Positions 1 to 64,000 of a stretch of DNA of 64,000 bases are shown piece by piece; positions within the stretch are counted from its first letter, which is position 1; the number at the start of each line of letters is the position of its first letter. Below the pieces are notes generated by a model that saw only the letters and a list, made by a program, of their open reading frames with translations, ran no database searches and was not told the DNA's origin. Where the stretch lies: positions 310,001-374,000 of the forward strand of contig NZ_VIRL01000004.1 of the NCBI RefSeq assembly GCF_006874465.1. Reading direction: 5' to 3'. Both the position numbers and the translations under genes were made by a program. This stretch comes from Microbispora bryophytorum (GTDB taxonomy: Bacteria; Actinomycetota; Actinomycetes; Streptosporangiales; Streptosporangiaceae).

Positions 1-1
1 G

Positions 2-484
2 TACGGTCCGCACACCTGCAAGACGGGCTACGTGTGGCGCGAGGCGTTCACCGGCGACGACGTGTGCGTCACCCCGGCCGCCCGCGCGCAGGCCAAGCTC
101 GACAACGGCAAGGCGGCCGAGCGCAAGGTCTCGGCCAAGCTGTGGATCACCCGTTACACCGTCCCGCCGGTGGACAACGGCGACGGCACCGCCACCAGCA
201 CCTCCGTCGACGACATCCCGCGGCTCAAGATCAACGGCGACCACTTCAACCACGGGCAGGTCAGACTCTACATCCGGTACACCAGCGGCAAGCTCTACTG
301 GAGCGGCACGGTGACCGCGAGCGCGCACAGCGGGTACGTCGCCGGGAGCTTCGGCAAGAAGACCGGCGTGTTCGACTGCGCCTTCGGGGGCAAGCCGGCC
401 AACGCCTACGCCCAGGCGCAGGACGTGATCTCCGGCCGCTGGTCGGCCAAGGTCCCCGTACGCGTCGGCTGCGCCGTCCTGTGA
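2..484 (+). CDS. C-terminal part of a secreted hypothetical protein
   Basis: The reading frame is open from the first base of the window, so the start lies upstream; 160 residues are visible. The visible N-terminal part carries CKTGYVWREAF followed by DDVCVTP. That arrangement, a two-Cys GYVWREA-VCVTP module, recurs in secreted proteins of actinomycetes. After it come roughly 90 residues rich in Gly, Ser and Thr with alternating hydrophobic residues, and a second Cys pair (FDCAF, VGCAVL), which suggests a small disulphide-stabilised beta domain. No catalytic motif is visible and I assign no function. A strong hairpin terminator follows the stop. Confidence 0.7.
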   Translation, partial: YGPHTCKTGYVWREAFTGDDVCVTPAARAQAKLDNGKAAERKVSAKLWITRYTVPPVDNGDGTATSTSVDDIPRLKINGDHFNHGQVRLYIRYTSGKLYWSGTVTASAHSGYVAGSFGKKTGVFDCAFGGKPANAYAQAQDVISGRWSAKVPVRVGCAVL

Positions 485-506
485 CGGCGGGCGCCGCGAC
501 GGCGAC

Positions 507-540
507 CCGGAGGACCGGCCCGGTCGGGCCGGTCCTCCGG
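507..540 (+). terminator. Hairpin terminator after the first gene
   Basis: A perfect 15-bp stem (507-521 with 526-540) encloses a 4-base loop, starting 23 bases after the stop codon at 484. There is no T-run, as is common for terminators in very GC-rich actinomycetes. Confidence 0.7.
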
Positions 541-702
541 CACGTCCGGGAGAGCCGTCGCCCAGGTCAAGGGATCTTCTGATCGGCCTGGCGTTCCAAG
601 CATCGTGATCGGGGTAGTCGGTGGGTCTGCGGGGACCCGCCGGGGGCCGGCCCGCGACCCGCCCCCCGGCGGCTCCCACCCCCTGACGATGTGAGGATTG
701 AC

Positions 703-1701
703 ATGGGAACCGCGACCCCGGTGCCGGAGACCAGGAGCATGAGCGGCGACGAGCTGTCGGCCGACGACGCCTACGCCGCCATACGGCGGTACGGCGGCTG
801 GCACCTCATCCGCGACGCGTACGTCCGGTTCAGGTACGGCGACGGCACGAGCAACGCCCGCTCCCTCGCCTTCCAGACCTGCCTCGCGATCATCCCGGGA
901 GCGATCGCCCTTGTGGGCCTGAGCTCGGTGCTGCACCAGGAGCGCTTCGGCCGCCTCCTGGAGCTCACCCTGCGGCAACTGACCCCCGGCGCGGGCTCGC
1001 GGGTCATCCAGGAGACGCTCGACCAGAGCCACCACGCCTCGGGCGCGGGGGGGAAGCTGGCCCTGTGGCTCGGTCTGCTGACCGCACTGGTGTCGCTGAC
1101 GACCGCCATGGGCCAGTTCGAACGCGGGGCCAACCGCATCTACGGAATCGAGCGCGACCGCCCCTTCCTGGCCAAGTACGGCAGGGCGCTGCTGATGGCC
1201 GTCACGGCGGGCCTCCTCATGAGCGTCGGCTTCGTCATCCTGGTCGGCGGCGCCGCGGTCGGGGAGGCCGCGGCGCACGCCTACGACTGGAGTGAGACGA
1301 CCCAGCGGCTCTGGGGCTGGCTGCGCTGGCCGATCGGTTTCCTGCTCGCGGTCCTGTCGATCTCGGTGTTGTTCCGCTCCTCGCCCCGACGCGAGCAGCC
1401 GGGGCACAGCTGGCTTGCGGTCGGGGCCACGGTCGCCGTGCTGCTGTGGACGCTGTTCACCTGGCTGCTCGCGCTCTACACCGCCAGCAGCGGCACCTTC
1501 GGCGCGACGTACGGCCCGCTCACGGCGGTCATGGCGCTGCTGCTGTGGTCGTTCCTCAGCTCGACGGCGCTCTTCCTCGGCCTGTCCTTCTCGGCTCAGC
1601 TGGAGGCCTGCCGCGCGGGCCGCGGCGAGCCGGCCCAGCCCGACCCCGGCCCCGCCCCGGTCTCCCCGCGGGAGCGGCAGCCGGCCGGGAGCAGCCGATG
1701 A
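703..1701 (+). CDS. YihY/BrkB-family integral membrane protein
   Basis: A 332-residue membrane protein of the YihY/virulence factor BrkB family. About six hydrophobic segments are visible: AIIPGAIALVGL, LALWLGLLTALVSL, LLMAVTAGLLMSVGF, IGFLLAVLSISVLF, a long one near LLWTLFTWLLALY, and ALLLWSFLSSTALFLGLSF. The conserved region around ASSGTFGATYGPL, and the soluble stretch between the early membrane segments, fit the family. The transported substrate of this family is not settled. I take the ATG at 703 rather than the GTG at 691 because a GAGG at 693-696 sits six bases before it. The stop overlaps the start of the next PAP2 gene (ATGA), so the two are probably translationally coupled. Confidence 0.85.
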   Translation: MGTATPVPETRSMSGDELSADDAYAAIRRYGGWHLIRDAYVRFRYGDGTSNARSLAFQTCLAIIPGAIALVGLSSVLHQERFGRLLELTLRQLTPGAGSRVIQETLDQSHHASGAGGKLALWLGLLTALVSLTTAMGQFERGANRIYGIERDRPFLAKYGRALLMAVTAGLLMSVGFVILVGGAAVGEAAAHAYDWSETTQRLWGWLRWPIGFLLAVLSISVLFRSSPRREQPGHSWLAVGATVAVLLWTLFTWLLALYTASSGTFGATYGPLTAVMALLLWSFLSSTALFLGLSFSAQLEACRAGRGEPAQPDPGPAPVSPRERQPAGSSR

Positions 1702-2480
1702 TCCGGTGGCGCGGGCGGCGCGGGCGGCGCGACGCCGAGCACGGACTGGGTCTGCGGCTGACGGTGGCGACGGCGGCGCTGGTGCTGATCGCGGTGCCGT
1801 TCACGGTGCTGCTGGTCTTCGTCAAGACCTCCTTCGGCCCGCTCACCGAGATCGACGAGGGCGCGGCGTGGGACCTGCACGCCTACGCGATCGGCAATCC
1901 CGGGTTCGCCCGGCTGATGGAGCTGGTCAGCGACGTGTTCGCGCCGCTGACCTGGCGGATCGCGGTCGGCGCCGCGGTCGCCTGGCTGGTCTGGCGCCGT
2001 GCCTACCACCTGGCCCTGTGGGCGGTCACCACGATCACCGTCGGCGGCCTGCTCGGCCTCGCCCTGAAGGTCATCGTCGCGCGGGCCCGGCCCAGCCTGC
2101 CGGACCCCGTCGCCATCGCCCCCGGCGCGTCGTTCCCCTCGGGGCACACGGTCAACGCCGTGCTCGGCACCGGGATCCTGCTGCTCCTCGTCCTGCCTCT
2201 CGTGCGGGAGCGCGGGCGGGTGCTCGCCTGGGCGCTCGCCGTGCTGATCCCGCTGGCGGTCGGCTTCAGCCGGATCGCGCTCGGCGTGCACTGGTTCAGC
2301 GACGTGGTGGGAGGGCTGGTGTTCGGCGTGGCAGTGGTGGCCGCCACGGCCGCCGCCTTCGAGACCTGGCGCCGCCACGATGTGGGCCGCCGGCCCGCCC
2401 AGCCGTTACGCGAGGGCGTCGGGCCCGAGACGAAGAGGGAAATCGCTCCCGAAGGAGGACGAATTGCACGCCGACCGTAA
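1698..2480 (+). CDS. PAP2-superfamily membrane phosphatase
   Basis: A 260-residue PAP2 (type 2 phosphatidic acid phosphatase) membrane protein, likely acting on lipid phosphates or pyrophosphates at the outer face of the membrane. The three family motifs are present: KVIVARARP (motif 1), the PSGH tetrad inside SFPSGHTVNAV (motif 2, with the general acid His), and SRIALGVHWFSD (motif 3, nucleophile His). Several membrane segments surround them. An open frame extends upstream to 1446, but the ATG at 1698 overlapping the preceding stop gives a normal family length. The C-terminus is overlapped by the following PAP2 gene, making a three-gene membrane operon. Confidence 0.88.
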   Translation: MIRWRGRRGRRDAEHGLGLRLTVATAALVLIAVPFTVLLVFVKTSFGPLTEIDEGAAWDLHAYAIGNPGFARLMELVSDVFAPLTWRIAVGAAVAWLVWRRAYHLALWAVTTITVGGLLGLALKVIVARARPSLPDPVAIAPGASFPSGHTVNAVLGTGILLLLVLPLVRERGRVLAWALAVLIPLAVGFSRIALGVHWFSDVVGGLVFGVAVVAATAAAFETWRRHDVGRRPAQPLREGVGPETKREIAPEGGRIARRP

Positions 2481-3273
2481 TCGTGGCACAACCCGGAGCG
2501 CCCGGTCGTCCTCGGCGCCCCCTCGGCGGGCGCCCGACCAGCGGGTCCCCGACCGGCAGGTGCCCACTCGACGGGTGGCCGCGGAGGCGGCGCGGCGGAT
2601 CCTGCTCCCGCTCGCGCTGATGGCCCTGGTGACCCTCGGGCTCGGCCTGCTGATCACGAAGGTCCTGGAGCACTCGACGCTCGTCGCGCAGGACGAGGCG
2701 GTCAGCCGCGAGATCGCCCAGGAGCGCACGCCGTTCTGGAACGAGGTGACCCACTACGGCTCGATGCTGTCCGACACGCCTGTGATCATCGTGGTGACGA
2801 CGATCATGGCGATCCTCTTCCGGGTCGTCTACGGGCGCCTGCGGGAGTCGGTCTTCCTGGTGGCCGTCGTCTGCGCCCAGTCGGCGATCTTCCTGCTGGC
2901 CACGGTGTTCGCGCAGCGGGCCCGCCCGCACGTGCCGCATCTCGATCCCGCGCCGCCCACGTCCAGTTATCCGTCGGGGCACACCAGCGCGGCCGTGGCG
3001 TTCTACTGCGGCACCGCACTCGTGCTGACCCTGCACACACACCGCCACACGATCCTGAATGCGCTGTGGTGGCTGCTCGGCGCGGGAGCGGCCCTGGCGG
3101 TCGGCCTGTCCAGGCTCTATCGAGGCATGCACCATCTGACGGACGTGAGCTGGGGCTACGTGCTCGGGATCTTCTGTGTGGTCGTGCTCGCCCAGGCCCT
3201 GCTGCTACAGCCGATCACAGCGTCGCGACGCGCCGCGACGAAACGGGCCGTACGCGGGGCCGCGCTGACCTGA
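2464..3273 (+). CDS. Second PAP2-superfamily membrane phosphatase
   Basis: A 269-residue PAP2 phosphatase. Motif 1 is shortened to QRARPHVPHL, motif 2 is SSYPSGHTSAAVAF, and motif 3 is SRLYRGMHHLTDV. Four or more membrane helices are visible after a basic, Arg/Pro-rich cytoplasmic N-terminus of about 45 residues. The start is taken as the TTG at 2464 because a full AAGGAGG lies at 2452-2458, inside the end of the upstream gene. The in-frame start at 2380 has no such site and would overlap the neighbour by 100 bases. The gene overlaps the preceding PAP2 gene by 17 bases in another frame. The two PAP2 proteins differ clearly in sequence, so this is not a recent duplication. Confidence 0.85.
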   Translation: MHADRNRGTTRSARSSSAPPRRAPDQRVPDRQVPTRRVAAEAARRILLPLALMALVTLGLGLLITKVLEHSTLVAQDEAVSREIAQERTPFWNEVTHYGSMLSDTPVIIVVTTIMAILFRVVYGRLRESVFLVAVVCAQSAIFLLATVFAQRARPHVPHLDPAPPTSSYPSGHTSAAVAFYCGTALVLTLHTHRHTILNALWWLLGAGAALAVGLSRLYRGMHHLTDVSWGYVLGIFCVVVLAQALLLQPITASRRAATKRAVRGAALT

Positions 3274-3280
3274 CCGGCTC

Positions 3281-3314
3281 CCGGCCACCGGCTCGGCTCC
3301 GAGCCGGTGGCCGG
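3281..3314. terminator. Bidirectional terminator between convergent genes
   Basis: A perfect 16-bp inverted repeat (3281-3296 with 3299-3314) fills most of the 46-base gap between a plus-strand stop (3273) and a minus-strand stop (3320), so it can serve both operons. Confidence 0.8.
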
Positions 3315-3319
3315 GGTGG

Positions 3320-4069
3320 TCAGACCGACACGCCGGTGAGGCGGCAGGCATCCGCCCAGCGCGCGGGATCGACAGCGGCGGGGTCGGTCCCTACGGCGGT
3401 CCCGACGGCGGTCCCGGTGTCGATTCCGGTGTCGATTCCGGCGGCGGGACGCAGCAGGGCCCAGCAGTCGTCGATCGCGTCGGCCAGCAGGCCGCGCAGC
3501 AGCAGATCGGGGTCGGGCACGCACGCCTGAGCGACGCCCCGCACCGCGAGCTGCACGGTGTTCGGCGCGGCGTACCTGCGGAAGCCCTTGGGTGAGACCC
3601 GCACGCCGCGCCCGAAGGTGCGGGCCCAGCGAGCGGCGTCCGGCACCTGCGCCAGTGCCTGGCTGCTGCGCTCGTCCAGATCACCGGCGGGGCGGCCCTC
3701 CAGCTCGGTGAGCACGTGCTCGGCCGACAGGATCGAGACCGCCATCGCGAGCTGGCGCTCGTGCGCGACGACCGGCAGCGCGGCCCTGGCCGCGCACAGG
3801 GCGATCCGCGCGTCGAGACGCGGATCGTCGCCCGTCAGGCCGATCACCGACGGGATCAGCTCGGCCAGGCGGGGCCGGGCGTCGTCGGAGGTGTGGTCGT
3901 TGACGAGGCGGGCGAGCCCGGCGAGCAGCGGATGTGTGCACGACGGATGGTCGCTCCACCGCTCACCTGCGAGATAGGACGCGAACTCCATGAAGCAGGC
4001 GCCCTTGCTGGGATTGCGATGCTTGCCACGAGAGAGCATGGGCATCGCTGGAGGCATCTGAGCGTGCAC
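3320..4069 (-). CDS. Conserved actinomycete hypothetical protein
   Basis: A 249-residue soluble protein with no catalytic motif I can name. The segments LSRGKHRNPSKGACFMEFAS and LAGERWSDHPSCTHP are a pattern I associate with a widespread uncharacterised actinobacterial family. The rest is Ala/Leu/Asp-rich and probably helical. The GTG at 4069 is preferred because GGAG lies six bases upstream of it; ATGs at 4057, 4045, 4039 and 3991 are alternatives. A run near the C-terminus, GIDTGIDTG followed by AVGTAVGT, comes from two short tandem DNA repeats at about 3389-3440, suggesting slippage-driven expansion. It stands alone, convergent with the PAP2 operon. Confidence 0.7.
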   Translation of the reverse strand: MHAQMPPAMPMLSRGKHRNPSKGACFMEFASYLAGERWSDHPSCTHPLLAGLARLVNDHTSDDARPRLAELIPSVIGLTGDDPRLDARIALCAARAALPVVAHERQLAMAVSILSAEHVLTELEGRPAGDLDERSSQALAQVPDAARWARTFGRGVRVSPKGFRRYAAPNTVQLAVRGVAQACVPDPDLLLRGLLADAIDDCWALLRPAAGIDTGIDTGTAVGTAVGTDPAAVDPARWADACRLTGVSV

Positions 4070-4314
4070 GAGCTACTCCAAGCTGAATCGCCTGTTGTCT
4101 CTCTTTCAGTGTGCGCCCGTTATGCGGCGTTGAGAAGAAGCCTTACCTCGACTTGTCCCTCGCATGCCGGAATGCGCCAGTGGCGGCCAGGTGGCCGGTG
4201 TCGCCGCACTCCCACCCGGTGCCGGACCAGAAGGCGGGGCGCCAGCGCTCGCGGAGGTGTCGTGCGTCGCATGACGCACACACGCCGACGTCCGGAACCG
4301 GATCGGAAAAACAG

Positions 4315-4385
4315 AGGTGGAGACGGGATTTGAACCCGTGTACGCGGCTTTGCAGGCCGCTGCCTCGCCTCTCGGCCACTCCACC
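4315..4385 (-). tRNA. tRNA-Cys (GCA)
   Basis: On the minus strand the acceptor arms GGTGGAG and CTCCACC pair, the anticodon loop reads CTGCAAA (anticodon GCA), and the T-arm contains GGTTCAAATCC. Including the U discriminator it is 71 nt, and no CCA is encoded. It lies 30 nt downstream of tRNA-Gly and is identical to the second tRNA-Cys copy at 30594-30664. Confidence 0.95.
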
Positions 4386-4415
4386 AGAGCGAGGTCCAGA
4401 TTCGCGACCTCTCGG

Positions 4416-4487
4416 AGCGGAAGACGGGATTCGAACCCGCGACCCTCACCTTGGCAAGGTGATGCTCTACCACTGAGCCACTTCCGC
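4416..4487 (-). tRNA. tRNA-Gly (GCC)
   Basis: The minus strand gives acceptor GCGGAAG/CTTCCGC, anticodon loop TTGCCAA (anticodon GCC), T-loop TTCGAAT and discriminator U, 72 nt in all. It is transcribed first, ahead of tRNA-Cys. It is identical over its length to the copy at 30708-30779. Confidence 0.95.
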
Positions 4488-4510
4488 GTCCGCCTTGCGG
4501 CGACGTCGCT

Positions 4511-4516
4511 ACTGTA
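4511..4516 (-). promoter_or_regulatory. -10 element of the tRNA-Gly/Cys promoter
   Basis: On the minus strand the hexamer TACAGT ends 24 bases before the first base of tRNA-Gly, a good distance for a -10 element (TAnnnT class). No convincing -35 hexamer was found 16-18 bases upstream. Confidence 0.45.
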
Positions 4517-4541
4517 CCGGGTTTTCGGCTGCGGTGTGTAC

Positions 4542-5204
4542 TCAGAAAGGCCGGGCGCTCGGTCCCCGGAACGCGCGGTCGGCTCCCCGCTCGATCGCGG
4601 GCAGGGTCAGGAAGATCTCGAGGATCCGGGTGAGCCGGTGCACCTCGTTGCGGTGGAAGTCCGGCCCCTCCGCCCTGGCCAGCATCAGCGACAGCGCCAG
4701 CGGCGGCAGCGGCGCGACGATCACGTGCGGGCCGGACGGCAGCGTGGCGGCCGTCGGCCGGGGCGGGGTCACCTCGGGGAACGGAATGTCCTCGGGCGCC
4801 CGCCAGCTCGCGTACACGGTCACGCGCGGGTCCTTCTCGGTCGCCGCCGCCGCCCAGTCGGCGCTGAACAGCACCGGCATGGAGTCGATCAGCGTGCCGA
4901 GCGCACGGTCGCCCGCCGTGGTGAGGAACTTCAGGATCTCCAGCTCCGGATAGGTGCCGGGGGCTTCCCTGGTGCCCCAGATGCCCACGATCCGGACCTC
5001 GTCCAGGTCGCGCAGGACCCGTACGAGTTCCTCGCGGGGGGCGGCGTCGGGCCAGTAGACGGTGAAGTCGTCGAGGGCGCGGCCGTCGCCGCGGTCGAGC
5101 ACCGTCACCTGCGTGATGTCGGCGCCCGCGGACCCGAGGATCCCGGTCACCTGGCTCAGCGAGCCCGGACGATCCGGCAAGGCGATTCTCAGCCGCAGTA
5201 GCAT
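4542..5204 (-). CDS. ACT-domain protein, probably amino-acid-responsive
   Basis: A 220-residue protein beginning with a clear ACT domain (residues about 1-75): LRLRIALPDRPGSLSQVTGI followed by SAGADITQVTV. The DRPGSL loop is the usual amino-acid-binding turn. The remaining 140 residues are less typical, and the stretch around FLTTAGDRALGTLIDSMPVL looks like a sensor or partner-binding domain. No catalytic domain is attached, so a regulatory role is more likely than enzyme activity. Start at 5204: a GGGAGG lies five bases upstream, better than for the GTG at 5219. Divergent from dusB with a 100-base shared promoter region. Confidence 0.75.
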   Translation of the reverse strand: MLLRLRIALPDRPGSLSQVTGILGSAGADITQVTVLDRGDGRALDDFTVYWPDAAPREELVRVLRDLDEVRIVGIWGTREAPGTYPELEILKFLTTAGDRALGTLIDSMPVLFSADWAAAATEKDPRVTVYASWRAPEDIPFPEVTPPRPTAATLPSGPHVIVAPLPPLALSLMLARAEGPDFHRNEVHRLTRILEIFLTLPAIERGADRAFRGPSARPF

Positions 5205-5306
5205 GACGACCTCCCTCACCGTTGGTCCAGGTCAGATTAACCGGGGCATAAGCCTCGCGTCCATGATCTTGTACGGCTCACCGCCGGCAGCGGGGAGAAT
5301 GAACGG

Positions 5307-6419
5307 GTGAAAGTCGGCGCGCTCGAGGTCTGGCCCCCGGTGGTGCTCGCTCCCATGGCGGGCATCACGAACATCGGATTCCGCACGCTGTGCCGGGAGC
5401 AGGGCGGCGGCCTGTTCGTGTCCGAGATGATCACTTCGCGGGCGCTGGTCGAGCGGGTGCCGCTGACGTTCCAGATGATCAGGTTCGGCCCGGAGGAGTC
5501 GCCCCGCAGCATCCAGCTGTACGGGGTCGATCCGGCCGTCATCGGCAAGGCCGCGCGGATGATCGTCGAGGAGGACCTGGCCGACCACATCGACCTGAAC
5601 TTCGGCTGCCCGGTGCCCAAGGTCACCCGCAGGGGCGGCGGGTCGGCCCTGCCGTACAAGCGGAACCTGCTGCGCGCCATCCTGCGCGAGGCGGTGGCCG
5701 GCGCTGGGCCGCTGCCGGTCACGATGAAGATGCGCATGGGCATCGACGAGGACCATCTGACCTACGTCGACGCGGGCCGGATCGCCGTGGAGGAGGGCCT
5801 CGCCGCCATCGCCCTGCATGCCCGTACGGCCCGCCAGCACTACGGCGGCACCGCGCACTGGGACGCGATCAAGCGGCTGAAGGACGCGGTGCCGGAGATC
5901 CCGGTGCTCGGCAACGGCGACATCTGGAGCGCCGACGACGCGCTGCGCATGGTCGCGGAGACCGGCTGCGACGGCGTGGTGATCGGGCGGGGCTGCCTGG
6001 GGCGGCCGTGGCTGTTCCGCGATCTGGACTTCGCCTTCCGGGGCTCGGCCGAGCGCGTCCGGCCCCGCCTCGGGGAGGTCGGTGCGATGATGCTGCGCCA
6101 CGCCGAGCTGCTCTGCGAGGTCATCGGCAGCGAGCCGCACGGGCTCGCCGACTTCCGCAAGCACGTCGGCTGGTATCTCAAGGGCTTCGTCGTCGGAGCC
6201 GAGACCCGCCGCACCCTCACCGCGGTCACCCGGCTGTCGGAGATGGCCGAGCGGGTGGCCGAGCTCGACGCGGACCAGCCGTGGCCGGAGGAGGCCGACG
6301 GCCCGCGCGGCAAGAGCGGTGAGAGGTCGAAGGTGTCGCTGCCGCACGGCTGGCTCGACGACCCCGAGGACATGACGATTCCCGGCGCCGGAGCCGAGGA
6401 CCCCACCTCCGGCGGCTGA
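5307..6419 (+). CDS. dusB: tRNA-dihydrouridine synthase DusB
   Basis: A 370-residue FMN enzyme that reduces uridines in the tRNA D-loop using NADPH. The (beta/alpha)8 barrel opens with VVLAPMAGITNIGFR, the flavin-contacting start typical of Dus proteins. The catalytic Cys is Cys101 in LNFGCPVPKVTRRGGGSAL. Further conserved blocks are VTMKMRMGID, LHARTARQHYGG, VLGNGDIW and GVVIGRGCLGRPWLF. The length agrees with DusB including its C-terminal helical domain (ADFRKHVGWYLKGF). The GTG at 5307 fits the family N-terminus and has a purine-rich GGGGAGAA upstream. Confidence 0.93.
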   Translation: MKVGALEVWPPVVLAPMAGITNIGFRTLCREQGGGLFVSEMITSRALVERVPLTFQMIRFGPEESPRSIQLYGVDPAVIGKAARMIVEEDLADHIDLNFGCPVPKVTRRGGGSALPYKRNLLRAILREAVAGAGPLPVTMKMRMGIDEDHLTYVDAGRIAVEEGLAAIALHARTARQHYGGTAHWDAIKRLKDAVPEIPVLGNGDIWSADDALRMVAETGCDGVVIGRGCLGRPWLFRDLDFAFRGSAERVRPRLGEVGAMMLRHAELLCEVIGSEPHGLADFRKHVGWYLKGFVVGAETRRTLTAVTRLSEMAERVAELDADQPWPEEADGPRGKSGERSKVSLPHGWLDDPEDMTIPGAGAEDPTSGG

Positions 6420-6443
6420 GCGTGCGCATGTCGCTCGCCGCGC

Positions 6444-6743
6444 TCAGGCGGGCGTGTCGGCCTCGTGTGAGGCGGGCGTGCGGCGGGCCCCCGTCCGCCA
6501 CAACCATCGCATGAGCAGGACGACCGGCAGCAGGATCGCGAGCGCGACCCCCGCGTGGGCGGCCCAGGCTCCCACCAGGGTGGTCCCGCCCCACGCCCCG
6601 TCCAGCAGCGGGTCGGAGGTGAGCGGATGCCCGAGCGTGGGAAGGAGATCGGGCCGCAGGAAGGGATACAGCAGGCCCGAGGCCGCCGTGAAAGCCGCGA
6701 AGGCGCCGAGGATGACTGCGGGAACCCTCAGTAACACACGCAC
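6444..6743 (-). CDS. Small two-helix membrane protein, unknown
   Basis: A 99-residue hydrophobic protein with one membrane segment near residues 6-28 (VPAVILGAFAAFTAASGLLY) and one near 57-81 (VGAWAAHAGVALAILLPVVL), joined by a soluble loop containing LRPDLLPTLGHP. The C-terminal 15 residues are basic and polar. The GTG at 6743 has GGAGG seven bases upstream; the longer open frame reading from 7256 crosses the divergent ABC gene and is rejected. I do not recognise the family. It lies 24 bases after the convergent dusB stop and is divergent from an ABC exporter. Confidence 0.6.
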   Translation of the reverse strand: MRVLLRVPAVILGAFAAFTAASGLLYPFLRPDLLPTLGHPLTSDPLLDGAWGGTTLVGAWAAHAGVALAILLPVVLLMRWLWRTGARRTPASHEADTPA

Positions 6744-6855
6744 TGGCCCACCTCCACCGATACTCCGGAAGATCCACGCTACGTGCTCGCGTGCGGCGGT
6801 GGGCGGCCCCGGGACGGACGGACCGGGGGGCGGCGCTCGCGCGTAGGCTCTGGGC

Positions 6856-7482
6856 ATGGCGAACGCGATCATCACGGCCCGCGGGGTGGGGCTGGACCTG
6901 GGCGGAGTGCCCGTGCTGCGCGGCGTCGATCTCACCGCCGCCCTGGGTGAGATCGTCGCCGTCATGGGGGAGAACGGCGTCGGGAAGTCCACGCTGCTGC
7001 GCTGCCTGGCCGGCCTGCACCCTTCGCCGCGCGGCGAGATCGACGTCCTCGGCGGGCCGCCGGCGGACCTGCCCGACTTTTGGCGGCACGTCGTGCAGGC
7101 CGGCGACGAGCCCGCCTGGTATCCGGGCCTGAGCGTCCGCGAACACCTCGAGCTGATGGAGGCCGTGCACCAGGACGCCCGCCTGACGGTCGGCGAGGCG
7201 CTGGAGACCTTCGAGCTGACCGCCAGGGCCGATCTCGCCCCGCTGTCGCTGTCCACCGGTCAGCGGCAGCGGCTGTCGCTGGCGATGGCGCTGCTCCGGC
7301 CGAGCCGCCTGCTCCTGCTCGACGAGCCGGAGCGTGGCCTGGACGCCGGGTTCAGGCAGCGCCTCGCGGAGATCCTGCGCGGCTACGCCGCCGAGGGCGG
7401 CACGGTCGTGATGGCCACCCACGACGCGCGGCTGGCGCAGGACGCGGGAGCCCGTGTGATCACTCTGCGGGCGGCGTCGTGA
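6856..7482 (+). CDS. ABC transporter ATP-binding protein
   Basis: A 208-residue ABC ATPase. Walker A is GENGVGKST (about residues 38-46). The Q-loop region is HVVQAGDEPAWYPGL. The signature is a degenerate LSTGQRQRL, Walker B is RLLLLDEPERGL, and the switch His is in MATHDARLA. The short length and the lack of any fused membrane domain indicate a half-transporter working with the next gene, whose GTG start overlaps its stop (GTGA). The substrate cannot be read from the sequence; exporters of this ABC-2 style are typical in actinomycetes. Confidence 0.88.
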   Translation: MANAIITARGVGLDLGGVPVLRGVDLTAALGEIVAVMGENGVGKSTLLRCLAGLHPSPRGEIDVLGGPPADLPDFWRHVVQAGDEPAWYPGLSVREHLELMEAVHQDARLTVGEALETFELTARADLAPLSLSTGQRQRLSLAMALLRPSRLLLLDEPERGLDAGFRQRLAEILRGYAAEGGTVVMATHDARLAQDAGARVITLRAAS

Positions 7483-9011
7483 TCCCCGCGGCCGCGCGGA
7501 CGCATCCCGCCTTCGCCTACCTGCGCGCTCACCGTGGGCGGCCGGCGACCTGGTCGGATCGCTACACCAGCGTTTTCGGCCTGCTCGTCGCCGCCGCGGT
7601 GCTCGGCCGCCCGGTCGCGGAGGCGATCGGCGGGCTGGCCCGGCACGCCGACCCGGGCCGGATCGGCGCCGGGTTCGCGCTGGTCGCGGCGGCCTACGCG
7701 GGTTTCCTCGTCCTGGCGCGGGCGCTCGGCCCCGTCGTGCTGCCCGCCGCCGACGCCGCGTGGCTGGTGACCTCGCCGCTGCCCCGCCGGGCCGTGCTGA
7801 GCCGTACGGCGCTGCTCCTGCTGTCGGCGGCGGCGCTCGCCGGGGCGGCGCTCGGGCTCGCGGCGCTGTCGGTGTTCGGAGCCCCCGGCGAGCTCGGTGT
7901 GCGCCTGGCGGCGGCGCTGGTGCTCGGCGTGGCCGCGGGCGCGGGCGGCATGGCCGCGGCGGTGCTCGGCCAGCAGTCCCCGGCGGCGGACACCCGGCTG
8001 CAGTTCCTGATCGCCGGAATCTTCTCCGTGGCCGTGCTCGCGGCCGTGTCCGGCGCGGGCCCCGGCCGGCGGATGCTCGCCGCCGTCGCCGGGGCGCCCG
8101 CGTCCCTGGGCGCGGCGGTCGCGGGCGTCGCCTCCGTGGTGGCCGCGGTCCTGGTGCGGCGGGCCTGGGCGGCACTCGGCCGCATCCCCGCCCGGACGAT
8201 CCTGGCCTCCTCGACCCGGACGGCGCGGGTGACCTCGGCTGCGACCACGCTGGATCCCGGGATGCTCACCTGGGTCGCGGAGGACGTCCACTGGCGCGGC
8301 CGGGCGCTGCGCTCCCGCCCGTGGCCCCGGCCGGTGTCGCGGCTCGGCCCGGCGCCCGCGCTGGCGTGGCAGGAGTGGCTGCGGGTGGGCAGGCGACCGG
8401 GCCGTCTGGCGGCGCTGCTCTGCGCGGCGGCGTTGCCCGCCGTCTGCGCGAACGCCGTCTGCGCGAACGCCGTCGGCGGTGCGGCGCCGGCCGCCGGGGT
8501 GCTGCTGTGCGGAGCGCTGACCGCCGCCGCGATGTGCACCGGAGGGGTCCGGCGCGACGGCGGCGACCCGGCCCTGGCCCGGATGCTGGCCGTGGACGGC
8601 AGGGCCGCCACGGCCGCCCGGGCGGTGCTGCCCGCGCTGCTGACCGCGGCCTGGTCGGCGCTCGCCCTGGTGGGCCTCCAGGCCGTGGGCGCGCTCCCGG
8701 CCGGGCCCTGGTGGGCGCTCGGACCGGCGGCCGCGCCCGCGCTGGCGGCGGGGGCGCTGCGGATGGCCAGGCGGCGGCCCGTCGACCACTCCATGCCGGT
8801 CATCGACACTCCCGGCGGCGCGGTGCCGACCGGCCCGCTCATCTGGGCGGCGACGGGGCCGGACATCGCGCTGCTCGGATCCCTGCCCACGCTCGCGGCG
8901 CTGGTCACGCGGCCCGCCGACGTCCTGCCGTACGTCGCGGCGCAGGCCGTCGCCGGGGCCGCGGTGCTCGCCGCCTACATTCTGCGGCCGGGCCGCGGGA
9001 GCCGCCCGTAG
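7479..9011 (+). CDS. Large membrane subunit of the ABC exporter (DUF6297-like)
   Basis: A 510-residue protein made almost entirely of Ala/Leu/Val-rich membrane segments, about ten to twelve helices, with a soluble stretch around residues 235-310. It has no ATPase motif and is translationally coupled to the ABC ATPase before it, so it is very probably the permease. The arrangement resembles the actinobacterial DUF6297 membrane proteins, an attribution made from memory and context. The start is the overlapping GTG at 7479; the frame is open much further upstream but only as antisense or overlap. A tandem 15-bp repeat at about 8440-8470 encodes NAVCANAVCANAV, an apparent recent slippage duplication inside a membrane helix. 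Confidence 0.75.
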   Translation: MIPAAARTHPAFAYLRAHRGRPATWSDRYTSVFGLLVAAAVLGRPVAEAIGGLARHADPGRIGAGFALVAAAYAGFLVLARALGPVVLPAADAAWLVTSPLPRRAVLSRTALLLLSAAALAGAALGLAALSVFGAPGELGVRLAAALVLGVAAGAGGMAAAVLGQQSPAADTRLQFLIAGIFSVAVLAAVSGAGPGRRMLAAVAGAPASLGAAVAGVASVVAAVLVRRAWAALGRIPARTILASSTRTARVTSAATTLDPGMLTWVAEDVHWRGRALRSRPWPRPVSRLGPAPALAWQEWLRVGRRPGRLAALLCAAALPAVCANAVCANAVGGAAPAAGVLLCGALTAAAMCTGGVRRDGGDPALARMLAVDGRAATAARAVLPALLTAAWSALALVGLQAVGALPAGPWWALGPAAAPALAAGALRMARRRPVDHSMPVIDTPGGAVPTGPLIWAATGPDIALLGSLPTLAALVTRPADVLPYVAAQAVAGAAVLAAYILRPGRGSRP

Positions 9012-9135
9012 CCCCGCCCGGCCGGTAAGAGCGGTGCTACGGTCCGTGACCGGACTGTGATCCGGATTGTGACTGCGCCGAGTCAGATCTCGGCGTACTT
9101 TCGGTCAAGGGCTTGCCGTACCGCAGGGGAGGCGC

Positions 9136-11094
9136 GTGACCGAGACCCGGCACGAGACGTCGGCGGAGGACCTCGTCGCCGAGTTCGACGCGGAGCGTCC
9201 CGCCCGGCGCCTTCCGGGCCGCCCGGCGGCACTCGTCACGATCGTCGCGCTCGCCCTGTCGCTCTACGCGCTCTACCAGACCTTCCGGCCGGGGCCGGTC
9301 CTGCCCTACCGGATGGCGTTCCTCGCCGTGGTGCTGCCGCTGGCCTTCGTCTGCTACAAGGCGCGGCGCGGGGGCCGGGACCGGCCCCGTGGTGATCGAA
9401 TCAGCGTGCTCGATTGGGCGCTCGCGGCGCTGTCCCTGGCCGTCTGCGCGTATCCGCTCGTCGTCTTCGACGACCTCATCCGCCGGGCGTACGCGCCGAC
9501 GCCGCTCGACGTGGCGGCGGGCGCGCTGCTCACGCTGCTGCTGCTCGAGGCGTGCCGGCGGACCGTGGGCTGGATCCTGCCCGTCGTGTGCGCGGTCTTC
9601 TTCGCCTACGCCTACTACGGCGGCTACCTGCCCGCCGACTGGGCGCTGGGCCACCGGGGCTATGACCTGGACCGGATCGTGGCGTCCTTCACGATGGGCA
9701 CCGAGGGCGTGTACGGCGTGCCCCTGGACGTCGCGGCGACGTACATCATCCTGTTCACGATCTACGGCGCGGTGCTCGACCACTCGGGGGCGGGGCGGTT
9801 CTTCGTCGACGTCTCCTTCGCCGCGTTCCGCCGCTCGCGCTCCGCGCCGGGGCGCACCGTCACGCTCGCGGGGTTCCTGCTCGGCACGGTGAGCGGCTCC
9901 GGCGTGGCGACCACGGTGAGCGTGGGCAGCGTGGCCTGGCCGATCCTGCGCCGGGCCGGCTACCCGCGCGAGCAGGCCGGGGGAGTGCTGGCCGCGGCCG
10001 GCATCGGCGCGATCCTGTCGCCCCCCACCCTGGGCGCGGCGGCGTTCATCATCGCCGAATACCTGCGGGTGAGCTACCTGACCGTGCTCGTCTACGCCAC
10101 GATCCCGACCCTCCTGTACTACCTGGGCGTCTTCCTCGCGATCGAGATGGACGCCCGCAGGTACGGCACGCGCGCCGTTCCGGTGGACGTGGGGAGTCCC
10201 TGGCCGCTGATCAGGCGCTTCGGCTACCACTTCAGCTCGCTGTTCATGATCATCATCCTGATGGCCCTCGGCCAGTCGCCGTTCCGAGCGGTCGTGTACG
10301 CCACGCTGCTGGCCTTCGCGCTGTCGTTCCTGGACCGCACTCCCGGCGGCGAGCACCGGCTGACCCCGCGTCGTGCGGTGCGGGCCCTGGCGGCGGGCGC
10401 CACCGGCGTGCTGCCGGTCGCGGTCACCTGCGCGGCGGCGGGCACGATCGTCGGCGTGGTCACGCTCACCGGGCTCGGGCTCAAGGCCGGCTCGCTGATC
10501 GTCGGCCTGTCCGGGGGGAACCTCGCGGCCACCGCCGTGGCCTGCGCGCTGGCCGTGCTGCTGCTCGGGCTGGCCGTGCCGGTCACGGCGTCCTTCGTCA
10601 TCGCCGCCGTGATCATCGGCCCCGCGTTGCTGAACCTCGGCGTCACACCGGCCGAGGCGTACATGTTCATCTTCTACTACGCCGTGCTGTCCGAGGTGAG
10701 CCCGCCGACGGCGCTGTCGGCCTTCGCCGCCTCGGCGATCACGGGAGGCAACGCGCACCGCACGATGTGGGCCACCTGGAAGTACACGCTCCCGGCGTTC
10801 CTCGTGCCCTTCGCGTTCGTGCTCACCCCGTCCGGTGCGGCTCTGCTGGCGCAGGGCCCGATCGGCGGGATCCTGCTCGCCGCGGCCGTGTCCGCGCTGG
10901 CCGTGGCCGTCCTCGCGGTGGCCACCGGCGGCTGGATCAACGGCCCCGCCGGCCCGGCCGAGCGGGGCCTGTGCGCGCTGGCGGCGGTCCTGCTGCTCGT
11001 CCTGTCGCCCTGGCCCGTGCTGGCCGGGCTGGGCGTCGCGGCCCTGGCACTGGCCGTTCACTTCGTCCGCAGACACAGGGAGGCGCATCCGTGA
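9136..11094 (+). CDS. TRAP transporter fused permease (TAXI type)
   Basis: A 652-residue membrane protein that fuses the small DctQ-like four-helix domain (first ~150 residues) to the large DctM-like twelve-helix domain, as in TAXI-family TRAP transporters. Recognisable large-subunit blocks are GTVSGSGVATTVSVGSVAWP, AAGIGAILSPPTLGAAAFI and YYAVLSEVSPPTALSAFAA. It imports an organic solute with sodium or proton coupling. The GTG at 9136 is preceded by GGGGAGG. The following lipoprotein gene overlaps it by four bases, giving the complete two-gene transporter; in TAXI systems the substrate is often unknown. Confidence 0.9.
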   Translation: MTETRHETSAEDLVAEFDAERPARRLPGRPAALVTIVALALSLYALYQTFRPGPVLPYRMAFLAVVLPLAFVCYKARRGGRDRPRGDRISVLDWALAALSLAVCAYPLVVFDDLIRRAYAPTPLDVAAGALLTLLLLEACRRTVGWILPVVCAVFFAYAYYGGYLPADWALGHRGYDLDRIVASFTMGTEGVYGVPLDVAATYIILFTIYGAVLDHSGAGRFFVDVSFAAFRRSRSAPGRTVTLAGFLLGTVSGSGVATTVSVGSVAWPILRRAGYPREQAGGVLAAAGIGAILSPPTLGAAAFIIAEYLRVSYLTVLVYATIPTLLYYLGVFLAIEMDARRYGTRAVPVDVGSPWPLIRRFGYHFSSLFMIIILMALGQSPFRAVVYATLLAFALSFLDRTPGGEHRLTPRRAVRALAAGATGVLPVAVTCAAAGTIVGVVTLTGLGLKAGSLIVGLSGGNLAATAVACALAVLLLGLAVPVTASFVIAAVIIGPALLNLGVTPAEAYMFIFYYAVLSEVSPPTALSAFAASAITGGNAHRTMWATWKYTLPAFLVPFAFVLTPSGAALLAQGPIGGILLAAAVSALAVAVLAVATGGWINGPAGPAERGLCALAAVLLLVLSPWPVLAGLGVAALALAVHFVRRHREAHP

Positions 11095-12041
11095 GGTTCA
11101 GGCTCGTGACGGCGCTGGCCGTCACCGCGGCACTGCTGGCCGCCGGTTGCGGAGGCGACCGGTCGGGCGCGGCGGGCGGGACCCGCCTGTCGATCGCCAC
11201 CGGCAACACCACCGGCGTCTACTACGTGCTGGGCGGGGGGCTCGCCGAGCTGATCGACAAGCACCTGCCCGGCCACCGGGCGACCGCGGAGGCCACCGGC
11301 GCCTCGGTCGAGAACATCCAGCGGGTGGTCAGGGGACAGTCGGACATCGCCTTCACGCTCGCGGACACGGCCGCCGACGCGGTCAAGGGCACCGGCGCCT
11401 TCACAGCCCCGCAGCCGATCCGCGCGCTCGGCCGGCTGTACGGCAACTACACGCACGTGATCGCACGGACCGACGCCGGGATCACCTCCGTCGCCGCCCT
11501 GCGCGGCAAGCGCGTGTCCACGGGCTCGTCGAACTCGGGAACGGAGGTGATCGCGCTGCGGATGCTCGCCGCCGCCGGGCTCGATCCCGGCAAGGACGTC
11601 GAACGGCAGGCGCTGTCGCTGCCCGAGACCGTGCAGGGGCTCAAGGACGGCACCCTCGACGCGCTGGTGTGGTCGGGTGGGCTGCCCACCTCGGGCATCA
11701 CCGACCTGGTGACGAGCATGGGCGACGAGGTGACCTTCGTGCCGCTGAACGACGTGCTGCCCGCCATGCGCGCCGCCCACGGCCCCGTCTACGCGGAGGG
11801 TGTGATCCCCAAGGCGGCGTACGGCACGCCGTCCGACGTGCCGACCATCGTCGTGCCGAACCTCCTCGTGGTGAACGCGGGGATGGACGCGAAGCTCGCG
11901 GAGGACCTCACCCGGCTGGTCTTCGACCACAAGGCCGACCTGGAGAAGGTGCACGCGTCGGCCAGGGAGATCACCCTCGCCGACGCGCCGGAGACCGACC
12001 CGGTGCCGCTGCACGAGGGCGCCAGGAAGTTCTACGGCTGA
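11091..12041 (+). CDS. TAXI-family TRAP solute-binding lipoprotein
   Basis: A 316-residue extracytoplasmic binding protein. It starts with a lipoprotein signal ending in LLAAGCGG (lipobox LAAG-C, Cys about residue 19), then the TAXI hallmark LSIATGNTTGVYYVLGGGLAE. Further family blocks are ATGASVENIQRVVRGQSDIAF, VTGSS-like RVSTGSSNSGTEVIALRML, and LPETVQGLKDGTLDALVWSG. It should capture solute outside the membrane and hand it to the fused permease whose stop it overlaps (GTGA). No regulator is adjacent. Confidence 0.9.
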   Translation: MRFRLVTALAVTAALLAAGCGGDRSGAAGGTRLSIATGNTTGVYYVLGGGLAELIDKHLPGHRATAEATGASVENIQRVVRGQSDIAFTLADTAADAVKGTGAFTAPQPIRALGRLYGNYTHVIARTDAGITSVAALRGKRVSTGSSNSGTEVIALRMLAAAGLDPGKDVERQALSLPETVQGLKDGTLDALVWSGGLPTSGITDLVTSMGDEVTFVPLNDVLPAMRAAHGPVYAEGVIPKAAYGTPSDVPTIVVPNLLVVNAGMDAKLAEDLTRLVFDHKADLEKVHASAREITLADAPETDPVPLHEGARKFYG

Positions 12042-12056
12042 CCGCCGCGGCGCGGC

Positions 12057-14570
12057 TCACAGACGGGTGAGACCGGTGACGTGGAGGACGGCGTAGCCCT
12101 CCTCGTCGGAGGCGGCCAGGTCCACCTCGGCGCTGATGCCCCAGTCGTGGTTGCCCGCCGGGTCGTCGACGATCTGACGCACCCGCCACAGCTCCTTCTC
12201 CTCCTCGATGAGCAGGAGGGCCGGGCCGCGGGCGGCCGGACCGGTGAGGACCTCGCCGTGCTCCTCGTAGTAGGCGTCCATGGCCGCGCCCCAGTCGACG
12301 TCCGGGTAGAGCTCGGCCAGCTCCTCCTCGCGGTCCAGCGCGATGAGCTCCACCATGCGGAACATCGCGTTGCGGACCAGCACCCGGAAGGCGCGCGCGT
12401 TGGCGGTGACCGGCCGGGTCCTGGTCTCCAGCTCCTGCCCGGCCGCCAGCGCCTCGGCGGGGTTGGCCAGCTTCTCCCACTCGTCGATCAGGCTGGAGTC
12501 GACCTGGCGCACCAGCTCGCCGAGCCATTCGATGAGGTCCACCAGGTCGTCGGTCTTCAGGTGCTCGGGCACCGTCTTCGACAGCGTGCGGTAGGCGTCG
12601 GCCAGGTAGCGCAGCACCGTGCCCTCCGAGCGGGCCAGCTCGTAGAACTGGATGTAATCGGTGAAGGTCATGGCCCGCTCGTACATGTCGCGCACGATCG
12701 CCTTGGGGCTGACGACGTGGTCGCCGACCCACGGGTGGCCGCGCCGGTAGGTCTCGTACGCGCCGAAGAGCAGGTCGGCCAGCGGCATCGGATGGGTGAT
12801 CTCGGCGAGGCGCTCCATCCGCTCCTCGTACTCGATGCCGTCGGCCTTCATCTGGACGACCGCCTCGGCCCTGGCCTTGTTGAGCTGGGCGTGCAGGATC
12901 TGACGGGGGTCGTCCAGCGTCGACTCGACGATCGAGACCATGTCCAGCGCGTACGTCGGGGAGCCGGGGTCGAGCAGTTCGAAGGACGCCAGCGCGAAGG
13001 TGGACAGCGCCTGGTTGAGCGCGAAGTCCTCCTGCAGGTCCACGGTGAGCCGGGCCATCCGCCCGTGTTCGTCGGGTTCGGCGAGCTTCTCCACGATGCC
13101 GCCGGCCAGCAGAGAGCGGTAGATCGCGATGGCGTGGCTGATGTGGCGGCGCTGCGCCTTGCGGTCCTCGTGGTTGTCGGTGAGCAGCCGCTTCATCGCC
13201 TGGAAGCAGTCGCCGGGCCGGTTGATGATGGACAGCAGCAGGGCGTTGCTGACCTTGAACCGGGAGGTCAGAGGCTCGGGCTCGGCGGTCTGGAGCTTCT
13301 CGAACGTCTCCTCGCTCCAGCCGACGAACCCCTCCGGGGGCTTCTTGCGCGCGTAGCCGCGACGGCGCTTGGGATCGTCGCCGATCTTCGCCAGCGCCCG
13401 CTCGTTCTCGATCACATGGTCGGGCGCCTGGCAGACGACGTATCCGACCGTGTCGAACCCGGCCCGGCCGGCGCGCCCGGCGATCTGGTGGAACTCCCGC
13501 GCCCGCAGCCGCCGCACCTTGGTGCCGTCGTACTTCGACAGCGCGGTGAACAGCACGGTGCGGATCGGGACGTTGACCCCCACGCCGAGCGTGTCGGTGC
13601 CGCAGATGACCTTCAGCAGGCCGGCCTGGGCCAGGCGCTCCACCAGGCGGCGGTACTTCGGCAGCATGCCCGCGTGGTGCACGCCGATGCCGTGCCGTAC
13701 GAGCCGGGACAGGGCCCGGCCGAAGCGGGTGGTGAAGCGGAAGTTGCCGATGAGGGCGGCGATGGCCTCCTTCTCGGCCCTGGTGCACATGTTGATGCTC
13801 ATGAGCGCCTGGGCGCGCTCCATCGCCGCGGCCTGCGTGAAATGCACGACGTACACCGGGGCCTGCTGGGTGGACAGCAACTCCTCCAGCGTCTCGTGCA
13901 GGGGAGTGGTCCGGTAGGAGTAGATGAGCGGCACCGGGCGCTCGGCGTGCTTGACCACGCTGGTGGGGCGGCCGGTGCGGCGGGTGAGGTCGGTCTGGAA
14001 GCGCTCGACGTCGCCGAGCGTGGCCGACATCAGTACGAACTGCGCCTGCGGCAGCTCCAGCAGCGGCACCTGCCAGGCCCAGCCGCGGTCGGGCTCGGCG
14101 TAGAAGTGGAACTCGTCCATGATCACGGTGCCGACGTCGGCCTGCGCGCCGTCGCGCAGCGCGATCTGGGCGAGGATCTCGGCGGTGCAGCAGATGACGG
14201 GCGCGTCGGCGTTCACGGTGGCGTCGCCGGTCATCATGCCGACGTTCTCGGTGCCGAACAGCGCGCACAGGTCGAAGAACTTCTCCGACACCAGCGCCTT
14301 GATCGGCGCGGTGTAGAAGCTGATCTCGTCGCGGGCCAGCGCCGCGAAGTGCGCCCCGGCGGCGATCAGGCTCTTGCCCGAGCCCGTCGGCGTGGACACG
14401 ATCACGTTGTTGCCGGAGACGACCTCGATCAGCGCCTCCTCCTGCGCTGGATAGAGGGTGAGCCCGCGATCGGCGTTCCAGGACACGAACGCGTCGAACA
14501 ACGCGTCCGGCTCGGCGCCGGGATCTGAGCCGGACGGAAGACGGCGGAGGAGGCTCATGCTTTCGCTCAC
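12057..14570 (-). CDS. DEAD/DEAH helicase of the Ski2/Mtr4-like DUF3516 family
   Basis: A large superfamily 2 helicase, 837 residues from the chosen start. Motifs in order: Q-like TLYPAQEEALIEVVSGNNVI, Walker A STPTGSGKSLIA, TAPIKALVSEKF (Ia), MDEFHFY (motif II, DEFH), SATLGD (III), GTDTLGVGVNVPIRTVLF (V) and FHQIAGRAGRAGFDTVGY (VI). The C-terminal 350 residues match the alpha-helical DUF3516 extension of actinobacterial HelY-like proteins, thought to act on RNA. Start uncertain: GTG 14570 has an AGGA seven bases upstream; ATG at 14594 and 14558 and the far start at 14624 are alternatives. Convergent with the TRAP operon. Confidence 0.88.
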   Translation of the reverse strand: MSESMSLLRRLPSGSDPGAEPDALFDAFVSWNADRGLTLYPAQEEALIEVVSGNNVIVSTPTGSGKSLIAAGAHFAALARDEISFYTAPIKALVSEKFFDLCALFGTENVGMMTGDATVNADAPVICCTAEILAQIALRDGAQADVGTVIMDEFHFYAEPDRGWAWQVPLLELPQAQFVLMSATLGDVERFQTDLTRRTGRPTSVVKHAERPVPLIYSYRTTPLHETLEELLSTQQAPVYVVHFTQAAAMERAQALMSINMCTRAEKEAIAALIGNFRFTTRFGRALSRLVRHGIGVHHAGMLPKYRRLVERLAQAGLLKVICGTDTLGVGVNVPIRTVLFTALSKYDGTKVRRLRAREFHQIAGRAGRAGFDTVGYVVCQAPDHVIENERALAKIGDDPKRRRGYARKKPPEGFVGWSEETFEKLQTAEPEPLTSRFKVSNALLLSIINRPGDCFQAMKRLLTDNHEDRKAQRRHISHAIAIYRSLLAGGIVEKLAEPDEHGRMARLTVDLQEDFALNQALSTFALASFELLDPGSPTYALDMVSIVESTLDDPRQILHAQLNKARAEAVVQMKADGIEYEERMERLAEITHPMPLADLLFGAYETYRRGHPWVGDHVVSPKAIVRDMYERAMTFTDYIQFYELARSEGTVLRYLADAYRTLSKTVPEHLKTDDLVDLIEWLGELVRQVDSSLIDEWEKLANPAEALAAGQELETRTRPVTANARAFRVLVRNAMFRMVELIALDREEELAELYPDVDWGAAMDAYYEEHGEVLTGPAARGPALLLIEEEKELWRVRQIVDDPAGNHDWGISAEVDLAASDEEGYAVLHVTGLTRL

Positions 14571-14695
14571 GCTCTTATCCTGCCCAAGACCCATGACTGT
14601 TTCGACCGGCCCGACGTACGGCAAGATGTGGCACAGCTACGTCAAAGGGGCGTGGCGCAGCACGAAGCCGCAGGTCAAACCCACAAACTAGCGAT

Positions 14696-15844
14696 ATGGG
14701 GGAGAAGTGGGCCGGGCTCGGCACGCGCCGAGAGGCGGCGGTCGACGTGCTGCTCGCCGTCGCCGTGCTCGCCTTCGCGGTTCCGGCGGTGGTGTTCGGC
14801 CGCTCCGTCCCGGACCTGCCGTTCCTCGCCGTGCCGTGGTGGGCGCAGCTCGCCGCGGTGGGAGCGGCGGCCGTGTCCATGCTGACCCGGCGCAGTACGG
14901 CGTGGCCGATGATCGTGGCCACCGTCGCCTGCGCACTGCTCGTCGGCCAGACCATGCCGCTGATGCTGGCGGCCTACTCGATGACGGCGCAGAACACGGT
15001 GCGCCGATGGCCGTGGGTGTCCGCCGCGCTCGCCGGGGTCTACGCGCTGACCGACTGGGCGAGCCCCTACACCGACCGGCTGCCCGTCGCCGTGGCGGTG
15101 CGGGCGATCACGCTGGTCGTGCTGCCCGCGCTGGTGGGCACCTGGGTGTGGCGCTACCGCTCGGCGATCCGGGAGCTGCGGGCGGGCGTGCGGGCGCGTG
15201 AGGAGCGCGCCGCCGCCCAGGAACGCCGCCGCATCGCGGGCGAGCTGCACGACACGGTGACGCACGCGGTCACCGTCATGGTGCTGAACGCCGGTCTCAT
15301 CCAGGACGCCGACGAGCTCGACGAGATCCGCAAACTGGCCAGGAACATCGAGGACAAAGGCGTGCGGGCGCTGACCGAGCTGCGCGAGTTGCTCACCGCG
15401 CTGCGGCGAAGGGACCTGCCGCCCTCGGCGGAGAGCGTGGAGGGGATACCACGCCTGGTCGAGGAGGGCAGGGCCACCGGCCTGCGCGTCGCCCTGCACT
15501 ACGACGTGCCGGAGGAGAAGCTGCCGCGGCAGGCCGGCCACGCGTGCTACCGCGTCGTCCAGGAGGGCCTCAACAACGTGCGCAAACACGCGCCCGGAGC
15601 CGACGTGCAGGTGGTCTGCGAGGCCCACGGCGGTGTGCTGAACGTGTCGGTGGTCAACAGCGGCAAGAGCCGGGCCGTGCCGGTCCGGGTGCCCGCCGGC
15701 GCGGGGGGCGGCTACGGGCTGCCCGGCCTGCGCGAGCGTGTCGCCCTGGTGGGCGGGCGGCTCGCGTACGGCCCGACCGCCGAGGGCGGATTCGCGCTCA
15801 CCGCCAGCATCCCCTGCTGCCCGCCCGACCAGCACGAGACGTGA
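14696..15844 (+). CDS. Orphan sensor histidine kinase (NarL/DesK type)
   Basis: A 382-residue two-component sensor. The first ~150 residues hold about five membrane helices with almost no extracellular loop, so it probably senses membrane or intramembrane signals. A basic helix then leads to the HisKA_3 box RRRIAGELHDTVTHAVTVM with phospho-acceptor His185. The HATPase domain has the N-box EGLNNVRKHAP and a G-box GGGYGLPGLRERV. No response regulator gene is next to it, which is unusual for this class. Start ATG at 14696 lacks an obvious ribosome-binding site, so a leaderless transcript is possible. Divergent from the DUF3516 helicase. Confidence 0.88.
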   Translation: MGEKWAGLGTRREAAVDVLLAVAVLAFAVPAVVFGRSVPDLPFLAVPWWAQLAAVGAAAVSMLTRRSTAWPMIVATVACALLVGQTMPLMLAAYSMTAQNTVRRWPWVSAALAGVYALTDWASPYTDRLPVAVAVRAITLVVLPALVGTWVWRYRSAIRELRAGVRAREERAAAQERRRIAGELHDTVTHAVTVMVLNAGLIQDADELDEIRKLARNIEDKGVRALTELRELLTALRRRDLPPSAESVEGIPRLVEEGRATGLRVALHYDVPEEKLPRQAGHACYRVVQEGLNNVRKHAPGADVQVVCEAHGGVLNVSVVNSGKSRAVPVRVPAGAGGGYGLPGLRERVALVGGRLAYGPTAEGGFALTASIPCCPPDQHET

Positions 15845-15854
15845 CCCGTACGCG

Positions 15855-16550
15855 TCACAGGCCGAGGTCGTCGATCTCCTTGAGCAGGGCCGCCCTGGAG
15901 CCGGGCGGGGCGGCGTCGCCGGGGGCCGTGCTCCCGGTCGCGTTTCCGGTCGTGCCCCCGGCCGCGCCCCTGGCCCGCCGGTCGCGGAACAGGTAGCCGC
16001 CGAGGATGCCGCCCGCGAAGCCGAAGACGTGGGCCTGCCAGCCGATGCCCTCGGCCGGCAGCAGCCCGGCGAACTGGTAGGCGAAGCACAGACCCATGAC
16101 CAGGCCGATGACGATGTCGATCAGGTGCCGGTCGAAGGCTCCGCGTACGAGCACGTAGCCGAAGTAGCCGAACACGAGCCCGCTCGCGCCCGCGCCGACC
16201 GTGGAGGAGTCGGCGGTGAACCACGAGCCGAGCCCGCTGACGACGGCGATCAGCCCGGTCACCCCCAGGAAGCGCCGTACGCCCCGGTAGGCCGCGAGGA
16301 ACCCGAAGATGAACAGCGGCCCGGAGTTGCCCTCGATGTGCGCCCAGCTCCAGTGGAGGAGCGGCGCGGAGACGATCCCGGGCAGCCGCTCGACGTTCCA
16401 CGGCCTGATTCCGTAGCTGTAGCTGAGCGAGTAGGCCGAGGCCCAGTTGGCCACCTGCACGACCCAGATCAGCGCCAGGAAGCCGACCATGACCCAGAAG
16501 GCCTTCCGGGCCTCGGCGATCATGATTTCGGCGGTGCGGCCGTCGCTCAC
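15855..16550 (-). CDS. Rhomboid-family intramembrane serine protease
   Basis: A 231-residue six-helix membrane protein. The rhomboid features are present: HWSWAHIEGN (His66, His71 and Asn75 in the H-x4-H-x3-N pattern), the nucleophile motif GASG with Ser123, and the catalytic His174 in WQAHVFGFAGG. It should cleave substrates within or next to transmembrane helices. The C-terminal 45 residues are Gly/Ala/Thr-rich and probably flexible. Start GTG 16550 is preferred, with GGGAAAGG four bases upstream; ATG 16574 lacks a site, and the open frame to 16871 runs antisense-like through the neighbouring gene. Convergent with the kinase, stops 10 bases apart. Confidence 0.87.
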   Translation of the reverse strand: MSDGRTAEIMIAEARKAFWVMVGFLALIWVVQVANWASAYSLSYSYGIRPWNVERLPGIVSAPLLHWSWAHIEGNSGPLFIFGFLAAYRGVRRFLGVTGLIAVVSGLGSWFTADSSTVGAGASGLVFGYFGYVLVRGAFDRHLIDIVIGLVMGLCFAYQFAGLLPAEGIGWQAHVFGFAGGILGGYLFRDRRARGAAGGTTGNATGSTAPGDAAPPGSRAALLKEIDDLGL

Positions 16551-16672
16551 AGAACCTTTCCCGTCACTGAGCATCACGCGGGAAAGATACCGCCGACGGC
16601 CACACGAGTCACTGGGTTCGCCGGGGGCCGGCCGGCTCCTGACCACCGCCGCCCGGCGCGCCCCCCGGGTGC

Positions 16673-17074
16673 CTACGCGCGTTCGATGACGACGACCGGG
16701 ATCTCCCGGTCTGTCTTGGTGACGTACTCGTCGTAGGCGGGCCAGGTGGCGGCCATCGTCCGCCACATGTCCGGTCGTTCCTCGGCGGTCGCCGTACGGG
16801 CACGCGCCTTGAACCGGTCCCCCTTGATCTGGAACTCCACCTCGGGATCGGCCTGGAGGTTGACGTACCACAGGGGGTGCTTGTCGGCCCCGCCCTTGGA
16901 GGCGACCACCAGGTAGGCGTCGCCGTACGGCTGGTAGATCAGCGGGGTGCTGCGAGGCTGCCCCGACTTGCGGCCCTTGGTGGTGAGGATGGCCACCGTG
17001 GTGCCCTCCCAGTCGTGGCCTTCCTCACCATCGGTCTCGATGTAGCGCTTGACGTGTTCCTGTCCGAAAAGCAT
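16673..17074 (-). CDS. Deazaflavin (F420)-dependent nitroreductase-family protein
   Basis: A 133-residue protein of the Ddn-like split beta-barrel family, which uses F420. Diagnostic blocks: VAILTTKGRKSGQPRSTPLI, YLVVASKGGADKHPLWYVNL, and EVEFQIKGDRFKARARTA. The KGRKSG and SKGG-HP-WYxNL motifs bind the cofactor phosphates and deazaflavin. The length is typical. The ATG at 17074 is chosen because AAGG precedes it at the right distance; the GTG at 17083 is too close to that site. Together with the LLM-class enzyme near 27 kb it implies an F420-making host. Confidence 0.88.
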   Translation of the reverse strand: MLFGQEHVKRYIETDGEEGHDWEGTTVAILTTKGRKSGQPRSTPLIYQPYGDAYLVVASKGGADKHPLWYVNLQADPEVEFQIKGDRFKARARTATAEERPDMWRTMAATWPAYDEYVTKTDREIPVVVIERA

Positions 17075-17130
17075 GTCGGTCACCTTCCCACCGGAGGGGC
17101 ATCAACGCAGAGAGGGAGCAATTCAGGCCT

Positions 17131-17160
17131 GATCGACATCAGGGCAGATCAACATCAGGG
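17131..17160. repeat. Short direct repeat with 16-bp period
   Basis: The 14-mers GATCGACATCAGGG (17131-17144) and GATCAACATCAGGG (17147-17160) differ at one base. They lie in the 118-base gap between the deazaflavin gene and the convergent-side TetR stop; no function is evident. Confidence 0.4.
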
Positions 17161-17192
17161 CTGAGCGGTTCGGGGCGGATCGATCAGGGGGA

Positions 17193-17753
17193 TCAACCGC
17201 CCGAGCCTTCGGCCAATTCCAGGGCGACCTGCAGTCCCGCCGCGGTCCGCTCCTCCTCGGTCGTCGACTCGTCGCGGATGAGGAACCAGGCGGCGTGCAT
17301 CGCGAACAGCGCCATCGAGCGCCGCAGCCTGACCGGCAGCGGGTCGTCCGGCTCGCACAGCGCCTGCATCAGCTCGCCCATGCGCTCGCGCATCAGGTCG
17401 ACCTTGGCGTGGCCCTGCAGCGCCGTCTTGTTGCGGTCCATGAACTGCATGACCTCGTGGTGGCGCCCGCGGGTCATCTGGGCGGAGTAGCGGCGGATGA
17501 GCTCTCCGCGGATCTCCGGGGTGTGTGGGTGCCCGCCCGCCCACGCGATGAGCTCGTCCAGTGCCTTGACGCGGTCTTCGATCAGGCTGGCGACGATGTC
17601 CTCCTTGGTCCGGAAGTGGTAGTAGAGTGCCGCTTTGGTCACGCCGAGGGCCTCGGCTATCTCCCGGAGCGACGTCGCCTCGTACCCCTGCTCGGTGAAG
17701 AGCCTGATCGCGACCTCCTGGATGCGGTTGCGTGTGTCGGTATGAGCGCCCAT
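17193..17753 (-). CDS. TetR-family repressor of the adjacent MFS exporter
   Basis: A 186-residue TetR-type regulator. The N-terminal helix-turn-helix is standard: AIRLFTEQGYEATSLREIAE followed by GVTKAALYYHFRTKEDIV. The C-terminal ligand domain is helical with no identifiable ligand. It is divergent from an EmrB-type drug exporter, with 105 bases between the starts holding two copies of an 18-bp palindrome, so it very likely represses both the exporter and itself and is released by an exported compound. The ATG at 17753 is preceded by AGCAGGGA. Confidence 0.9.
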   Translation of the reverse strand: MGAHTDTRNRIQEVAIRLFTEQGYEATSLREIAEALGVTKAALYYHFRTKEDIVASLIEDRVKALDELIAWAGGHPHTPEIRGELIRRYSAQMTRGRHHEVMQFMDRNKTALQGHAKVDLMRERMGELMQALCEPDDPLPVRLRRSMALFAMHAAWFLIRDESTTEEERTAAGLQVALELAEGSGG

Positions 17754-17772
17754 TCCCTGCTGTCCCTAATTA

Positions 17773-17790
17773 ACTTGACGGCCGGCAAGT
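17773..17790. promoter_or_regulatory. Primary TetR operator in the MFS divergon
   Basis: The 18-mer ACTTGACGGCCGGCAAGT is a near-perfect palindrome with one mismatched pair (A6/G13). It lies 19 bases upstream of the TetR start and embeds TTGACG, a plausible -35 hexamer for the exporter gene. Confidence 0.65.
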
Positions 17791-17813
17791 AAGGACAATA
17801 CCGTGCCTCGGGC

Positions 17814-17831
17814 ACTAGCCTGTCGGCAAGT
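17814..17831. promoter_or_regulatory. Second, weaker copy of the TetR operator
   Basis: ACTAGCCTGTCGGCAAGT matches the primary site well in the right half (CGGCAAGT) and loosely in the left. Its centre is 41 bases from that of the first site, close to four helical turns, which would allow cooperative binding on one face. Confidence 0.5.
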
Positions 17832-17858
17832 AAGTAATTTCCTTCAAAGGGGGCACCC

Positions 17859-19454
17859 ATGACTACGGAGACCGCGGCCGCGCCCGGCCGGTCCCGGGAA
17901 GTGATGATCGTCTTACCCGGTCTCATGCTGGCGATGATGCTGGCGATGCTGGACAACATGATCGTCGGCACGGCGATGCCGAGGATCGTCGGGGAACTGC
18001 AGGGCCTGGACTACTTCACCTGGGTCACCACCGCGTACGTGCTGGGCACCACTGTCTCGACGCCGATCTGGGGCAAGCTCGGCGACCTCTACGGCCGCAA
18101 GAACGTCTTCCTGAGCTCGATCGTCATCTTCCTGGTCGGTTCCGCGCTCTGTGGCATGGCGGGCTCGTCGCTGTTCGGCGGCACCGGCGACGGCATGATC
18201 GAGCTGATCGCCTTCCGCGCGCTGCAGGGCCTCGGCGCGGGCGGGCTCATCGTCGGCGTGATGTCGATCATCGGGGATCTGGTCCCGCCCCGTGAGCGGG
18301 GTCAGTACCAGGGCATCATGGCGGCGATCATGTCCCTCGCCATGATCGCGGGGCCTCTCGTCGGCGGTTTCATCACCGACAACCTCAACTGGCGCTGGGC
18401 CTTCTACGTGAACCTCCCGCTCGGCGGCGTGGCGCTGATCTGGCTGATCCTCAAGCTGCACCTGCCCAGGCACCGCACCCAGCACCGCATCGACTGGCTC
18501 GGCGCGGCCGTCCTCACCGTGGCGATCACCGCGATCGTGCTGATCACCTCCTGGGGTGGCCAGAAGCACGGATACCCGTGGGGCTCCTGGCAGATCCTGG
18601 GCCTGGCCGCCCTGGCGGTCGTCACGCTGGCCGTGTTCGTCCCCATCGAGCGCCGGGCGGCCGAGCCGATCCTGCCGCTGCACGTGTTCGCCAACCGCAA
18701 CTTCACGCTGATCAACGTGCTCGGCTTCCTGCTCGGCTTCGCGATGTTCGGCGCGATCACCTTCCTGCCGATCTTCCAGCAGATCGTGCAGGGCGCCTCG
18801 GCCACCAACTCCGGTCTGCTCCTGCTGCCGATGATGGCCTCGTCCATGGTCGTGTCGCTGTTCGTCGGCAGGGCGATCACCAAGACCGGCAGGTACAAGA
18901 GCTTCCCGGTGATCGGCGGCGTGGTCATGGCCATCGCCGTGTGGCTGCTGTCGACGCAGGACGTCCACACCCCGTCCTGGCGGACCGGCGTCTACATCGC
19001 CGTCCTCGGCCTCGGCATGGGCTTCCTGATGCAGACGACCATGCTGATCGCGCAGAACAGCGTCGAGCAGAAGGACATCGGCGTCGCCAGCAGCGCCTCG
19101 ACGTTCTTCCGCTCCATCGGCGGTTCGTTCGGCATCTCGCTGTTCGGCGCCATCTTCAACAGCCGCCTCGCCGACGAGATCGCCGCCAAGTTCGGCGCGC
19201 AGGGGTCCGCCCTGGCGTCCGGCGGCCCCCAGGTCGACCCGAAGCTGCTCGCGCAGATGCCACCGGCGGTCAAGGCCGGGTTCCTGGAGGCGCTCGCCAA
19301 CGCGATCGGCTCGGTCTTCCTGTGGGCGGTCGTGTTCGCCGTGATCGTCCCGGTGATCGCCGCCTTCATCAAGCACGTCCCGCTGCGCAGCGGCGCTCCC
19401 GGCGCCGCCGACGGCGAGAAGGCGGAGCCGCTGGCGGCCGCCGCCTTCGAGTGA
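17859..19454 (+). CDS. MFS drug exporter, DHA2/EmrB-QacA family
   Basis: A 531-residue transporter with about 14 membrane helices, a proton-driven exporter. Seen motifs: LDNMIVGTAMPRIVGEL at the end of helix 1 (motif D1 region), WGKLGDLYGRKNVF (motif A between helices 2 and 3), ALQGLGAGGLIVGVMSIIGD (motif B) and GPLVGGFITDNLNWRWAFYV (motif C and following). The start at 17859 has AAGGGGGC upstream. It is transcribed away from its TetR gene and followed by a strong terminator, forming a one-gene efflux unit whose drug is unknown. Confidence 0.92.
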   Translation: MTTETAAAPGRSREVMIVLPGLMLAMMLAMLDNMIVGTAMPRIVGELQGLDYFTWVTTAYVLGTTVSTPIWGKLGDLYGRKNVFLSSIVIFLVGSALCGMAGSSLFGGTGDGMIELIAFRALQGLGAGGLIVGVMSIIGDLVPPRERGQYQGIMAAIMSLAMIAGPLVGGFITDNLNWRWAFYVNLPLGGVALIWLILKLHLPRHRTQHRIDWLGAAVLTVAITAIVLITSWGGQKHGYPWGSWQILGLAALAVVTLAVFVPIERRAAEPILPLHVFANRNFTLINVLGFLLGFAMFGAITFLPIFQQIVQGASATNSGLLLLPMMASSMVVSLFVGRAITKTGRYKSFPVIGGVVMAIAVWLLSTQDVHTPSWRTGVYIAVLGLGMGFLMQTTMLIAQNSVEQKDIGVASSASTFFRSIGGSFGISLFGAIFNSRLADEIAAKFGAQGSALASGGPQVDPKLLAQMPPAVKAGFLEALANAIGSVFLWAVVFAVIVPVIAAFIKHVPLRSGAPGAADGEKAEPLAAAAFE

Positions 19455-19468
19455 CCTGATTCAGAGCC

Positions 19469-19514
19469 GGTACGGCGCACGCCCCCACGAGGGCATGCGC
19501 CGTACCGCTTTTTT
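19469..19514 (+). terminator. Rho-independent terminator of the MFS gene
   Basis: A 16-bp stem with one mismatch (19469-19484 with 19491-19506) and a 6-base loop is followed by a run of six T residues at 19509-19514. It starts 15 bases after the MFS stop and lies ahead of the convergent gnd gene. Confidence 0.9.
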
Positions 19515-19534
19515 CGGGCCGGTCAGCACACCGG

Positions 19535-20968
19535 TCAGGCGGACCGCTCGGCCCGGTCAGCCGACCAGTCGGTGTGGAAGGAGCCCTCCCGGTCGACCCT
19601 CCGGTAGGTGTGGGCGCCGAAGAAGTCGCGCAGCCCCTGCAGCAGCGCCGCCGGCAGCCGGTCGCGGCGCAGCCCGTCGTAGTAGGCGAGCGCCGAGGAG
19701 AAGCCCGGCGTCGGCACGCCGATCGTCGCCGCCGTCGCCACGACCCGCCGCCACGACTCCTGGGCCTCCTCCAGCGCCTGGGCGAACGTCGGGTCCACCA
19801 GCAGCGTCGGCAGGTTCGGATCCGCGTCGTAGGCCGCCCGGATCCGGTCGAGGAAGCGGGCCCTGATGATGCAGCCGCCGCGCCAGATCGTGGCCATCGC
19901 GCCCAGGTTCAGGTCCCAGCCGTACTCCGCGCTGGCGGCGGCCATCTGGTCGAACCCCTGGGCGTACGCCACGATCTTGGAGGCGTACAGCGCCCGGCGC
20001 ACGTCCTCGACGAGGCCGGAGTCGCCGGCCGTGCCCGAGGGGCCGGTGAGCGAGCGGGCGGCCGCCCGCTGCTCGGGGTGACCCGACAGCGCCCGCGCGA
20101 AGACCGCCTCGGCGATGCCGGTGACCGGGACGCCGAGGTCGAGGGCGCTCTGCACGGTCCAGCGGCCGGTGCCCTTCTGCTCGGCCTGGTCCTGCACGAC
20201 GTCCACGAACGGCTTGCCGGTGGCGGGGTCGGTGTGGCCGAGCACCTCGGCGGTGATCTCGATCAGGTACGACTCCAGGTCGCCCTGGTTCCACTCGCGG
20301 AAGACGCCGGACAGCTCCTGCGGGCTCAGCCCGAGTGCCTGCCGGAGCAGGTCGTACGACTCCGCGATGAGCTGCATGTCGGCGTACTCGATGCCGTTGT
20401 GCACCATCTTGACGAAGTGGCCCGCGCCGTCGGGGCCCACGTGCACGCAGCACGACACCCCGTCGACCTTCGCCGCGACGTCCTCGAGCAGGGGGCCGAG
20501 GGTCTTGTACGCCTCGGCGTCGCCGCCCGGCATGATGCTCGGGCCGTTGAGCGCGCCCTCCTCGCCACCCGAGATGCCGGTGCCGACGAAGTGGATGCCC
20601 CGCTCGCGCAGCGCGGCCTCCCGGCGGCGGGTGTCCATGTAGTGGGCGTTGCCACCGTCGATGATCATGTCGCCCGGCTCCATGACGGCGGCGAGCTCCT
20701 CGATCACCGCGTCGGTGGGCGCCCCGGCCTTGACCATGATGATCGCCTTGCGGGGCCGTTCGAGGGAGGCCACGAACTCCTCGACCGTGCTCGCCGGGAG
20801 GAACGCGCCTTCGTCGCGGTGCTCCTCCATGAACCGGGTCGTGCGGCTCTCTGTGCGGTTGTGCACCGCGACCACGTGACCGTGGTGGGCGAAGTTCCGG
20901 GCGAGATTGCGACCCATGGTCGCCAGGCCCGTCACTCCGATGTCTGCCTTGTCCATGTCTACAGTCAT
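19535..20968 (-). CDS. gnd: 6-phosphogluconate dehydrogenase, decarboxylating
   Basis: A 477-residue enzyme that turns 6-phosphogluconate into ribulose 5-phosphate and CO2, making NADPH in the oxidative pentose phosphate pathway. The Rossmann fold begins IGVTGLATMGRNLARN with HNRTESRT following, typical for NADP binding. IIDGGNAHYMDTRRR is the family signature region, GTGISGGEEGALNGPSIMPGG binds substrate, and HFVKMVHNGIEYADMQLI contains the catalytic Lys. The C-terminal tail GSFHTDWS is the conserved part that reaches into the partner subunit. This is the long (about 470 residue) dimeric form. It stands alone between two terminator-like hairpins. Confidence 0.95.
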   Translation of the reverse strand: MTVDMDKADIGVTGLATMGRNLARNFAHHGHVVAVHNRTESRTTRFMEEHRDEGAFLPASTVEEFVASLERPRKAIIMVKAGAPTDAVIEELAAVMEPGDMIIDGGNAHYMDTRRREAALRERGIHFVGTGISGGEEGALNGPSIMPGGDAEAYKTLGPLLEDVAAKVDGVSCCVHVGPDGAGHFVKMVHNGIEYADMQLIAESYDLLRQALGLSPQELSGVFREWNQGDLESYLIEITAEVLGHTDPATGKPFVDVVQDQAEQKGTGRWTVQSALDLGVPVTGIAEAVFARALSGHPEQRAAARSLTGPSGTAGDSGLVEDVRRALYASKIVAYAQGFDQMAAASAEYGWDLNLGAMATIWRGGCIIRARFLDRIRAAYDADPNLPTLLVDPTFAQALEEAQESWRRVVATAATIGVPTPGFSSALAYYDGLRRDRLPAALLQGLRDFFGAHTYRRVDREGSFHTDWSADRAERSA

Positions 20969-21307
20969 ACCGTTCCACGTACGTGCGATCGGCCCCGGGT
21001 GGGCGTGTCCCGCGGCCGTCGCGATCAGCTGCGCCGATCAGTAACCGTAGCCGCCGGACGGTGTGAGCGCGATGGCGCCGGTCTGGCGAACTCGTGGCCC
21101 GCTCTTCGGCAGGTAGGAGGCGTGGGCAGGGGCAGGTCTGCCCTATCCTGACAAAACCCGCAAAGCAAGCGGGTTTTGTATAGACATGGTCGTCCGATGG
21201 CGAGGAGACTTGGCCTCCCGCCGGGCCGCTGGTAATTCACTACAGCCAAGAAGGGCTGGTTCCGAGCCGGTCCCGCCCACCGTCGTCGCTCACTACGGAG
21301 AAGAGAC
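20969..21307. other. 339-bp intergenic region upstream of gnd
   Basis: The gap holds the gnd promoter side and the leader of the next plus-strand gene. The only clear structure is the hairpin at 21151-21179. A 74-residue minus-strand open frame (21025-21249) has no coding character that I trust. Confidence 0.5.
21151..21179. terminator. Terminator-like hairpin with A/T-rich arms
   Basis: ACAAAACCCGC (21151-21161) pairs perfectly with GCGGGTTTTGT (21169-21179) around a 7-base loop. It has a T-run on either strand, so it could terminate in both directions or act as an attenuator about 130 bases before the next gene. Confidence 0.6.
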
Positions 21308-22183
21308 GTGTTCGCACCGAAGCCGGAACGGTCAGTCGTCGCGGTTCCTCCGCCCGGAGACGGGCCCGGATTCTGGGCGGGCGCGCCCAGTGCCGTGAGC
21401 CGGGACGGATGGATCTACCTGGCCTATCGGCTGCGCCGGCCGCTCGGTGACGGCCGCGGGTACGCCGTGGAGATCGCCCGCTCCGCCGACGGCGAGCGGT
21501 TCGAGAAGATCCTCACGATTACCAAGGAGGAGATGAAGACCGAGTCGCTGGAGCGCCCGACGCTCGTGGTGACGCCGGAGGGCAGGTGGCGCCTGTACCT
21601 GAGCTGCGCCACGTACGGCACCAAACACTGGCGGGTCGAGATGATCGAGGCCGCCGGGCCGGCGGAGCTCGACCCCGCCGACGCGCGGGTGGTGCTGCCC
21701 GGCGACCTCAAGACCGGCGTCAAGGACCCCGTGATCCTCCACCACGGCGGCGTGTGGCACCTGTGGGCGTCCTGCCACCCCCTGGAGGACCCCGAAGAGG
21801 CCGACCAGATGGTGACCGACTACGCCACCAGCGTCGACGGCGTCGAGTGGACCTGGCAGGGGACCGCGCTCGACCGGCGGCCCGGCGAGTGGGACTCGCG
21901 TGGCGTACGGGTGAGCGCGGTCACGTTCAGCGGCGAGACCGTCATCGCGTACTACGACGGCCGCGCGTCGGCGGAGGAGAACTACGAGGAGCGCACGGGC
22001 GTGGCCATCGGCCCCGGCCCGTCCACGCTCACCGCCACCGGAACCGCCCCCGTCGCCCGGTCGGAGCACGCCGGGGGAGGACTGCGCTACCTGTCGATCG
22101 TGCCCGTGGCGGGGGGCCACCGCCTGTACTACGAGCTGACCCGCGCCGACGGGGGCCACGAGTTGCGCACCGAGCTGCGCTGA
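21308..22183 (+). CDS. GH43/GH32-like beta-propeller protein, function unknown
   Basis: A 291-residue protein with repeating blocks typical of five-bladed beta-propeller glycosidases: WIYLAYRLRRP, GRWRLYLSCATYGTKHWRVE, TGVKDPVILHHGGVWHLWAS, MVTDYATSVDGVEWTWQGTA and GETVIAYYDGRAS. The DP in KDPVI fits the second-blade carboxylate of GH43/GH68-like enzymes, but I cannot confirm a full catalytic triad, so activity is open. There is no signal peptide, so it is cytosolic. The start GTG 21308 has GGAG seven bases upstream. Convergent with a sulfotransferase gene, 39 bases apart. Confidence 0.65.
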   Translation: MFAPKPERSVVAVPPPGDGPGFWAGAPSAVSRDGWIYLAYRLRRPLGDGRGYAVEIARSADGERFEKILTITKEEMKTESLERPTLVVTPEGRWRLYLSCATYGTKHWRVEMIEAAGPAELDPADARVVLPGDLKTGVKDPVILHHGGVWHLWASCHPLEDPEEADQMVTDYATSVDGVEWTWQGTALDRRPGEWDSRGVRVSAVTFSGETVIAYYDGRASAEENYEERTGVAIGPGPSTLTATGTAPVARSEHAGGGLRYLSIVPVAGGHRLYYELTRADGGHELRTELR

Positions 22184-22189
22184 CAGTCG

Positions 22190-22215
22190 CGGGGCCGGTG
22201 GCGGCGGGGGCCCCG
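22190..22215. terminator. Short hairpin between convergent stops
   Basis: CGGGGCC (22190-22196) and GGCCCCG (22209-22215) can form a 7-bp stem between the two convergent genes; weak, with no T-run. Confidence 0.4.
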
Positions 22216-22222
22216 AGCGGGG

Positions 22223-23269
22223 TCACGCTCCGACGGGATCGCCTCCCGGCGGGCCGTCCATGCCCGGGGGCCCGGCGGCCCGCCGGGAGGCGCCGCTCAC
22301 GCGGCCGTTGCGGGCCTGCCGCTGGCCGGACGGCCGGGCTCCGACCAGGCCGCCCGACCGCTCCCGGGGACGCAGCCAGTCGCCGAAGTCCTCGCCGAAG
22401 GAGTCGCGGCCGAGCACTTCGCGCAGCAGCGCGATGTCGGCGGCGAAGTAGGCGAGCAGTTCCTGGCGCTGCTCCCAGGTGAGCGGCCGCCGGGGCTGCC
22501 CGTCGCGCTGCAGCACCCGTTCCAGCGGTGTGGTGAGCCTCCGGCCCAGGACCGGATCGCCGAGCCGGGCGAGCCGGGCCAGGATCCGGTGCCTGCGGCT
22601 GTGCCGCGGGTGGGCCGTGACGTTCTCCCTGGGCACCTCGCCGACCAGCCCCTGCTCCACCCCGAGGAACGCGCAGATGCGATCGAGCGTGGCGGCGGGG
22701 CGGTCCACGAGGTCCCGATAGCGGAAGACCAGCACCTGCTCGCGGGGGAACAGGGCGAACAGATCCGCGAGCTGCTCGCCGTACCGCCCCAGGCCGACGT
22801 AGTGCCAGAACGGCGACCAGTCGTCGGCGATCCGCTGCTTTTCGGCCGCGCACGCCTCGATGACGTCGCCGATCGGCTCCAGGCCGGCCGACCACAGGTG
22901 GGTCCAGTTGGAGTGCGCGCGCTCCACGGGGTCGCGCAGCGAGACGATGAGCTTCGCATCCGGGATCGCCTCCCGGATCCGCCGCTGCGCGGTGCGGTCG
23001 TACAGGTAGAAGGGGGTCGACTCGCCGCGTAGCGCCCCGGGCGCCGCGTCCGCGAACAGCGCCTCGTAGTCGGCGCGCCGCCACACGTGCTCGCGGTAGG
23101 TCTCCGCGTCCCCCGGCCCGCCCTTCGCCGGGGGCGGGCCGTCGGTGAGGAAGAACTTGGGCTCCTTGACGGGAGACATGAACAGGCGCGGGTGGCGGGC
23201 CAGCGCCGAGTGCAGGGCGGTGGTGCCGGCCTTCGGCACCCCGATGACCAGGAAGTCGGGCAGGGCCAT
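22223..23269 (-). CDS. PAPS-dependent sulfotransferase
   Basis: A 348-residue cytosolic sulfotransferase that would transfer sulfate from PAPS to a carbohydrate or small molecule. The 5'-phosphosulfate loop is FLVIGVPKAGTTALHSALARH at the N-terminus. The 3'-phosphate motif is IVSLRDPVERAHSNWTHLW (residues about 108-126). GESTPFYLY, in between, is the usual substrate-side block. The final 50 residues are Arg/Gly/Pro-rich and likely disordered. The ATG at 23269 has a full AGGAGG six bases upstream. The acceptor is unknown; its neighbour is a propeller glycosidase-like protein, hinting at a sugar. Confidence 0.85.
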   Translation of the reverse strand: MALPDFLVIGVPKAGTTALHSALARHPRLFMSPVKEPKFFLTDGPPPAKGGPGDAETYREHVWRRADYEALFADAAPGALRGESTPFYLYDRTAQRRIREAIPDAKLIVSLRDPVERAHSNWTHLWSAGLEPIGDVIEACAAEKQRIADDWSPFWHYVGLGRYGEQLADLFALFPREQVLVFRYRDLVDRPAATLDRICAFLGVEQGLVGEVPRENVTAHPRHSRRHRILARLARLGDPVLGRRLTTPLERVLQRDGQPRRPLTWEQRQELLAYFAADIALLREVLGRDSFGEDFGDWLRPRERSGGLVGARPSGQRQARNGRVSGASRRAAGPPGMDGPPGGDPVGA

Positions 23270-23474
23270 GGGAGTCCTCCTACTTTCCCGATTGATTAAG
23301 TTGGTTTTGCCCCTTCCTTGTCAAAAGAAATCACCCGATGTCGGGGTAGTACCACCGAAATGGACGCTGATGCCGTATCGCGGCCGGTGAGTGCCACGGC
23401 TCCCCGTCCGGCGCCCAGAGGGCCGCCCCCGGCCGGAACGCCCGGGAGGATCGGGTCACCCCGAGAGGATCGGG

Positions 23475-23978
23475 TCAGCCGGAGGTCGCGCCGGCCGGGC
23501 CGCGCGCCGCGACCGCGGGCCGCACCCATGCGGCAGGCCGGTGACGGGCGAGTGCGGCGGCTCGCCGGTCGCCGTCGGACCAGACCTCGAACCACACCTC
23601 GTTGCGGCCGGACTCGCGGACCAGCCCCCACCGGTCGGCCAGCAGGTCCAGTAGCGGAAGGCCGCGACCGCCCTGGCTCGACCCGTGGGGGAGCGGATGC
23701 CCGGCGCACGGCGGCCCGGCCGATCCGTCGTCCTCCACGCAGACCCGCACGCGGTCGGGCAGGCACGAGACGGTGACGGTGAAGGTGCCGCCGTCCCCGG
23801 AACGGGAGTGCACGACCGCGTTCGTCGCGATCTCGCTGGTCAGCAGCACGCAGTCGTCATGCCGGGGATGGCCGCGCCCGAGCGCGGCCGACACGAGCCT
23901 GCGCGCCCGCCCCACCTGGTCCCGCCCACCCGCGAGCCGGGCCACGCGGTTTCCCGCGCCGTCCCCCGAGATCTCCAT
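23475..23978 (-). CDS. Anti-sigma-factor-like histidine-kinase-fold ATPase
   Basis: A 167-residue protein with a single HATPase_c_2 (RsbW-like) domain. The N-box is LTSEIATNAVVHSRSG, then VCVEDDGSAGPP (a G1-like box) and GGRGLPLLDLLADRWGL (G2 region). Actinomycetes carry dozens of such small kinases, most taken to be anti-sigma factors or phosphorelay switches for stress and development. The ATG at 23978 has GGGAGG six bases upstream; the open frame to 24338 is an upstream artefact. No sigma factor or anti-anti-sigma gene is adjacent. Confidence 0.82.
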   Translation of the reverse strand: MEISGDGAGNRVARLAGGRDQVGRARRLVSAALGRGHPRHDDCVLLTSEIATNAVVHSRSGDGGTFTVTVSCLPDRVRVCVEDDGSAGPPCAGHPLPHGSSQGGRGLPLLDLLADRWGLVRESGRNEVWFEVWSDGDRRAAALARHRPAAWVRPAVAARGPAGATSG

Positions 23979-24237
23979 GAGCTCCTCCCAACGCGTGACC
24001 GTTGTGGCCGCCGCAGGAGAGGACGTCCGCACCCTCGCCCGCGATGTCACGGGAAGGTAGGAGTGTCCTTGCCCCGGTATGCCGGGAAAGTGACCCCGCC
24101 AGGTGAACCGGCCGCTCCGGTGCCGGGCCACGCCCCCCAGGGGCTGGGGGAGAAGGCGACAGCGAGGCCTGCTCCCCGGAGGCTGTCCGGACGTCGCGCA
24201 GAGGCCTCTGGGGTCATGGTGGTCCGGGGATGACTTG

Positions 24238-24768
24238 TCAGCGGCTGTAGTCCAGGAACAACGTGCCGTTCTTGCCCCGTTCGACATCAAGCAGCGTCCA
24301 CGACTGGACGCCGTCGCCCTCGAACACCCGCCTGCCATGGCCGACCATCGCCGGTGCGACGACCAGCCGAAGTTCGTCGACGAGCCCGGCCTGCAGCAAT
24401 GAGCGGGCCAGTGCGATGCTGCCGTGGATGCCGATGTCGCCGCCGGACCCCTGCTTCAGGGCGGTCACGTAGTCGTGCGCGGGGGCGGTGACCAGGGTGG
24501 AGTTCGCCCATTCCTCGGTGGGCGCGCTGGAGGTGACGACGTGCTTGCGGGTGCCGTTGATGAAGCCGGCGAACGGCTGGAAGTCCGACGTGGGCCAGTG
24601 CCCGGCCCAGTAGTCGTAGGTCCCGCGTCCCAGCAGGACGTCGTCCTGGGTGGCGATGACCCGGCTGAGGTAGGCGACCAGCTGGGGGCCGTCGTCGGCG
24701 AGCCAGTCGCCGTCTTCGTAGGCGATGCCGTCGAGCGACATCAGGTGGTAGAGCACGACCTTGCGCAT
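24238..24768 (-). CDS. DHFR/RibD-C family reductase
   Basis: A 176-residue protein of the RibD C-terminal/dihydrofolate-reductase-like family, a NADPH-dependent fold of mostly unknown substrate in actinomycetes. Seen blocks: VVLYHLMSLDGIAYEDGDWL at the start, VLLGRGTYDYWAGHWP (the GRxTY motif), and GGDIGIHGSIALARSLLQAG followed by DELRLVVAPAMVGHGRRVF, the usual nucleotide-binding end. The ATG at 24768 has AGGAG at the right distance; the ATG at 24801 lacks one. Monocistronic by spacing. Confidence 0.88.
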   Translation of the reverse strand: MRKVVLYHLMSLDGIAYEDGDWLADDGPQLVAYLSRVIATQDDVLLGRGTYDYWAGHWPTSDFQPFAGFINGTRKHVVTSSAPTEEWANSTLVTAPAHDYVTALKQGSGGDIGIHGSIALARSLLQAGLVDELRLVVAPAMVGHGRRVFEGDGVQSWTLLDVERGKNGTLFLDYSR

Positions 24769-24890
24769 GGTGTTCTCCTGGTGGTCGGTCGAGTGGTGCA
24801 TCGAGAGCTCCTCCGGCGGGGGCGTCGTCGCGGGCTCATGATGTCGCCTGATCGCGGGCCCCTGCGATACATCCGGCCGGAAAAGCGACA

Positions 24891-24925
24891 GGGCGGCGGG
24901 ACCGGTCCGTCCGGTCCCGCCGCCC
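24891..24925 (-). terminator. Hairpin terminator of the 24959-26215 gene
   Basis: A perfect 15-bp stem (24891-24905 with 24911-24925) and 5-base loop starts 33 bases past the minus-strand stop at 24959. Confidence 0.75.
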
Positions 24926-24958
24926 CGTTTCCGTCGATGACGCCGGGCAATGTCCCCG

Positions 24959-26215
24959 TCAGGAGTCGTGTGCGGCCGCTCCCGACGTGGAGCCGTTCAC
25001 GACGAGCACGCGCTCGCGCTCGGGCACCTCGATGGCCGGGAACGTGCCGGTGTCGACGATCCCGTGCTCCCGGTAGGCCGCCTCGATCAGCGCGTACGCC
25101 CGGGGTTCGAGCTTCCACAGCGCCCGCCACTCCTTCGCCGCGAGGAGCGGGATGCCCACCTCCTGGGCGATGTCGGCGGCCCGGGGGACGTACTTGCGCG
25201 CGATCTGCTGGTCCCAGTAGTGCCGGGCGGCCCGGAGCTGAGCCGCGCGCTGGGCGGTGCCGACGACGGGCGGCGCCGGCACGGCCGGGACGTCCTCCTC
25301 CTCGTCGTCGATCAGCTCGGCGATGGCCGCGGCGGGCAGCGCGGGGGGAGCGGGCTGCTCGGGCTCGGGCGCCCAGGGGACCGGCGGAGCGAGGTCGATC
25401 AGCGCGGCGGTGTTGTAGAGCGCGCCGATCTGGGACAGCAGGGCCTCCTGCCGCTTCTCGTCCACGGCCAGGCCGGTGTATTCCACCGCCTGGTCCATCG
25501 CCTTGTCGAGCCTGGCCATGGCGGCCCGCAGCTTGCGGCCGGACACCCCGGCCTCGCGCAGCGCGCGGACCCGCTTGGCGGCCAGCGCCACCCTGGTCAG
25601 CCTGCGGTGGGCGTCCACCTCGCTCGCTGTACGGTCGCTCGCCTCGGCCAGGCCGATCCGGACCAGCACGCGCTCGGGGGTGAGCCGCCAGTTGATGCGG
25701 CCCCGGCCGGTGATGCGGACCCGCTCGATGGCCATGCCGCGCTCCCACAGCCAGGCGGCCACGAGCGGGGCGGCGAGACGGAAGACGGCCTCGGCGACGC
25801 TGCGGGCGTCCATGCTCGACAGGACGGCCGACAGGGACGTCAGGACCCACACGGCCAGGCCGTCGATGCCGGCCGAGTAGTTCTCCCGCATGTTGCGGCG
25901 CGCGCGTACGGCGCTGGTGATGACGGCGACCTCGATGAAGGCGAACAGCAGCAGCCGCAGCGGTCCGTCGAACCCGAGGACGTCGCCGGAGAAGCGCCAC
26001 ATGCCCTGGGCGGAGACGCCCGTGGCGATGCTGGCGGCGACGATGGTGAGAACGTCCTCGGTGGGCCGGCCGACCGCCCAGCGGCGGAACAGGCGGATCA
26101 GGGCGCGCAGGGCGAAGAAGGCCAGGACCAGCAAGACCAGGGCGATGACGCTGATGATGATCGTTTCGATCGTATGGGCCGACGCGAAGGCGGTTATTTG
26201 GTCAATGGGGGGCAT
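24959..26215 (-). CDS. Four-helix membrane protein with long cytosolic tail (DUF2637-like)
   Basis: A 418-residue protein. Residues about 18-140 contain four hydrophobic segments (IIISVIALVLLVLAFFAL; VLTIVAASIATGVSAQGMW; LRLLLFAFIEVAVITSAV; GLAVWVLTSLSAVLSS). The pattern TGVSAQGMWRF with FIEVAVITSAVRARRN resembles the DUF2637 group often coded by actinomycete chromosomes and integrative elements. Residues 165-260 are Arg-rich and helical, 290-340 acidic and Pro-rich, and the end may hold a small helix-turn-helix-like segment. No enzyme motif. Family placement is tentative. Monocistronic, terminator downstream. Confidence 0.6.
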   Translation of the reverse strand: MPPIDQITAFASAHTIETIIISVIALVLLVLAFFALRALIRLFRRWAVGRPTEDVLTIVAASIATGVSAQGMWRFSGDVLGFDGPLRLLLFAFIEVAVITSAVRARRNMRENYSAGIDGLAVWVLTSLSAVLSSMDARSVAEAVFRLAAPLVAAWLWERGMAIERVRITGRGRINWRLTPERVLVRIGLAEASDRTASEVDAHRRLTRVALAAKRVRALREAGVSGRKLRAAMARLDKAMDQAVEYTGLAVDEKRQEALLSQIGALYNTAALIDLAPPVPWAPEPEQPAPPALPAAAIAELIDDEEEDVPAVPAPPVVGTAQRAAQLRAARHYWDQQIARKYVPRAADIAQEVGIPLLAAKEWRALWKLEPRAYALIEAAYREHGIVDTGTFPAIEVPERERVLVVNGSTSGAAAHDS

Positions 26216-26344
26216 CAGTCACGGTCTCTCGACGTCCGATGGTTTTCCCCGAGATCATTCCAGAATGGCGTCGTCCTTTGGTGCGAAACACGCCTCTCCG
26301 TGAACACCCCGTCGCCGGGGGTTCGGAGCCGATGTCCCGGGTTC

Positions 26345-27838
26345 TCAGATGTCGAGGTCGAGGCGGGCGATGGGCTCCACCAGCTCCTCCTCCTCGTAGC
26401 GCAGGTGCGACAGCAGCACGTCCGACAGCAGGTCCACCTGCTCGCGCACGCCGTCGAGCCGGTCCGGGTCCTCGATCATCGCGACGAGGGCGGCGTCCAG
26501 CTCCGTCAGCACGCCGGCGATGACCTCGTGCTCCTGCTCCAGGCGGGTCACGACCGGCGCCAGCGACTCCTGCGCGGCCGCCAGCATCGGGAACATGTGC
26601 TCGTCCTCGATCGTGTGGTGGGTCGTCAGCAGGCGGCAGTACGACGCGCAGAACGTGCCGAGCGTCCAGAAGTTCTGCCGCAGGGTGAGCTCATTGATCA
26701 TCGAGCGGAGCGCGGCGGCGTCGGAGCGTCCCGCGGCGACCTGCTCCAGGGCGTCCCTGATCTGCGCCAGCTCCTGGCGCAGGTGGTCGTGGATGAGCAC
26801 GAGCCGCCGGCCGTTCGCCTGCTGCCTGCGCGGGAGCGCGGTGATGTCCCGCTTGGGCAGCCGCGGCCGGGTGGCCTCGTCGAGCACCGCCCTCGCCGGT
26901 GCCGCCCCGGCGAGCTCGCTCGGGCCGCCGGCGTCCTCCCGGGGCCCCTCGGCGCGCTCGCGTGACACCGCCTCGCGTACGGCGGGGGCGACCTCCTCGG
27001 CGAAGACCTTGAGGTCCCTGTCGTCGTCCACGGCCAGCACGAACACGCTCATGCCGTGGCGGAGCGCGAGCTCGGTGAGCTGCTCGGCCCACAGGGCCGG
27101 CGGCCCGTCCAGGAACCCCTTCCCGGCGGCGCCGGAGAACCGGCCCTCGATGTTGTAGACCCGGCGGATCCCGGCGGGGTCGCGCCCGGCCCGCTCGGCG
27201 GCGGCATCCAGGGTCGCGCTCATCGCGCCCAGCTCGCCGGGCGCGGCATACCCCGAGGAGGGCACCCACCCGTCGCCGAGCCGCCCGGTCAGCTCCAGCA
27301 TGCGCCGCTTGTACGCGCCGAGCCACAGCCCGACCTGATGCGGGGGGAACGGCCCCGGCCGCGCGCCCTCCAGCCGGTAGTGCCTGCCGTCGAGCCGTAC
27401 GCCCTCGTCGCCCGGAGTCCACAGCGCGCGCAGGACCGCGATGGCCTCTTCCAGCGCGTCCACGGCCTCGCCGGGGCTGCGGCGCGGGCCGCCCATGGCC
27501 GCGATGCCGTCCCAGAACGCCCCGGAGCCGAGCCCCAGCTCGACCCGGCCCCCGCTCAGGATGTCGAGGGACGCGGCGGCCCTGGCGAGCACCGCCGGCG
27601 GTCGCAGCGGCAGGGTCACCACGTCGGGGAACAGCCGCACCCGCTCGGTGCGCCCCGCGAGGGTGGACAGCAGCGTCCAGGTGTCGAGGAACGCCGGCAG
27701 GTAGGGGTGGTCCTGGATGCCGATGATGTCGAGCCCGATCTCGTCGGCGAGCACGGCCTGCCGGACGATCCGGTGGTGCCCCGCCGCGTCGGGCGTGAGA
27801 AACGCCCCGAACCACAGCTCATGTCCGAAGTCGGCCAT
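26345..27838 (-). CDS. LLM flavin/F420 oxidoreductase fused to a hemerythrin domain
   Basis: A 497-residue two-domain protein. Residues 1 to about 290 form a luciferase-like (LLM) barrel: LWFGAFLTPDAAGHHRIVRQ, GLDIIGIQDHPYLPAFLDTW, SLDILSGGRVELGLGSGAF and the late block DGWVPSSGYAAPGEL. After a polar linker of some 50 residues comes a hemerythrin-like four-helix bundle with ligand-type residues in LIHDHLRQEL, TTHHTIEDEHMFPML, LEQEHEVI and SHLRYEEEELVEP, able to bind a di-iron centre. Whether the cofactor is F420 or FMN is not decidable here. The ATG at 27838 has AAGG ten bases upstream. Divergent from the nucleotidyltransferase pair. Confidence 0.85.
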   Translation of the reverse strand: MADFGHELWFGAFLTPDAAGHHRIVRQAVLADEIGLDIIGIQDHPYLPAFLDTWTLLSTLAGRTERVRLFPDVVTLPLRPPAVLARAAASLDILSGGRVELGLGSGAFWDGIAAMGGPRRSPGEAVDALEEAIAVLRALWTPGDEGVRLDGRHYRLEGARPGPFPPHQVGLWLGAYKRRMLELTGRLGDGWVPSSGYAAPGELGAMSATLDAAAERAGRDPAGIRRVYNIEGRFSGAAGKGFLDGPPALWAEQLTELALRHGMSVFVLAVDDDRDLKVFAEEVAPAVREAVSRERAEGPREDAGGPSELAGAAPARAVLDEATRPRLPKRDITALPRRQQANGRRLVLIHDHLRQELAQIRDALEQVAAGRSDAAALRSMINELTLRQNFWTLGTFCASYCRLLTTHHTIEDEHMFPMLAAAQESLAPVVTRLEQEHEVIAGVLTELDAALVAMIEDPDRLDGVREQVDLLSDVLLSHLRYEEEELVEPIARLDLDI

Positions 27839-27881
27839 AAAATCGCTACCTTTCCGCGTTCCGGACCGGGAGCCTACCGTC

Positions 27882-28577
27882 GTGACAAGATCTGACGACA
27901 TGACCCTGACCGTCCCCGGCGGCACCGTCCTGTCGGTCGTCATCGGCTCGCGCGCGTACGGGCTGGAGACGGAGGAGTCGGACGTCGACAGGCGGGGCGT
28001 GTTCGTGACGCCCACACCGTTGTTCTGGCGGTTCGACAAGCCGCCGGACCACGTGGAGGGGCCGCTGCCGGAGCAGTTCTCATGGGAGGTCGAGCGGTTC
28101 TGCGTGCTCGCGATCGAGGGCAATCCGGCCGCGCTGGAGTGCCTGTGGTCGCCGGTCGTGGAGCTGGTCACCCCGGTGGGCGAGCGGCTGCTGGCCCTGC
28201 GCCGCGCGTTCCTGTCGGGGAAGGCGGAGCGGGCGTTCGCGGGATCGGCCGCCCGGCAGTTCCGCCGTCTCGGGCCGGAGGACCCGCCCCGGCCGGGCGG
28301 CGACGTCAGGCGCTGGAAGATGGCCATGCACATGATCCGGCTGCTGCTGAGCGCCGCCCACCTGGCCGGGCACGGGGAGCCGCTGATCGAGGTGGGCGGC
28401 CACCGCGACCGGCTGCTCGCCGTACGGTGGGGGAAGACGCCCTGGGCCGAGGTGCTGGAGTGGCGTCGGCGGCTGCTCGCCGAGCTGGACGAGCGGCCCG
28501 GGAGCGCGCTGCCCGGACGACCGGACCGCGCGGCCGTCGAGGAGTTCCTCGCCGACGTGCGGAGGTCGGCTCTGTGA
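27882..28577 (+). CDS. RlaP/YcgL-like nucleotidyltransferase, first of two
   Basis: About 230 residues. The active-site region is VVIGSRAYGLETEESDVDRRGVF, the G-S-x-A-Y-G-L...S-D-x-D-x-R-G pattern of the polymerase-beta-like PF10127 family, in which the DxD carboxylates bind metal and NTP. The rest includes FSWEVERFCVLAIEGNPAALE, giving a third carboxylate candidate, and a helical C-terminus with KMAMHMIRLL. Members elsewhere accompany RNA ligases, but no ligase is present here. Start: GTG 27882 has GGGAG nine bases upstream; ATG 27900 is the alternative. The next gene, 22 bases on, is of the same family. Confidence 0.78.
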   Translation: MTRSDDMTLTVPGGTVLSVVIGSRAYGLETEESDVDRRGVFVTPTPLFWRFDKPPDHVEGPLPEQFSWEVERFCVLAIEGNPAALECLWSPVVELVTPVGERLLALRRAFLSGKAERAFAGSAARQFRRLGPEDPPRPGGDVRRWKMAMHMIRLLLSAAHLAGHGEPLIEVGGHRDRLLAVRWGKTPWAEVLEWRRRLLAELDERPGSALPGRPDRAAVEEFLADVRRSAL

Positions 28578-28599
28578 CCGAGATCGAAGGAGGGGCGCC

Positions 28600-29376
28600 G
28601 TGACCGCCGTCCTGCCGTCCTGGCTGCCCGAGGTGGCCGCGGGTGAGCGGCACCCGCTCGCGTTCGCCACCGTGAGCGGCGCGCATCTGTACGGATTCCC
28701 CTCGGTGGACTCGGACGTGGACCTGCGGGGCGTGCACGTGCTGCCGGTCGAGCAGGTCGTCGGCCTGCGCACGGGTGAGGAGACCGTGACCCGCTCGTGG
28801 ATCCGCGAGGGCGTGGAGGTCGACCTCGTGACCCACGACCTCGCCAAGTTCTGCCGGCTGCTGCTCGGCCGCAACGGCTACGTGCTGGAGCAGCTCCTGT
28901 CGCCGCTGGTCGTGACCACCTCCCCGCTGCACGAGGAGATGCGTGCCCTCGCGTGGGGCTGCCTGACCCGGCACCACGCCCACCACTACCTCGGTTTCGC
29001 CCGCACCCAGCGCCGGCTGTTCGACCGCACGGGGGAGCTGAAGCCGCTGCTGTACGCGTTCCGGGTGCTGCTCACGGGCATCCATCTCATGCGTACGGGC
29101 GAGCTCGTCGCCGACCTCACCCTGCTCCTGGACGGCGGGCCGCCGTACCTGCCCGGCCTGATAGATGCCAAGCGGGCGGCCGAGCACGGCGGGCTGCCGG
29201 ACGACGCGCCCGGCGGGGAACGGCTCGCGGCCGACCTCGACGCGCTCACCGCCCGCCTGGAGGACGCCCGGGACGCCTCCGCACTGCCGGACGTCCCGTC
29301 GGCCCACGACGCCCTGCACGACCTCGTCGTACGGACCCGGCTCGCCGGAACGCCCGTCGGGGGACCGAACTGGTGA
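28600..29376 (+). CDS. RlaP/YcgL-like nucleotidyltransferase, second of two
   Basis: A 258-residue relative of the preceding gene product. The active site reads ATVSGAHLYGFPSVDSDVDLRGV, so the usual Ser of GSxxYG is replaced (SGAHLYG), while both Asp residues of DSDVDLRG remain. VEVDLVTHDLAKFCRLLLGRN supplies the third acidic residue, and LRHHAHHYLGFARTQ-like LTRHHAHHYLGFARTQ lies in the helical half. The GTG at 28600 has an ideal AAGGAGG. Pairing of two divergent family members in one operon suggests a heterodimer or two related substrates; this is inference. Confidence 0.78.
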   Translation: MTAVLPSWLPEVAAGERHPLAFATVSGAHLYGFPSVDSDVDLRGVHVLPVEQVVGLRTGEETVTRSWIREGVEVDLVTHDLAKFCRLLLGRNGYVLEQLLSPLVVTTSPLHEEMRALAWGCLTRHHAHHYLGFARTQRRLFDRTGELKPLLYAFRVLLTGIHLMRTGELVADLTLLLDGGPPYLPGLIDAKRAAEHGGLPDDAPGGERLAADLDALTARLEDARDASALPDVPSAHDALHDLVVRTRLAGTPVGGPNW

Positions 29377-29473
29377 AACAGGACGGGGACACGCGAAAAA
29401 CGCGGGGTGCCGCACCGGACGCGGGGGCCATCGCGGATAATGGGCGAAGCCGCCACCATCCCAGGAGAACGCT

Positions 29474-29707
29474 TTGACCACCAAGTTCGGCAAAGACAAC
29501 CTCGACCTGGCCGCGAGCGCGGAGGCACTGGCCGACAGCGCGCCCACCGGATCGTTGCGTCACGCCGCCGCCAAGTCCGTCGCGATCACCTTCGCCACGA
29601 CCCGTGACGCCGCTCAGGCCCGCAGCACCCTGGACGGCATCTCGCCCGCAGACGTTCGCCAGGCGGCGCTGGAGATCTTCGACGAGCTCTCCGCCCGCGC
29701 CGACTGA
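29474..29707 (+). CDS. Small conserved hypothetical protein
   Basis: A 77-residue, Ala/Asp-rich, probably all-helical protein (KDNLDLAASAEALADSAPT; SPADVRQAALEIFDELS). It has no signal peptide or metal motif. The start is a TTG at 29474 with AGGAG seven bases upstream, and a hairpin terminator follows the stop, so it looks like a genuine single gene. Function unknown. Confidence 0.55.
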   Translation: MTTKFGKDNLDLAASAEALADSAPTGSLRHAAAKSVAITFATTRDAAQARSTLDGISPADVRQAALEIFDELSARAD

Positions 29708-29728
29708 CCCGCGCGACGTGCGGGAACC

Positions 29729-29753
29729 GGCCGCCCGGTGTGTCCGGGCGGCC
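29729..29753 (+). terminator. Hairpin terminator after the 77-residue gene
   Basis: A perfect 10-bp stem GGCCGCCCGG/CCGGGCGGCC with a 5-base loop, 21 bases after the stop. Confidence 0.65.
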
Positions 29754-29854
29754 GTCCCGTCGCCGTGCCCCCCGTGCCCTCCGTGGCCCCTGTGCCTTCC
29801 CGCGTCCAGCTGGCGATCACCGGCGAGCCGCGGGGCTCTCGTGGGGGGCGTGAA

Positions 29855-30430
29855 ATGAGCGGGCCGGCGCCGGAGGGCGTCGCCGGGGCCGAGACCGCCG
29901 ATGCCCGGGTCACGCTGCTGACCTTCGGGCACGGCACCGCGCCCCGGGGACATCTGATCCCGCTGCTGAACGGTGCCGGCGTACGGGAGGTGGTCGACGT
30001 CCGGACCGTTCCCGGCAGCAGGCGCAACCCCGACGCCGCCCGCGCGGCGCTGGCGGACTGGCTCCCCGAGGCGGAGATCGGCTATCGATGGGACAGGCGC
30101 CTGGGCGGGTTCCGCAAGGCGGCTCCCGGCTCGCCCGACGTCTTCTGGGAGAACGCCTCGTTCCGGGGATACGCCGGTTACACCCGGCATCCCGACTTCC
30201 TGGCGGCGATGGATGAGCTGCTCGCGCAGGCGCGCGCCGCCCGGACCGCCGTGATGTGTGCGGAGGCCGTGTGGTGGCGCTGCCACCGGAGGATCATCGC
30301 TGATTTCGCCGTCCTCGCGCGGAGCGCGCGCGTGCTGCACCTGGCGCACGACGGAAGGCTCACCGAACACACACCGACCTCCGGCGCCCGCCTGCGCGAC
30401 GACGGGCTCCTCGTCTACGACCGGGTGTGA
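29855..30430 (+). CDS. DUF488 family protein
   Basis: A 191-residue DUF488 protein. The family pattern is clear: LLTFGHGTAPRGHLIPLL, VVDVRTVPGSRRNPD, GYRWDRRLGGFRK, FRGYAGYTRHPDF, and the Cys block VMCAEAVWWRCHRRIIADF. The role of DUF488 is not established; the conserved Cys-Glu and Arg residues suggest an enzyme. The ATG at 29855 fits the family N-terminus with GGGGGGCG upstream; the upstream extension to 29738 is Pro/Val-rich and unlikely. It is convergent with the second tRNA cluster. Confidence 0.88.
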   Translation: MSGPAPEGVAGAETADARVTLLTFGHGTAPRGHLIPLLNGAGVREVVDVRTVPGSRRNPDAARAALADWLPEAEIGYRWDRRLGGFRKAAPGSPDVFWENASFRGYAGYTRHPDFLAAMDELLAQARAARTAVMCAEAVWWRCHRRIIADFAVLARSARVLHLAHDGRLTEHTPTSGARLRDDGLLVYDRV

Positions 30431-30464
30431 AACAGGCTCGCTCCACCGGAGGCGGACGAGCGAA

Positions 30465-30491
30465 AGGCCGGACCCCAAAGGGATCCGGCCT
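30465..30491 (-). terminator. Terminator of the tRNA-Gly-Cys-Val cluster
   Basis: AGGCCGGA (30465-30472) pairs with TCCGGCCT (30484-30491), extended by three more G-C pairs after one mismatch. On the minus strand it starts 13 bases past tRNA-Val and is followed by TTTCG. Confidence 0.65.
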
Positions 30492-30504
30492 CTGCCGTAC
30501 TAGA

Positions 30505-30579
30505 TGGTGGGCGATACTGGGATTGAACCAGTGACCTCTTCCGTGTCAGGGAAGCGCTCTCCCGCTGAGCTAATCGCCC
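30505..30579 (-). tRNA. tRNA-Val (GAC) with encoded CCA
   Basis: On the minus strand: acceptor GGGCGAT/ATCGCCC, anticodon loop CTGACAC (anticodon GAC), T-loop TTCAATC, discriminator A, then CCA encoded in the DNA (30505-30507). 75 nt including CCA. It shares its body and T-arm closely with tRNA-Val(CAC) at 40289. Confidence 0.95.
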
Positions 30580-30593
30580 TTGGACGAACCAAG

Positions 30594-30664
30594 AGGTGGA
30601 GACGGGATTTGAACCCGTGTACGCGGCTTTGCAGGCCGCTGCCTCGCCTCTCGGCCACTCCACC
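30594..30664 (-). tRNA. tRNA-Cys (GCA), second copy
   Basis: Identical over all 71 nt to the copy at 4315-4385: acceptor GGTGGAG/CTCCACC, anticodon GCA, discriminator U. No CCA encoded. It sits between tRNA-Gly and tRNA-Val in the cluster. Confidence 0.95.
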
Positions 30665-30707
30665 GTGTCGAGCCGCACAGTGTGAAGCTCCACAGTGTCA
30701 AGCTCCG

Positions 30708-30779
30708 AGCGGAAGACGGGATTCGAACCCGCGACCCTCACCTTGGCAAGGTGATGCTCTACCACTGAGCCACTTCCGC
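30708..30779 (-). tRNA. tRNA-Gly (GCC), second copy
   Basis: Identical to 4416-4487: acceptor GCGGAAG/CTTCCGC, anticodon GCC, discriminator U. First gene of the Gly-Cys-Val cluster. The 43-base spacer to tRNA-Cys contains a short direct repeat (CACAGTGTGAAGCTC and CACAGTGTCAAGCTC) and does not resemble the 30-base spacer of the other cluster. Confidence 0.95.
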
Positions 30780-30928
30780 GTTCCCGGCTCTGTCCGGCCG
30801 GGCTCACGGGAAGACTTTATCCAATGTCTCGCCCACTCCCCAAATCAACGACGTTCTCCCTGCTCACACCGCGGGTTCCGGCCGATGCTTCCAGCTCCGT
30901 CGAACCGTCCCCGCGTTAGCGTCAAAGC

Positions 30929-31717
30929 ATGTCTGTGACACATGACCGCACACACGCCGCTGTCCCCGGCGCCGCAGGGGACGCTCCGGAGCCCGGGACG
31001 CCCGGGATCGGGGAGAGCGCCGAGATCGCGGGGGACGCCGACATCGCCCCCGTCGCGGCCCTGATCGCGGACGGCGCCCGCGCGGCGATGCTCACCGCGC
31101 TGCTCGACGGCAGGGCGCTGGCGGCGGGGGAGCTCGCCAGGATCGCGGGGGTGAGCGCCCCCACCGCGAGCTCCCATCTGGCCCGGCTCCTCGACGGGGG
31201 TCTGGTGACCGTGGTCAAACAGGGACGGCATCGCTACTACCGCCTCGCAGGCCCCGACGTCGCCCGCACCCTGGAGGTGCTGGCCCGGATCAGCGGGCGC
31301 GTCGCCGTGCGGTCCCTGCGGCAGTCGCGGCAGGCGCGGCTGCTGCGGGAGGCCCGCAGCTGCTACGACCACCTGGCGGGCCGGGTGGGGGTCGAACTGT
31401 ACGACGCGCTGGTGCGCGAGGGGGGCCTGATCGAGGCCGACGGCGGCTGCCTGCTGACCGTGAGCGGCGCCCAGGCGCTGTCGGAGCTCGGCGTGGACGT
31501 GGACCGGGTGCGCCGCGCCCGCCGCAGGTTCGCCCCCGACTGCCTCGACTGGCTGGAGCGCCGCCCGCACCTGGGCGGAGCACTCGGCGCGGCGGTCCTG
31601 GACCGGCTCCTGGCGCGGGAGTGGCTGGTGCGCGGCACCGTGCCCCGTGCCCTGCGGCTGACCGGCACGGGAAGGGAGGGACTGGAAAGGATCTTTGGCT
31701 GTAAGGACCTAAACTGA
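30929..31717 (+). CDS. ArsR-type winged-helix regulator
   Basis: A 262-residue regulator. After a 45-residue Ala/Gly/Pro-rich leader the ArsR-like winged helix runs from about residue 48 to 120: AALIADGARAAMLTALLDGR, LAAGELARIAGVSAPTASSH (recognition helix), LLDGGLVTVVKQGRHRYYRL (wing). There is no ArsR Cys metal site. The C-terminal 120 residues (ARSCYDHLAGRVGVELYDAL; LTVSGAQALSELGVDVDRV; FAPDCLDWLERRPHLGGALG) match a common longer form that carries paired Cys and may be a sensor. It lies 62 bases upstream of hutH in the same direction, so it may control or accompany it. Confidence 0.85.
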   Translation: MSVTHDRTHAAVPGAAGDAPEPGTPGIGESAEIAGDADIAPVAALIADGARAAMLTALLDGRALAAGELARIAGVSAPTASSHLARLLDGGLVTVVKQGRHRYYRLAGPDVARTLEVLARISGRVAVRSLRQSRQARLLREARSCYDHLAGRVGVELYDALVREGGLIEADGGCLLTVSGAQALSELGVDVDRVRRARRRFAPDCLDWLERRPHLGGALGAAVLDRLLAREWLVRGTVPRALRLTGTGREGLERIFGCKDLN

Positions 31718-31779
31718 GATACGCTAGTTACTCGCCACGCGCGCAGGGTGCGAGCGGCACGACGTGAAAGAGTGGGACG

Positions 31780-33327
31780 ATGCACGACAGCGAGGTCGTG
31801 GCCGTCGGCCCGGGACCGCTCGCCTTCGACGACGTGGTCCGGGTCGCGAGGTACGGCGCACAGGTCCGTCTGACGGACGACGCGATCGCCGAGATGGCCG
31901 TCTCGCGGGGGCGGATCGAGGAGCTCGCGGAGGCCGACACCCCGGCCTACGGCGTCTCCACCGGGTTCGGCGCCCTCGCCACCCGGCACATCGACCCTTC
32001 GCTGCGCGCCCGGCTCCAGCGCAGCCTCGTCCGCTCGCACGCGGCCGGCTCCGGGCCGGAGGTGGAGCCGGAGGTCGTGCGCGCCATGATGCTGCTGCGC
32101 CTGCGCACGCTCGCCACCGGGCACACCGGCGTGCGCCCGGTCACGGCCCGGGTGCTGGAGTCCCTGCTGAACGCCCGGCTCACCCCGGTCGTCCACGAGT
32201 ACGGCAGCCTCGGCTGCTCGGGAGACCTCGCCCCGCTCTCCCACGTCGCCCTGACGATCATGGGTGAGGGCGTCGTGAGGGACGCCGAGGGACGCCTGCT
32301 GCCCACCGCGGAGGCGCTCAAGGAACACGGCGTCGAGCCCGTCGAGCTGGCCGCCAAGGAGGGGCTCGCGCTGATCAACGGCACCGACGGCATGCTCGGC
32401 ATGCTCGTGCTCGCGCTGCACGACCTGTCGCGGCTCCTCACCACCGCCGACATCAGCGCCGCGATGAGCGTGGAGGCGCTGCTCGGCACCGACTACGTGT
32501 TCGCGGCCGACCTGCAGGCGCTGCGGCCCCATCCCGGCCAGGCGCTGGCGGCGGCGAACATGCGGACGCTGCTCGCCGGCTCGGGCGTGATGGCCTCCCA
32601 CCGCGACGGCTCCTGCACCCGTGTCCAGGACGCCTACTCCCTGCGCTGCGCCCCCCAGGTCGCCGGCGCCGCCAGAGACACCCTCGCCCACGCCTCCGCC
32701 GTCGCCGCCCGCGAGATCGCCAGCGCCATCGACAACCCCGTCGTGCTCGCCGACGGCCGGGTGGAGTCCAACGGCAACTTCCACGGCGCCCCGGTGGCGT
32801 ACGTCCTGGACTTCCTGGCCATCGCGGCGGCCGACCTCGCGTCGATCGCCGAGCGGCGCACCGACCGCATGCTGGACGTGGCGCGCAGCCACGGCCTCCC
32901 GGCGTTCCTCGCCGACGACCCGGGCGTCGACTCCGGCCACATGATCGCGCAGTACACCCAGGCGGCGATCGTGTCCGAGCTGAAACGGCTGGCGGTGCCG
33001 GCGAGCGTGGACTCGATCCCGAGCTCCGCCATGCAGGAGGACCACGTCTCGATGGGCTGGTCGGCGGGCCGCAAGCTGCGCCGCGCCGTCGACGGGCTCA
33101 GCCGCGTGCTCGCGATCGAGCTGCTGACCGCCGCCAGGGCGCTCGACCTGCGCGGGCCGTACGCGCCCGCGCCGGGGACCGGTGCGGTGGTCGAGGCGCT
33201 GCGCGAGGCGGTGGCGGGGCCGGGGCCCGACCGCTTCCTCGCGCCGGAGATCGAGGCGGTCGTCCGGCTCGTCGAGACCGGCGCCGTGGTCGCCGCCGCC
33301 GAGTCCGCCGTCGGCCCCCTGGGCTGA
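31780..33327 (+). CDS. hutH: Histidine ammonia-lyase
   Basis: A 515-residue ammonia-lyase that deaminates histidine to urocanate, the first step of histidine use. Matches include TPAYGVSTGFGALATRHI (with the catalytic Tyr57), NARLTPVVHEYGSLGCSGDL and the following APLSH. The MIO cofactor forms from residues 146-148, here Cys-Ser-Gly rather than Ala-Ser-Gly. VQDAYSLRCAPQVAGA, SAIDNPVVLADGRVESNGNF and the late block VDSIPSSAMQEDHVSMGWSA are family-typical. No hutU, hutI or other hut gene is adjacent, only the ArsR-type regulator upstream. Confidence 0.92.
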   Translation: MHDSEVVAVGPGPLAFDDVVRVARYGAQVRLTDDAIAEMAVSRGRIEELAEADTPAYGVSTGFGALATRHIDPSLRARLQRSLVRSHAAGSGPEVEPEVVRAMMLLRLRTLATGHTGVRPVTARVLESLLNARLTPVVHEYGSLGCSGDLAPLSHVALTIMGEGVVRDAEGRLLPTAEALKEHGVEPVELAAKEGLALINGTDGMLGMLVLALHDLSRLLTTADISAAMSVEALLGTDYVFAADLQALRPHPGQALAAANMRTLLAGSGVMASHRDGSCTRVQDAYSLRCAPQVAGAARDTLAHASAVAAREIASAIDNPVVLADGRVESNGNFHGAPVAYVLDFLAIAAADLASIAERRTDRMLDVARSHGLPAFLADDPGVDSGHMIAQYTQAAIVSELKRLAVPASVDSIPSSAMQEDHVSMGWSAGRKLRRAVDGLSRVLAIELLTAARALDLRGPYAPAPGTGAVVEALREAVAGPGPDRFLAPEIEAVVRLVETGAVVAAAESAVGPLG

Positions 33328-33492
33328 GACCTCGGGGGGCGGCGACCACCTCGACCCCCTTCGCCGGCTCCGGCCGGAACAGCCGTTCGGCCCGCACGGT
33401 CGCGCCGGCGGACGGCTCGCGGGTGACGAACCGGCTGAGGACCGGGCCGCACTCGTGCGGCCGGTCCATGCCGGTCGGGAACGTCCTGATGG

Positions 33493-34335
33493 TCAGGATT
33501 CGGTGGGGGTTCGCGCGGTCCGGGACGCCGCGAACGGAACGACGGCGGTGAGGTCGTGCCCCGCCAGCCCGGCCGCGACCGCGTCCGCGAGCAGGTCACG
33601 GGCGGCGGCGGTCACCGTCTGGTGGCTTCCCGGCCCCTCCGTGGCCAGCCGCAGGTCCTTGGCGGCCAGGCCGAGGGCGTACCTCGTCTCGAAGGGGCCC
33701 GACTCGACCACCGGCCGCAGCCGCTCCGCCAGCCCGGCCAGCGGCGTCGCCCCGAGGACGTCCAGGAGGGCGGTGCGGCCGACCCCGAGGCCGTCCGCGT
33801 AGGCCAGCGTCTCCGCGAGCCCTGCCTGGGCGGTCACCAGCGCGCTCATCACGGCGAGCTTGGTCGCGGCGCCCGATCCCGGCCCGCCCGCCTCGTGGAC
33901 CGTCCCGAAGACCCGCAGCACCTCCGACACGCGGTCGAGGTCCTCCGCGCGGCCCCCGGCGAGCACGGCCAGCGTTCCCTCGGCGGCCGGGCCCACGCTG
34001 CCCAGCACGGGGGCGTCGACCAGGCCCACACTCTCGGGGAGCAGGCCGCGCAGCCGCCGCACCGCGTCGGGGCCGATCGTGGACATCTCCACCAGCACCG
34101 ATCCCGGCCGCAGCCCCGGCAGCGCGGCCCGCACCACCTCGGACACGGCATCCGGATCACTCAACATGGTGATCACGATGTCCGCTCCGGCGACGGCCGC
34201 GGCGGGGGAGGGGGCCGCCTCCGCGCCCGGCATCTCCCGTGGCGTACGGTTCCACACAATCACCTTGTAACCGGCGGCGACGAGGCGGCCGGCCATCGGG
34301 ACACCCATACGCCCCAAACCAAGAAAAGCAATCAT
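33493..34335 (-). CDS. Beta-hydroxyacid dehydrogenase-family oxidoreductase
   Basis: A 280-residue NAD(P)-dependent enzyme of the 3-hydroxyisobutyrate/6-phosphogluconate dehydrogenase family. The dinucleotide motif is MIAFLGLGRMGVPMAGRLVA, followed by VIVWNRTP (a basic Arg after strand 2 suggests NADP). The substrate block is VDAPVLGSVGPAAEGTLAVL and the catalytic Lys lies in GSGAATKLAVMSALV, where the usual following Asn (KxxN) is Ser. It may therefore belong to the imine-reductase-like or glyoxylate-reductase-like branch. The ATG at 34335 is used; the frame is open upstream through the LysR gene. Divergent from a LysR regulator, its probable controller. Confidence 0.83.
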   Translation of the reverse strand: MIAFLGLGRMGVPMAGRLVAAGYKVIVWNRTPREMPGAEAAPSPAAAVAGADIVITMLSDPDAVSEVVRAALPGLRPGSVLVEMSTIGPDAVRRLRGLLPESVGLVDAPVLGSVGPAAEGTLAVLAGGRAEDLDRVSEVLRVFGTVHEAGGPGSGAATKLAVMSALVTAQAGLAETLAYADGLGVGRTALLDVLGATPLAGLAERLRPVVESGPFETRYALGLAAKDLRLATEGPGSHQTVTAAARDLLADAVAAGLAGHDLTAVVPFAASRTARTPTES

Positions 34336-34434
34336 GTCCTGGACATTATTGGAGGGGGAAACCACTCCACCAGCGACTAGATTGCATGGCGTCCATTCCC
34401 TTCGCTTGTGGATCCCCTGCCTCACGGATGGAGC

Positions 34435-35322
34435 ATGTTCGACACCGACGCGCTTGTTCTGCTCGACGTCGTGGCCCGGACGGGGTCGTTCACGGCCGCC
34501 GCGATCCAGCTCAACTACACCCAGTCGGCCGTGTCCCGGCGCATCGCGTCCCTGGAGGCCCAGGCGGGCGGCCCGCTGTTCGCGCGGCTGCCCCGGGGGG
34601 TACGGCTGACGCCGGCGGGCCGGACGCTGCACCGCTACGCCCGCGAGGTGCTGGAGCGGCTCGGCCGGGCGGCGGAGGAGCTCGCCGCCATCCACCAGGG
34701 CAGCGGCGGGCGGCTGCGGGTCGGCGCGTTCGCCACGGCCAACGCCGTGCTGGTCCCCGCCGCCCTGCGCGACCTGCGGGCCTCCCGCCCCGAGGTGACG
34801 GTCGGCATGGTGGAGGGCCTGAGCACCGTGCTCATGGACGGACTCGGCCGCGCGGAGATCGACATCGCGGTGGTGAGCGACTATCCCTCCGGGCTGGGGG
34901 CCGGTCCCGAGGTGGAGGTCACCCGCCTGATGGAGGACGAACTGCTCGTCGCCCTCCCCGCCGACCATCCGCTGGCCGGGTGCGAGAAGGTGGACCTGCG
35001 CGACCTGCGTGACGAGAGCTGGATCGAGGGCGCACCTCCCGGCACCGTGACCATGCTCGGCGCCGCCTGCGCCCGGGCCGGCTTCGCGCCCAGGGTCGAA
35101 CTGCGGATCGGGGAGTGGACCGGCAAGCTCGGCTATGTGGCCGCGGGGCTCGGGGTGACGCTGGTGCCGGCCATGGCCGCGCCCGCCGTACGCGGGGACG
35201 TGGCGCTGCGGTCGCTCGGCGAGTTCGCGCCGCGCCGCACCGTGTACGCCGCCCTGCCGCGCAGGGCCCCGCTCCCGGCCGCCCGCGCGCTGCTCGGCCT
35301 GCTGACCCGGCGGGCCGTCTGA
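34435..35322 (+). CDS. LysR-family transcriptional regulator
   Basis: A 295-residue LysR-type regulator. The helix-turn-helix is in VVARTGSFTAAAIQLNYTQS with AVSRRIASLEAQAGGPLFAR following, and the co-inducer domain begins near GRLRVGAFATANAVLVPAAL. Late features such as ALPADHPLAG and YVAAGLGVTLVPAMA are typical of the family. It is divergent from the beta-hydroxyacid dehydrogenase gene with a 99-base gap, the classical LysR layout. The ATG at 34435 gives the normal N-terminus (FDTDALVLLDVV); a GTG at 34408 is in frame. Confidence 0.9.
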   Translation: MFDTDALVLLDVVARTGSFTAAAIQLNYTQSAVSRRIASLEAQAGGPLFARLPRGVRLTPAGRTLHRYAREVLERLGRAAEELAAIHQGSGGRLRVGAFATANAVLVPAALRDLRASRPEVTVGMVEGLSTVLMDGLGRAEIDIAVVSDYPSGLGAGPEVEVTRLMEDELLVALPADHPLAGCEKVDLRDLRDESWIEGAPPGTVTMLGAACARAGFAPRVELRIGEWTGKLGYVAAGLGVTLVPAMAAPAVRGDVALRSLGEFAPRRTVYAALPRRAPLPAARALLGLLTRRAV

Positions 35323-35372
35323 TTCACGGCTCCGGGAGCCACCCGGCCGCCCGGGGACGCGACAATGGACAC

Positions 35373-36386
35373 GTGTACGACGCCTTCGCCCACATCGGGG
35401 GATATCTGGCCACCGGCCTGCGGGAGGTGACCACCGACCTGGCCGCTCTCGACGGCTCCGGCTGGTGGGCGGTGGTCGTGTCGTACGAGGGGAAGGTCGT
35501 CTGCGCGCGGTTCGACACGGTGCGGCCCGCGCCGCTGCCCACGCCGCGCGGCCGGTGGCGGGGACCCGACCCCGGCGCCTGGGGCACGTCCCTCGACCGG
35601 GAGGGGTATGAGCGGGGCGTCCGGCGGATCAGGGACTACATCGAGCGGGGAGAGGTCTACCAGGCCAACCTCTGCCGCATCCTGTCCGCGCCGCTGCCCA
35701 CGCCGGACGTGGACCCCCTCGCCCTCGCCGTACGGCTGGCGGAGGGCAACCCCGCGCCGTACGCGGCCGTCGTGGGCGTGCCGGGGCTGACGGTCGTGTC
35801 GGCCTCGCCGGAGCTGTACCTGTCCAGGAGCGGCGCGGTGGTCGAGTCCCGGCCGATCAAGGGCACCGGCGTGACGGCGGACGACCTCCTCGACAAGGAC
35901 TACGCCGAGAACCTCATGATCGTCGACCTGGTCCGCAACGACCTCGGCCGCGTGGCGGAGGTAGGCTCGGTGAGCGTGCCCTCGCTGTTCGTGGTCGAGG
36001 AGCACCCCGGGCTCGTGCACCTGGTGTCCACGGTGAGGGCGCGGCTGGCCGGCGGCGTCGGCTGGCCGGAGCTGATCACCGCCACCTTCCCCCCGGGTTC
36101 GGTGACCGGAGCGCCGAAGTCCTCGGCGCTGCGGATCATCAACGAGCTCGAACCGGAGCCCCGCGGGCCGTACTGTGGGGCCGTGGGCTGGGTCGACGCC
36201 GACCGGCGCGAGGGGGCGCTGGCGGTCGGCATCCGCACCTTCTGGATCGAGCACGACAGGATCCGGTTCGGTACGGGCGCGGGCATCACCTGGGGGTCCG
36301 ACCCCCGAAGGGAATGGCACGAGACCGAGCTCAAGGCCGCCCGGCTCATCGGCCTCGCGTCCGCGGGCGGGCCGCGACATCGGTAA
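35373..36386 (+). CDS. pabB: Aminodeoxychorismate synthase component I-like enzyme
   Basis: A 337-residue chorismate-utilising enzyme. It lacks the long N-terminal domain of many TrpE/PabB proteins and starts close to the core. Blocks seen: YIERGEVYQANLCRILS, VVSASPELYLSRSGAVVES, RPIKGTGVTADD (catalytic Lys region), NLMIVDLVRNDLGRVAEVGS, and TFPPGSVTGAPKSSALRII. With pabC 15 bases downstream it should make 4-aminobenzoate for folate or a secondary metabolite. No glutaminase (pabA) is adjacent, so it must borrow one or use free ammonia. Start GTG 35373; the open frame extends into the LysR gene. Confidence 0.85.
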   Translation: MYDAFAHIGGYLATGLREVTTDLAALDGSGWWAVVVSYEGKVVCARFDTVRPAPLPTPRGRWRGPDPGAWGTSLDREGYERGVRRIRDYIERGEVYQANLCRILSAPLPTPDVDPLALAVRLAEGNPAPYAAVVGVPGLTVVSASPELYLSRSGAVVESRPIKGTGVTADDLLDKDYAENLMIVDLVRNDLGRVAEVGSVSVPSLFVVEEHPGLVHLVSTVRARLAGGVGWPELITATFPPGSVTGAPKSSALRIINELEPEPRGPYCGAVGWVDADRREGALAVGIRTFWIEHDRIRFGTGAGITWGSDPRREWHETELKAARLIGLASAGGPRHR

Positions 36387-36401
36387 CGAACGGAGCAGGA
36401 G

Positions 36402-37232
36402 ATGTCTGTACCCATCTGGGTGAACGGGGAGCTGTACGAGCCCGACAAGGCCGTGGTCTCGGTGTACGACCACGGGCTGATGGTCGGCGACGGCGTGTTC
36501 GAGACGGTCAAGGCGGTGAACGGGGAGTCCTTCGCGCTGACCCGCCACCTCGACCGGCTGGCGCTGTCGGCCAAGCGGATGGACCTGCCCGAGCCCGACC
36601 TCGCCGCGATCGCCGACGGCGTGCGCCGTTGCCTGGCGGCCGCGCCGAAGTGGCCGCTGGCGCGCATCAGGATCACCTACACCAGCGGCCCCGGGCCGCT
36701 CGGCTCCGACCGGGGGTCGGCCGGCACGAGCGCGATCGCCATCGTGGGCGAGCAGGCGCCGTTCCCCGCCACCGCCGACGTCGTCGTGGTGCCCTGGCCC
36801 CGCAACGAGCGCGGCGCGCTGTCCGGCGTCAAGAGCACCTCCTACGGCGACAACGCCAAGGCCCTGGCCTACGCCAAGGAGCGCGGCGGCGCCGAGGCGA
36901 TCTTCGAGAACCTCGCCGGAAACCTGTGCGAGGGCACCGGAAGCAACATCTTCTTCGTCACCGGCGGCCGCCTGATCACCCCGACGCTCTCCTCCGGCTG
37001 CCTGGCCGGCGTCACCCGCGCGCTCGCCCTCGAATGGTGCGGCGGCGAGGAGGCCGACGTGCCGATCTCGGCGCTGTACGAGGCCGAGGAGGCGTTCCTC
37101 ACCTCCACGACCCGTGACATCCAGCCGATCAGGGCCGTGGACGGCAAGGTGCTGCCGCAGGCGCCCGGGCCGGTCACGCTGGAGGCCATGAAGGTCTTCG
37201 CCGAGCGTTCGGCGGCCGACCTCGACCCGTGA
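36402..37232 (+). CDS. pabC: Aminodeoxychorismate lyase-like class IV aminotransferase
   Basis: A 276-residue PLP enzyme of fold type IV. VYDHGLMVGDGVFETVKAVN is the family opening and RHLDRLALSAKRM follows. The PLP-binding Lys sits in SGVKSTSYGDNAKALAYA, and NLCEGTGSNIFFV with the later EEAFLTSTTRDIQPI are conserved phosphate- and carboxylate-contact regions. A branched-chain or D-amino-acid aminotransferase has the same fold, but the pabB neighbour 15 bases upstream favours the lyase that releases pyruvate and 4-aminobenzoate. GGAG precedes the ATG. Confidence 0.85.
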   Translation: MSVPIWVNGELYEPDKAVVSVYDHGLMVGDGVFETVKAVNGESFALTRHLDRLALSAKRMDLPEPDLAAIADGVRRCLAAAPKWPLARIRITYTSGPGPLGSDRGSAGTSAIAIVGEQAPFPATADVVVVPWPRNERGALSGVKSTSYGDNAKALAYAKERGGAEAIFENLAGNLCEGTGSNIFFVTGGRLITPTLSSGCLAGVTRALALEWCGGEEADVPISALYEAEEAFLTSTTRDIQPIRAVDGKVLPQAPGPVTLEAMKVFAERSAADLDP

Positions 37233-37235
37233 TCC

Positions 37236-38618
37236 TCAGTACGGGCGCTGGCTCTGGGCGTTGAGCTCCTCCAGGCGCACGGCCTTGGCGGGATCGGTCC
37301 GGGGGTCGTCGAGGCGCAGCACGTCGAGGCCGTTGGTGATGTCGCTGGAGTAGATGTAGCCGTTGTAGTAATAGGCCGACCAGGAGCCGCCGAGGTGAAG
37401 ATCCGGCGGCAGCGGTCCGCGCTCGAAGTAGGCGATCTCCTGGGGATGGGCGGAGTCGGTGAAGTCCCAGACCGAGACTCCGCCCATGTACCACCCCTGG
37501 ACCATCACGTCGCGGCCCGGGACGGGCACCAGCGCGCCGTTGTGGGCCACGCAGTTCTCCTCGGCGCTCTGGACCCGCGGGATCTTGAAGTAGCCCTGCC
37601 GGACGAGCCTGCGCTCCGGCGTCAGGGTGTAGATCGCGTCGGCTCCCTTGGTCGCGCTGACCGAGGGCAGGCAGGTGGCGGCCATCCCGCCGCCCATCTC
37701 GTCGCTGAAGACGACCTTGGTGCCCTCGTTGTCGAACGTGGCCGAGTGCCAGATGGAGAAGTTCTTCTCGTCGCGCACGGTCTGCAGCAGCGTGGGGTGC
37801 ACCGGGTCGGAGATGTCCAGCAGGACGCCGTCGCCGAAGCAGGCGCCCGCGGCCAGGTCCTTGTCGGGGTAGACGGTGATGTCGTGGCAGCCGCCCGTCT
37901 CCTCCTCGCCCGCCGGCCTGCCCGCGAACAGCTCGGGCTTGGCCACGACCCGCGCCTGCCCGGGGTCGGCGACGGGAACCTCCACGATCGAAATGTTCTG
38001 GTGGGGTGGCCGGCAGTTCGTCGTGTCCGGTTCCGGGCCGGGGGAGGAGACGTACAGGTAGACCGTGCCCGCGTCGCTGCCCGGCACGACGGCGTGCGTG
38101 TGGGAGCCGCACTCGGTGCGTACGGCCTTGAGGTAGCGCGGGTGGGTCTTGTCGGAGATGTCGAAGACGCGGATGCCCTCCCACGCTCCCGCGGCCGCCG
38201 GGTCTCCGGCGTCGCTCGCGCAGGTGTCGTCCGTACGGGGTTCGTCCACCGACAGGAACAGCAGGTCGCCGGAGACCGAGATGTCGTTCTGCCCGCCGGG
38301 GCACCGCACCCGGGCGACGGCCTTGGGGTGCTCGGGGTCGCCGATGTCGTGCACCGTGAAGCCCCCGTAGTTGCCCACGAACGCGTAGCGGCCCTGGAAG
38401 GCCATGTCGGTGCCCCAGTCGTCCGGGCCGTCGAACGGCGCCGCCAGGGGAACGTTGGCGACCAGCGTCATGTTGGGGCTGTGCCTGATCTCGTCTTGGC
38501 CCGGGATGCCGGTCGGGGCGGCCGCCGGGGACGACGCGGGCTCCTCTTCGGAGGCGCAGGCCGGGGCCAGGAGGACGACGGCCGCCACCAGCACGGCCTT
38601 CAGCCTCGCTCTGCTCAC
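37236..38618 (-). CDS. LVIVD-repeat beta-propeller lipoprotein
   Basis: A 460-residue exported protein. The signal peptide RARLKAVLVAAVVLLAPACAS ends at a Cys (LAPA-C), a plausible though not ideal lipobox. The body is built of LVIVD-type repeats: AFVGNYGGFTVHDIGDPEHP, GIRVFDISDKTHPRYL, GVLLDISDPVHPTLLQTV and GVSVWDFTDSAHPQEIAYF, giving a beta-propeller on the outer membrane face. No catalytic site is evident. The GTG at 38618 is preferred (GGGGGCGAT directly upstream, short n-region); ATGs at 38645 and 38642 are possible. Divergent from a DUF305 lipoprotein gene, with about 40 bases between starts. Confidence 0.82.
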   Translation of the reverse strand: MSRARLKAVLVAAVVLLAPACASEEEPASSPAAAPTGIPGQDEIRHSPNMTLVANVPLAAPFDGPDDWGTDMAFQGRYAFVGNYGGFTVHDIGDPEHPKAVARVRCPGGQNDISVSGDLLFLSVDEPRTDDTCASDAGDPAAAGAWEGIRVFDISDKTHPRYLKAVRTECGSHTHAVVPGSDAGTVYLYVSSPGPEPDTTNCRPPHQNISIVEVPVADPGQARVVAKPELFAGRPAGEEETGGCHDITVYPDKDLAAGACFGDGVLLDISDPVHPTLLQTVRDEKNFSIWHSATFDNEGTKVVFSDEMGGGMAATCLPSVSATKGADAIYTLTPERRLVRQGYFKIPRVQSAEENCVAHNGALVPVPGRDVMVQGWYMGGVSVWDFTDSAHPQEIAYFERGPLPPDLHLGGSWSAYYYNGYIYSSDITNGLDVLRLDDPRTDPAKAVRLEELNAQSQRPY

Positions 38619-38659
38619 ATCGCCCCCAAGTCCGCGGATCATCACCCACTATGGAAGTT

Positions 38660-39385
38660 ATGTCGAGCCCGGGGCCGGTGCGGACCGGATTGGTAACGGT
38701 TGTGCTGGCAGTTGCGCCGGTACTGGCCGCTTGCGCACCCGAGGCCGCTCCACCGGCGCGCGCCGACGCCCAGGTGATCGCCCCCGGCGCCCCCGGGCAG
38801 TCCGAGTCCCCGCCGGCCCGCGCACGGGCGGCGGAGGGGCCGGTGGCGGCGGACGTGCGGTTCGCCGAGGAGATGATCCCGCATCACCGGCAGGCGCTGG
38901 AGATGGCCGGCCTGGCCGCGGCGCGCACCGGGGACCCGCTGGTGACGGCGGTGGCGAATCGCGTGGTGGACGGGCAGCGCCCGGAGATCGCCGTGATGGA
39001 GTCGTGGCTGCGGAGCCTGGGCCGCACCCCGCCGCCCGCGCACGATCACAGTACGGGTGACCACGGGATGAGCGGCTACGGCATGGCGAGCGAAGAGGAG
39101 CTCACCCGCCTGCGTACGGCGCGGGGGCACGCCTTCGACACGCTGTTCCTCACGCTGATGATCCGGCACCACGAGGGCGCGGTCGGCATGGCGGCGCTGG
39201 AACTGCGCCGGGGACGGGACCGGGCCATGCGGGCGATGGCCCAGGACGTCATGTCCGGCCAGCAGATCGAGATCGCGCGGATGCGGGGGATCGAGCGGAG
39301 GCTGGGCCAGGGAGTGTCTGACAAATGCTGCCCGTCGCCGCCTGTGCCAGGCACGGCTGGGCGCGATTCGTCAGACACCGCCTGA
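38660..39385 (+). CDS. DUF305 (ferritin-like) lipoprotein
   Basis: About 241 residues: signal peptide VRTGLVTVVLAVAPVLAAC with lipobox LAAC, then a Pro/Ala linker, then two DUF305 halves. Each half carries the His-rich helix expected of the fold: FAEEMIPHHRQALEMAGLAA and LTLMIRHHEGAVGMAALELR. Such proteins are suspected of metal binding. The last 30 residues (from about VSDKCCPSPP) are coded by an imperfect 65-bp inverted repeat and look like a late extension. The ATG at 38660 is preceded by GGAAG; ATG 38651 is an alternative. Shares a divergent promoter region with the LVIVD lipoprotein. Confidence 0.83.
   Translation: MSSPGPVRTGLVTVVLAVAPVLAACAPEAAPPARADAQVIAPGAPGQSESPPARARAAEGPVAADVRFAEEMIPHHRQALEMAGLAAARTGDPLVTAVANRVVDGQRPEIAVMESWLRSLGRTPPPAHDHSTGDHGMSGYGMASEEELTRLRTARGHAFDTLFLTLMIRHHEGAVGMAALELRRGRDRAMRAMAQDVMSGQQIEIARMRGIERRLGQGVSDKCCPSPPVPGTAGRDSSDTA
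39314..39378. repeat. 65-bp imperfect inverted repeat, MITE- or terminator-like
   Basis: GTGTCTGACAAAT (39314-39326) and ATTCGTCAGACAC (39366-39378) match in 12 of 13 positions as inverted ends, with an inner palindrome GTGCCAGGCAC. It forms the end of the DUF305 reading frame, which stops at 39385. A 15-base unit beginning GTTAGGAGCTCC is directly duplicated right after it (39391-39417). Confidence 0.5.
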
Positions 39386-39406
39386 GTCTCGTTAGGAGCT
39401 CCGTCG

Positions 39407-39823
39407 TTAGGAGCTCCAGAGCATGTTGGTGAGCTCCTCGTCCAAGTCCATGAAGTCGGTCTCACGACCGGCTGAGACGAGCTCGTAGGTCCGATGCAGG
39501 AACTCGGTGAGAGGGGCCAGAGGCACCTCGAACAGGGCCTGGCCGAAGGGCGAGGTGAGGCTGATGTTGAGCGTCCGCTCACCGTCCGAACGGGCCGGCC
39601 ACACCTGGACGTCTCCGTCTCCCACGCGCCGCACGATGCCCACGGTCAGCAGCTCACGGGCGAAGATCCACTCGACCGGCTCGTCATTCCCCACGTGGAA
39701 GGCCATCCGGATGGCGTACGGGTCCTCGGCCGTGTAGCTGAGGCCGGCGAGCAGGGGGACGGTCGTACGGTCGGGGACCACAAGCCGAAGGCCCAGCTCG
39801 GCAGAGACGGTGGTGCTGTTCAT
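39407..39823 (-). CDS. ssgB: SsgB-like sporulation/cell-division regulator
   Basis: A 138-residue SsgA-like protein (SALP). The length and motifs match SsgB: AELGLRLVVPDRTTVPLLAG, DPYAIRMAFHVGNDEPVEW, IFARELLTVGIVR, GDGDVQVWPAR and FMDLDEELTNML. In Streptomyces SsgB marks septum sites and recruits FtsZ during sporulation; here it implies a spore-forming host. The ATG at 39823 has AAAGG eleven bases upstream. The final codons and stop (GGAGCTCCTAAC on this strand) are duplicated just downstream. Monocistronic. Confidence 0.87.
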   Translation of the reverse strand: MNSTTVSAELGLRLVVPDRTTVPLLAGLSYTAEDPYAIRMAFHVGNDEPVEWIFARELLTVGIVRRVGDGDVQVWPARSDGERTLNISLTSPFGQALFEVPLAPLTEFLHRTYELVSAGRETDFMDLDEELTNMLWSS

Positions 39824-40288
39824 CGTCAGCCAAACCTTTTCGTCGTCGGGTCCCCTGTCAGGGGCTTTCACTGCGTCTTCACTGTGCGGTCGGGCCTCGC
39901 CGGGCGTTGGTGCTACGAGACGAACGAAGAGACCCGTAGGAAAGATTCCGCCTCCAGGCCCTTCTGTAACGCAGATCACAGCTTGACATTCGGTCATCTA
40001 CCAGCTCAAACATCACCAACAGGCTTGTCCTTACCTCTGCTTTGCGTGTCGGCGGGGCCGCGCCGGCGATGCCATTGCGGGCGAATGATCTCAGGTCGTG
40101 CGTATAGGTCGAGCATGGAGCATCACGATGCTATGACACCACACCCCCACGCCGGGGATGGTCTGGCGAACCTTTCGAAGGTGTTGACGAAGGCGGGACG
40201 ATCGAGCCGACCGGTCCGTGCTTTCGCCACCACCCCCTCGAGTGCGGTATGGTTTTCCCCGTCGGCGCCGCAAGGCGCAGACGATCCC
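39824..40288. other. 465-bp intergenic region between ssgB and tRNA-Val
   Basis: It holds the ssgB upstream region and the promoter side of the tRNA-Val(CAC) gene. It is less GC-rich than its surroundings by eye. I see no convincing coding frame. A TTGACG hexamer at 40184-40189 has no partner at the right distance. Confidence 0.5.
40248..40253 (+). promoter_or_regulatory. Probable -10 element of tRNA-Val(CAC)
   Basis: TATGGT at 40248-40253 stands 35 bases before the mature tRNA start, followed by a T-rich run. No good -35 is visible, so this is tentative. Confidence 0.35.
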
Positions 40289-40360
40289 GGGCGATTAGCT
40301 CAGCGGGAGAGCGCTTCGTTCACACCGAAGAGGTCACTGGTTCGATCCCAGTATCGCCCA
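40289..40360 (+). tRNA. tRNA-Val (CAC), integration target
   Basis: Acceptor GGGCGAT/ATCGCCC, D-stem GCTC/GAGC, anticodon stem CTTCG/CGAAG with loop TTCACAC (anticodon CAC), T-stem ACTGG/CCAGT, discriminator A; 72 nt. No CCA follows (the next bases are CAC), unlike both downstream partial copies, which do read CCA. That suggests its 3' flank was replaced by an integration event. Confidence 0.95.
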
Positions 40361-40361
40361 C
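40319..40361 (+). repeat. att core copy 1 (inside tRNA-Val)
   Basis: This 43-base core runs from TTCACACCGAAGAGG to the end of the tRNA plus one C. It recurs without a mismatch at 40507 and 42041. Confidence 0.85.
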
Positions 40362-40369
40362 ACGATCAA

Positions 40370-40404
40370 GGCCCGTCGGAGACCACATCTCCAACGGGCC
40401 TTTT
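40370..40404 (+). terminator. Terminator behind att copy 1
   Basis: GGCCCGT-CGGAGA pairs with TCTCCA-ACGGGCC (one mismatch in 13) and is followed by TTTT at 40401-40404. It ends the tRNA transcript. Read on the minus strand the same bases encode a tail (EQRKGPLEMWSPTGL) resembling the end of the integrase fragment at 42099. Confidence 0.8.
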
Positions 40405-40474
40405 CGCTGTTCAAAGCTTTGGCCTCTAGCCGCTCGGGCCGCCCCCCCGTAGAGATCAGCGGCGGGGAGGACTG

Positions 40475-40551
40475 TTTGATCCAGGTCGGCGGTGTGGCCG
40501 ATCTGCTTCACACCGAAGAGGTCACTGGTTCGATCCCAGTATCGCCCACCA
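40475..40551 (+). repeat. 77-bp repeat holding att core copy 2
   Basis: This 77-base block matches 42009-42085 with one substitution (GGTGTGG against GGTCTGG). It consists of a 32-base arm, the 43-base core and the first bases of a CCA end. Confidence 0.85.
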
Positions 40552-40568
40552 TGTTCGTGCAGTTCAGG

Positions 40569-40602
40569 AGGCCGGGCCGCTGTCCAGCGGGTCGGCCTTT
40601 CA
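40569..40602 (+). terminator. Terminator behind att copy 2
   Basis: AGGCC pairs with GGCCT and, inside it, CCGCTG with CAGCGG, followed by TTT. It begins 20 bases after the core, as behind the other two copies. Confidence 0.6.
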
Positions 40603-40651
40603 CTTCGTCTGGGTGACTACTGTTCCGGTGCTCTATGGATCGGTTGCGTCA

Positions 40652-41263
40652 TCAGTCCATCCAGTGGAACCAGACGTCGAAGATCGAGTGGGGCGGTCCG
40701 TCGTCGAGGTTCGTGTCGATCCTCAAGTGGGGCAAGGCCGGTCGGCTGAGGAGACGAGGACCGACGAGGGCGATGCGGTGTCGATCCAGGACCTGGAAGA
40801 TCTGTTCGCAGCCCTTCTCCCATCCGGGGATCGGCATTTCGGTGACGGCGTTGAGGCAAGGCATGGAGTGGTACCCGTGACCGTCGGGGTGATGGGAGCG
40901 CTCGTCGGGCGACAGCACGCACGCGATCGGGGCGAGGCGGCACAACGCCACTGATAATCCTTGAACCGTCGTGTGGCCGTCTAGATCGACGCGACGAGCG
41001 GATCCGTTACGCCGGGTCAAGAAGACGTCCACGAACGACGCGTAGCCGGAGCCGTAGTGTCCGAACTCCGCGTGCTCCACGACCAGTTCGGGAACTCGAT
41101 TGAGATTGGCGACCACCCGGCGCAGGTACCCTTCCGCGGCCCGCACCCCACCTGCCCAGGCGCCTTCACGGCCTACCAATTCGTCCCGGGAAGCGCGGAT
41201 CTGCGAATCGCGATCGAAGAGGAAGGCCTCGACGTCGGCAGGTACGTGATCGTCCTTGCGCAT
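40652..41263 (-). CDS. Orphan hypothetical protein in the integration remnant
   Basis: A 203-residue soluble protein. Blocks include ELVVEHAEFGHYGSGYASFV, VDVFLTRRNGSARRVDLDGH and LRIDTNLDDGPPHSIFDVWF, with many His, Asp and Trp residues towards the C-terminus. I recognise neither family nor catalytic motif. It points away from the toxin-antitoxin pair, 83 bases from it, and lies within the interval bounded by att copies two and three, so it is cargo. The ATG at 41263 lacks a strong ribosome-binding site. Confidence 0.55.
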   Translation of the reverse strand: MRKDDHVPADVEAFLFDRDSQIRASRDELVGREGAWAGGVRAAEGYLRRVVANLNRVPELVVEHAEFGHYGSGYASFVDVFLTRRNGSARRVDLDGHTTVQGLSVALCRLAPIACVLSPDERSHHPDGHGYHSMPCLNAVTEMPIPGWEKGCEQIFQVLDRHRIALVGPRLLSRPALPHLRIDTNLDDGPPHSIFDVWFHWMD

Positions 41264-41346
41264 GCCGACAGTCTGCCGGACGATGTGAGCTGATCGATTC
41301 GGCGGAACATTCGGGGTGCCCCAGGCCGCGGCGGTAGCCTGATGGC

Positions 41347-41637
41347 ATGACAGCCGAGCCGGTGCATCACGCCGAGGACGACCCTGCGGAGATCTTGCGT
41401 GTGCTGCCGGAGCGGTGGCACGAGCAGTTCCTCAGCGAGTACCACAGCGCGTTGGACGCGGCCCACGAGGTATGGCGGTTCCAGCAACTCCGCGAGCTGT
41501 TGCGTGTGTGGCGACTGCATGCGGCCGCGGTGTCCAATCCGGACTTCGCCCGTGCCGAGCAAGCGGTTCGCGAGGGCCGGCGTGACGAGTTCGTGTCGAT
41601 GGACGATGCTTTTCCTGGCTGGGCCGACCGCCGATGA
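41347..41637 (+). CDS. DUF6247-like protein, putative antitoxin
   Basis: A 96-residue helical protein: DDPAEILRVLPERWHEQFLS, EYHSALDAAHEVWRFQQLRE, then SNPDFARAEQAVREGRRDEF. This is the pattern of the actinobacterial DUF6247 family. Its stop overlaps the start of the RelE-like gene (ATGA), the usual antitoxin-first order of type II modules, and the role as antitoxin is inferred from that. No DNA-binding motif is obvious, so autoregulation is not proven. Coded within the integration remnant. Confidence 0.7.
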   Translation: MTAEPVHHAEDDPAEILRVLPERWHEQFLSEYHSALDAAHEVWRFQQLRELLRVWRLHAAAVSNPDFARAEQAVREGRRDEFVSMDDAFPGWADRR

Positions 41638-41879
41638 GCTACCGTGTGGAGCTCCACGTGGCGGCGCTGTCTCAGATGAAGGGCCTGCCAGGAGAGGCGC
41701 TTGATGCCCTGATCTCACGCACGACGGATCTTCTGGAAGAGCCATGGGATGCGCGCTCCCTTTACAAGGACGAGCCCGAATTCCGGATGACTACCTTTGG
41801 AGAGTTCGGCGTCATGTATTTCAAGGTGGACGAGGCCGACGAGCTCATCACCATCTTCAATGTGACATGGGCGGGGTAA
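41634..41879 (+). CDS. RelE/ParE-like putative toxin
   Basis: An 81-residue protein with the compact RelE/ParE layout: an opening strand YRVELHVAALSQM, a helix with LPGEALDALISRTTDLLEEP, then strands YKDEPEFRMTTFGEFGVMYF and ADELITIFNVTWAG. The RMTTFGEFGVMY strand corresponds to the region where RelE-type RNases have their basic and aromatic residues. Here only one Arg (EFRM) is present, so activity may differ. Translationally coupled to the DUF6247 gene. Small size, low GC and location between att repeats fit mobile cargo. Confidence 0.65.
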   Translation: MSYRVELHVAALSQMKGLPGEALDALISRTTDLLEEPWDARSLYKDEPEFRMTTFGEFGVMYFKVDEADELITIFNVTWAG

Positions 41880-42008
41880 CGGCGAGACGTAGCAGCAAGT
41901 CGGATCGCGTCGGTCATCGGATTGAGTGACGAACTGAGTGACAACGACCGTGGACGCCCACAGACGGAGACGGACATCCACGGATAATCGGTCCAGGTCA
42001 GAGCAGCT

Positions 42009-42085
42009 TTTGATCCAGGTCGGCGGTCTGGCCGATCTGCTTCACACCGAAGAGGTCACTGGTTCGATCCCAGTATCGCCCACCA
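42009..42085 (+). repeat. 77-bp repeat holding att core copy 3
   Basis: The same block as 40475-40551 with one change, containing the third perfect 43-base core (42041-42083) followed by CA to complete CCA. It is followed directly by the integrase stump. Confidence 0.85.
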
Positions 42086-42098
42086 GCATCACAGCAGG

Positions 42099-42221
42099 TC
42101 AGAGCCCGGACGGCGACACAGCCGCCGGGCTCTTTTTTTGATCGTGCGTTGCTCGTGCGTTATCGCGTTCGCCCCACGCCGCACGCACCGCGTCGTGGGC
42201 GTTCGGCGCGAGGTGGGCGTA
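42099..42221 (-). pseudogene. C-terminal stump of a tyrosine integrase
   Basis: On the minus strand the frame reads LYAHLAPNAHDAVRAAW then GERDNARATHDQKKSPA and stops at 42099-42101. YAHLAP...H is the conserved end of phage/AICE-type tyrosine recombinases, and the Tyr (codon 42219-42221) is the expected nucleophile. Homology ends just upstream of it; the catalytic Arg and His boxes are gone. The stop stands 15 bases from the att core, the standard place for int. Confidence 0.72.
42101..42139. terminator. Terminator behind att copy 3
   Basis: AGAGCCCGG and CCGGGCTCT form a 9-bp stem, with a further 4 bp (CGGC/GCCG) inside after a bulged A, followed by seven T residues at 42133-42139. It overlaps the end of the integrase stump. 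Confidence 0.85.
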
Positions 42222-42347
42222 CAAGGGCCGTTCCTTCCGGCGGTCGCAGCGCGTACAGCGAACTCATGCTGCCCGAGAGCACACAGTCCGAGCCGCACGC
42301 ACCCCACGGCTTGACGGGTTCAAGGGCTTGACTCAACATTTCAAAAG

Positions 42348-42759
42348 ATGTTCGAAACTCCCGCCATCGTGCTGGTACACGGTGCCTTCGCCGATGGTGC
42401 CAGCTGGGCGCCAGTGACGCTGCGGCTACTTGACCAGGGCGACAAGGTCCTCGTGCCACCCGTCTTCAACCACCGCCTGTCCGGCGACGCGGCTTACATC
42501 GAGGCGTTCGCGGTATCACAGTGGCCTCTGTCGACGATCGCGTTCGGAGAGCCGCATCGGTGGCCGCGTGGAAGACCAAGCCGGGCTGGGAATCGTCTCC
42601 AGCGCCGACCGCACCATCAATGCCGATGTCGAGCGCTTCGGTTACAAGCGGGCCGGGCTGCGGAAGGTGATTGAGATCGATGCTCCTCACCTGGTGATGC
42701 AGACCCACCCGTCCGAAGCGGCGACCTCCATCACCGACGCGATCGCCGAACTCGGCTGA
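42348..42759 (+). pseudogene. Broken alpha/beta hydrolase
   Basis: The first part reads as the start of an alpha/beta hydrolase: IVLVHGAFADGASWAPVTLR (the HGAFADGxSW oxyanion block) up to about residue 55. The nucleophile region and most of the core are missing. The end appears in other frames: WKTKPGW, then DRTINADVERFGYKRAG and APHLVMQTHPSEAATSITDA (with the catalytic His), stopping at 42759. A large internal deletion plus frameshifts make it non-functional. It lies next to the integration scars. Confidence 0.8.
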
Positions 42760-42789
42760 GATTCAACCTGGCACACAAGGAGCAGAGGT

Positions 42790-43758
42790 ATGACCATGGC
42801 AGGAAACCCTTTGGGCATCTCGCTTGAGAAGGCGGCGCAGGGGTTCATCGATGCGACCGCGGAGCCCCCGTTTCTCCACCAGCTTGCTCCAGAGGCGGGT
42901 CGCAAGGCCGTCGACGCAGTGCAGGACAGTCCGATCTTCAAACCCGAGATCGACGAGGAGTGGATCAGCGTCGACGGCGGCCCCACCGGTTCGGTGAAAG
43001 TCCGCATAGTCAAGCCCAAAGGCGCCGTCGGAACCCTTCCAGTGATCATCTACACCCATGGCGGCGGCTGGGTGTTCGGCGGTGCGCACACCCACGACCG
43101 CCTCGTACGCGACCTGGCCGTCGGCGCGAACGCGGCCGTGGTCTTTCCCGAGTACGACCGTTCCCCGGACGTGCAGTACCCGGTCGCGAACGAGCAGTCC
43201 TACCGTGTGGCTCAGTGGGTTGACACCGATGGCGCCGGGAAGGGGCTGGACTCTTCGAAGATCGCTATCGCGGGCGACTCGGTAGGGGGCAACATGGCCA
43301 TCGCTTTGACGCTTATGGCGAAAGAACGCGGTGACGTCTCGTTCGTCCAGCAGGTGCTGTTCTACCCGGTGACCGACGCCAACTTCGACACCCCTTCGTA
43401 CACGGAGTTCGCCGAAGGCTACTTCCTCACCCGCGAGGCGATGAAGTGGCTCTGGGATCAGTACACCATCATTGAGCAGGACCGCGCACAGGTCACGGCC
43501 TCGCCGCTGCGCGCCACCGCCGAGCAGCTGACCGGCCTGCCGCCCGCGCTGATCATCACCGCTGAGGCCGACGTTCTGCGGGACGAGGGGGAGGCGTTCG
43601 CGGGCAAGCTGCGTGAAGCGGGCGTTCCAGTCACGCAGGTGCGGTACGGGGGGATCATTCACGACTTCGTAATGGTCAACGCCATGCACGACACTCACGC
43701 GGCCAAAGCTGCCGTCGCGCAGGCCGTCGCCGTTCTCAAGGAAGCCCTGCACGGCTGA
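42790..43758 (+). CDS. HSL-type esterase/lipase (alpha/beta hydrolase)
   Basis: A 322-residue esterase of the hormone-sensitive-lipase group. The oxyanion motif is YTHGGGWVFGGAHTHDRLV, the nucleophile is the Ser of AIAGDSVGGNMA, the acid is the Asp of ITAEADVLRDEGE, and the His is in GGIIHDFVMVNAM. All catalytic elements are present. No signal peptide, so probably cytosolic. AAGGAG precedes the ATG. Codon and base use look less GC-extreme than the core genome, as in the neighbouring remnants, suggesting joint acquisition. Followed by a hairpin. Confidence 0.88.
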   Translation: MTMAGNPLGISLEKAAQGFIDATAEPPFLHQLAPEAGRKAVDAVQDSPIFKPEIDEEWISVDGGPTGSVKVRIVKPKGAVGTLPVIIYTHGGGWVFGGAHTHDRLVRDLAVGANAAVVFPEYDRSPDVQYPVANEQSYRVAQWVDTDGAGKGLDSSKIAIAGDSVGGNMAIALTLMAKERGDVSFVQQVLFYPVTDANFDTPSYTEFAEGYFLTREAMKWLWDQYTIIEQDRAQVTASPLRATAEQLTGLPPALIITAEADVLRDEGEAFAGKLREAGVPVTQVRYGGIIHDFVMVNAMHDTHAAKAAVAQAVAVLKEALHG

Positions 43759-43768
43759 GCCAGTCGTC

Positions 43769-43799
43769 GGTGCCGGGCCGACATCACCGGTCCGGCACC
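43769..43799 (+). terminator. Hairpin after the esterase gene
   Basis: GGTGCCGG (43769-43776) pairs with CCGGCACC (43792-43799), 10 bases after the stop. Confidence 0.55.
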
Positions 43800-43913
43800 A
43801 ACCACGTGATCAGGTTTATGTGCCCGCGACCGGCGACATTCGGGTGTATCTCCGGCCAACCAGTGCCAGGGCTGTTCGGAGTTGGGACCAGAGGGTTGTC
43901 GATGGATGTGCCC

Positions 43914-43942
43914 TTGACACAAAATTCAACTCAGTTGATCAT
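43914..43942 (+). promoter_or_regulatory. Possible promoter of the mbtH remnant
   Basis: TTGACA (43914-43919), a 17-base spacer, then GATCAT (43937-43942) as a weak -10. The spacer contains the 11-bp palindrome CAACTCAGTTG (43927-43937), a possible operator. Confidence 0.4.
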
Positions 43943-44065
43943 CCTTGTGTTAAGTCTTCACGCGGATCCGGGCCGTCGGCTCGGTGGAGTTGTCGAGCCC
44001 GCCAACGCCCCCGGGACACAAGTAGCGGGGCGTCGCCCGATCGACTCAAGGAAGTGGGAGCGACC

Positions 44066-44221
44066 ATGATCACCCCGTATGACGACGAGGACGGCATGTT
44101 TCTCGTCCTGATCAATGACGAGAGTCAGCAGTCGCTCTGGCCACAGACGTTCGGTGCCGAGCCGGACGGATGGCGTTCCTCCAGCACGCCTCCGGCTCGG
44201 CGAACACCCCCAAGGGTGTGA
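44066..44221 (+). pseudogene. Truncated mbtH-like gene
   Basis: The 51-residue frame starts with an intact site (GGGAG five bases before the ATG). It reads ITPYDDEDGMFLVLINDESQ then QSLWPQTF and EPDGW, an unmistakable MbtH N-terminal two-thirds. The conserved end (the helix after PxGW and the Trp-containing tail) is missing: the DNA switches at about 44170 into acyl-AMP-ligase sequence in another frame. MbtH proteins activate NRPS adenylation domains, so a lipopeptide or siderophore pathway once stood here. Confidence 0.8.
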
Positions 44222-44420
44222 CGATCGCCGACGGCGCCTTGACCGCGAACCTGTAAATGGTCATCACGACCGTCGGCTCATGCCGCCGATGGACTTGCTA
44301 CGTGTTGCGAGCCGCTGCCGGGCCACCGGCACCGCCGCCCCCATTTCCGGCTACGAGTCGTGCGTCCGCCGCCTCGGCGACCGCGACCCGGCGACGGTCG
44401 GCATCCCAGGCACCACCTGA
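44170..44420 (+). pseudogene. Fragments of a fatty-acyl-AMP ligase (FAAL)
   Basis: Frame 44170-44256 reads AFLQHASGSANTPKGVTIAD then GALTANL and stops; this is the adenylation core motif A3 (family form LQYTSGSTxxPKGVxxxHxNLxxNL). From 44281 another frame reads MDLLRVASRCRATGTAAPIS then GYESCVRRL, matching the later FAAL block (ISRYRATxSGxPNFAYxLCVRR). The stretch between these motifs is deleted, and the rest is lost after about 44420. Fused to the mbtH remnant upstream. Alignment was made from memory of the family. Confidence 0.68.
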
Positions 44421-44522
44421 GCGGCGAGACATTCGCCGCGTCCGCAGCGTACGCCCCTCCAGCCGGCTCTTCTGAGAGCTCCGGCCGGTGGAATCAGCCA
44501 CCCATCACTCCCGGAGAGACCA

Positions 44523-45278
44523 GTGGACATCGTGAGGGCAAACGACCTGCTCGTGCTGGGCGACGAAGAGCTGAAGCTGTACGCCCCGGTCGAGCACGAG
44601 GCGAATTTCCAGTACCAGGAAATCTTCGAGCACGAGTGCTACGACCAGTTCTCCCTCTCGGAGAGACCCACGATCGTCGACGTCGGCGCGAACATCGGCC
44701 TGTTCACGGTCTTCGCCAAGCGGCAGTGGCCGAGCGCCTCGATTCTTGCCTTCGAGCCGGTGCCGCGAACCGCCGACTACCTGTGCCGCAACATCGAGCT
44801 GCACGGGCTGACCGGGGTCCGCGTCGTCCGAGAGGCCATCGGTGAGCGTGTCGAGGACACGTCATTCGTGCACTACCCGAACATGCCAGGCAACTCCACG
44901 CGCTATCCCGAGGACAAGGAGTTGCAGGTCAGCGTGGTCAGGCAGCGGCATCCCGACTGGGATGTGACCGCGCAGTACGAGCCCGAGTATCTCACCGTGC
45001 CGGTCCGCCGTCTGGAGAGCTACCTGTCCGGCCTGGCGCACATCGACCTTATGAAGGTCGACGTGGAGGGCGCGGAGCTGGAGGTGCTGCGCGGCATCGC
45101 CGACGACCAGTGGGACCGCATCGACAATGTGGTGATGGAGGTCCAGGACCTGCACGGCCGGATGGCCGAAATCAGGGAGCTGCTGGAGGCGCGCGGCTTC
45201 CGCTGCGAGATCCAGCCGTCCCCGATGGTCTACCCGGAGATCTTGACCTACCTGCTGTTGGCGCAGCGCGGCGCCTGA
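44523..45278 (+). CDS. FkbM-family SAM-dependent methyltransferase
   Basis: A 251-residue methyltransferase, complete. SAM-binding region: PTIVDVGANIGLFTVFAKRQ (motif I), SILAFEPVPRTADYLCRNIE (motif II with the acidic Glu), RVVREAIGERVED. The FkbM-typical late block is HIDLMKVDVEGAELEVLRGI. Such enzymes O-methylate sugars or natural products. GTG 44523 with GGAG six bases upstream. It follows the mbtH/FAAL debris by about 100 bases in the same direction and may be the last intact gene of that pathway. Confidence 0.87.
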   Translation: MDIVRANDLLVLGDEELKLYAPVEHEANFQYQEIFEHECYDQFSLSERPTIVDVGANIGLFTVFAKRQWPSASILAFEPVPRTADYLCRNIELHGLTGVRVVREAIGERVEDTSFVHYPNMPGNSTRYPEDKELQVSVVRQRHPDWDVTAQYEPEYLTVPVRRLESYLSGLAHIDLMKVDVEGAELEVLRGIADDQWDRIDNVVMEVQDLHGRMAEIRELLEARGFRCEIQPSPMVYPEILTYLLLAQRGA

Positions 45279-45442
45279 CCCCGGTGCGCCCCGGCTGCCA
45301 CTCCGGCCGGGACACACCGGCCGGGCGCCGCGCGCCGGTCTCATTCGCCGTATTTCTTCGCCCAGCGCCATCGGTGTGTCCGTCGGCGCCTTCTTGCCTG
45401 CGGCGGGTCCCGGCGTCGTCTGGGTGCCCGCGTCTTCACGCG

Positions 45443-45880
45443 TCAGGCTGCCGGGCTCTCCGGTGTCCTCGAAGCCGTTGCCCCCGTACGGGGCGATGGC
45501 CTGGGGTCGAGGCGGGCGGCGTGGTCGTACGACTCGCGGGCGTCGAGTAGTTCGTCCCAGTGCTCCGCCGTCCAAACGCAGGCGGCCGCCAACGGTTCGA
45601 GCAGGCTGCGCCCGAGCGGGGTCAGTTCGTACTCGACGTGGGGGGTGGCCTCTGCGTAGACGGTGCGCCTGACCAGACCGTCCCGTTCGAGGGACCGCAG
45701 CGACTGGGTGAGGACCTTGGGAGTGACGCGCTTCAGCGGCACGCGCAGCTCGGAGAACCGGCGCGGCCCGTGTTCGAGGCAGCGGATGATCAGCGGCGCC
45801 CACTTGTCGCCGATTCGGATCGGATTGAGCGAGGACGGACACAGCTCGTCGAACATGTCGGCGGGCAGGGGTTCCCTCAT
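45443..45880 (-). CDS. HxlR-type winged-helix regulator
   Basis: A 145-residue HxlR regulator: CPSSLNPIRIGDKWAPLIIR (usual CP..xxx..IGgKW start), LEHGPRRFSELRVPLKRVTP, KVLTQSLRSLERDGLVRRTV and the wing EYELTPLGRSLLEPLAA. The single Cys near the N-terminus is the redox-sensitive position in several relatives. The ATG at 45880 follows GAGG closely. Divergent from an NmrA-like gene with 102 bases between starts, its likely target. Confidence 0.88.
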   Translation of the reverse strand: MREPLPADMFDELCPSSLNPIRIGDKWAPLIIRCLEHGPRRFSELRVPLKRVTPKVLTQSLRSLERDGLVRRTVYAEATPHVEYELTPLGRSLLEPLAAACVWTAEHWDELLDARESYDHAARLDPRPSPRTGATASRTPESPAA

Positions 45881-45982
45881 GGCCTCACGATAACCGGTAT
45901 CCCGGTGGTAACCGCGGCGCCGGATAACGTCCGGGCACCGGCCGGGCGCACGGGCCCCGGCCCTGGTGAGAGGTGGTTCGCC

Positions 45983-46606
45983 ATGAACATCGTGATCTTC
46001 GGCGCGGGGGGCCGGGCCGGGCGGCAGGCGGTCGCGGAGGCGCGCCGGCGCGGTCACCAGGTCACCGCTGTGGTGCGTGACCCCACGGGCCACAGCGACC
46101 TGGGTGACGTGCGGGTGGTGGCGGGCGACGTCACGGACCCGGTGAGCGTCGAACGCGCGGCCGCCGGGCACGACGCCGCCATCAGCGCCGCCGTGGACCT
46201 GTCCGTTTCACCGCACGGCTTCTTCACCGCGTCGGCCCGCGCCCTGTCCACCGGCCTGGCGAAGGCGGGCGTACCCCGCCTGGTGGTGGTCGGTCTCGCA
46301 TCGGTCATGCCCGGGGCGTCCGGTGTTCCCCTGATGGACGAGCCCGGCTATCCGAACGAGTACCGCGACTTCTTCCTCGGCCACGCAGCGGGCCTTGACG
46401 AGCTTCGGTCCCGCGACCTGGACTGGGTGTACGTGGCGCCCGCGGGCGACTTCGACCACGAAGGCACCCGCACCGGCCGGTACCTGCCCGCCGACCACGG
46501 CGACGTGGCCAGCCGGATCACGTACGCGGACTTCGCGATCGCGCTGCTCGACGAGGTCGACTCCCCCCGCCACCACCGCGCCGCCATCAGCATCCGGGAG
46601 GCGTGA
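45983..46606 (+). CDS. NmrA/SDR-like NAD(P)-binding protein
   Basis: A 207-residue atypical short-chain-reductase-type protein: MNIVIFGAGGRAGRQAVAEA (GxxGxxG), HQVTAVVRDPTGH (Arg after strand 2, favouring NADP), GDVTDPVSVERAAAGHDAAI, VVGLASVMPGASG, DLDWVYVAPAGDFDHEG, and RITYADFAIALLDEVDSPRH at the end. No Tyr-x3-Lys catalytic pair, as in NmrA-like redox sensors and quinone reductases. Under a divergent promoter with the HxlR regulator. Confidence 0.86.
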   Translation: MNIVIFGAGGRAGRQAVAEARRRGHQVTAVVRDPTGHSDLGDVRVVAGDVTDPVSVERAAAGHDAAISAAVDLSVSPHGFFTASARALSTGLAKAGVPRLVVVGLASVMPGASGVPLMDEPGYPNEYRDFFLGHAAGLDELRSRDLDWVYVAPAGDFDHEGTRTGRYLPADHGDVASRITYADFAIALLDEVDSPRHHRAAISIREA

Positions 46607-46785
46607 CGCCCGAGGCGCACGACGACCCGGGCCCTCGGGCCGCCGGGCTCGGAGGCGTCCGCGTCGCCCGGGGACCATCCGCATGTCCGGGACTCGGGCG
46701 CCGATGACGCGCGGTCGCGGGGGTGACAGCGATCGAGGCGCGACGGCGATGATCAGGCCGGCAGATCAGCTGTGCAGGTTGCGGC

Positions 46786-47757
46786 TCAGCCGTGCAGGTT
46801 GCGGCGGAGGAAGGTGTGCCAGGTCTGCTCGAACGAGCGGGCCAGGGTCGATGTGGCCGCGAAGCGGTCCCAGGCGTGGAACGCGCGGGCGTAGAGGTGC
46901 AGGTCGACCGGCACTCCGGCGGCGGTCAGCCGGCGGGCGAAGTCGATGCCCTCGTCCCGCAGCACATCGAACTGGGCGACGGCGACGAAGGTGTCCGGCA
47001 GGTCGGCGAGGTCTGTGGCGCGGCCGGGTGCGGAGTACGGGTGCACGTCGCCGGTGTCCAACCGGTCGCCCAGGACCGCGGCCCAGGCGAGCCGGATGTC
47101 CGGACGGGCGAAGACCACCTCGGAGACGGCCTCGAAGCTCGACGGCGTCTCCAGGCGGTCGTCGAGCATCGGGTAGAGCAGGGACAGCGAGCACGGCCGT
47201 ACGGCCTGCCGGTCGCGCACCATGAGCGCGGTGGCCGCGGCGGGCGCTCCGCCGCCACTGGCACCGGCGAGTCCGATCCGGTGCGGGTCGATCCGGTGCT
47301 CGACGGCGTGCTCGGCGAGGTGGGTGTAGGCGAGGTATCCGTCCTCGGCGGCGCCGGGAGCCGGGGTCTCCGGGGCGAGCCGGTAGACAACGGCGGCCAG
47401 GACGCAGCCGAGGTCCAGGGCCAGAGCGGTGTGGTAGGCGTCGTCGTCGCGGGCGTCGTCGCCGAGGACCTGGGCGCCGGCGTGGAACCAGACCAGGGCC
47501 GGTAGGGCGTGCTCGGCACCGGCTGGGCGATAGAGGACCACCTCGAGTTCGGTCCGATCGGCTCGGGGAATGCGCAGCGTCTCGATCGTGACCCGCGGGT
47601 CCGCCGGGGCCGGGGCCAGGTGGGCGCGGGCCGCGCGGAATTGCGCACGCAGGCCGGGGATGTCGGAGAGTTCGAGCAGGGTGCCGTTCGCGGCCTTGGG
47701 CATCGCGGCGAACGCGGCGGCGAGTTCGGGGTCGAGCGCGTCGATGGTTCCAGGCAT
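46786..47757 (-). CDS. HSL-like alpha/beta hydrolase with altered oxyanion motif
   Basis: A 323-residue protein of the HSL esterase group. The nucleophile block GLAGASGGGAPAAATALM (GxSxG as GASGG), the acid region VAVAQFDVLRDEGIDFA and the His in YARAFHAWDRFA are in place. The canonical HGGGW is replaced by VWFHAGAQVLGDDARD, so the three-Gly oxyanion loop is HAGAQ. Activity may be changed. The ATG at 47757 has AAAGGA six bases upstream, and the gene follows the SDR gene by 11 bases in one operon. Confidence 0.83.
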   Translation of the reverse strand: MPGTIDALDPELAAAFAAMPKAANGTLLELSDIPGLRAQFRAARAHLAPAPADPRVTIETLRIPRADRTELEVVLYRPAGAEHALPALVWFHAGAQVLGDDARDDDAYHTALALDLGCVLAAVVYRLAPETPAPGAAEDGYLAYTHLAEHAVEHRIDPHRIGLAGASGGGAPAAATALMVRDRQAVRPCSLSLLYPMLDDRLETPSSFEAVSEVVFARPDIRLAWAAVLGDRLDTGDVHPYSAPGRATDLADLPDTFVAVAQFDVLRDEGIDFARRLTAAGVPVDLHLYARAFHAWDRFAATSTLARSFEQTWHTFLRRNLHG

Positions 47758-47768
47758 GGGAGGTCCTT

Positions 47769-48530
47769 TCAGAACAGGGAGGGCTGGCCGCTGCCGGCGG
47801 TGATGCCGCCGTCGACGGGCAGGATGGCGCCGGTGATGAAACGGGCGTCGTCCGAGGCGAGGAAGCTGACCGCGGCGGCGATGTCGGCTGGGGTGCTGAA
47901 GCCGGCGAGTGCCCGCCGCTGGTTGAAGCGTTCGATCAGGTCGGCGTGCTTCGTCGCCAGTTCTTCCGGTCCGGTCAGTGACGGGGCGACGGTGTTCACC
48001 CGGATGCCGAACTGGCCGAGGTCGAAGGCGAGCCCGCGGGTGAAGTTCACGACCGCACCCTTGGCCGCGTTGTAGGCGGTGAGCCGGCGGTCGCCGCCGA
48101 GGCGGGAGGCCGAGGCGATCTGGACGATGCTGCCGCGGCTGTCCTTGAGGTACGGCAGCGCCGCCTGCGCGCCGAAGAAGCAACTGTCGACGTCGGTGCA
48201 CATGACCAGCCGCCAGTCCGCCAGCGTCGTCTCGGCGAACTCCTTGCCGAGGCCGACGCCGGCGTTGGAGACCAGGACGTCGATGCCGCCGAACCGGGCG
48301 GCGCCGGCGTCGATCATCGCCTGTACCTCGTCCTGGCTGGTGACGTCGGTGGCGACCGGGAGCGCACGGTGGGTGCCGAACTCGGCCGCGAGGGCCTCCA
48401 GCCGGTCCTTGCGCCGTGCGGCGAGGACGACGTTGGCCCCTTCGGCGGCGAACCGCCGCGCGATGCCCTCGCCGATGCCGGAGCCGGCTCCGGTGACCAC
48501 GACGGTCTTGCCGGTGAAACGCTGTTCCAC
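47769..48530 (-). CDS. Short-chain dehydrogenase/reductase
   Basis: A 253-residue classical SDR: KTVVVTGAGSGIGEGIARRF (TGxxxGxG), ANVVLAARRKDRLEAL (Arg-Arg after strand 2, NADP preference), DVLVSNAGVG (NAG), SIVQIASASRLGG (catalytic Ser) and TAYNAAKGAVVNF (Tyr-x3-Lys). The C-terminus FITGAILPVDGGITAG is standard. GTG 48530 with AAGG five bases upstream. First gene of an operon with the esterase; divergent from a TetR gene across a four-site operator array. Confidence 0.92.
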   Translation of the reverse strand: MEQRFTGKTVVVTGAGSGIGEGIARRFAAEGANVVLAARRKDRLEALAAEFGTHRALPVATDVTSQDEVQAMIDAGAARFGGIDVLVSNAGVGLGKEFAETTLADWRLVMCTDVDSCFFGAQAALPYLKDSRGSIVQIASASRLGGDRRLTAYNAAKGAVVNFTRGLAFDLGQFGIRVNTVAPSLTGPEELATKHADLIERFNQRRALAGFSTPADIAAAVSFLASDDARFITGAILPVDGGITAGSGQPSLF

Positions 48531-48544
48531 GGTGACCTTCTTTA

Positions 48545-48626
48545 CGTCAGGAACTGACGAATTTGCGTCAGTGACTGACGGTACGCTGCGTCAGTGACTG
48601 ACGCAAATTCATGTCAGTCACTGACG
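48545..48626. promoter_or_regulatory. Array of four TetR operators
   Basis: Four 15-bp palindromic sites: CGTCAGGAACTGACG (48545-48559), CGTCAGTGACTGACG (48566-48580), CGTCAGTGACTGACG (48589-48603) and TGTCAGTCACTGACG (48612-48626). Centres are 21, 23 and 23 bases apart, about two helical turns each. They fill the gap between the divergent SDR and TetR starts. Confidence 0.85.
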
Positions 48627-48646
48627 CTCGTGGTAGCGTCAGAGCC

Positions 48647-49213
48647 GTGCCACGAAACGGGGATGATGTGCGGCTGCGACTCCAGGAGGCCGCGCTCGAG
48701 CTGTATCTGGAGCGTGGCTACGACAAGACCACGACCGGGGACATCGCCGCCCGCGCCGGGGTCACCGAGCGGACCTTCTTCCGCCATTTCGCCGACAAGC
48801 GTGAGGTCTTCTTCGACGGCGAGGCGCAGCTACGGGACCTGCTGACCGGCGCGGTCGCAGCGGTGCCGGCCGGCACCAGACCACTGCCCACCCTGCGGGC
48901 CGCGTTCCACCAGACCGTGCCGCTGATCGAGCGCAACCTCCCGATCACCCAGCGGCGGGCTCCGGTCATCGCCGCCACGCCGGCCCTGCAGGAACGGGCG
49001 CTGGCCAAGAGCGCGGCCCTCGTCGTCGCGCTCACCGACGCCCTCCGGGCCCGCGGCGTCGCCGAGCCGCTCGCGGCCCTGTGCGCCCAGGTGGGCATGG
49101 ACACCTACTCGATCGCCATTCGCCGGTGGGGAGCCGACCGCACCGACGACCTGCACACTCACCTCGACCGGGCCTTCACCGATCTGCGGCTCGCCGCGAA
49201 CGCCCTGAAGTGA
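48647..49213 (+). CDS. TetR-family regulator of the SDR/esterase operon
   Basis: A 188-residue TetR regulator. HTH: LQEAALELYLERGYDKTTTG, then DIAARAGVTERTFFRHFADK with REVFF. The TERTFFRHFADKREV form is the AcrR-like subgroup common in actinomycetes. The frame is open to an ATG at 48611, but that ATG lies inside the fourth operator; GTG 48647 (PRNGDDVRLRLQ) gives the normal family start. It should repress itself and the divergent operon. Confidence 0.88.
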   Translation: MPRNGDDVRLRLQEAALELYLERGYDKTTTGDIAARAGVTERTFFRHFADKREVFFDGEAQLRDLLTGAVAAVPAGTRPLPTLRAAFHQTVPLIERNLPITQRRAPVIAATPALQERALAKSAALVVALTDALRARGVAEPLAALCAQVGMDTYSIAIRRWGADRTDDLHTHLDRAFTDLRLAANALK

Positions 49214-49415
49214 CCGGCCAGGCATGATTTCGCGCCCTTGATGGCGGCGCGGTCCCGGCGCTGCGTCGTCGTGGACGGACACGGGCCGCCCGGACGAGGG
49301 CCGCCCGGGCCGCAGCGGCGGCCGGTCTCCGGGCGCGTACCGCGTGTTTGGGTCTCCTACCTGCGGGTACTGCGGCGCGGACGTGTCCGAATCGCTCCAT
49401 GGAGGATCTCGCCGA

Positions 49416-51677
<2,262 letters not shown>

Positions 51678-51700
51678 CGCTCCACATCGGACGTCGGCAG

Positions 51701-51738
51701 GGCCTCCTCCCTCGATCCAAGACCCGGGGGAGGAGGCC
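51701..51738 (+). terminator. Terminator of katE
   Basis: Perfect 11-bp stem GGCCTCCTCCC (51701-51711) with GGGAGGAGGCC (51728-51738), loop 16, 23 bases after the stop; no T-run. Confidence 0.65.
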
Positions 51739-51842
51739 GCCGGACCTCTGCCTTTGCGACGCATCCAGGATCGAACCCTCGCACGACGCTGCGGGCCGCG
51801 AGCGCGGCTTCGATCTCGACCTGGTCGAGCACGGTTCGGTGG

Positions 51843-51875
51843 GAAGCCGGTGAGAAGCCGGTGAGGAGCCGGTAA
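51843..51875. repeat. Tandem 11-bp repeat, three units
   Basis: GAAGCCGGTGA, GAAGCCGGTGA and GGAGCCGGTAA stand directly head to tail just upstream of the GlnR-like box. Confidence 0.6.
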
Positions 51876-51889
51876 CGCCCTCGCAATAA

Positions 51890-51916
51890 GAAACATCGCA
51901 GTAACACTCCCGAATA
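51890..51916. promoter_or_regulatory. Candidate GlnR box upstream of amt
   Basis: GAAAC (51890-51894), six bases, GTAAC (51901-51905), six bases, GAATA (51912-51916). The alternating GTnAC-n6-GAAAC pattern is the actinomycete GlnR site used for nitrogen genes; three of the four elements are visible here, 86 bases ahead of the start. Confidence 0.5.
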
Positions 51917-52002
51917 CGCCATGAAACCGCCAACGGTGAGTCTCATGGTGCGGTCGTGGCGGAACCGCCGGACGACCATGCTGAGGAGTGTGAGGCGATG
52001 AC

Positions 52003-53307
<1,305 letters not shown>

Positions 53308-53414
53308 TCGCCGAGGGCTCCACCGGCAGGCCGGCCGTGGATCAGGCGGGCAGTGCCGGCCTGCGGGCGGGCGAGCACGGCGGCGCCCTCGACGGTGGCC
53401 GCCGTGCGGGACGC

Positions 53415-54605
53415 CTACCAGGTGATCGGCATGGCGGTCAGGCCGTGCACGACGGTGAAGGAGCGGAACAGGGGTTCGCCCGCCGGTCGCAGGCCGGTAA
53501 ACCTGCGCAGCAGGGCGGGGAACGCGATGCGCATCTCCATGCGGGCCAGGGGAGCCCCGAGACAGTGATGGATGCCGTGCCCGAACGCGATGTGGCCGAC
53601 GGCATCCCGGCGGATGTCCAGGTCGTCTGGGTTCGGGATGAACCCCGGGTCGCGGTTGGCGGCGGGAAGCGAGCAGATGACGGTCTCGCCGGGGCCGAGG
53701 GTCCGGTCGCCCAGCCGGACCTCGGCCGTCGTGATCTTGGCCGTTCCTGAGTGCACGATGCTCAGCCAGCGCAGCAGTTCCTCGACGGCGGCGTCCACGC
53801 GGTCGGGCTCGTCGCGCAGCAGCGCGAGCTGGTCGGGGTGCCGCAGCAGGGCGAGTGTGCCCAAGGACAGCATGTTGGCCGTGGTCTCGTGCCCGGCGAG
53901 CAGCAGCAGGGTGCCGATCCCGGTGAGTTCGGCGTCGCTCAACTCGTCGCCGTGCTCGCGTACGAGCATCCCGAGCAGATCCTCACCGGGATCTTTGCGA
54001 ATCGCCTTGATCAGGCCCGCGATGTACGCCCGAGCCTCCGCCGCCGCGGCCGCGCGTTCGTCCGGAGGCAGGGACACGTCCAGCATCCGCTTGGACGTTC
54101 CCTGAAAGCCGGCCCGGTCGGCGTACGGCACGCCCAGCAGTTCGCAGATCACCAGGGAGGGAACCGGGAGGGCGAAGTCCGTCACCAGATCGGCGGGCGG
54201 TCCGCCGCGCTCCATGGCGTCCAGATGGTCGTCGACGATCTGCTGGACCCTGGGCTCCAGCCGGCGCATACGGCGGACGGTGAACTGGGCCGTGAGCATC
54301 CGGCGCAGCCGGGTGTGCTCGGGAGGGTCGGAGCCGAGCAGATTGCCGGCGCGCATCGCGGCGGTCTCCTCCTTGCTCGGCGGCGGGGCGCCGGGTGGCC
54401 GGAGCGGAGGCACGAGCGCGTTGCTGAACAGATCGGGACGGCTCAGCACCGTACGGACATCCTCGAATCCGGTGACCAGCCAGGCGTCGGTGCCGAACAC
54501 GGTGCGGATCCGGGTCACCCCCTCGTCGTCCCGCAGCGCGGAGAGCTCCGGGACGGGATGGAATCCGTCCCGTCGCATGTGCAGGGGTGGGGACACGTCG
54601 CGCAC
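53415..54605 (-). CDS. Cytochrome P450
   Basis: A 396-residue bacterial P450. I-helix AGHETTANML (residues about 237-246), K-helix EELLRW (ExxR), and the haem loop IAFGHGIHHCLGAPLARMEM with Cys348. The N-terminal part shows NLLGSDPPEHTRLRRMLTAQ FTVRR-like C-helix sequence (SDPPEHTRLRRML), typical of soluble actinomycete P450s that hydroxylate natural products. Start GTG 54605 because AGGAGG stands four bases upstream; an ATG at 54629 is in frame. No ferredoxin gene is adjacent. Confidence 0.92.
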   Translation of the reverse strand: MRDVSPPLHMRRDGFHPVPELSALRDDEGVTRIRTVFGTDAWLVTGFEDVRTVLSRPDLFSNALVPPLRPPGAPPPSKEETAAMRAGNLLGSDPPEHTRLRRMLTAQFTVRRMRRLEPRVQQIVDDHLDAMERGGPPADLVTDFALPVPSLVICELLGVPYADRAGFQGTSKRMLDVSLPPDERAAAAAEARAYIAGLIKAIRKDPGEDLLGMLVREHGDELSDAELTGIGTLLLLAGHETTANMLSLGTLALLRHPDQLALLRDEPDRVDAAVEELLRWLSIVHSGTAKITTAEVRLGDRTLGPGETVICSLPAANRDPGFIPNPDDLDIRRDAVGHIAFGHGIHHCLGAPLARMEMRIAFPALLRRFTGLRPAGEPLFRSFTVVHGLTAMPITW

Positions 54606-54731
54606 GCGACCTCCTCGGGTCACCGGCATTCTGATGATCGCTTTGCCGCAATCCGACGATAGCCGTCCCGTGTCCGCTGTGGACAATCGCGACACGACTG
54701 TGGCGGCCCCGCCGCCGGGCCGGTCACATGA

Positions 54732-54866
54732 TCAGGCGAACCGCCCGAGGGCGGCGGTGCAGCTCTCGACTGCCTCCTCGATCCGGTGGACCAGGCAGTA
54801 CTCGTCGGTGACGTGCGCCCGCTCGGGCTCGCCAGGTCCGCAGACGACCGGGGGCGCCTGAGGCGA
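54732..54866 (-). pseudogene. C-terminal fragment of an M20-family peptidase
   Basis: On the minus strand a frame ends APPVVCGPGEPERAHVTDEY then CLVHRIEEAVESC. GPG...AHVTDEYC..V..IE is the usual end of ArgE/DapE/M20 deacylases and peptidases (the His is a metal ligand in the family). Nothing upstream on this strand matches the rest of the enzyme, so only the last ~40 codons survive. Confidence 0.6.
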
Positions 54867-55051
54867 GCTCGGTGCCGTGACCGACGAGATCGGCCCGGAC
54901 GGAGCGGTGTCCGAAGTCGTGCGCGGGCGGGGGCTCAGCTCGGCCGGGCACGGAGGCCCTCACACGACCGTGACGAGCCTGTTCAGCGCGGTGCCGTGGG
55001 TGTCGTCGACGTCCCGCGACAGGCAACCGGTCATCAACGCCTTCACGTGGG

Positions 55052-55254
55052 GTGTGGCCGGTGGACGCGGCGACGTACAAGGTCCTGCGTCTCCTGCCGA
55101 CCGGCCGGGGCGCGCACGGCCTGTACGTGAGCCGCGACTCGCGCCACCTGTACGTGTCCAACCGGGGCGAGGGCTCGGTGTCGGTCGTGTCGTTCCAGAA
55201 GCGGAAAGTGGTGGACGTCTGGCGGATCCCCGGCGGCGGCTCGCCCGACATTGG
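55052..55254 (+). pseudogene. YVTN beta-propeller fragment
   Basis: The frame reads LPTGRGAHGLYVSRDSRHLY then VSNRGEGSVSVVSFQKRKVV and DVWRIPGGGSPD, one and a half YVTN-type propeller blades. Both ends of the gene are missing and the frame runs into the leader of the next gene. Family members are secreted or surface propellers. Confidence 0.6.
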
Positions 55255-55302
55255 TCAATATGATCGATGTCGATCATGTCCCCCCAACTCAGGAGCATCC
55301 CT

Positions 55303-55773
55303 GTGCGTACCCGATCTCTGCTGGCGGCCGCAGCGGTGGCCGCCGGTGTGGTCGCCGTCTCCCAGCCCGCCTACGCGGCGGGCCCGGCCATAAGGATCAC
55401 CAAGATCTACTACGACTCGCCCGGCTCGCCGGACTTCGGCGCGAACAGCAGCCTGAACGGCGAGTACGTGCAGATCAAGAACACGACGAAGAAGGCCGTC
55501 AGCCTCAAGGGCTGGACCGTCCGCGACGACACGAAGCGATCGGACCACGTCTACACGTTCGGCCCGTTCACCCTCGGAGCCGGGAAGACGGTCACCCTGC
55601 GGACCGGCCGGGGGAAGGACACCTCCACCACCCTCTACTGGGGCAGGAGCGGGGGAACGCTCGCCTACATCTGGAACCAGACCAAGGACAAGGCCTACCT
55701 GCGGAACGCGTCCGGCGCGCTCGTCGGCTCCTGTGCGTACAACTCGTCGCGGCAGGACTACAAGATCTGCTGA
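55303..55773 (+). CDS. Secreted lamin-tail-domain protein
   Basis: A 156-residue exported protein. Signal peptide RTRSLLAAAAVAAGVVAVSQ ending at PAYAA, then one lamin-tail (LTD) immunoglobulin-like domain: IRITKIYYDSPGSPDFG, SLNGEYVQIKNTTKKAVSLK, GWTVRDDTKRSDHVYTFGPF, LGAGKTVTLRTG and LYWGRSGGTLAYIWNQTKD. The end NASGALVGSCAYNSSRQDYK plus IC is typical of this actinomycete group. It probably binds a surface or nucleic acid partner; the role is not known. GTG 55303 with AGGAG seven bases upstream; an ATG at 55267 is in frame. Confidence 0.85.
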   Translation: MRTRSLLAAAAVAAGVVAVSQPAYAAGPAIRITKIYYDSPGSPDFGANSSLNGEYVQIKNTTKKAVSLKGWTVRDDTKRSDHVYTFGPFTLGAGKTVTLRTGRGKDTSTTLYWGRSGGTLAYIWNQTKDKAYLRNASGALVGSCAYNSSRQDYKIC

Positions 55774-55800
55774 TGGCGGCGGGACCGGTGACCGGCCCTC

Positions 55801-56109
55801 CTGGACGGCACGGTGGCGTTCGACGACGGCAACACGAAGTACCGCTACTCGCTGCGGCTGTGCTGGCAGCACGCCTACCCCGCGCCGTACTTTTAGATCA
55901 ACGTCAACGGCACGAGTTCGTCCTGGCCGACCCAGACCGGCACCACGTCCTATGCCGGGTGCCAGCAGGCTTTCGTGTACAGCGGCGAGGTGAACTTCGG
56001 CAGCACCGTCCGCAACGTCCGCTTCGACGTGACCGGCGGGTGGTTCGGCAGCACCGGTCACCAGATGCGCACCAAGAGCACCGGCACCTACGACAACCCC
56101 TACAACTGA
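55801..56109 (+). pseudogene. Secreted protein remnant with an in-frame stop
   Basis: A 103-codon frame has coding character throughout (KYRYSLRLCWQHAYPAPYF; INVNGTSSSWPTQTGTTSYA; VRNVRFDVTGGWFGSTGHQM) but is cut by a TAG at 55894-55896. It has no start codon or signal peptide, so the 5' end is lost too. Two Cys and many Gly/Ser/Tyr residues suggest an exported beta protein. Family not recognised. Confidence 0.6.
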
Positions 56110-56325
56110 CCGGCTTCGGCGTGGCGCTCCGCCCGGTGAGCCGGGCCGCGGCCACCGCCGGTGACGGCCGGGACGGCTGAACGGCGAGGTCTCCGGCAGG
56201 CGGTTCATGAAGAACCGCCGCCGTCCGGTGACTCGGCGGGCCGCGCCGGTCGCGGTGACGTCCGTGCGGTCCGCGAGAGGCCGGGACGCGAGCGAGCGCC
56301 CGGCGGGGGGCGATAGCCTCGCGGG

Positions 56326-56739
56326 GTGAGCCGTACCTCTCGTTCCCGCCGTACGCCGCGCCCCGGCGAGCCCTGTCCCTGTGGCCTGCCGGCCGGCTAC
56401 GGCGACTGCTGCGGCCGGTTCCACGCGGGGCAGTCGGCGCCGACGGCCGAGGCGCTGATGCGCTCGCGCTTCTCCGCGTTCGCGGTGGAGGACGAGGCGT
56501 ACCTGCTGCGGACCTGGCATCCCTCCACCCGTCCGGCACAGGTCGACTTCGACCGGGACATGCGGTGGACCGGGCTGGAGATCGAGGCGGCCACCGGCGG
56601 GAGCCCGATCCACACCGAGGGCATCGTCACCTTCCGCGCCGGATACGACTATCGCGGACAGCCCGGCGAGATGCGGGAGCAGAGCCGCTTCGTCCGCCAC
56701 GAAGGCGCCTGGGTCTATCGCGACGCCGTCGGCGAATAA
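56326..56739 (+). CDS. YchJ-family SEC-C motif protein
   Basis: A 137-residue protein of the YchJ (UPF0225) family. The N-terminal zinc-binding SEC-C-like motif is PCPCGLPAGYGDCCGRFHAG. It is followed by the family core APTAEALMRSRFSAFAVEDE, AYLLRTWHPSTRP, and the NTF2-like end VTFRAGYDYRGQP with FVRHEGAWVYRDAV. Function unsettled. The GTG at 56326 is the only sensible start. Monocistronic by spacing. Confidence 0.87.
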   Translation: MSRTSRSRRTPRPGEPCPCGLPAGYGDCCGRFHAGQSAPTAEALMRSRFSAFAVEDEAYLLRTWHPSTRPAQVDFDRDMRWTGLEIEAATGGSPIHTEGIVTFRAGYDYRGQPGEMREQSRFVRHEGAWVYRDAVGE

Positions 56740-57008
56740 GCCTGGCGAATGAGCCCGGCGAAGACCCCGGCCGAAACACGGCTCGGTACGAATGTCATGT
56801 CACCGGATTTAGCCCGATAGTGAGACTTTCGGGGATGAACGTTTGATATCCGTTCAGAAGGCATAGCGACAAAAAATACGTCAGCATCCATGCCCCGCTT
56901 GGCATGTGCGGGGCCGAGGCCGTGGGGCGGGGTATGAGATCGTCGTTGCTTGTGTCCGCGACGAAAGCCCAAATGCCGCATGACCTTGGTAGGTAGGTGC
57001 GTTCCACG

Positions 57009-57422
57009 ATGTCTCGCCGCCGCATGTCCCGCTCCGGGCCGTTTCGGGTTCGGACGGCCCGTCGCCTGACGCTGGCCGCTCTCGTGGCCGCGATCGCGTG
57101 GAGCGCCGCGGCTCAGGAGGCGGGCGCGAGCGCGCGGTTGCCGGGCCGTGCCCCGATGAAGGCCACCGGCCACGGCGGCCACGGCGACCGCGGGGGCCAG
57201 GTGGCGGCGGGCGGGACGGCCACGGCCCGGCAACTCAAGTCGGGCAACGGCAGGTTCAACCAGAATCTCAACGGTGTGTTCGCCCCGACCTTCATGATGG
57301 GCCAGCAGCAGACCGGGATCACGAACGGCGGCCGCATCAGCACCCAGGGCGTCTTCTGCGGTCCCGGCCCGAGGAAGTGCAAGGTCTGGCAGAACATGCC
57401 CATCACTTCCCGCGGCTGGTGA
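57009..57422 (+). CDS. Small secreted protein with Gln/Cys motif, first of two
   Basis: A 137-residue exported protein of unknown function. Basic N-terminus (SRRRMSRSGPFRVRTARR), hydrophobic stretch LTLAALVAAIAWSAAAQEAG ending near ASA, then a His/Gly-rich linker (GHGGHGDRGGQ). The C-terminal 55 residues are the only ordered-looking part: GRFNQNLNGVFAPTFMMGQQ, QTGITNGGRISTQGVFCG, then PGPRKCKVWQNM. The two Cys could form one disulphide. The motif QQ-T...GG...Q..xC.G...C...Q recurs in the next gene, 184 bases downstream. A GTG at 56997 is an alternative start. Confidence 0.65.
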   Translation: MSRRRMSRSGPFRVRTARRLTLAALVAAIAWSAAAQEAGASARLPGRAPMKATGHGGHGDRGGQVAAGGTATARQLKSGNGRFNQNLNGVFAPTFMMGQQQTGITNGGRISTQGVFCGPGPRKCKVWQNMPITSRGW

Positions 57423-57606
57423 TCGCGTTCGAATGCACACGGGCCGCAGGTCCGCGAATGCGGGGGTCACGCTGACTGATATGGCAATGATGCCGCAAGA
57501 CGCCGCGCGCGCCGGGCGCGGGAAACCGACGGGTCACTAGCCTGAAAAGGCCCGGGCGGAAAGGGGCCGCCCGGAGCACTGCGGCGGAGACTGGCGGGGG
57601 CGCGCG

Positions 57607-58200
57607 ATGAAGTGTCAGCGGTACGGCGGGACGGCCATGAGGAAGATCGGCCTCCGTCTCCTCGCCTGCGCGTCCGTCGTGGCGGCGCTGGCCGCCGCGG
57701 GACCCGCCGCCGCGATCACGCGCACCCACGGGCGGGAGGCGCCACGCCACCAGGAGTCCGGGCTCCGGCCCTCGCAGCCGCAGCCGGACGCCGCCCAGCC
57801 CGGGCTCACCGCCTCGGCTTCCACGATCAACCGCGGGACGCAACAGATCACCATCAACGTCGCGAACGGCGGGACCGGCATTCAGAACGCGATGTGCAGG
57901 GGCAACCGGGCGTGTGACATCGCGCAGATGCTCGGCACGCCCGACCCGGGCGCTTCTACGGCCCCGGCCCCGCACACGTCCCGCAAAGCGAGAGCGGCGG
58001 CCCGTGCGAGAGCGGCGGCCCGCGCGGAGCCGGCCCGCGTGGAGGCGGCCCGTGCGAGAGCGGCGCGTCGTGGAGGGACGGCGATCCGTGCGGGGGCGGC
58101 GGACCGGCACGCGGCGGTCTCCGCAGGCCGGCGGGGGACCGGCCCTCGGGCGGCGCGGAACCGCGGGCGCGCGGTATCGGGTGAGCGGGATCGCCGGTGA
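57607..58200 (+). CDS. Small secreted protein with Gln/Cys motif, second of two
   Basis: A 197-residue frame. From the ATG at 57637 (RKIGLRLLACASVVAALAAA, cleaved near AAA-IT) it has a good signal peptide; the ATG at 57607 adds ten residues. Residues about 75-115 carry ASASTINRGTQQITINVANG, GTGIQNAMCRGNRACDIAQM: the same QQ...GG..IQN..C.G...C...Q motif as the gene before. The last 85 residues are Ala/Arg-only low-complexity sequence from a tandem repeat of about 18 bp (57988-58065) and may be a frameshifted extension. Function unknown. Confidence 0.55.
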   Translation: MKCQRYGGTAMRKIGLRLLACASVVAALAAAGPAAAITRTHGREAPRHQESGLRPSQPQPDAAQPGLTASASTINRGTQQITINVANGGTGIQNAMCRGNRACDIAQMLGTPDPGASTAPAPHTSRKARAAARARAAARAEPARVEAARARAARRGGTAIRAGAADRHAAVSAGRRGTGPRAARNRGRAVSGERDRR

Positions 58201-58324
58201 GCGCGGGGCTCCGCCGCGGGCGCCTCGATTGGTAACCTCACAGTGAGGAAGGGGTCTCGGCCCTGCCCTCCTGTCCACGGCCCGCCACCGAGGAACTCCT
58301 CCGAGTCGTCAGGATCCGCGCACC

Positions 58325-59572
58325 ATGTCGAAAGCCGGTCGGTCCCAGGAGGAGATGCGCCGGCGCAACCTCGGCGATCTGCTGCGGCACGTGCACCTGT
58401 CCGGCGCGCTCTCCCGTTCGGAGCTGGCCGATCGGATGGGCCTGAACCGCAGCACCATCATGGCACTGACCGCCGAGCTGTCCGCGGCGGGCCTGGTCGG
58501 CGAGGAGCTGCCCGGAGACACCGGCAGGGCGGGACGGCCGTCGCTGGTGGTCCGCCCGGAGCGCGACCGTGCGCACGTGCTGGCCTTCGACGTCCGGGTC
58601 GACCGCCTGGTCGCGGCCCGGGTGGGACTGGGCGGTGAGATCCTCGACCGCCGGGAGGCGGTCAGGCCCCGCGCGGGCGCGGACCTGGAGGACGTCGTCG
58701 GCGTGCTCGCGGGCTTCGGCCGTGAGCTGCGGCGCGGCGTCCGGCCGGGTTCGGTGTGCGTCGGAGTCGGCGCGGCCTACTGCGGCATGATCCGGCCCGA
58801 CGACGGCACGGTGCGGTACGGGCCCTACGTGGGGTGGGTGGACCAGGCGTTCGGTGTCGAGCTCGGCTCGCGCCTGGGGCTGCCGGTGCTCGTGGGCAAC
58901 GAGGCCCACCTCGGCGCGCTGGCCGAGCGCGACCGCGGCGTGGGCCGTGGCTTCGACAACCTGATCTACCTGCACGGCGACGTCGGAGTGGGCGGCGGGA
59001 TCATCGTCGGCGGCAGGCTGCTCGGCGGCGACGGCGGCTACGGGTGCGAGCTGGGGCACATGATGGTGAATCCGTACGACGGGCGGCCCTGCATGTGCGG
59101 CTCACGCGGCTGTCTGGAGGCCGAGGTCGGCGAGCACGCCTTGATCGACGCCGCGGGCCGTTCGGGCGAGCTGAGCGGCCGTGAGGGCGTGCGCGCGGTG
59201 GTGGAGGCCGCCGGACGCGGGGATGCGGCGGCCGGGGAGGCGCTGCACCGGATCGGCGACTGGCTGGGCATCGGCGTGGCGAACCTGATCAACCTCTTCA
59301 ACCCCGGCATGGTGATCTTCGGCGGGATGCTGCGGGACGTGTACCCGGGCTCGGCGGCGCAGGTCGGTCACCGGGTGGAGGCGAACGCCATGGTGATCTC
59401 CCGCGAGCAGGTGCGGCTGCGGGTGTCGGCGCTCGGCGACGACGTCACGCTGGTCGGCGCCGCGGAGCTGGCCTTCTCCAGGCTCCTGGCCAGCCCCCTG
59501 GAGGTGCTCGCGGAGATGCGGCGTCGTTCGGCGCACCGGGCCGCGGCCCGGAGGGGCGCCCTGGCCCGGTGA
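58325..59572 (+). CDS. ROK-family transcriptional regulator
   Basis: A 415-residue NagC/XylR-type ROK regulator. Residues 10-80 are a winged helix (EEMRRRNLGDLLRHVHLSGA; SRSELADRMGLNRSTIMALT). The sugar-kinase-like part shows LIYLHGDVGVGGGIIVGGRL and the zinc motif GCELGHMMVNPYDGRPCMCG with SRGCLEAEVG (CxCGxxGCLE). LFNPGMVIFGG closes the fold. The kinase DxGxT phosphate motif at the start of the domain is degenerate (AFDVRVDRLV), as expected for a pure regulator. With two GH3 glycosidase genes nearby it probably senses their sugar product. Confidence 0.9.
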   Translation: MSKAGRSQEEMRRRNLGDLLRHVHLSGALSRSELADRMGLNRSTIMALTAELSAAGLVGEELPGDTGRAGRPSLVVRPERDRAHVLAFDVRVDRLVAARVGLGGEILDRREAVRPRAGADLEDVVGVLAGFGRELRRGVRPGSVCVGVGAAYCGMIRPDDGTVRYGPYVGWVDQAFGVELGSRLGLPVLVGNEAHLGALAERDRGVGRGFDNLIYLHGDVGVGGGIIVGGRLLGGDGGYGCELGHMMVNPYDGRPCMCGSRGCLEAEVGEHALIDAAGRSGELSGREGVRAVVEAAGRGDAAAGEALHRIGDWLGIGVANLINLFNPGMVIFGGMLRDVYPGSAAQVGHRVEANAMVISREQVRLRVSALGDDVTLVGAAELAFSRLLASPLEVLAEMRRRSAHRAAARRGALAR

Positions 59573-59610
59573 CGGGCCCGCGCCGCACGGGGGTGAGCGA
59601 CGCGCCGGCG

Positions 59611-60423
59611 TCAGGTGACGAGGCCGACTCCGCCCAGGATGTCGCCTCCCGGCACGCCGTTCCATTCGGGTTCCGCGTTCTCGGGCCGCCACCGGTGCAG
59701 CGGCACCACGCCGGGCTCCAGCACGTGCAGGCCGTCGAGGAAGCCGCGCACCTGGGCCGCGGTGCGCGGCACGATGCCGCCCGCGGTGGTCGTGGTGTAG
59801 ACGTCCCGGCCCCGCCTGACCGCGTCCTCGTCCAGGTCGCCCTGGGTGATGTGGGAGACCACGAGGTGGCTGCCCGGGGCGAGCGGCTCGCGGAACGCGC
59901 CGACGACGCGCGCCGCCTCCGCGTCGTCGGTCACGAAGTGGAGGACGGCCAGCATGATCAAGGCGACCGGCCGGGTGAGGTCGAGGTGGGTGCGGACGCC
60001 CGGGTGGCCGAGGATCGACTCCGGTTTCCGCATGTCGCCGTCGATCACGATCGACCGGGGGTTGTCGGCGAGCAGGGCGCGGGCATGGACGAGCACGATC
60101 GGGTCGTTGTCGACGTAGACGATCCGGGACTCCGGCGCCTCGGCCTGCGCCACCTGGTGGACGTTCTCCTGGGTCGGCAGCCCGGTGCCGATGTCGAGGA
60201 ACTGCCGGATGCCCGAGCGCGCCAGGTGCCGTACGGCCCGCACGAGGAAGGCGCGGTTGGCCCGGGCGACCTCGCGGGCGTTGGGCAGGATCGAGATGAT
60301 CTTCTCCGCGGCTTGGCGGTCGGCCGCGAAATTGTCCTTGCCGCCCAGGTAGTAGTCGTACATCCGGGCCACGCTCGGCGTGCCGGGGTCCACCACCCAC
60401 GCGGGAGCCAGCTCCTCGTGCAC
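59611..60423 (-). CDS. DUF574/SAM-dependent methyltransferase (PF04672-like)
   Basis: A 270-residue protein of the actinomycete S-adenosyl methyltransferase family once called DUF574. Typical blocks: PSVARMYDYYLGGKDNFAAD, RAFLVRAVRHLARSGIRQFL, DIGTGLPTQENVHQVAQ (SAM motif I), VYVDNDPIVLVHARALLADN, and VAVLHFV-like MLAVLHFVTDDAEAARVV. Dozens of paralogues occur per genome; substrates are unknown. The GTG at 60423 has GGAG and GGAGC upstream. Convergent with the ROK gene. Confidence 0.92.
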   Translation of the reverse strand: MHEELAPAWVVDPGTPSVARMYDYYLGGKDNFAADRQAAEKIISILPNAREVARANRAFLVRAVRHLARSGIRQFLDIGTGLPTQENVHQVAQAEAPESRIVYVDNDPIVLVHARALLADNPRSIVIDGDMRKPESILGHPGVRTHLDLTRPVALIMLAVLHFVTDDAEAARVVGAFREPLAPGSHLVVSHITQGDLDEDAVRRGRDVYTTTTAGGIVPRTAAQVRGFLDGLHVLEPGVVPLHRWRPENAEPEWNGVPGGDILGGVGLVT

Positions 60424-60572
60424 GCTCCGCCCTCCATCGCTCGGGTCCGGTCCACCGGATGAGGCGATCACCATCTTAGGGACACAGGTGCCGATTTTGA
60501 CAGCTTGCTCCGACAATCGGAAATGTCGAGATGTGTCCTCGGCCCCCGGACACGACGAACGACGAGACCGGC

Positions 60573-62819
60573 TCAGGCCGCCGCGCCGTCCGACCCGCCC
60601 AGCTCCACCAGCTCCCGCAGGGTCGCGTGCGGGATGTCGATGCCGGCGAAGGTCAGGAACCGTCCCATCGGCATCGACGAGGCCATCCGCAGCCCGTTCT
60701 CGTCGTCCTCCTCGGTCCGCCGGCTCTTCCCACCGCTGAGGACCCGCAGCAGGGCGGGCCCGGCGAGCGGGTGCGAGAGCCACTCGCCGAGCGTCGAGTC
60801 GAGCGACACCACGGGGACGACGGAGTCGCCGCCCAGACCGATCGTCGTCTCGGCCACGACGGACGAGGCGTTCTCGCCGATCTGGATCGTGTAGTCGCCG
60901 GGCGCGACGGTCCACCGGCCGAGCGGGACGTCGTAGTACGCGAACGCCCGCCGGTCGAGAGGAAGGGTGACCGTGCGCGACTCGCCGGGGGCGAGGGAGA
61001 CCTTTCTGAAGGCCCGCAGCTCCCGGACGGGTCGCCGTACGGGACCCGCGGCGGTGGACACGTAGACCTGCACCACGTGCTTGCCCGCCCGATCGCCGGT
61101 GTTGGTCACCCTCATGGTGACGGTCGCCCTGTCGTCGCCCGTGCGGACGACCCTGAGGCCGTCGATCGCGAACGTCGTGTAGCTCAGGCCGTGACCGAAG
61201 GGGTAACGCACGGGCAGCTCGACCGTCTCGTAGTAGCGGTAGCCGACCATGACGCCCTCGCCGTAGCGCACCTGCCCGGCCTCGCCCGGGAAGTTGAGGT
61301 AGCTCGGCGTGTCCTTCAGCCGCACCGGGATGCTCTCGGCGAGGCGGCCCGAAGGGTTGACGGCGCCGAAGAGGAGATCGGCGACGGCGGAGCCGCCCGC
61401 CTGGCCGAGCAGCCAGCCCTCCAGCACGGCGTCCACGTCGTCGTGCCAGCCCTCCAGGGAGACGACGCCGCCGTTGGACAGGACGACCACCGTACGGCGG
61501 GTCGCGGCGGCGACGGCGCGGATCAGCTCGATCTGGACGGCGGGCAGGTCGATCGTCTCCCGGTCGAAGCCCTCCGACTCCTCACGCTCGCTCAGCCCGG
61601 CGAAGACGACCGCGACGTCGGCGGACGCGGCGGCCTCGGCCGCCGCCTCGCGAAGCTCCCGCGCGTCGCCCGATCCGTCCAGCGAGAACCCCGGGGCGTA
61701 GGCGACGTCCGGGGCGAGGGCGCGGATCGCGTCGAGCGCCGCGTCGACCCGGGTGGCGTGCACGTGGGAACTGCCGCCGCCCTGGAACCGGGGCCTGGCG
61801 GCGAACTCGCCGATCACGGCGATGCGGGCTTCCGCGGAGAGCGGGAGCGTGCCGTCCTCGTTCTTGAGCAGCACGGCGCATTCGGCGGCGAGTTCGCGGG
61901 CGAGCGCGTGGTGGGCGTCGGAGTCGAACGCGCCGGAGACGCCGCTGTGGCGTTCGGTGAGGGCGACGACGCGGCGCACGCTCGCGTTCACGGTGGCCTC
62001 GTCGAGGTCGCCCGCGCGGACGGCGTCCACGATGCGACGGTCGCTCGCGCCGCCGGTCCTCGGCATTTCGAGGTCCAGGCCCGCGGCCAGCGCGGCGACG
62101 CGGTCCTGGACCGCGCCCCAGTCGGAGACGACGACGCCGTTGAAGCCCCACTCGCGGCGTAGGACGTCGGTGAGCAGCCACCGGTTCTGCGAGGCGTGGA
62201 CGCCGTTGACGCGGTTGTAGGAGCACATCACGGTGGCCGGCCGCGCCTGGGTGACCACCCGCTCGAACGCGGGGAAGTAGATCTCGCGCAGCGTGCGCTC
62301 GTCCACCTCGGCGCTGACCCGCATGCGCTCGGTCTCCTGGTTGTTGGCGGCGAAGTGCTTGACCGACGCGCCGGGTCCCTCGGCCTGCAGCGCGGCGACG
62401 TGCGCCGCGGCCAGTACGCCGGAGAGCAGGGGATCCTCCGAGTAGTACTCGAAGTTGCGCCCGCACAGCGGCGAGCGCTTGATGTTCACGCCGGGGCCGA
62501 GCACGACCGCCACGCCGAGGGCCCGGCCCTCCCGGCCGACGGCGGCGCCGATCCGGGCGGCCACCTCGGGATCCCAGCTCGACCCGACCGCGGCCGCGGG
62601 CGGGAAGCAGGTGGCGGGGATGCTCTCGTTGATGCCGAGGTGGTCGGAGCCGCCGGCCTCGCGGCGTACGCCGTGCGGTCCGTCGCACAGTGTGATGGAC
62701 GGAATCGCGGCCTCATCGAGCGGCTTGGTCGTCCAGAAATCCCGGCCCGACAGCAGTGAAGCCTTCTGCTCCAGGGTGAGCGCGTTCAGTGCGAGCGCGT
62801 CGAGGTCGGTCCGGGCCAT
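60573..62819 (-). CDS. GH3-family beta-glucosidase-like enzyme
   Basis: A 748-residue glycoside hydrolase family 3 protein without signal peptide. The barrel domain has ITLCDGPHGVRREAGGSDHL, SVKHFAANNQETERM (KH-x-N motif) and the nucleophile Asp233 in FNGVVVSDWGAVQDR. The (alpha/beta)6 sandwich follows, and a fibronectin-III-like end is seen in FGHGLSYTTFAIDGL and VTNTGDRAGKHVVQVYVS. A PA14 domain is absent. It likely releases terminal glucose or xylose from imported oligosaccharides. AAAGGAG stands seven bases before the ATG at 62819. Confidence 0.92.
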   Translation of the reverse strand: MARTDLDALALNALTLEQKASLLSGRDFWTTKPLDEAAIPSITLCDGPHGVRREAGGSDHLGINESIPATCFPPAAAVGSSWDPEVAARIGAAVGREGRALGVAVVLGPGVNIKRSPLCGRNFEYYSEDPLLSGVLAAAHVAALQAEGPGASVKHFAANNQETERMRVSAEVDERTLREIYFPAFERVVTQARPATVMCSYNRVNGVHASQNRWLLTDVLRREWGFNGVVVSDWGAVQDRVAALAAGLDLEMPRTGGASDRRIVDAVRAGDLDEATVNASVRRVVALTERHSGVSGAFDSDAHHALARELAAECAVLLKNEDGTLPLSAEARIAVIGEFAARPRFQGGGSSHVHATRVDAALDAIRALAPDVAYAPGFSLDGSGDARELREAAAEAAASADVAVVFAGLSEREESEGFDRETIDLPAVQIELIRAVAAATRRTVVVLSNGGVVSLEGWHDDVDAVLEGWLLGQAGGSAVADLLFGAVNPSGRLAESIPVRLKDTPSYLNFPGEAGQVRYGEGVMVGYRYYETVELPVRYPFGHGLSYTTFAIDGLRVVRTGDDRATVTMRVTNTGDRAGKHVVQVYVSTAAGPVRRPVRELRAFRKVSLAPGESRTVTLPLDRRAFAYYDVPLGRWTVAPGDYTIQIGENASSVVAETTIGLGGDSVVPVVSLDSTLGEWLSHPLAGPALLRVLSGGKSRRTEEDDENGLRMASSMPMGRFLTFAGIDIPHATLRELVELGGSDGAAA

Positions 62820-63001
62820 CGGGGAGGCTCCTTTCACGGGGGGTGGTTCACAGTGTTTCCTGCCCCGGAGGGGAGCAGCGGCGGACAGGAGCGGCGGCGG
62901 GGTGTGTTCGGCCCCGGCCGGGGTCGCCGAGCGCGGCGGCGGGGGGATGTCCGGCCCGGGCGGGGCCGCGTTGTCGCCGAGCGCGGCGGCGGGACGGCGT
63001 C

Positions 63002-63028
63002 GCGGCGGGCGGCTCGGCCGCCCGCCGC
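63002..63028 (-). terminator. Terminator of the upstream GH3 gene
   Basis: Perfect 12-bp stem GCGGCGGGCGGC/GCCGCCCGCCGC with a 3-base loop, 13 bases past the minus-strand stop at 63042. Just beyond it a block beginning TCGCCGAGCGCGGCGGCGGG occurs twice (about 62925 and 62973). Confidence 0.75.
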
Positions 63029-63041
63029 ACGCGTGTCACGG

Positions 63042-64000
63042 TCAGGAGGCCGGCGCCGGCACCCGCGCGTGGGTGGTGAGCCGCCGGGCCCGGCCGAGCA
63101 CGACGGTGTCGCCGGTCAGCAGGATGTCGGACCGCAGGGGGCGGTCGGCGGCGGACGGTCCCGCGGTGAGCGCGATGACGCCCGGCTCGACGATCCTGCG
63201 CAGGCCGGGATCGGTGTAGGAGAAGGCGTCGGCGGGGATCTCGAAGATCACTTCGCGGGTCTGCCCGGGCGCGAGCGGCACCCGGGCGAAGCCGACGAGC
63301 TGCGCGACGGGGCGGGCCACCTGCGCCACCGGGTCGGAGGCGTAGAGCTGCACGACCTCCGCCGCCGGCCTGGCGCCGGTGTTGGTGACGGTCACCCGCG
63401 CCTCGACCGTGCCGTCCGTGGGGCACCGCTCCGCCGAGGTCGTCATCGCGTCGTAGGTCACCGTCGTGTACGACAGCCCGTGGCCGAAGGGGAAGGCCGG
63501 GGTCGGGTCGGACACGGAGATGCCGTCGGTGCGCAGTCCCAGAGGCGGCTGCAGATAGGTGGAGGGGTTGACGAAGGGGGAGCCGGGGATCTGGACGGGC
63601 AGGCGGCCCGAGGGCTCGACCCGGCCGCTGAGCACCCCCGCGATCGCCGTGCCACCCTCCACGCCCGGCAGGAACGCCTGGAGCGTGGCGGCGGCACGGC
63701 CGGCGTAGGCGCCGATCGCGTACGGGCGGCCGGACACGACGACCAGGACGACCGGCGTGCCGGTGGCCAGGACCGCCTCGACCAGCTCGGGCTGGACTCC
63801 GGGCAGGGCGAGGTGGTCGGCGTCGCAGCCCTCGCCGGAGGTGCCGTTGCCGAACAGCCCGGCCCGGTCGCCGACGCACAGCAGCACGAGGTCGGACTGC
63901 GCGGCCAGGGCGGCCGCCTCGGCGATGCCAGAGGTGTCGTCGCCCGACACCTCGGCGCCCTGTGCGTAGCGCAGGTCGGCATCGGGGAACTCGGCCCGCA
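63042..64000 (-). CDS. C-terminal part of a second GH3 glycosidase
   Basis: The frame is open to the end of the window, so the N-terminal barrel lies outside. The 319 visible residues cover the (alpha/beta)6 sandwich (SDLVLLCVGDRAGLFGNGTS; EGCDADHLALPGVQPELVEA; VVVSGRPYAIGAYAGRAAAT) and the fibronectin-III-like domain (FPFGHGLSYTTVTYDAM; RVTVTNTGARPAAEVVQLYA). GEGCD with the following DHLALPG corresponds to the region of the acid/base residue in GH3 xylosidases. It is clearly different in sequence from the GH3 enzyme next to it, so the pair probably splits two linkages of one polymer. Confidence 0.9.
   Translation of the reverse strand, partial: RAEFPDADLRYAQGAEVSGDDTSGIAEAAALAAQSDLVLLCVGDRAGLFGNGTSGEGCDADHLALPGVQPELVEAVLATGTPVVLVVVSGRPYAIGAYAGRAAATLQAFLPGVEGGTAIAGVLSGRVEPSGRLPVQIPGSPFVNPSTYLQPPLGLRTDGISVSDPTPAFPFGHGLSYTTVTYDAMTTSAERCPTDGTVEARVTVTNTGARPAAEVVQLYASDPVAQVARPVAQLVGFARVPLAPGQTREVIFEIPADAFSYTDPGLRRIVEPGVIALTAGPSAADRPLRSDILLTGDTVVLGRARRLTTHARVPAPAS

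Follow-up and report, generated by a model that had tools for sequence, protein, structure and literature searches.

A probable accretion array behind tRNA-Val(CAC) of Microbispora bryophytorum with an integrase-free, CIME-like cassette

Behind a tRNA-Val(CAC) gene of the soil actinomycete Microbispora bryophytorum the last 43 bp of the tRNA are repeated, and the sequences make it probable that this site is an accretion array, where elements have come together whose integrases represent two families at least (A and D), with C as a possible third. The 1491-bp module between the second and the third core is, in our opinion, likely to be a non-autonomous, CIME-like cassette which was formed by accretion and depends for its movement on AICE integrases, acting either in trans or in cis. 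The window, that is, the whole stretch of DNA analysed, comprises 64,000 nucleotides (G000:C82:310001-374000) of a draft assembly of 137 contigs. The array was read from this assembly alone, and its repeats are short enough to be spanned by ordinary reads.

Layout of the array

A preliminary description of this DNA had reported an intact tRNA-Val whose last 43 bases recur perfectly twice downstream. ARAGORN, Rfam and sequence comparison confirmed this, both further copies having 0 mismatches, and three perfect 43-mers are not a matter of chance. The longer identity described at the left of copies 2 and 3 was also recovered: they have 77 bp in common (40475-40551 and 42009-42085, 76 of 77 positions identical), and this 77-mer has only these two full copies in the whole assembly, both at the array. 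The order is tRNA with core 1, a 145-bp scar, core 2, the 1491-bp module and core 3, followed by a possible stump of a third family (Table 1).

Table 1. Features of the array and the evidence for each of them (positions in the window)
Feature	Positions	Strand	Evidence
tRNA-Val(CAC), integration target	40289-40361	+	ARAGORN: one intact call; Rfam 67.5 bits
Core copy 1, the 3' 43 bp of tRNA-Val(CAC)	40319-40361	+	sequence comparison
A-family right end, with a terminator-like hairpin and a degenerate integrase 3' end	40362-40475	-	89% identity over 115 bp to G007
Left-arm fragment, 32 bp, joined to the A end	40475-40506	+	31 of 32 positions as in the copy 3 left arm
Core copy 2	40507-40549	+	perfect repeat of the tRNA 3' 43 bp
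B-type right end: hairpin and half arm-type site CTGGGTGACTA at 40609-40619	40550-40622	+	sequence comparison, folding
203-aa ORF, no known family	40652-41263	-	dN/dS 0.18-0.37 among intact copies
DUF6247 protein, putative antitoxin	41347-41637	+	PF19760, E 1.1e-16; dN/dS 0.04-0.15
81-aa protein, putative toxin	41634-41879	+	4-bp overlap with DUF6247; dN/dS 0.06-0.13
Left arm with full 21-bp arm-type repeat at 41922-41942	41922-42040	+	3 mismatches to the published repeat
Core copy 3	42041-42083	+	perfect repeat of the tRNA 3' 43 bp
C-type right end: hairpin 42111-42127, T-run, possible integrase stump 42102-42221	42084-42221	-	fold scan, matches in two other genomes

Regarding the stretch between cores 1 and 2, the flank of core 1 corresponds to the tRNA-proximal end of an A-family element of G007, where the match to the A integrase begins at that point, and the first 69 bp of the flank are 96% identical to an intact A element in G003. 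In the window the 3' end of the A integrase seems to be out of frame, as judged by eye from the sequence. The A-family end breaks off at 40475, precisely where the 32-bp left-arm fragment starts; therefore, we read the 145-bp unit as a deletion scar between two different element ends, and this reading of the 188-bp unit corrects the preliminary description.

After core 3 there is a stump of 40 codons on the minus strand (YAHLAP...), which in our view resembles the C-terminus of a tyrosine integrase; this is a candidate identity. It had no match in Pfam or PHROGs. In a search of 15 Microbispora genomes the strongest match apart from the stump itself was found at the corresponding position of G004 (58%, E 1.6e-7), the only other one being weak (G008:C72, E 0.003). 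Integrase tails had been claimed beside copies 1 and 3: the one at copy 1 is an A-family 3' end, and the one at copy 3, which has no family match, is only a possible one. The array ends had been presented as those of related elements as well, which holds only in part, since they belong to two integrase families (A and D) with different arm repeats, plus the possible third.

Each core copy had furthermore been credited with a terminator, which is clear at copy 3, likely at copy 1 and weak at copy 2. The folding z-scores of the 70 nt after copies 1, 2 and 3 against shuffles were -3.8, -1.9 and -6.6, the T-runs consist of 4, 3 and 7 T respectively, and a simple terminator scan flagged only the hairpin of copy 3. 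Across the relatives and the window, the mean z-score of 57 cores was -3.5, measured against shuffles only, and 52 of them were below -1.5. The hairpin sequences differ from one end type to another, which fits the idea that the elements supply their own replacement tRNA terminator.

Gene content of the 1491-bp module

Domain and family searches found no integrase or transfer families among the three ORFs of the module, and tblastn gave no match to the A or D integrases between cores 2 and 3; the claim that no integrase remains in the array was borne out. The description of a 1.5-kb CIME-like islet proved right too: the module has lost integration and transfer genes, it keeps att sites at both ends (identical 43-bp cores at which homology stops exactly), and it lies in tandem with elements of the same att, namely the A end at core 1 and the possible C stump at core 3; in G152 the array has an open D integrase at the tRNA. 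Despite its AICE-type arms it is not an AICE, because int with xis, rep and tra are all missing from it.

The DUF6247 gene and the 81-aa gene have the layout of a type II toxin-antitoxin system, since they form a small co-directional overlapping pair with dN/dS of 0.04-0.15 among intact copies, and by gene order and size they are likely to be such a pair. The 81-aa protein gave no family or PDB match and the 203-aa protein no known family; their AlphaFold models (pLDDT 45.8 from 4 close sequences and 42.5 from 3, respectively) were too poor to use. In the literature covered, which was mostly outside subscription journals, we found no mention of DUF6247. The dN/dS values in Table 1 refer to comparisons with the window copy (n=10 for DUF6247, n=6 for the 81-aa gene and n=6 for the 203-aa gene) and include only stop-free copies with at least 95% coverage, so that broken ones (203-aa in G013, 81-aa in G052) were excluded. 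The intact copies of the cargo are under purifying selection.

Arm-type repeats and integrase families

The 21-bp repeat of the left arm lies 119 bp from the core. Arm matches were scored against the 21-nt repeat printed for pACPL; the left arm of the module holds the full repeat, and the right arm of core 2 a half-site only. The pattern occurs once in the window, with 0.04 occurrences expected. Among the 34 non-tRNA cores of the relatives and the window, the best match starts 118-120 bp before the core in 21 cases (1-6 mismatches), and in the other 13 it has 9-11 mismatches. As a control we took 500 random 190-mers from the same sequences, of which 497 had at least 6 mismatches and the remaining 3 had 3 mismatches, these being possibly real sites. 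We had also considered the left arm as an integrase 3' end and dropped this idea, because the fixed spacing and the repeat fit an arm-type site better.

Each integrase family has its own arm repeat, AGTCAGCGA in family A and GAGTGAC in family D. We examined seven D-like integrase loci of relatives, and in four of them a repeat pair lies between the integrase and the tRNA, which is tRNA-Val(CAC), tRNA-Pro(TGG) and, twice, tRNA-Val(TAC). The exact pattern was absent from the other three, at tRNA-Val(CAC), at tRNA-Thr and at one locus without a called tRNA. As the repeat accompanies D integrases at several tRNAs, it tends to track the integrase family more than the tRNA, so far as these loci indicate.

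Related units in other genomes

A degenerate pattern of the left-arm junction was found in contigs of five named Microbispora species (rosea, oryzae, siamensis, amethystogenes and hainanensis). A junction match in Actinomadura nitritigenes was discarded, as it extends only some 7 bp beyond the core. With the tail as query, matches were obtained in 7 of the 15 genomes of the genus at E<=1e-14, the window's own counted, and 21 of the 250 genomes of the family at E<=1e-9, some of these matches being short and reaching only the first bases of the core. An order-wide search with the core in the query mostly matched tRNA genes and scored no more than 2 candidates per genome, so that no count was used from it. 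Viral contigs gave 0 exact matches to the degenerate left-arm/core junction pattern, and in phage (4) and plasmid (3) records the matches were confined to the tRNA/core stretch of the queries.

The survey of core-to-core units started from 20 + 20 regions, whose adjacent pieces were joined into 35 oriented sequences including the window; G074C21 and G002C35, with no core at <=8 mismatches, and one duplicate of the window were left out. These sequences hold 57 cores and 22 units. This number excludes units whose core is so damaged that it escapes detection, as in G165, and the unit of L043 is doubtful, its second core being weak. In 17 of the 22 units a GAGTGAC-type (D) repeat stands left of the right-hand core, and these D-arm units can be divided according to their integrase:

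i) Intact D-family integrase, in only two units, L045 (16.3 kb) and G106C92 (9.5 kb).

ii) Integrase fragment, also in two units.

iii) No match to an A or D integrase, in the other 13 units.

The combination of a half-site B end with a D left arm occurs in nine units, and none of the nine has an integrase match. Regarding the cargo of the 15 D-arm units without an intact integrase, nine have a full-length match to DUF6247 and two a HicA-like match, one of them partial; the HicA gene of G005 matches PF07927 (2.6e-16). The shortest cargo-bearing unit (G132) has 822 bp, in which DUF6247, the 81-aa gene and the left arm are found, and G152 has an integrase-free unit of 17 kb with both arms of D type.

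Full-length homologues of the module are present in three Microbispora genomes (G008, G011 and G013; 84-87% identity to the window in an alignment of about 1.59 kb, cores included) and in another genus (G132, 77%). The cargo genes are broken in some relatives: the 203-aa ORF is split in two frames in G013, the 81-aa ORF has an internal stop in G052, and in G132 it is partial in two copies, one of which misses the first 8 residues. The cargo halves are combined differently in three further genomes, since in G005 the first half of the module is kept and a HicA-like gene replaces the second, G012 has only the second half, and G004 has the middle and the arm in common with the window.

Possible helper integrases were found in the relatives. 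In G106 an open D-integrase frame has RepSA (PF20199, 2.9e-168) and a GntR regulator as neighbours; they are bounded by a D right end and by a left arm which is the same as that of the cassettes. G152 also has an open D-integrase frame, situated at the tRNA; the unit to which it belongs has an A-type far end, and cassettes follow in the array. In the genome of the window no close integrase of family A or D was found: there is a D-integrase fragment of 52 residues (79%), the other D or A matches are remote (28-58%), and the genome has 13 matches to Phage_integrase in all.

Evidence on movement

A comparison with relatives for an empty site had been set beforehand as a test of tandem accretion at the tRNA 3' end, and its outcome supports the accretion: the arrangements differ among related genomes and include a junction without the module. 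The sequence after the tRNA core of G006 corresponds to that after core 2 of G008 over 683 bp (87%), starting from the first base of the core. The same junction comparison gave 404 bp (87%) for G007/G013 and 182 bp (82%) for G004/window, also from the first core base, and in these two pairs the common flank is itself an element end. A simple duplication of the tRNA 3' end, with no mobile elements at all, would account for the repeats coinciding with that end, but genome pairs with and without the module contradict it and the integrase remnants, the arm-type repeats and the selected cargo genes speak against it; we give this possibility practically no credit.

The modules of G011 and G013 can be aligned over exactly the span bounded by the outer edges of the two cores, and both outer flanks of G013 are unlike those of G011, so homology stops exactly at the cores. 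The contig with the G013 module has no tRNA; thus, we infer its place in the array of that genome.

Chromosome identities were taken over 12-13 kb of the upstream DNA. The module is more similar than the chromosome in G008-G011 (93.8% versus 87.7%) and in G011-G013 (93.3% versus 88.5%), the opposite is true of window-G013 (84.8% versus 93.1%), and both values agree in G008-G013 (92.9% and 92.0%). The chromosomal grouping is rejected by the tree of the module (p 0.0013), and the grouping of the module by the tRNA flank (p 4e-5). The right half, with DUF6247, the 81-aa gene and the left arm, rejects the chromosomal grouping as well (p 0.004), whereas for the left half the chromosomal tree was not rejected (p 0.16). 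As only the right half is in conflict, the cassette is a mosaic, in which the half with DUF6247 and the arm is the part that spread recently. The right halves of G008 and G011 are actually 98.7% identical and the left ones 89.9%, and right-half identity is 96.5-98.7% between species whose chromosomes are 87.7-88.5% identical.

Since the left half taken by itself does not contradict the chromosomal tree, much of the conflict might be due to homologous exchange confined to the right half; the data fit a recent spread by site-specific as well as by homologous recombination. As a general explanation, homologous recombination at the repeated cores, arms and flanks would swap the cassettes, with DNA arriving by conjugation or otherwise and without any current integrase. 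The mosaic cassettes, that is, the unequal halves of G008/G011 and the combinations in G004, G005 and G012, are in its favour. Nevertheless, the flanks of G013 and G011 differ and homology ends at the cores, for which site-specific recombination is simpler, and the arm repeat is held at a fixed distance from the core; we regard this explanation as quite improbable.

Plain decay is another explanation, which seems unlikely to us. Each small unit would be an AICE that decayed independently, inherited vertically and immobile, and the arms would be remnants of its original attL and attR. Decayed elements are certainly present (the 145-bp scar, the integrase fragments of G002 and G152, the broken cores of G165) and AICE decay has been described in Streptomyces (available text of PMC9513070). 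Yet the nine integrase-free units with B end and D arm, which occur in two genera, resemble descent from an integrase-free ancestor, and the tree conflict, with right halves far closer than the chromosomes, does not favour vertical descent either.

The suggestion that the module could still be mobilised in trans gains from the arm-type repeat it has kept, its exact boundaries and the tree conflict, but the genome without a close A or D integrase is against it.

Proposed explanation

Close copies of the cassette occupy the same site in related species but have different neighbours, so that it probably spreads on the machinery of other elements, and the CIME-like cassette that we prefer would work as follows. 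Elements of families A, D and possibly C share the 43-bp core and would have inserted in tandem, most of them losing their integrases. The unit between cores 2 and 3 belongs to a family of integrase-free cassettes with recombination arms of the D family, and a pSAM2-like (AICE) integrase of that family would excise and insert it in trans. Alternatively, the cassette may move in cis, in a composite with a neighbouring AICE that would also supply transfer. Every insertion would restore the tRNA 3' end and add a terminator-like hairpin, the DUF6247/81-aa pair would serve as addiction module, and the cassettes would exchange halves through recombination. The copy in the window would be stranded, because no A- or D-family integrase close enough was found in its genome. 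Against this explanation there also weigh the mere half-site on the right arm, the left half that agrees with the chromosomal tree, the agreement of module and chromosome in G008-G013, the three D-like integrases without the repeat pattern and the broken cargo of some relatives.

A broader reading is more tentative, and we put it forward only as a possibility somewhat short of even: a lasting family of integrase-free toxin-antitoxin cassettes with arm sites may queue behind tRNA-Val, forming a cassette system for AICE integrases that target tRNAs, and cross species and genera on helpers acting in trans. By analogy, such cassettes might be, as part of this same tentative reading, the counterpart of MITEs or integron cassettes in pSAM2-type recombination, with exchange of cargo. 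If the explanation given above is right, the cassettes would offer a natural substrate of very small size (about 0.8-1.5 kb) with which to ask what a DNA segment needs in order to hitch-hike on an actinomycete ICE: a single core, an arm site or two, and an addiction pair. Mobilisation in trans by an AICE integrase would then be directly testable. Furthermore, finders keyed on int, rep or tra would overlook arrays of such cassettes behind tRNA genes.

Comparison with known systems

The kind of structure, namely accretion with CIME-like members, is already known from the available texts of PMC5704250, PMC3146451 and PMC9513070. The form is unusual: the cassette is small and recurrent, has no integrase, and combines an arm site of pSAM2 type with a conserved cargo of two genes. 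In the literature covered, mostly outside subscription journals, we found no description of an integrase-free cassette family like these.

CIMEs are described as lacking integration and transfer genes, keeping attL and attR and lying in tandem with other elements at one target (PMC5704250). The module is like them in the gene loss, the kept att ends and the tandem placement at one target. Classical CIMEs, however, are described as decayed ICEs or IMEs, whereas the cassettes are a recurrent family of 0.8-3.5 kb, whose arms and cargo are the same in both genera.

Regarding the AICEs pSAM2 and pACPL, the arm-type repeat of pACPL, GTCACCCAGTTAGT(T/C)AC(C/T)CAG, flanks the identity segment and was likened to the sites bound by the Int of pSAM2 (PMC3364876); it is the reverse complement of the module repeat. 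Other common features are the tRNA 3' end as target and RepSA, which stands beside the D integrase in G106. Unlike these AICEs, the module is devoid of int, xis, rep and tra, and its right arm bears a half-site only.

At tRNA-Arg of Streptomyces, one to three AICEs or DAICEs have been reported, separated by direct repeats that are identical and accompanied by an older remnant (PMC9513070), an accretion which is like the one found here. The defective elements of Streptomyces keep traB, whereas our cassettes are without it. The Dehalococcoides islands at ssrA also lie in tandem at an RNA gene, and 15 of 31 have no integration module and were suggested to be mobilisable in cis (PMC3146451); they differ in their serine recombinases, their larger size and their reductive-dehalogenase cargo. 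Finally, CALIN arrays and MITEs are free of recombinase and can be moved in trans by a recombinase from elsewhere (PMC11389934), but they use attC sites or transposon ends, whereas the cassettes use a tRNA core and arm-type sites.

Tandem and incomplete elements in related genomes

Downstream of tRNA-Val, one of the relatives carries four consecutive units, each running from one copy of the core (the 43-bp 3' end of the tRNA gene) to the next (G152:C34, L087-L088). One of them reaches 17 kb without an integrase, and its edges are a right end with the half-site and a D left arm, that is, one with the pSAM2-like arm-type repeat.

Incomplete or isolated ends were also found. On G165:C53 (L095, ~11300-11330) only about 14 bp of the distal core are left before the break, and this truncated core is a broken att site that terminates a HicA-bearing unit. 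Near 71.8 kb of G002:C35 (L098), distant from tRNA-Val, a B-type end (the type found on the right of the window's module) accompanies an intact homologue of the module's 203-aa ORF; neither a core nor a second arm was detectable at this locus. Contig G009:C94 has four matches, at 91%, to the core's 3'-terminal 35 bp, and these may represent another tRNA-based array.

Other features of the window

The short antisense frames over the cores, which share one ending and recur at every att copy, are likely spurious ORFs. The first gene listed to the right of the array looks like a broken alpha/beta-hydrolase gene. Cys and Gly tRNA genes are repeated across the two tRNA clusters.

Features of the window outside the elements or antisense to the cores
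Feature	Position	Strand	Remarks
tRNA cluster Cys-Gly	4314-4487		tRNA gene calls
tRNA cluster Val(GAC)-Cys-Gly	30505-30779		tRNA gene calls
Short frame over core	40320-40511	minus	ends GDTGIEPVTSSV
Short frame over core	40508-40603	minus	ends GDTGIEPVTSSV
Apparently broken alpha/beta-hydrolase-like gene	42348-42759		start and end in different frames; family by eye only
322-aa esterase-like ORF	42790-43758		next after the hydrolase-like gene; family by eye
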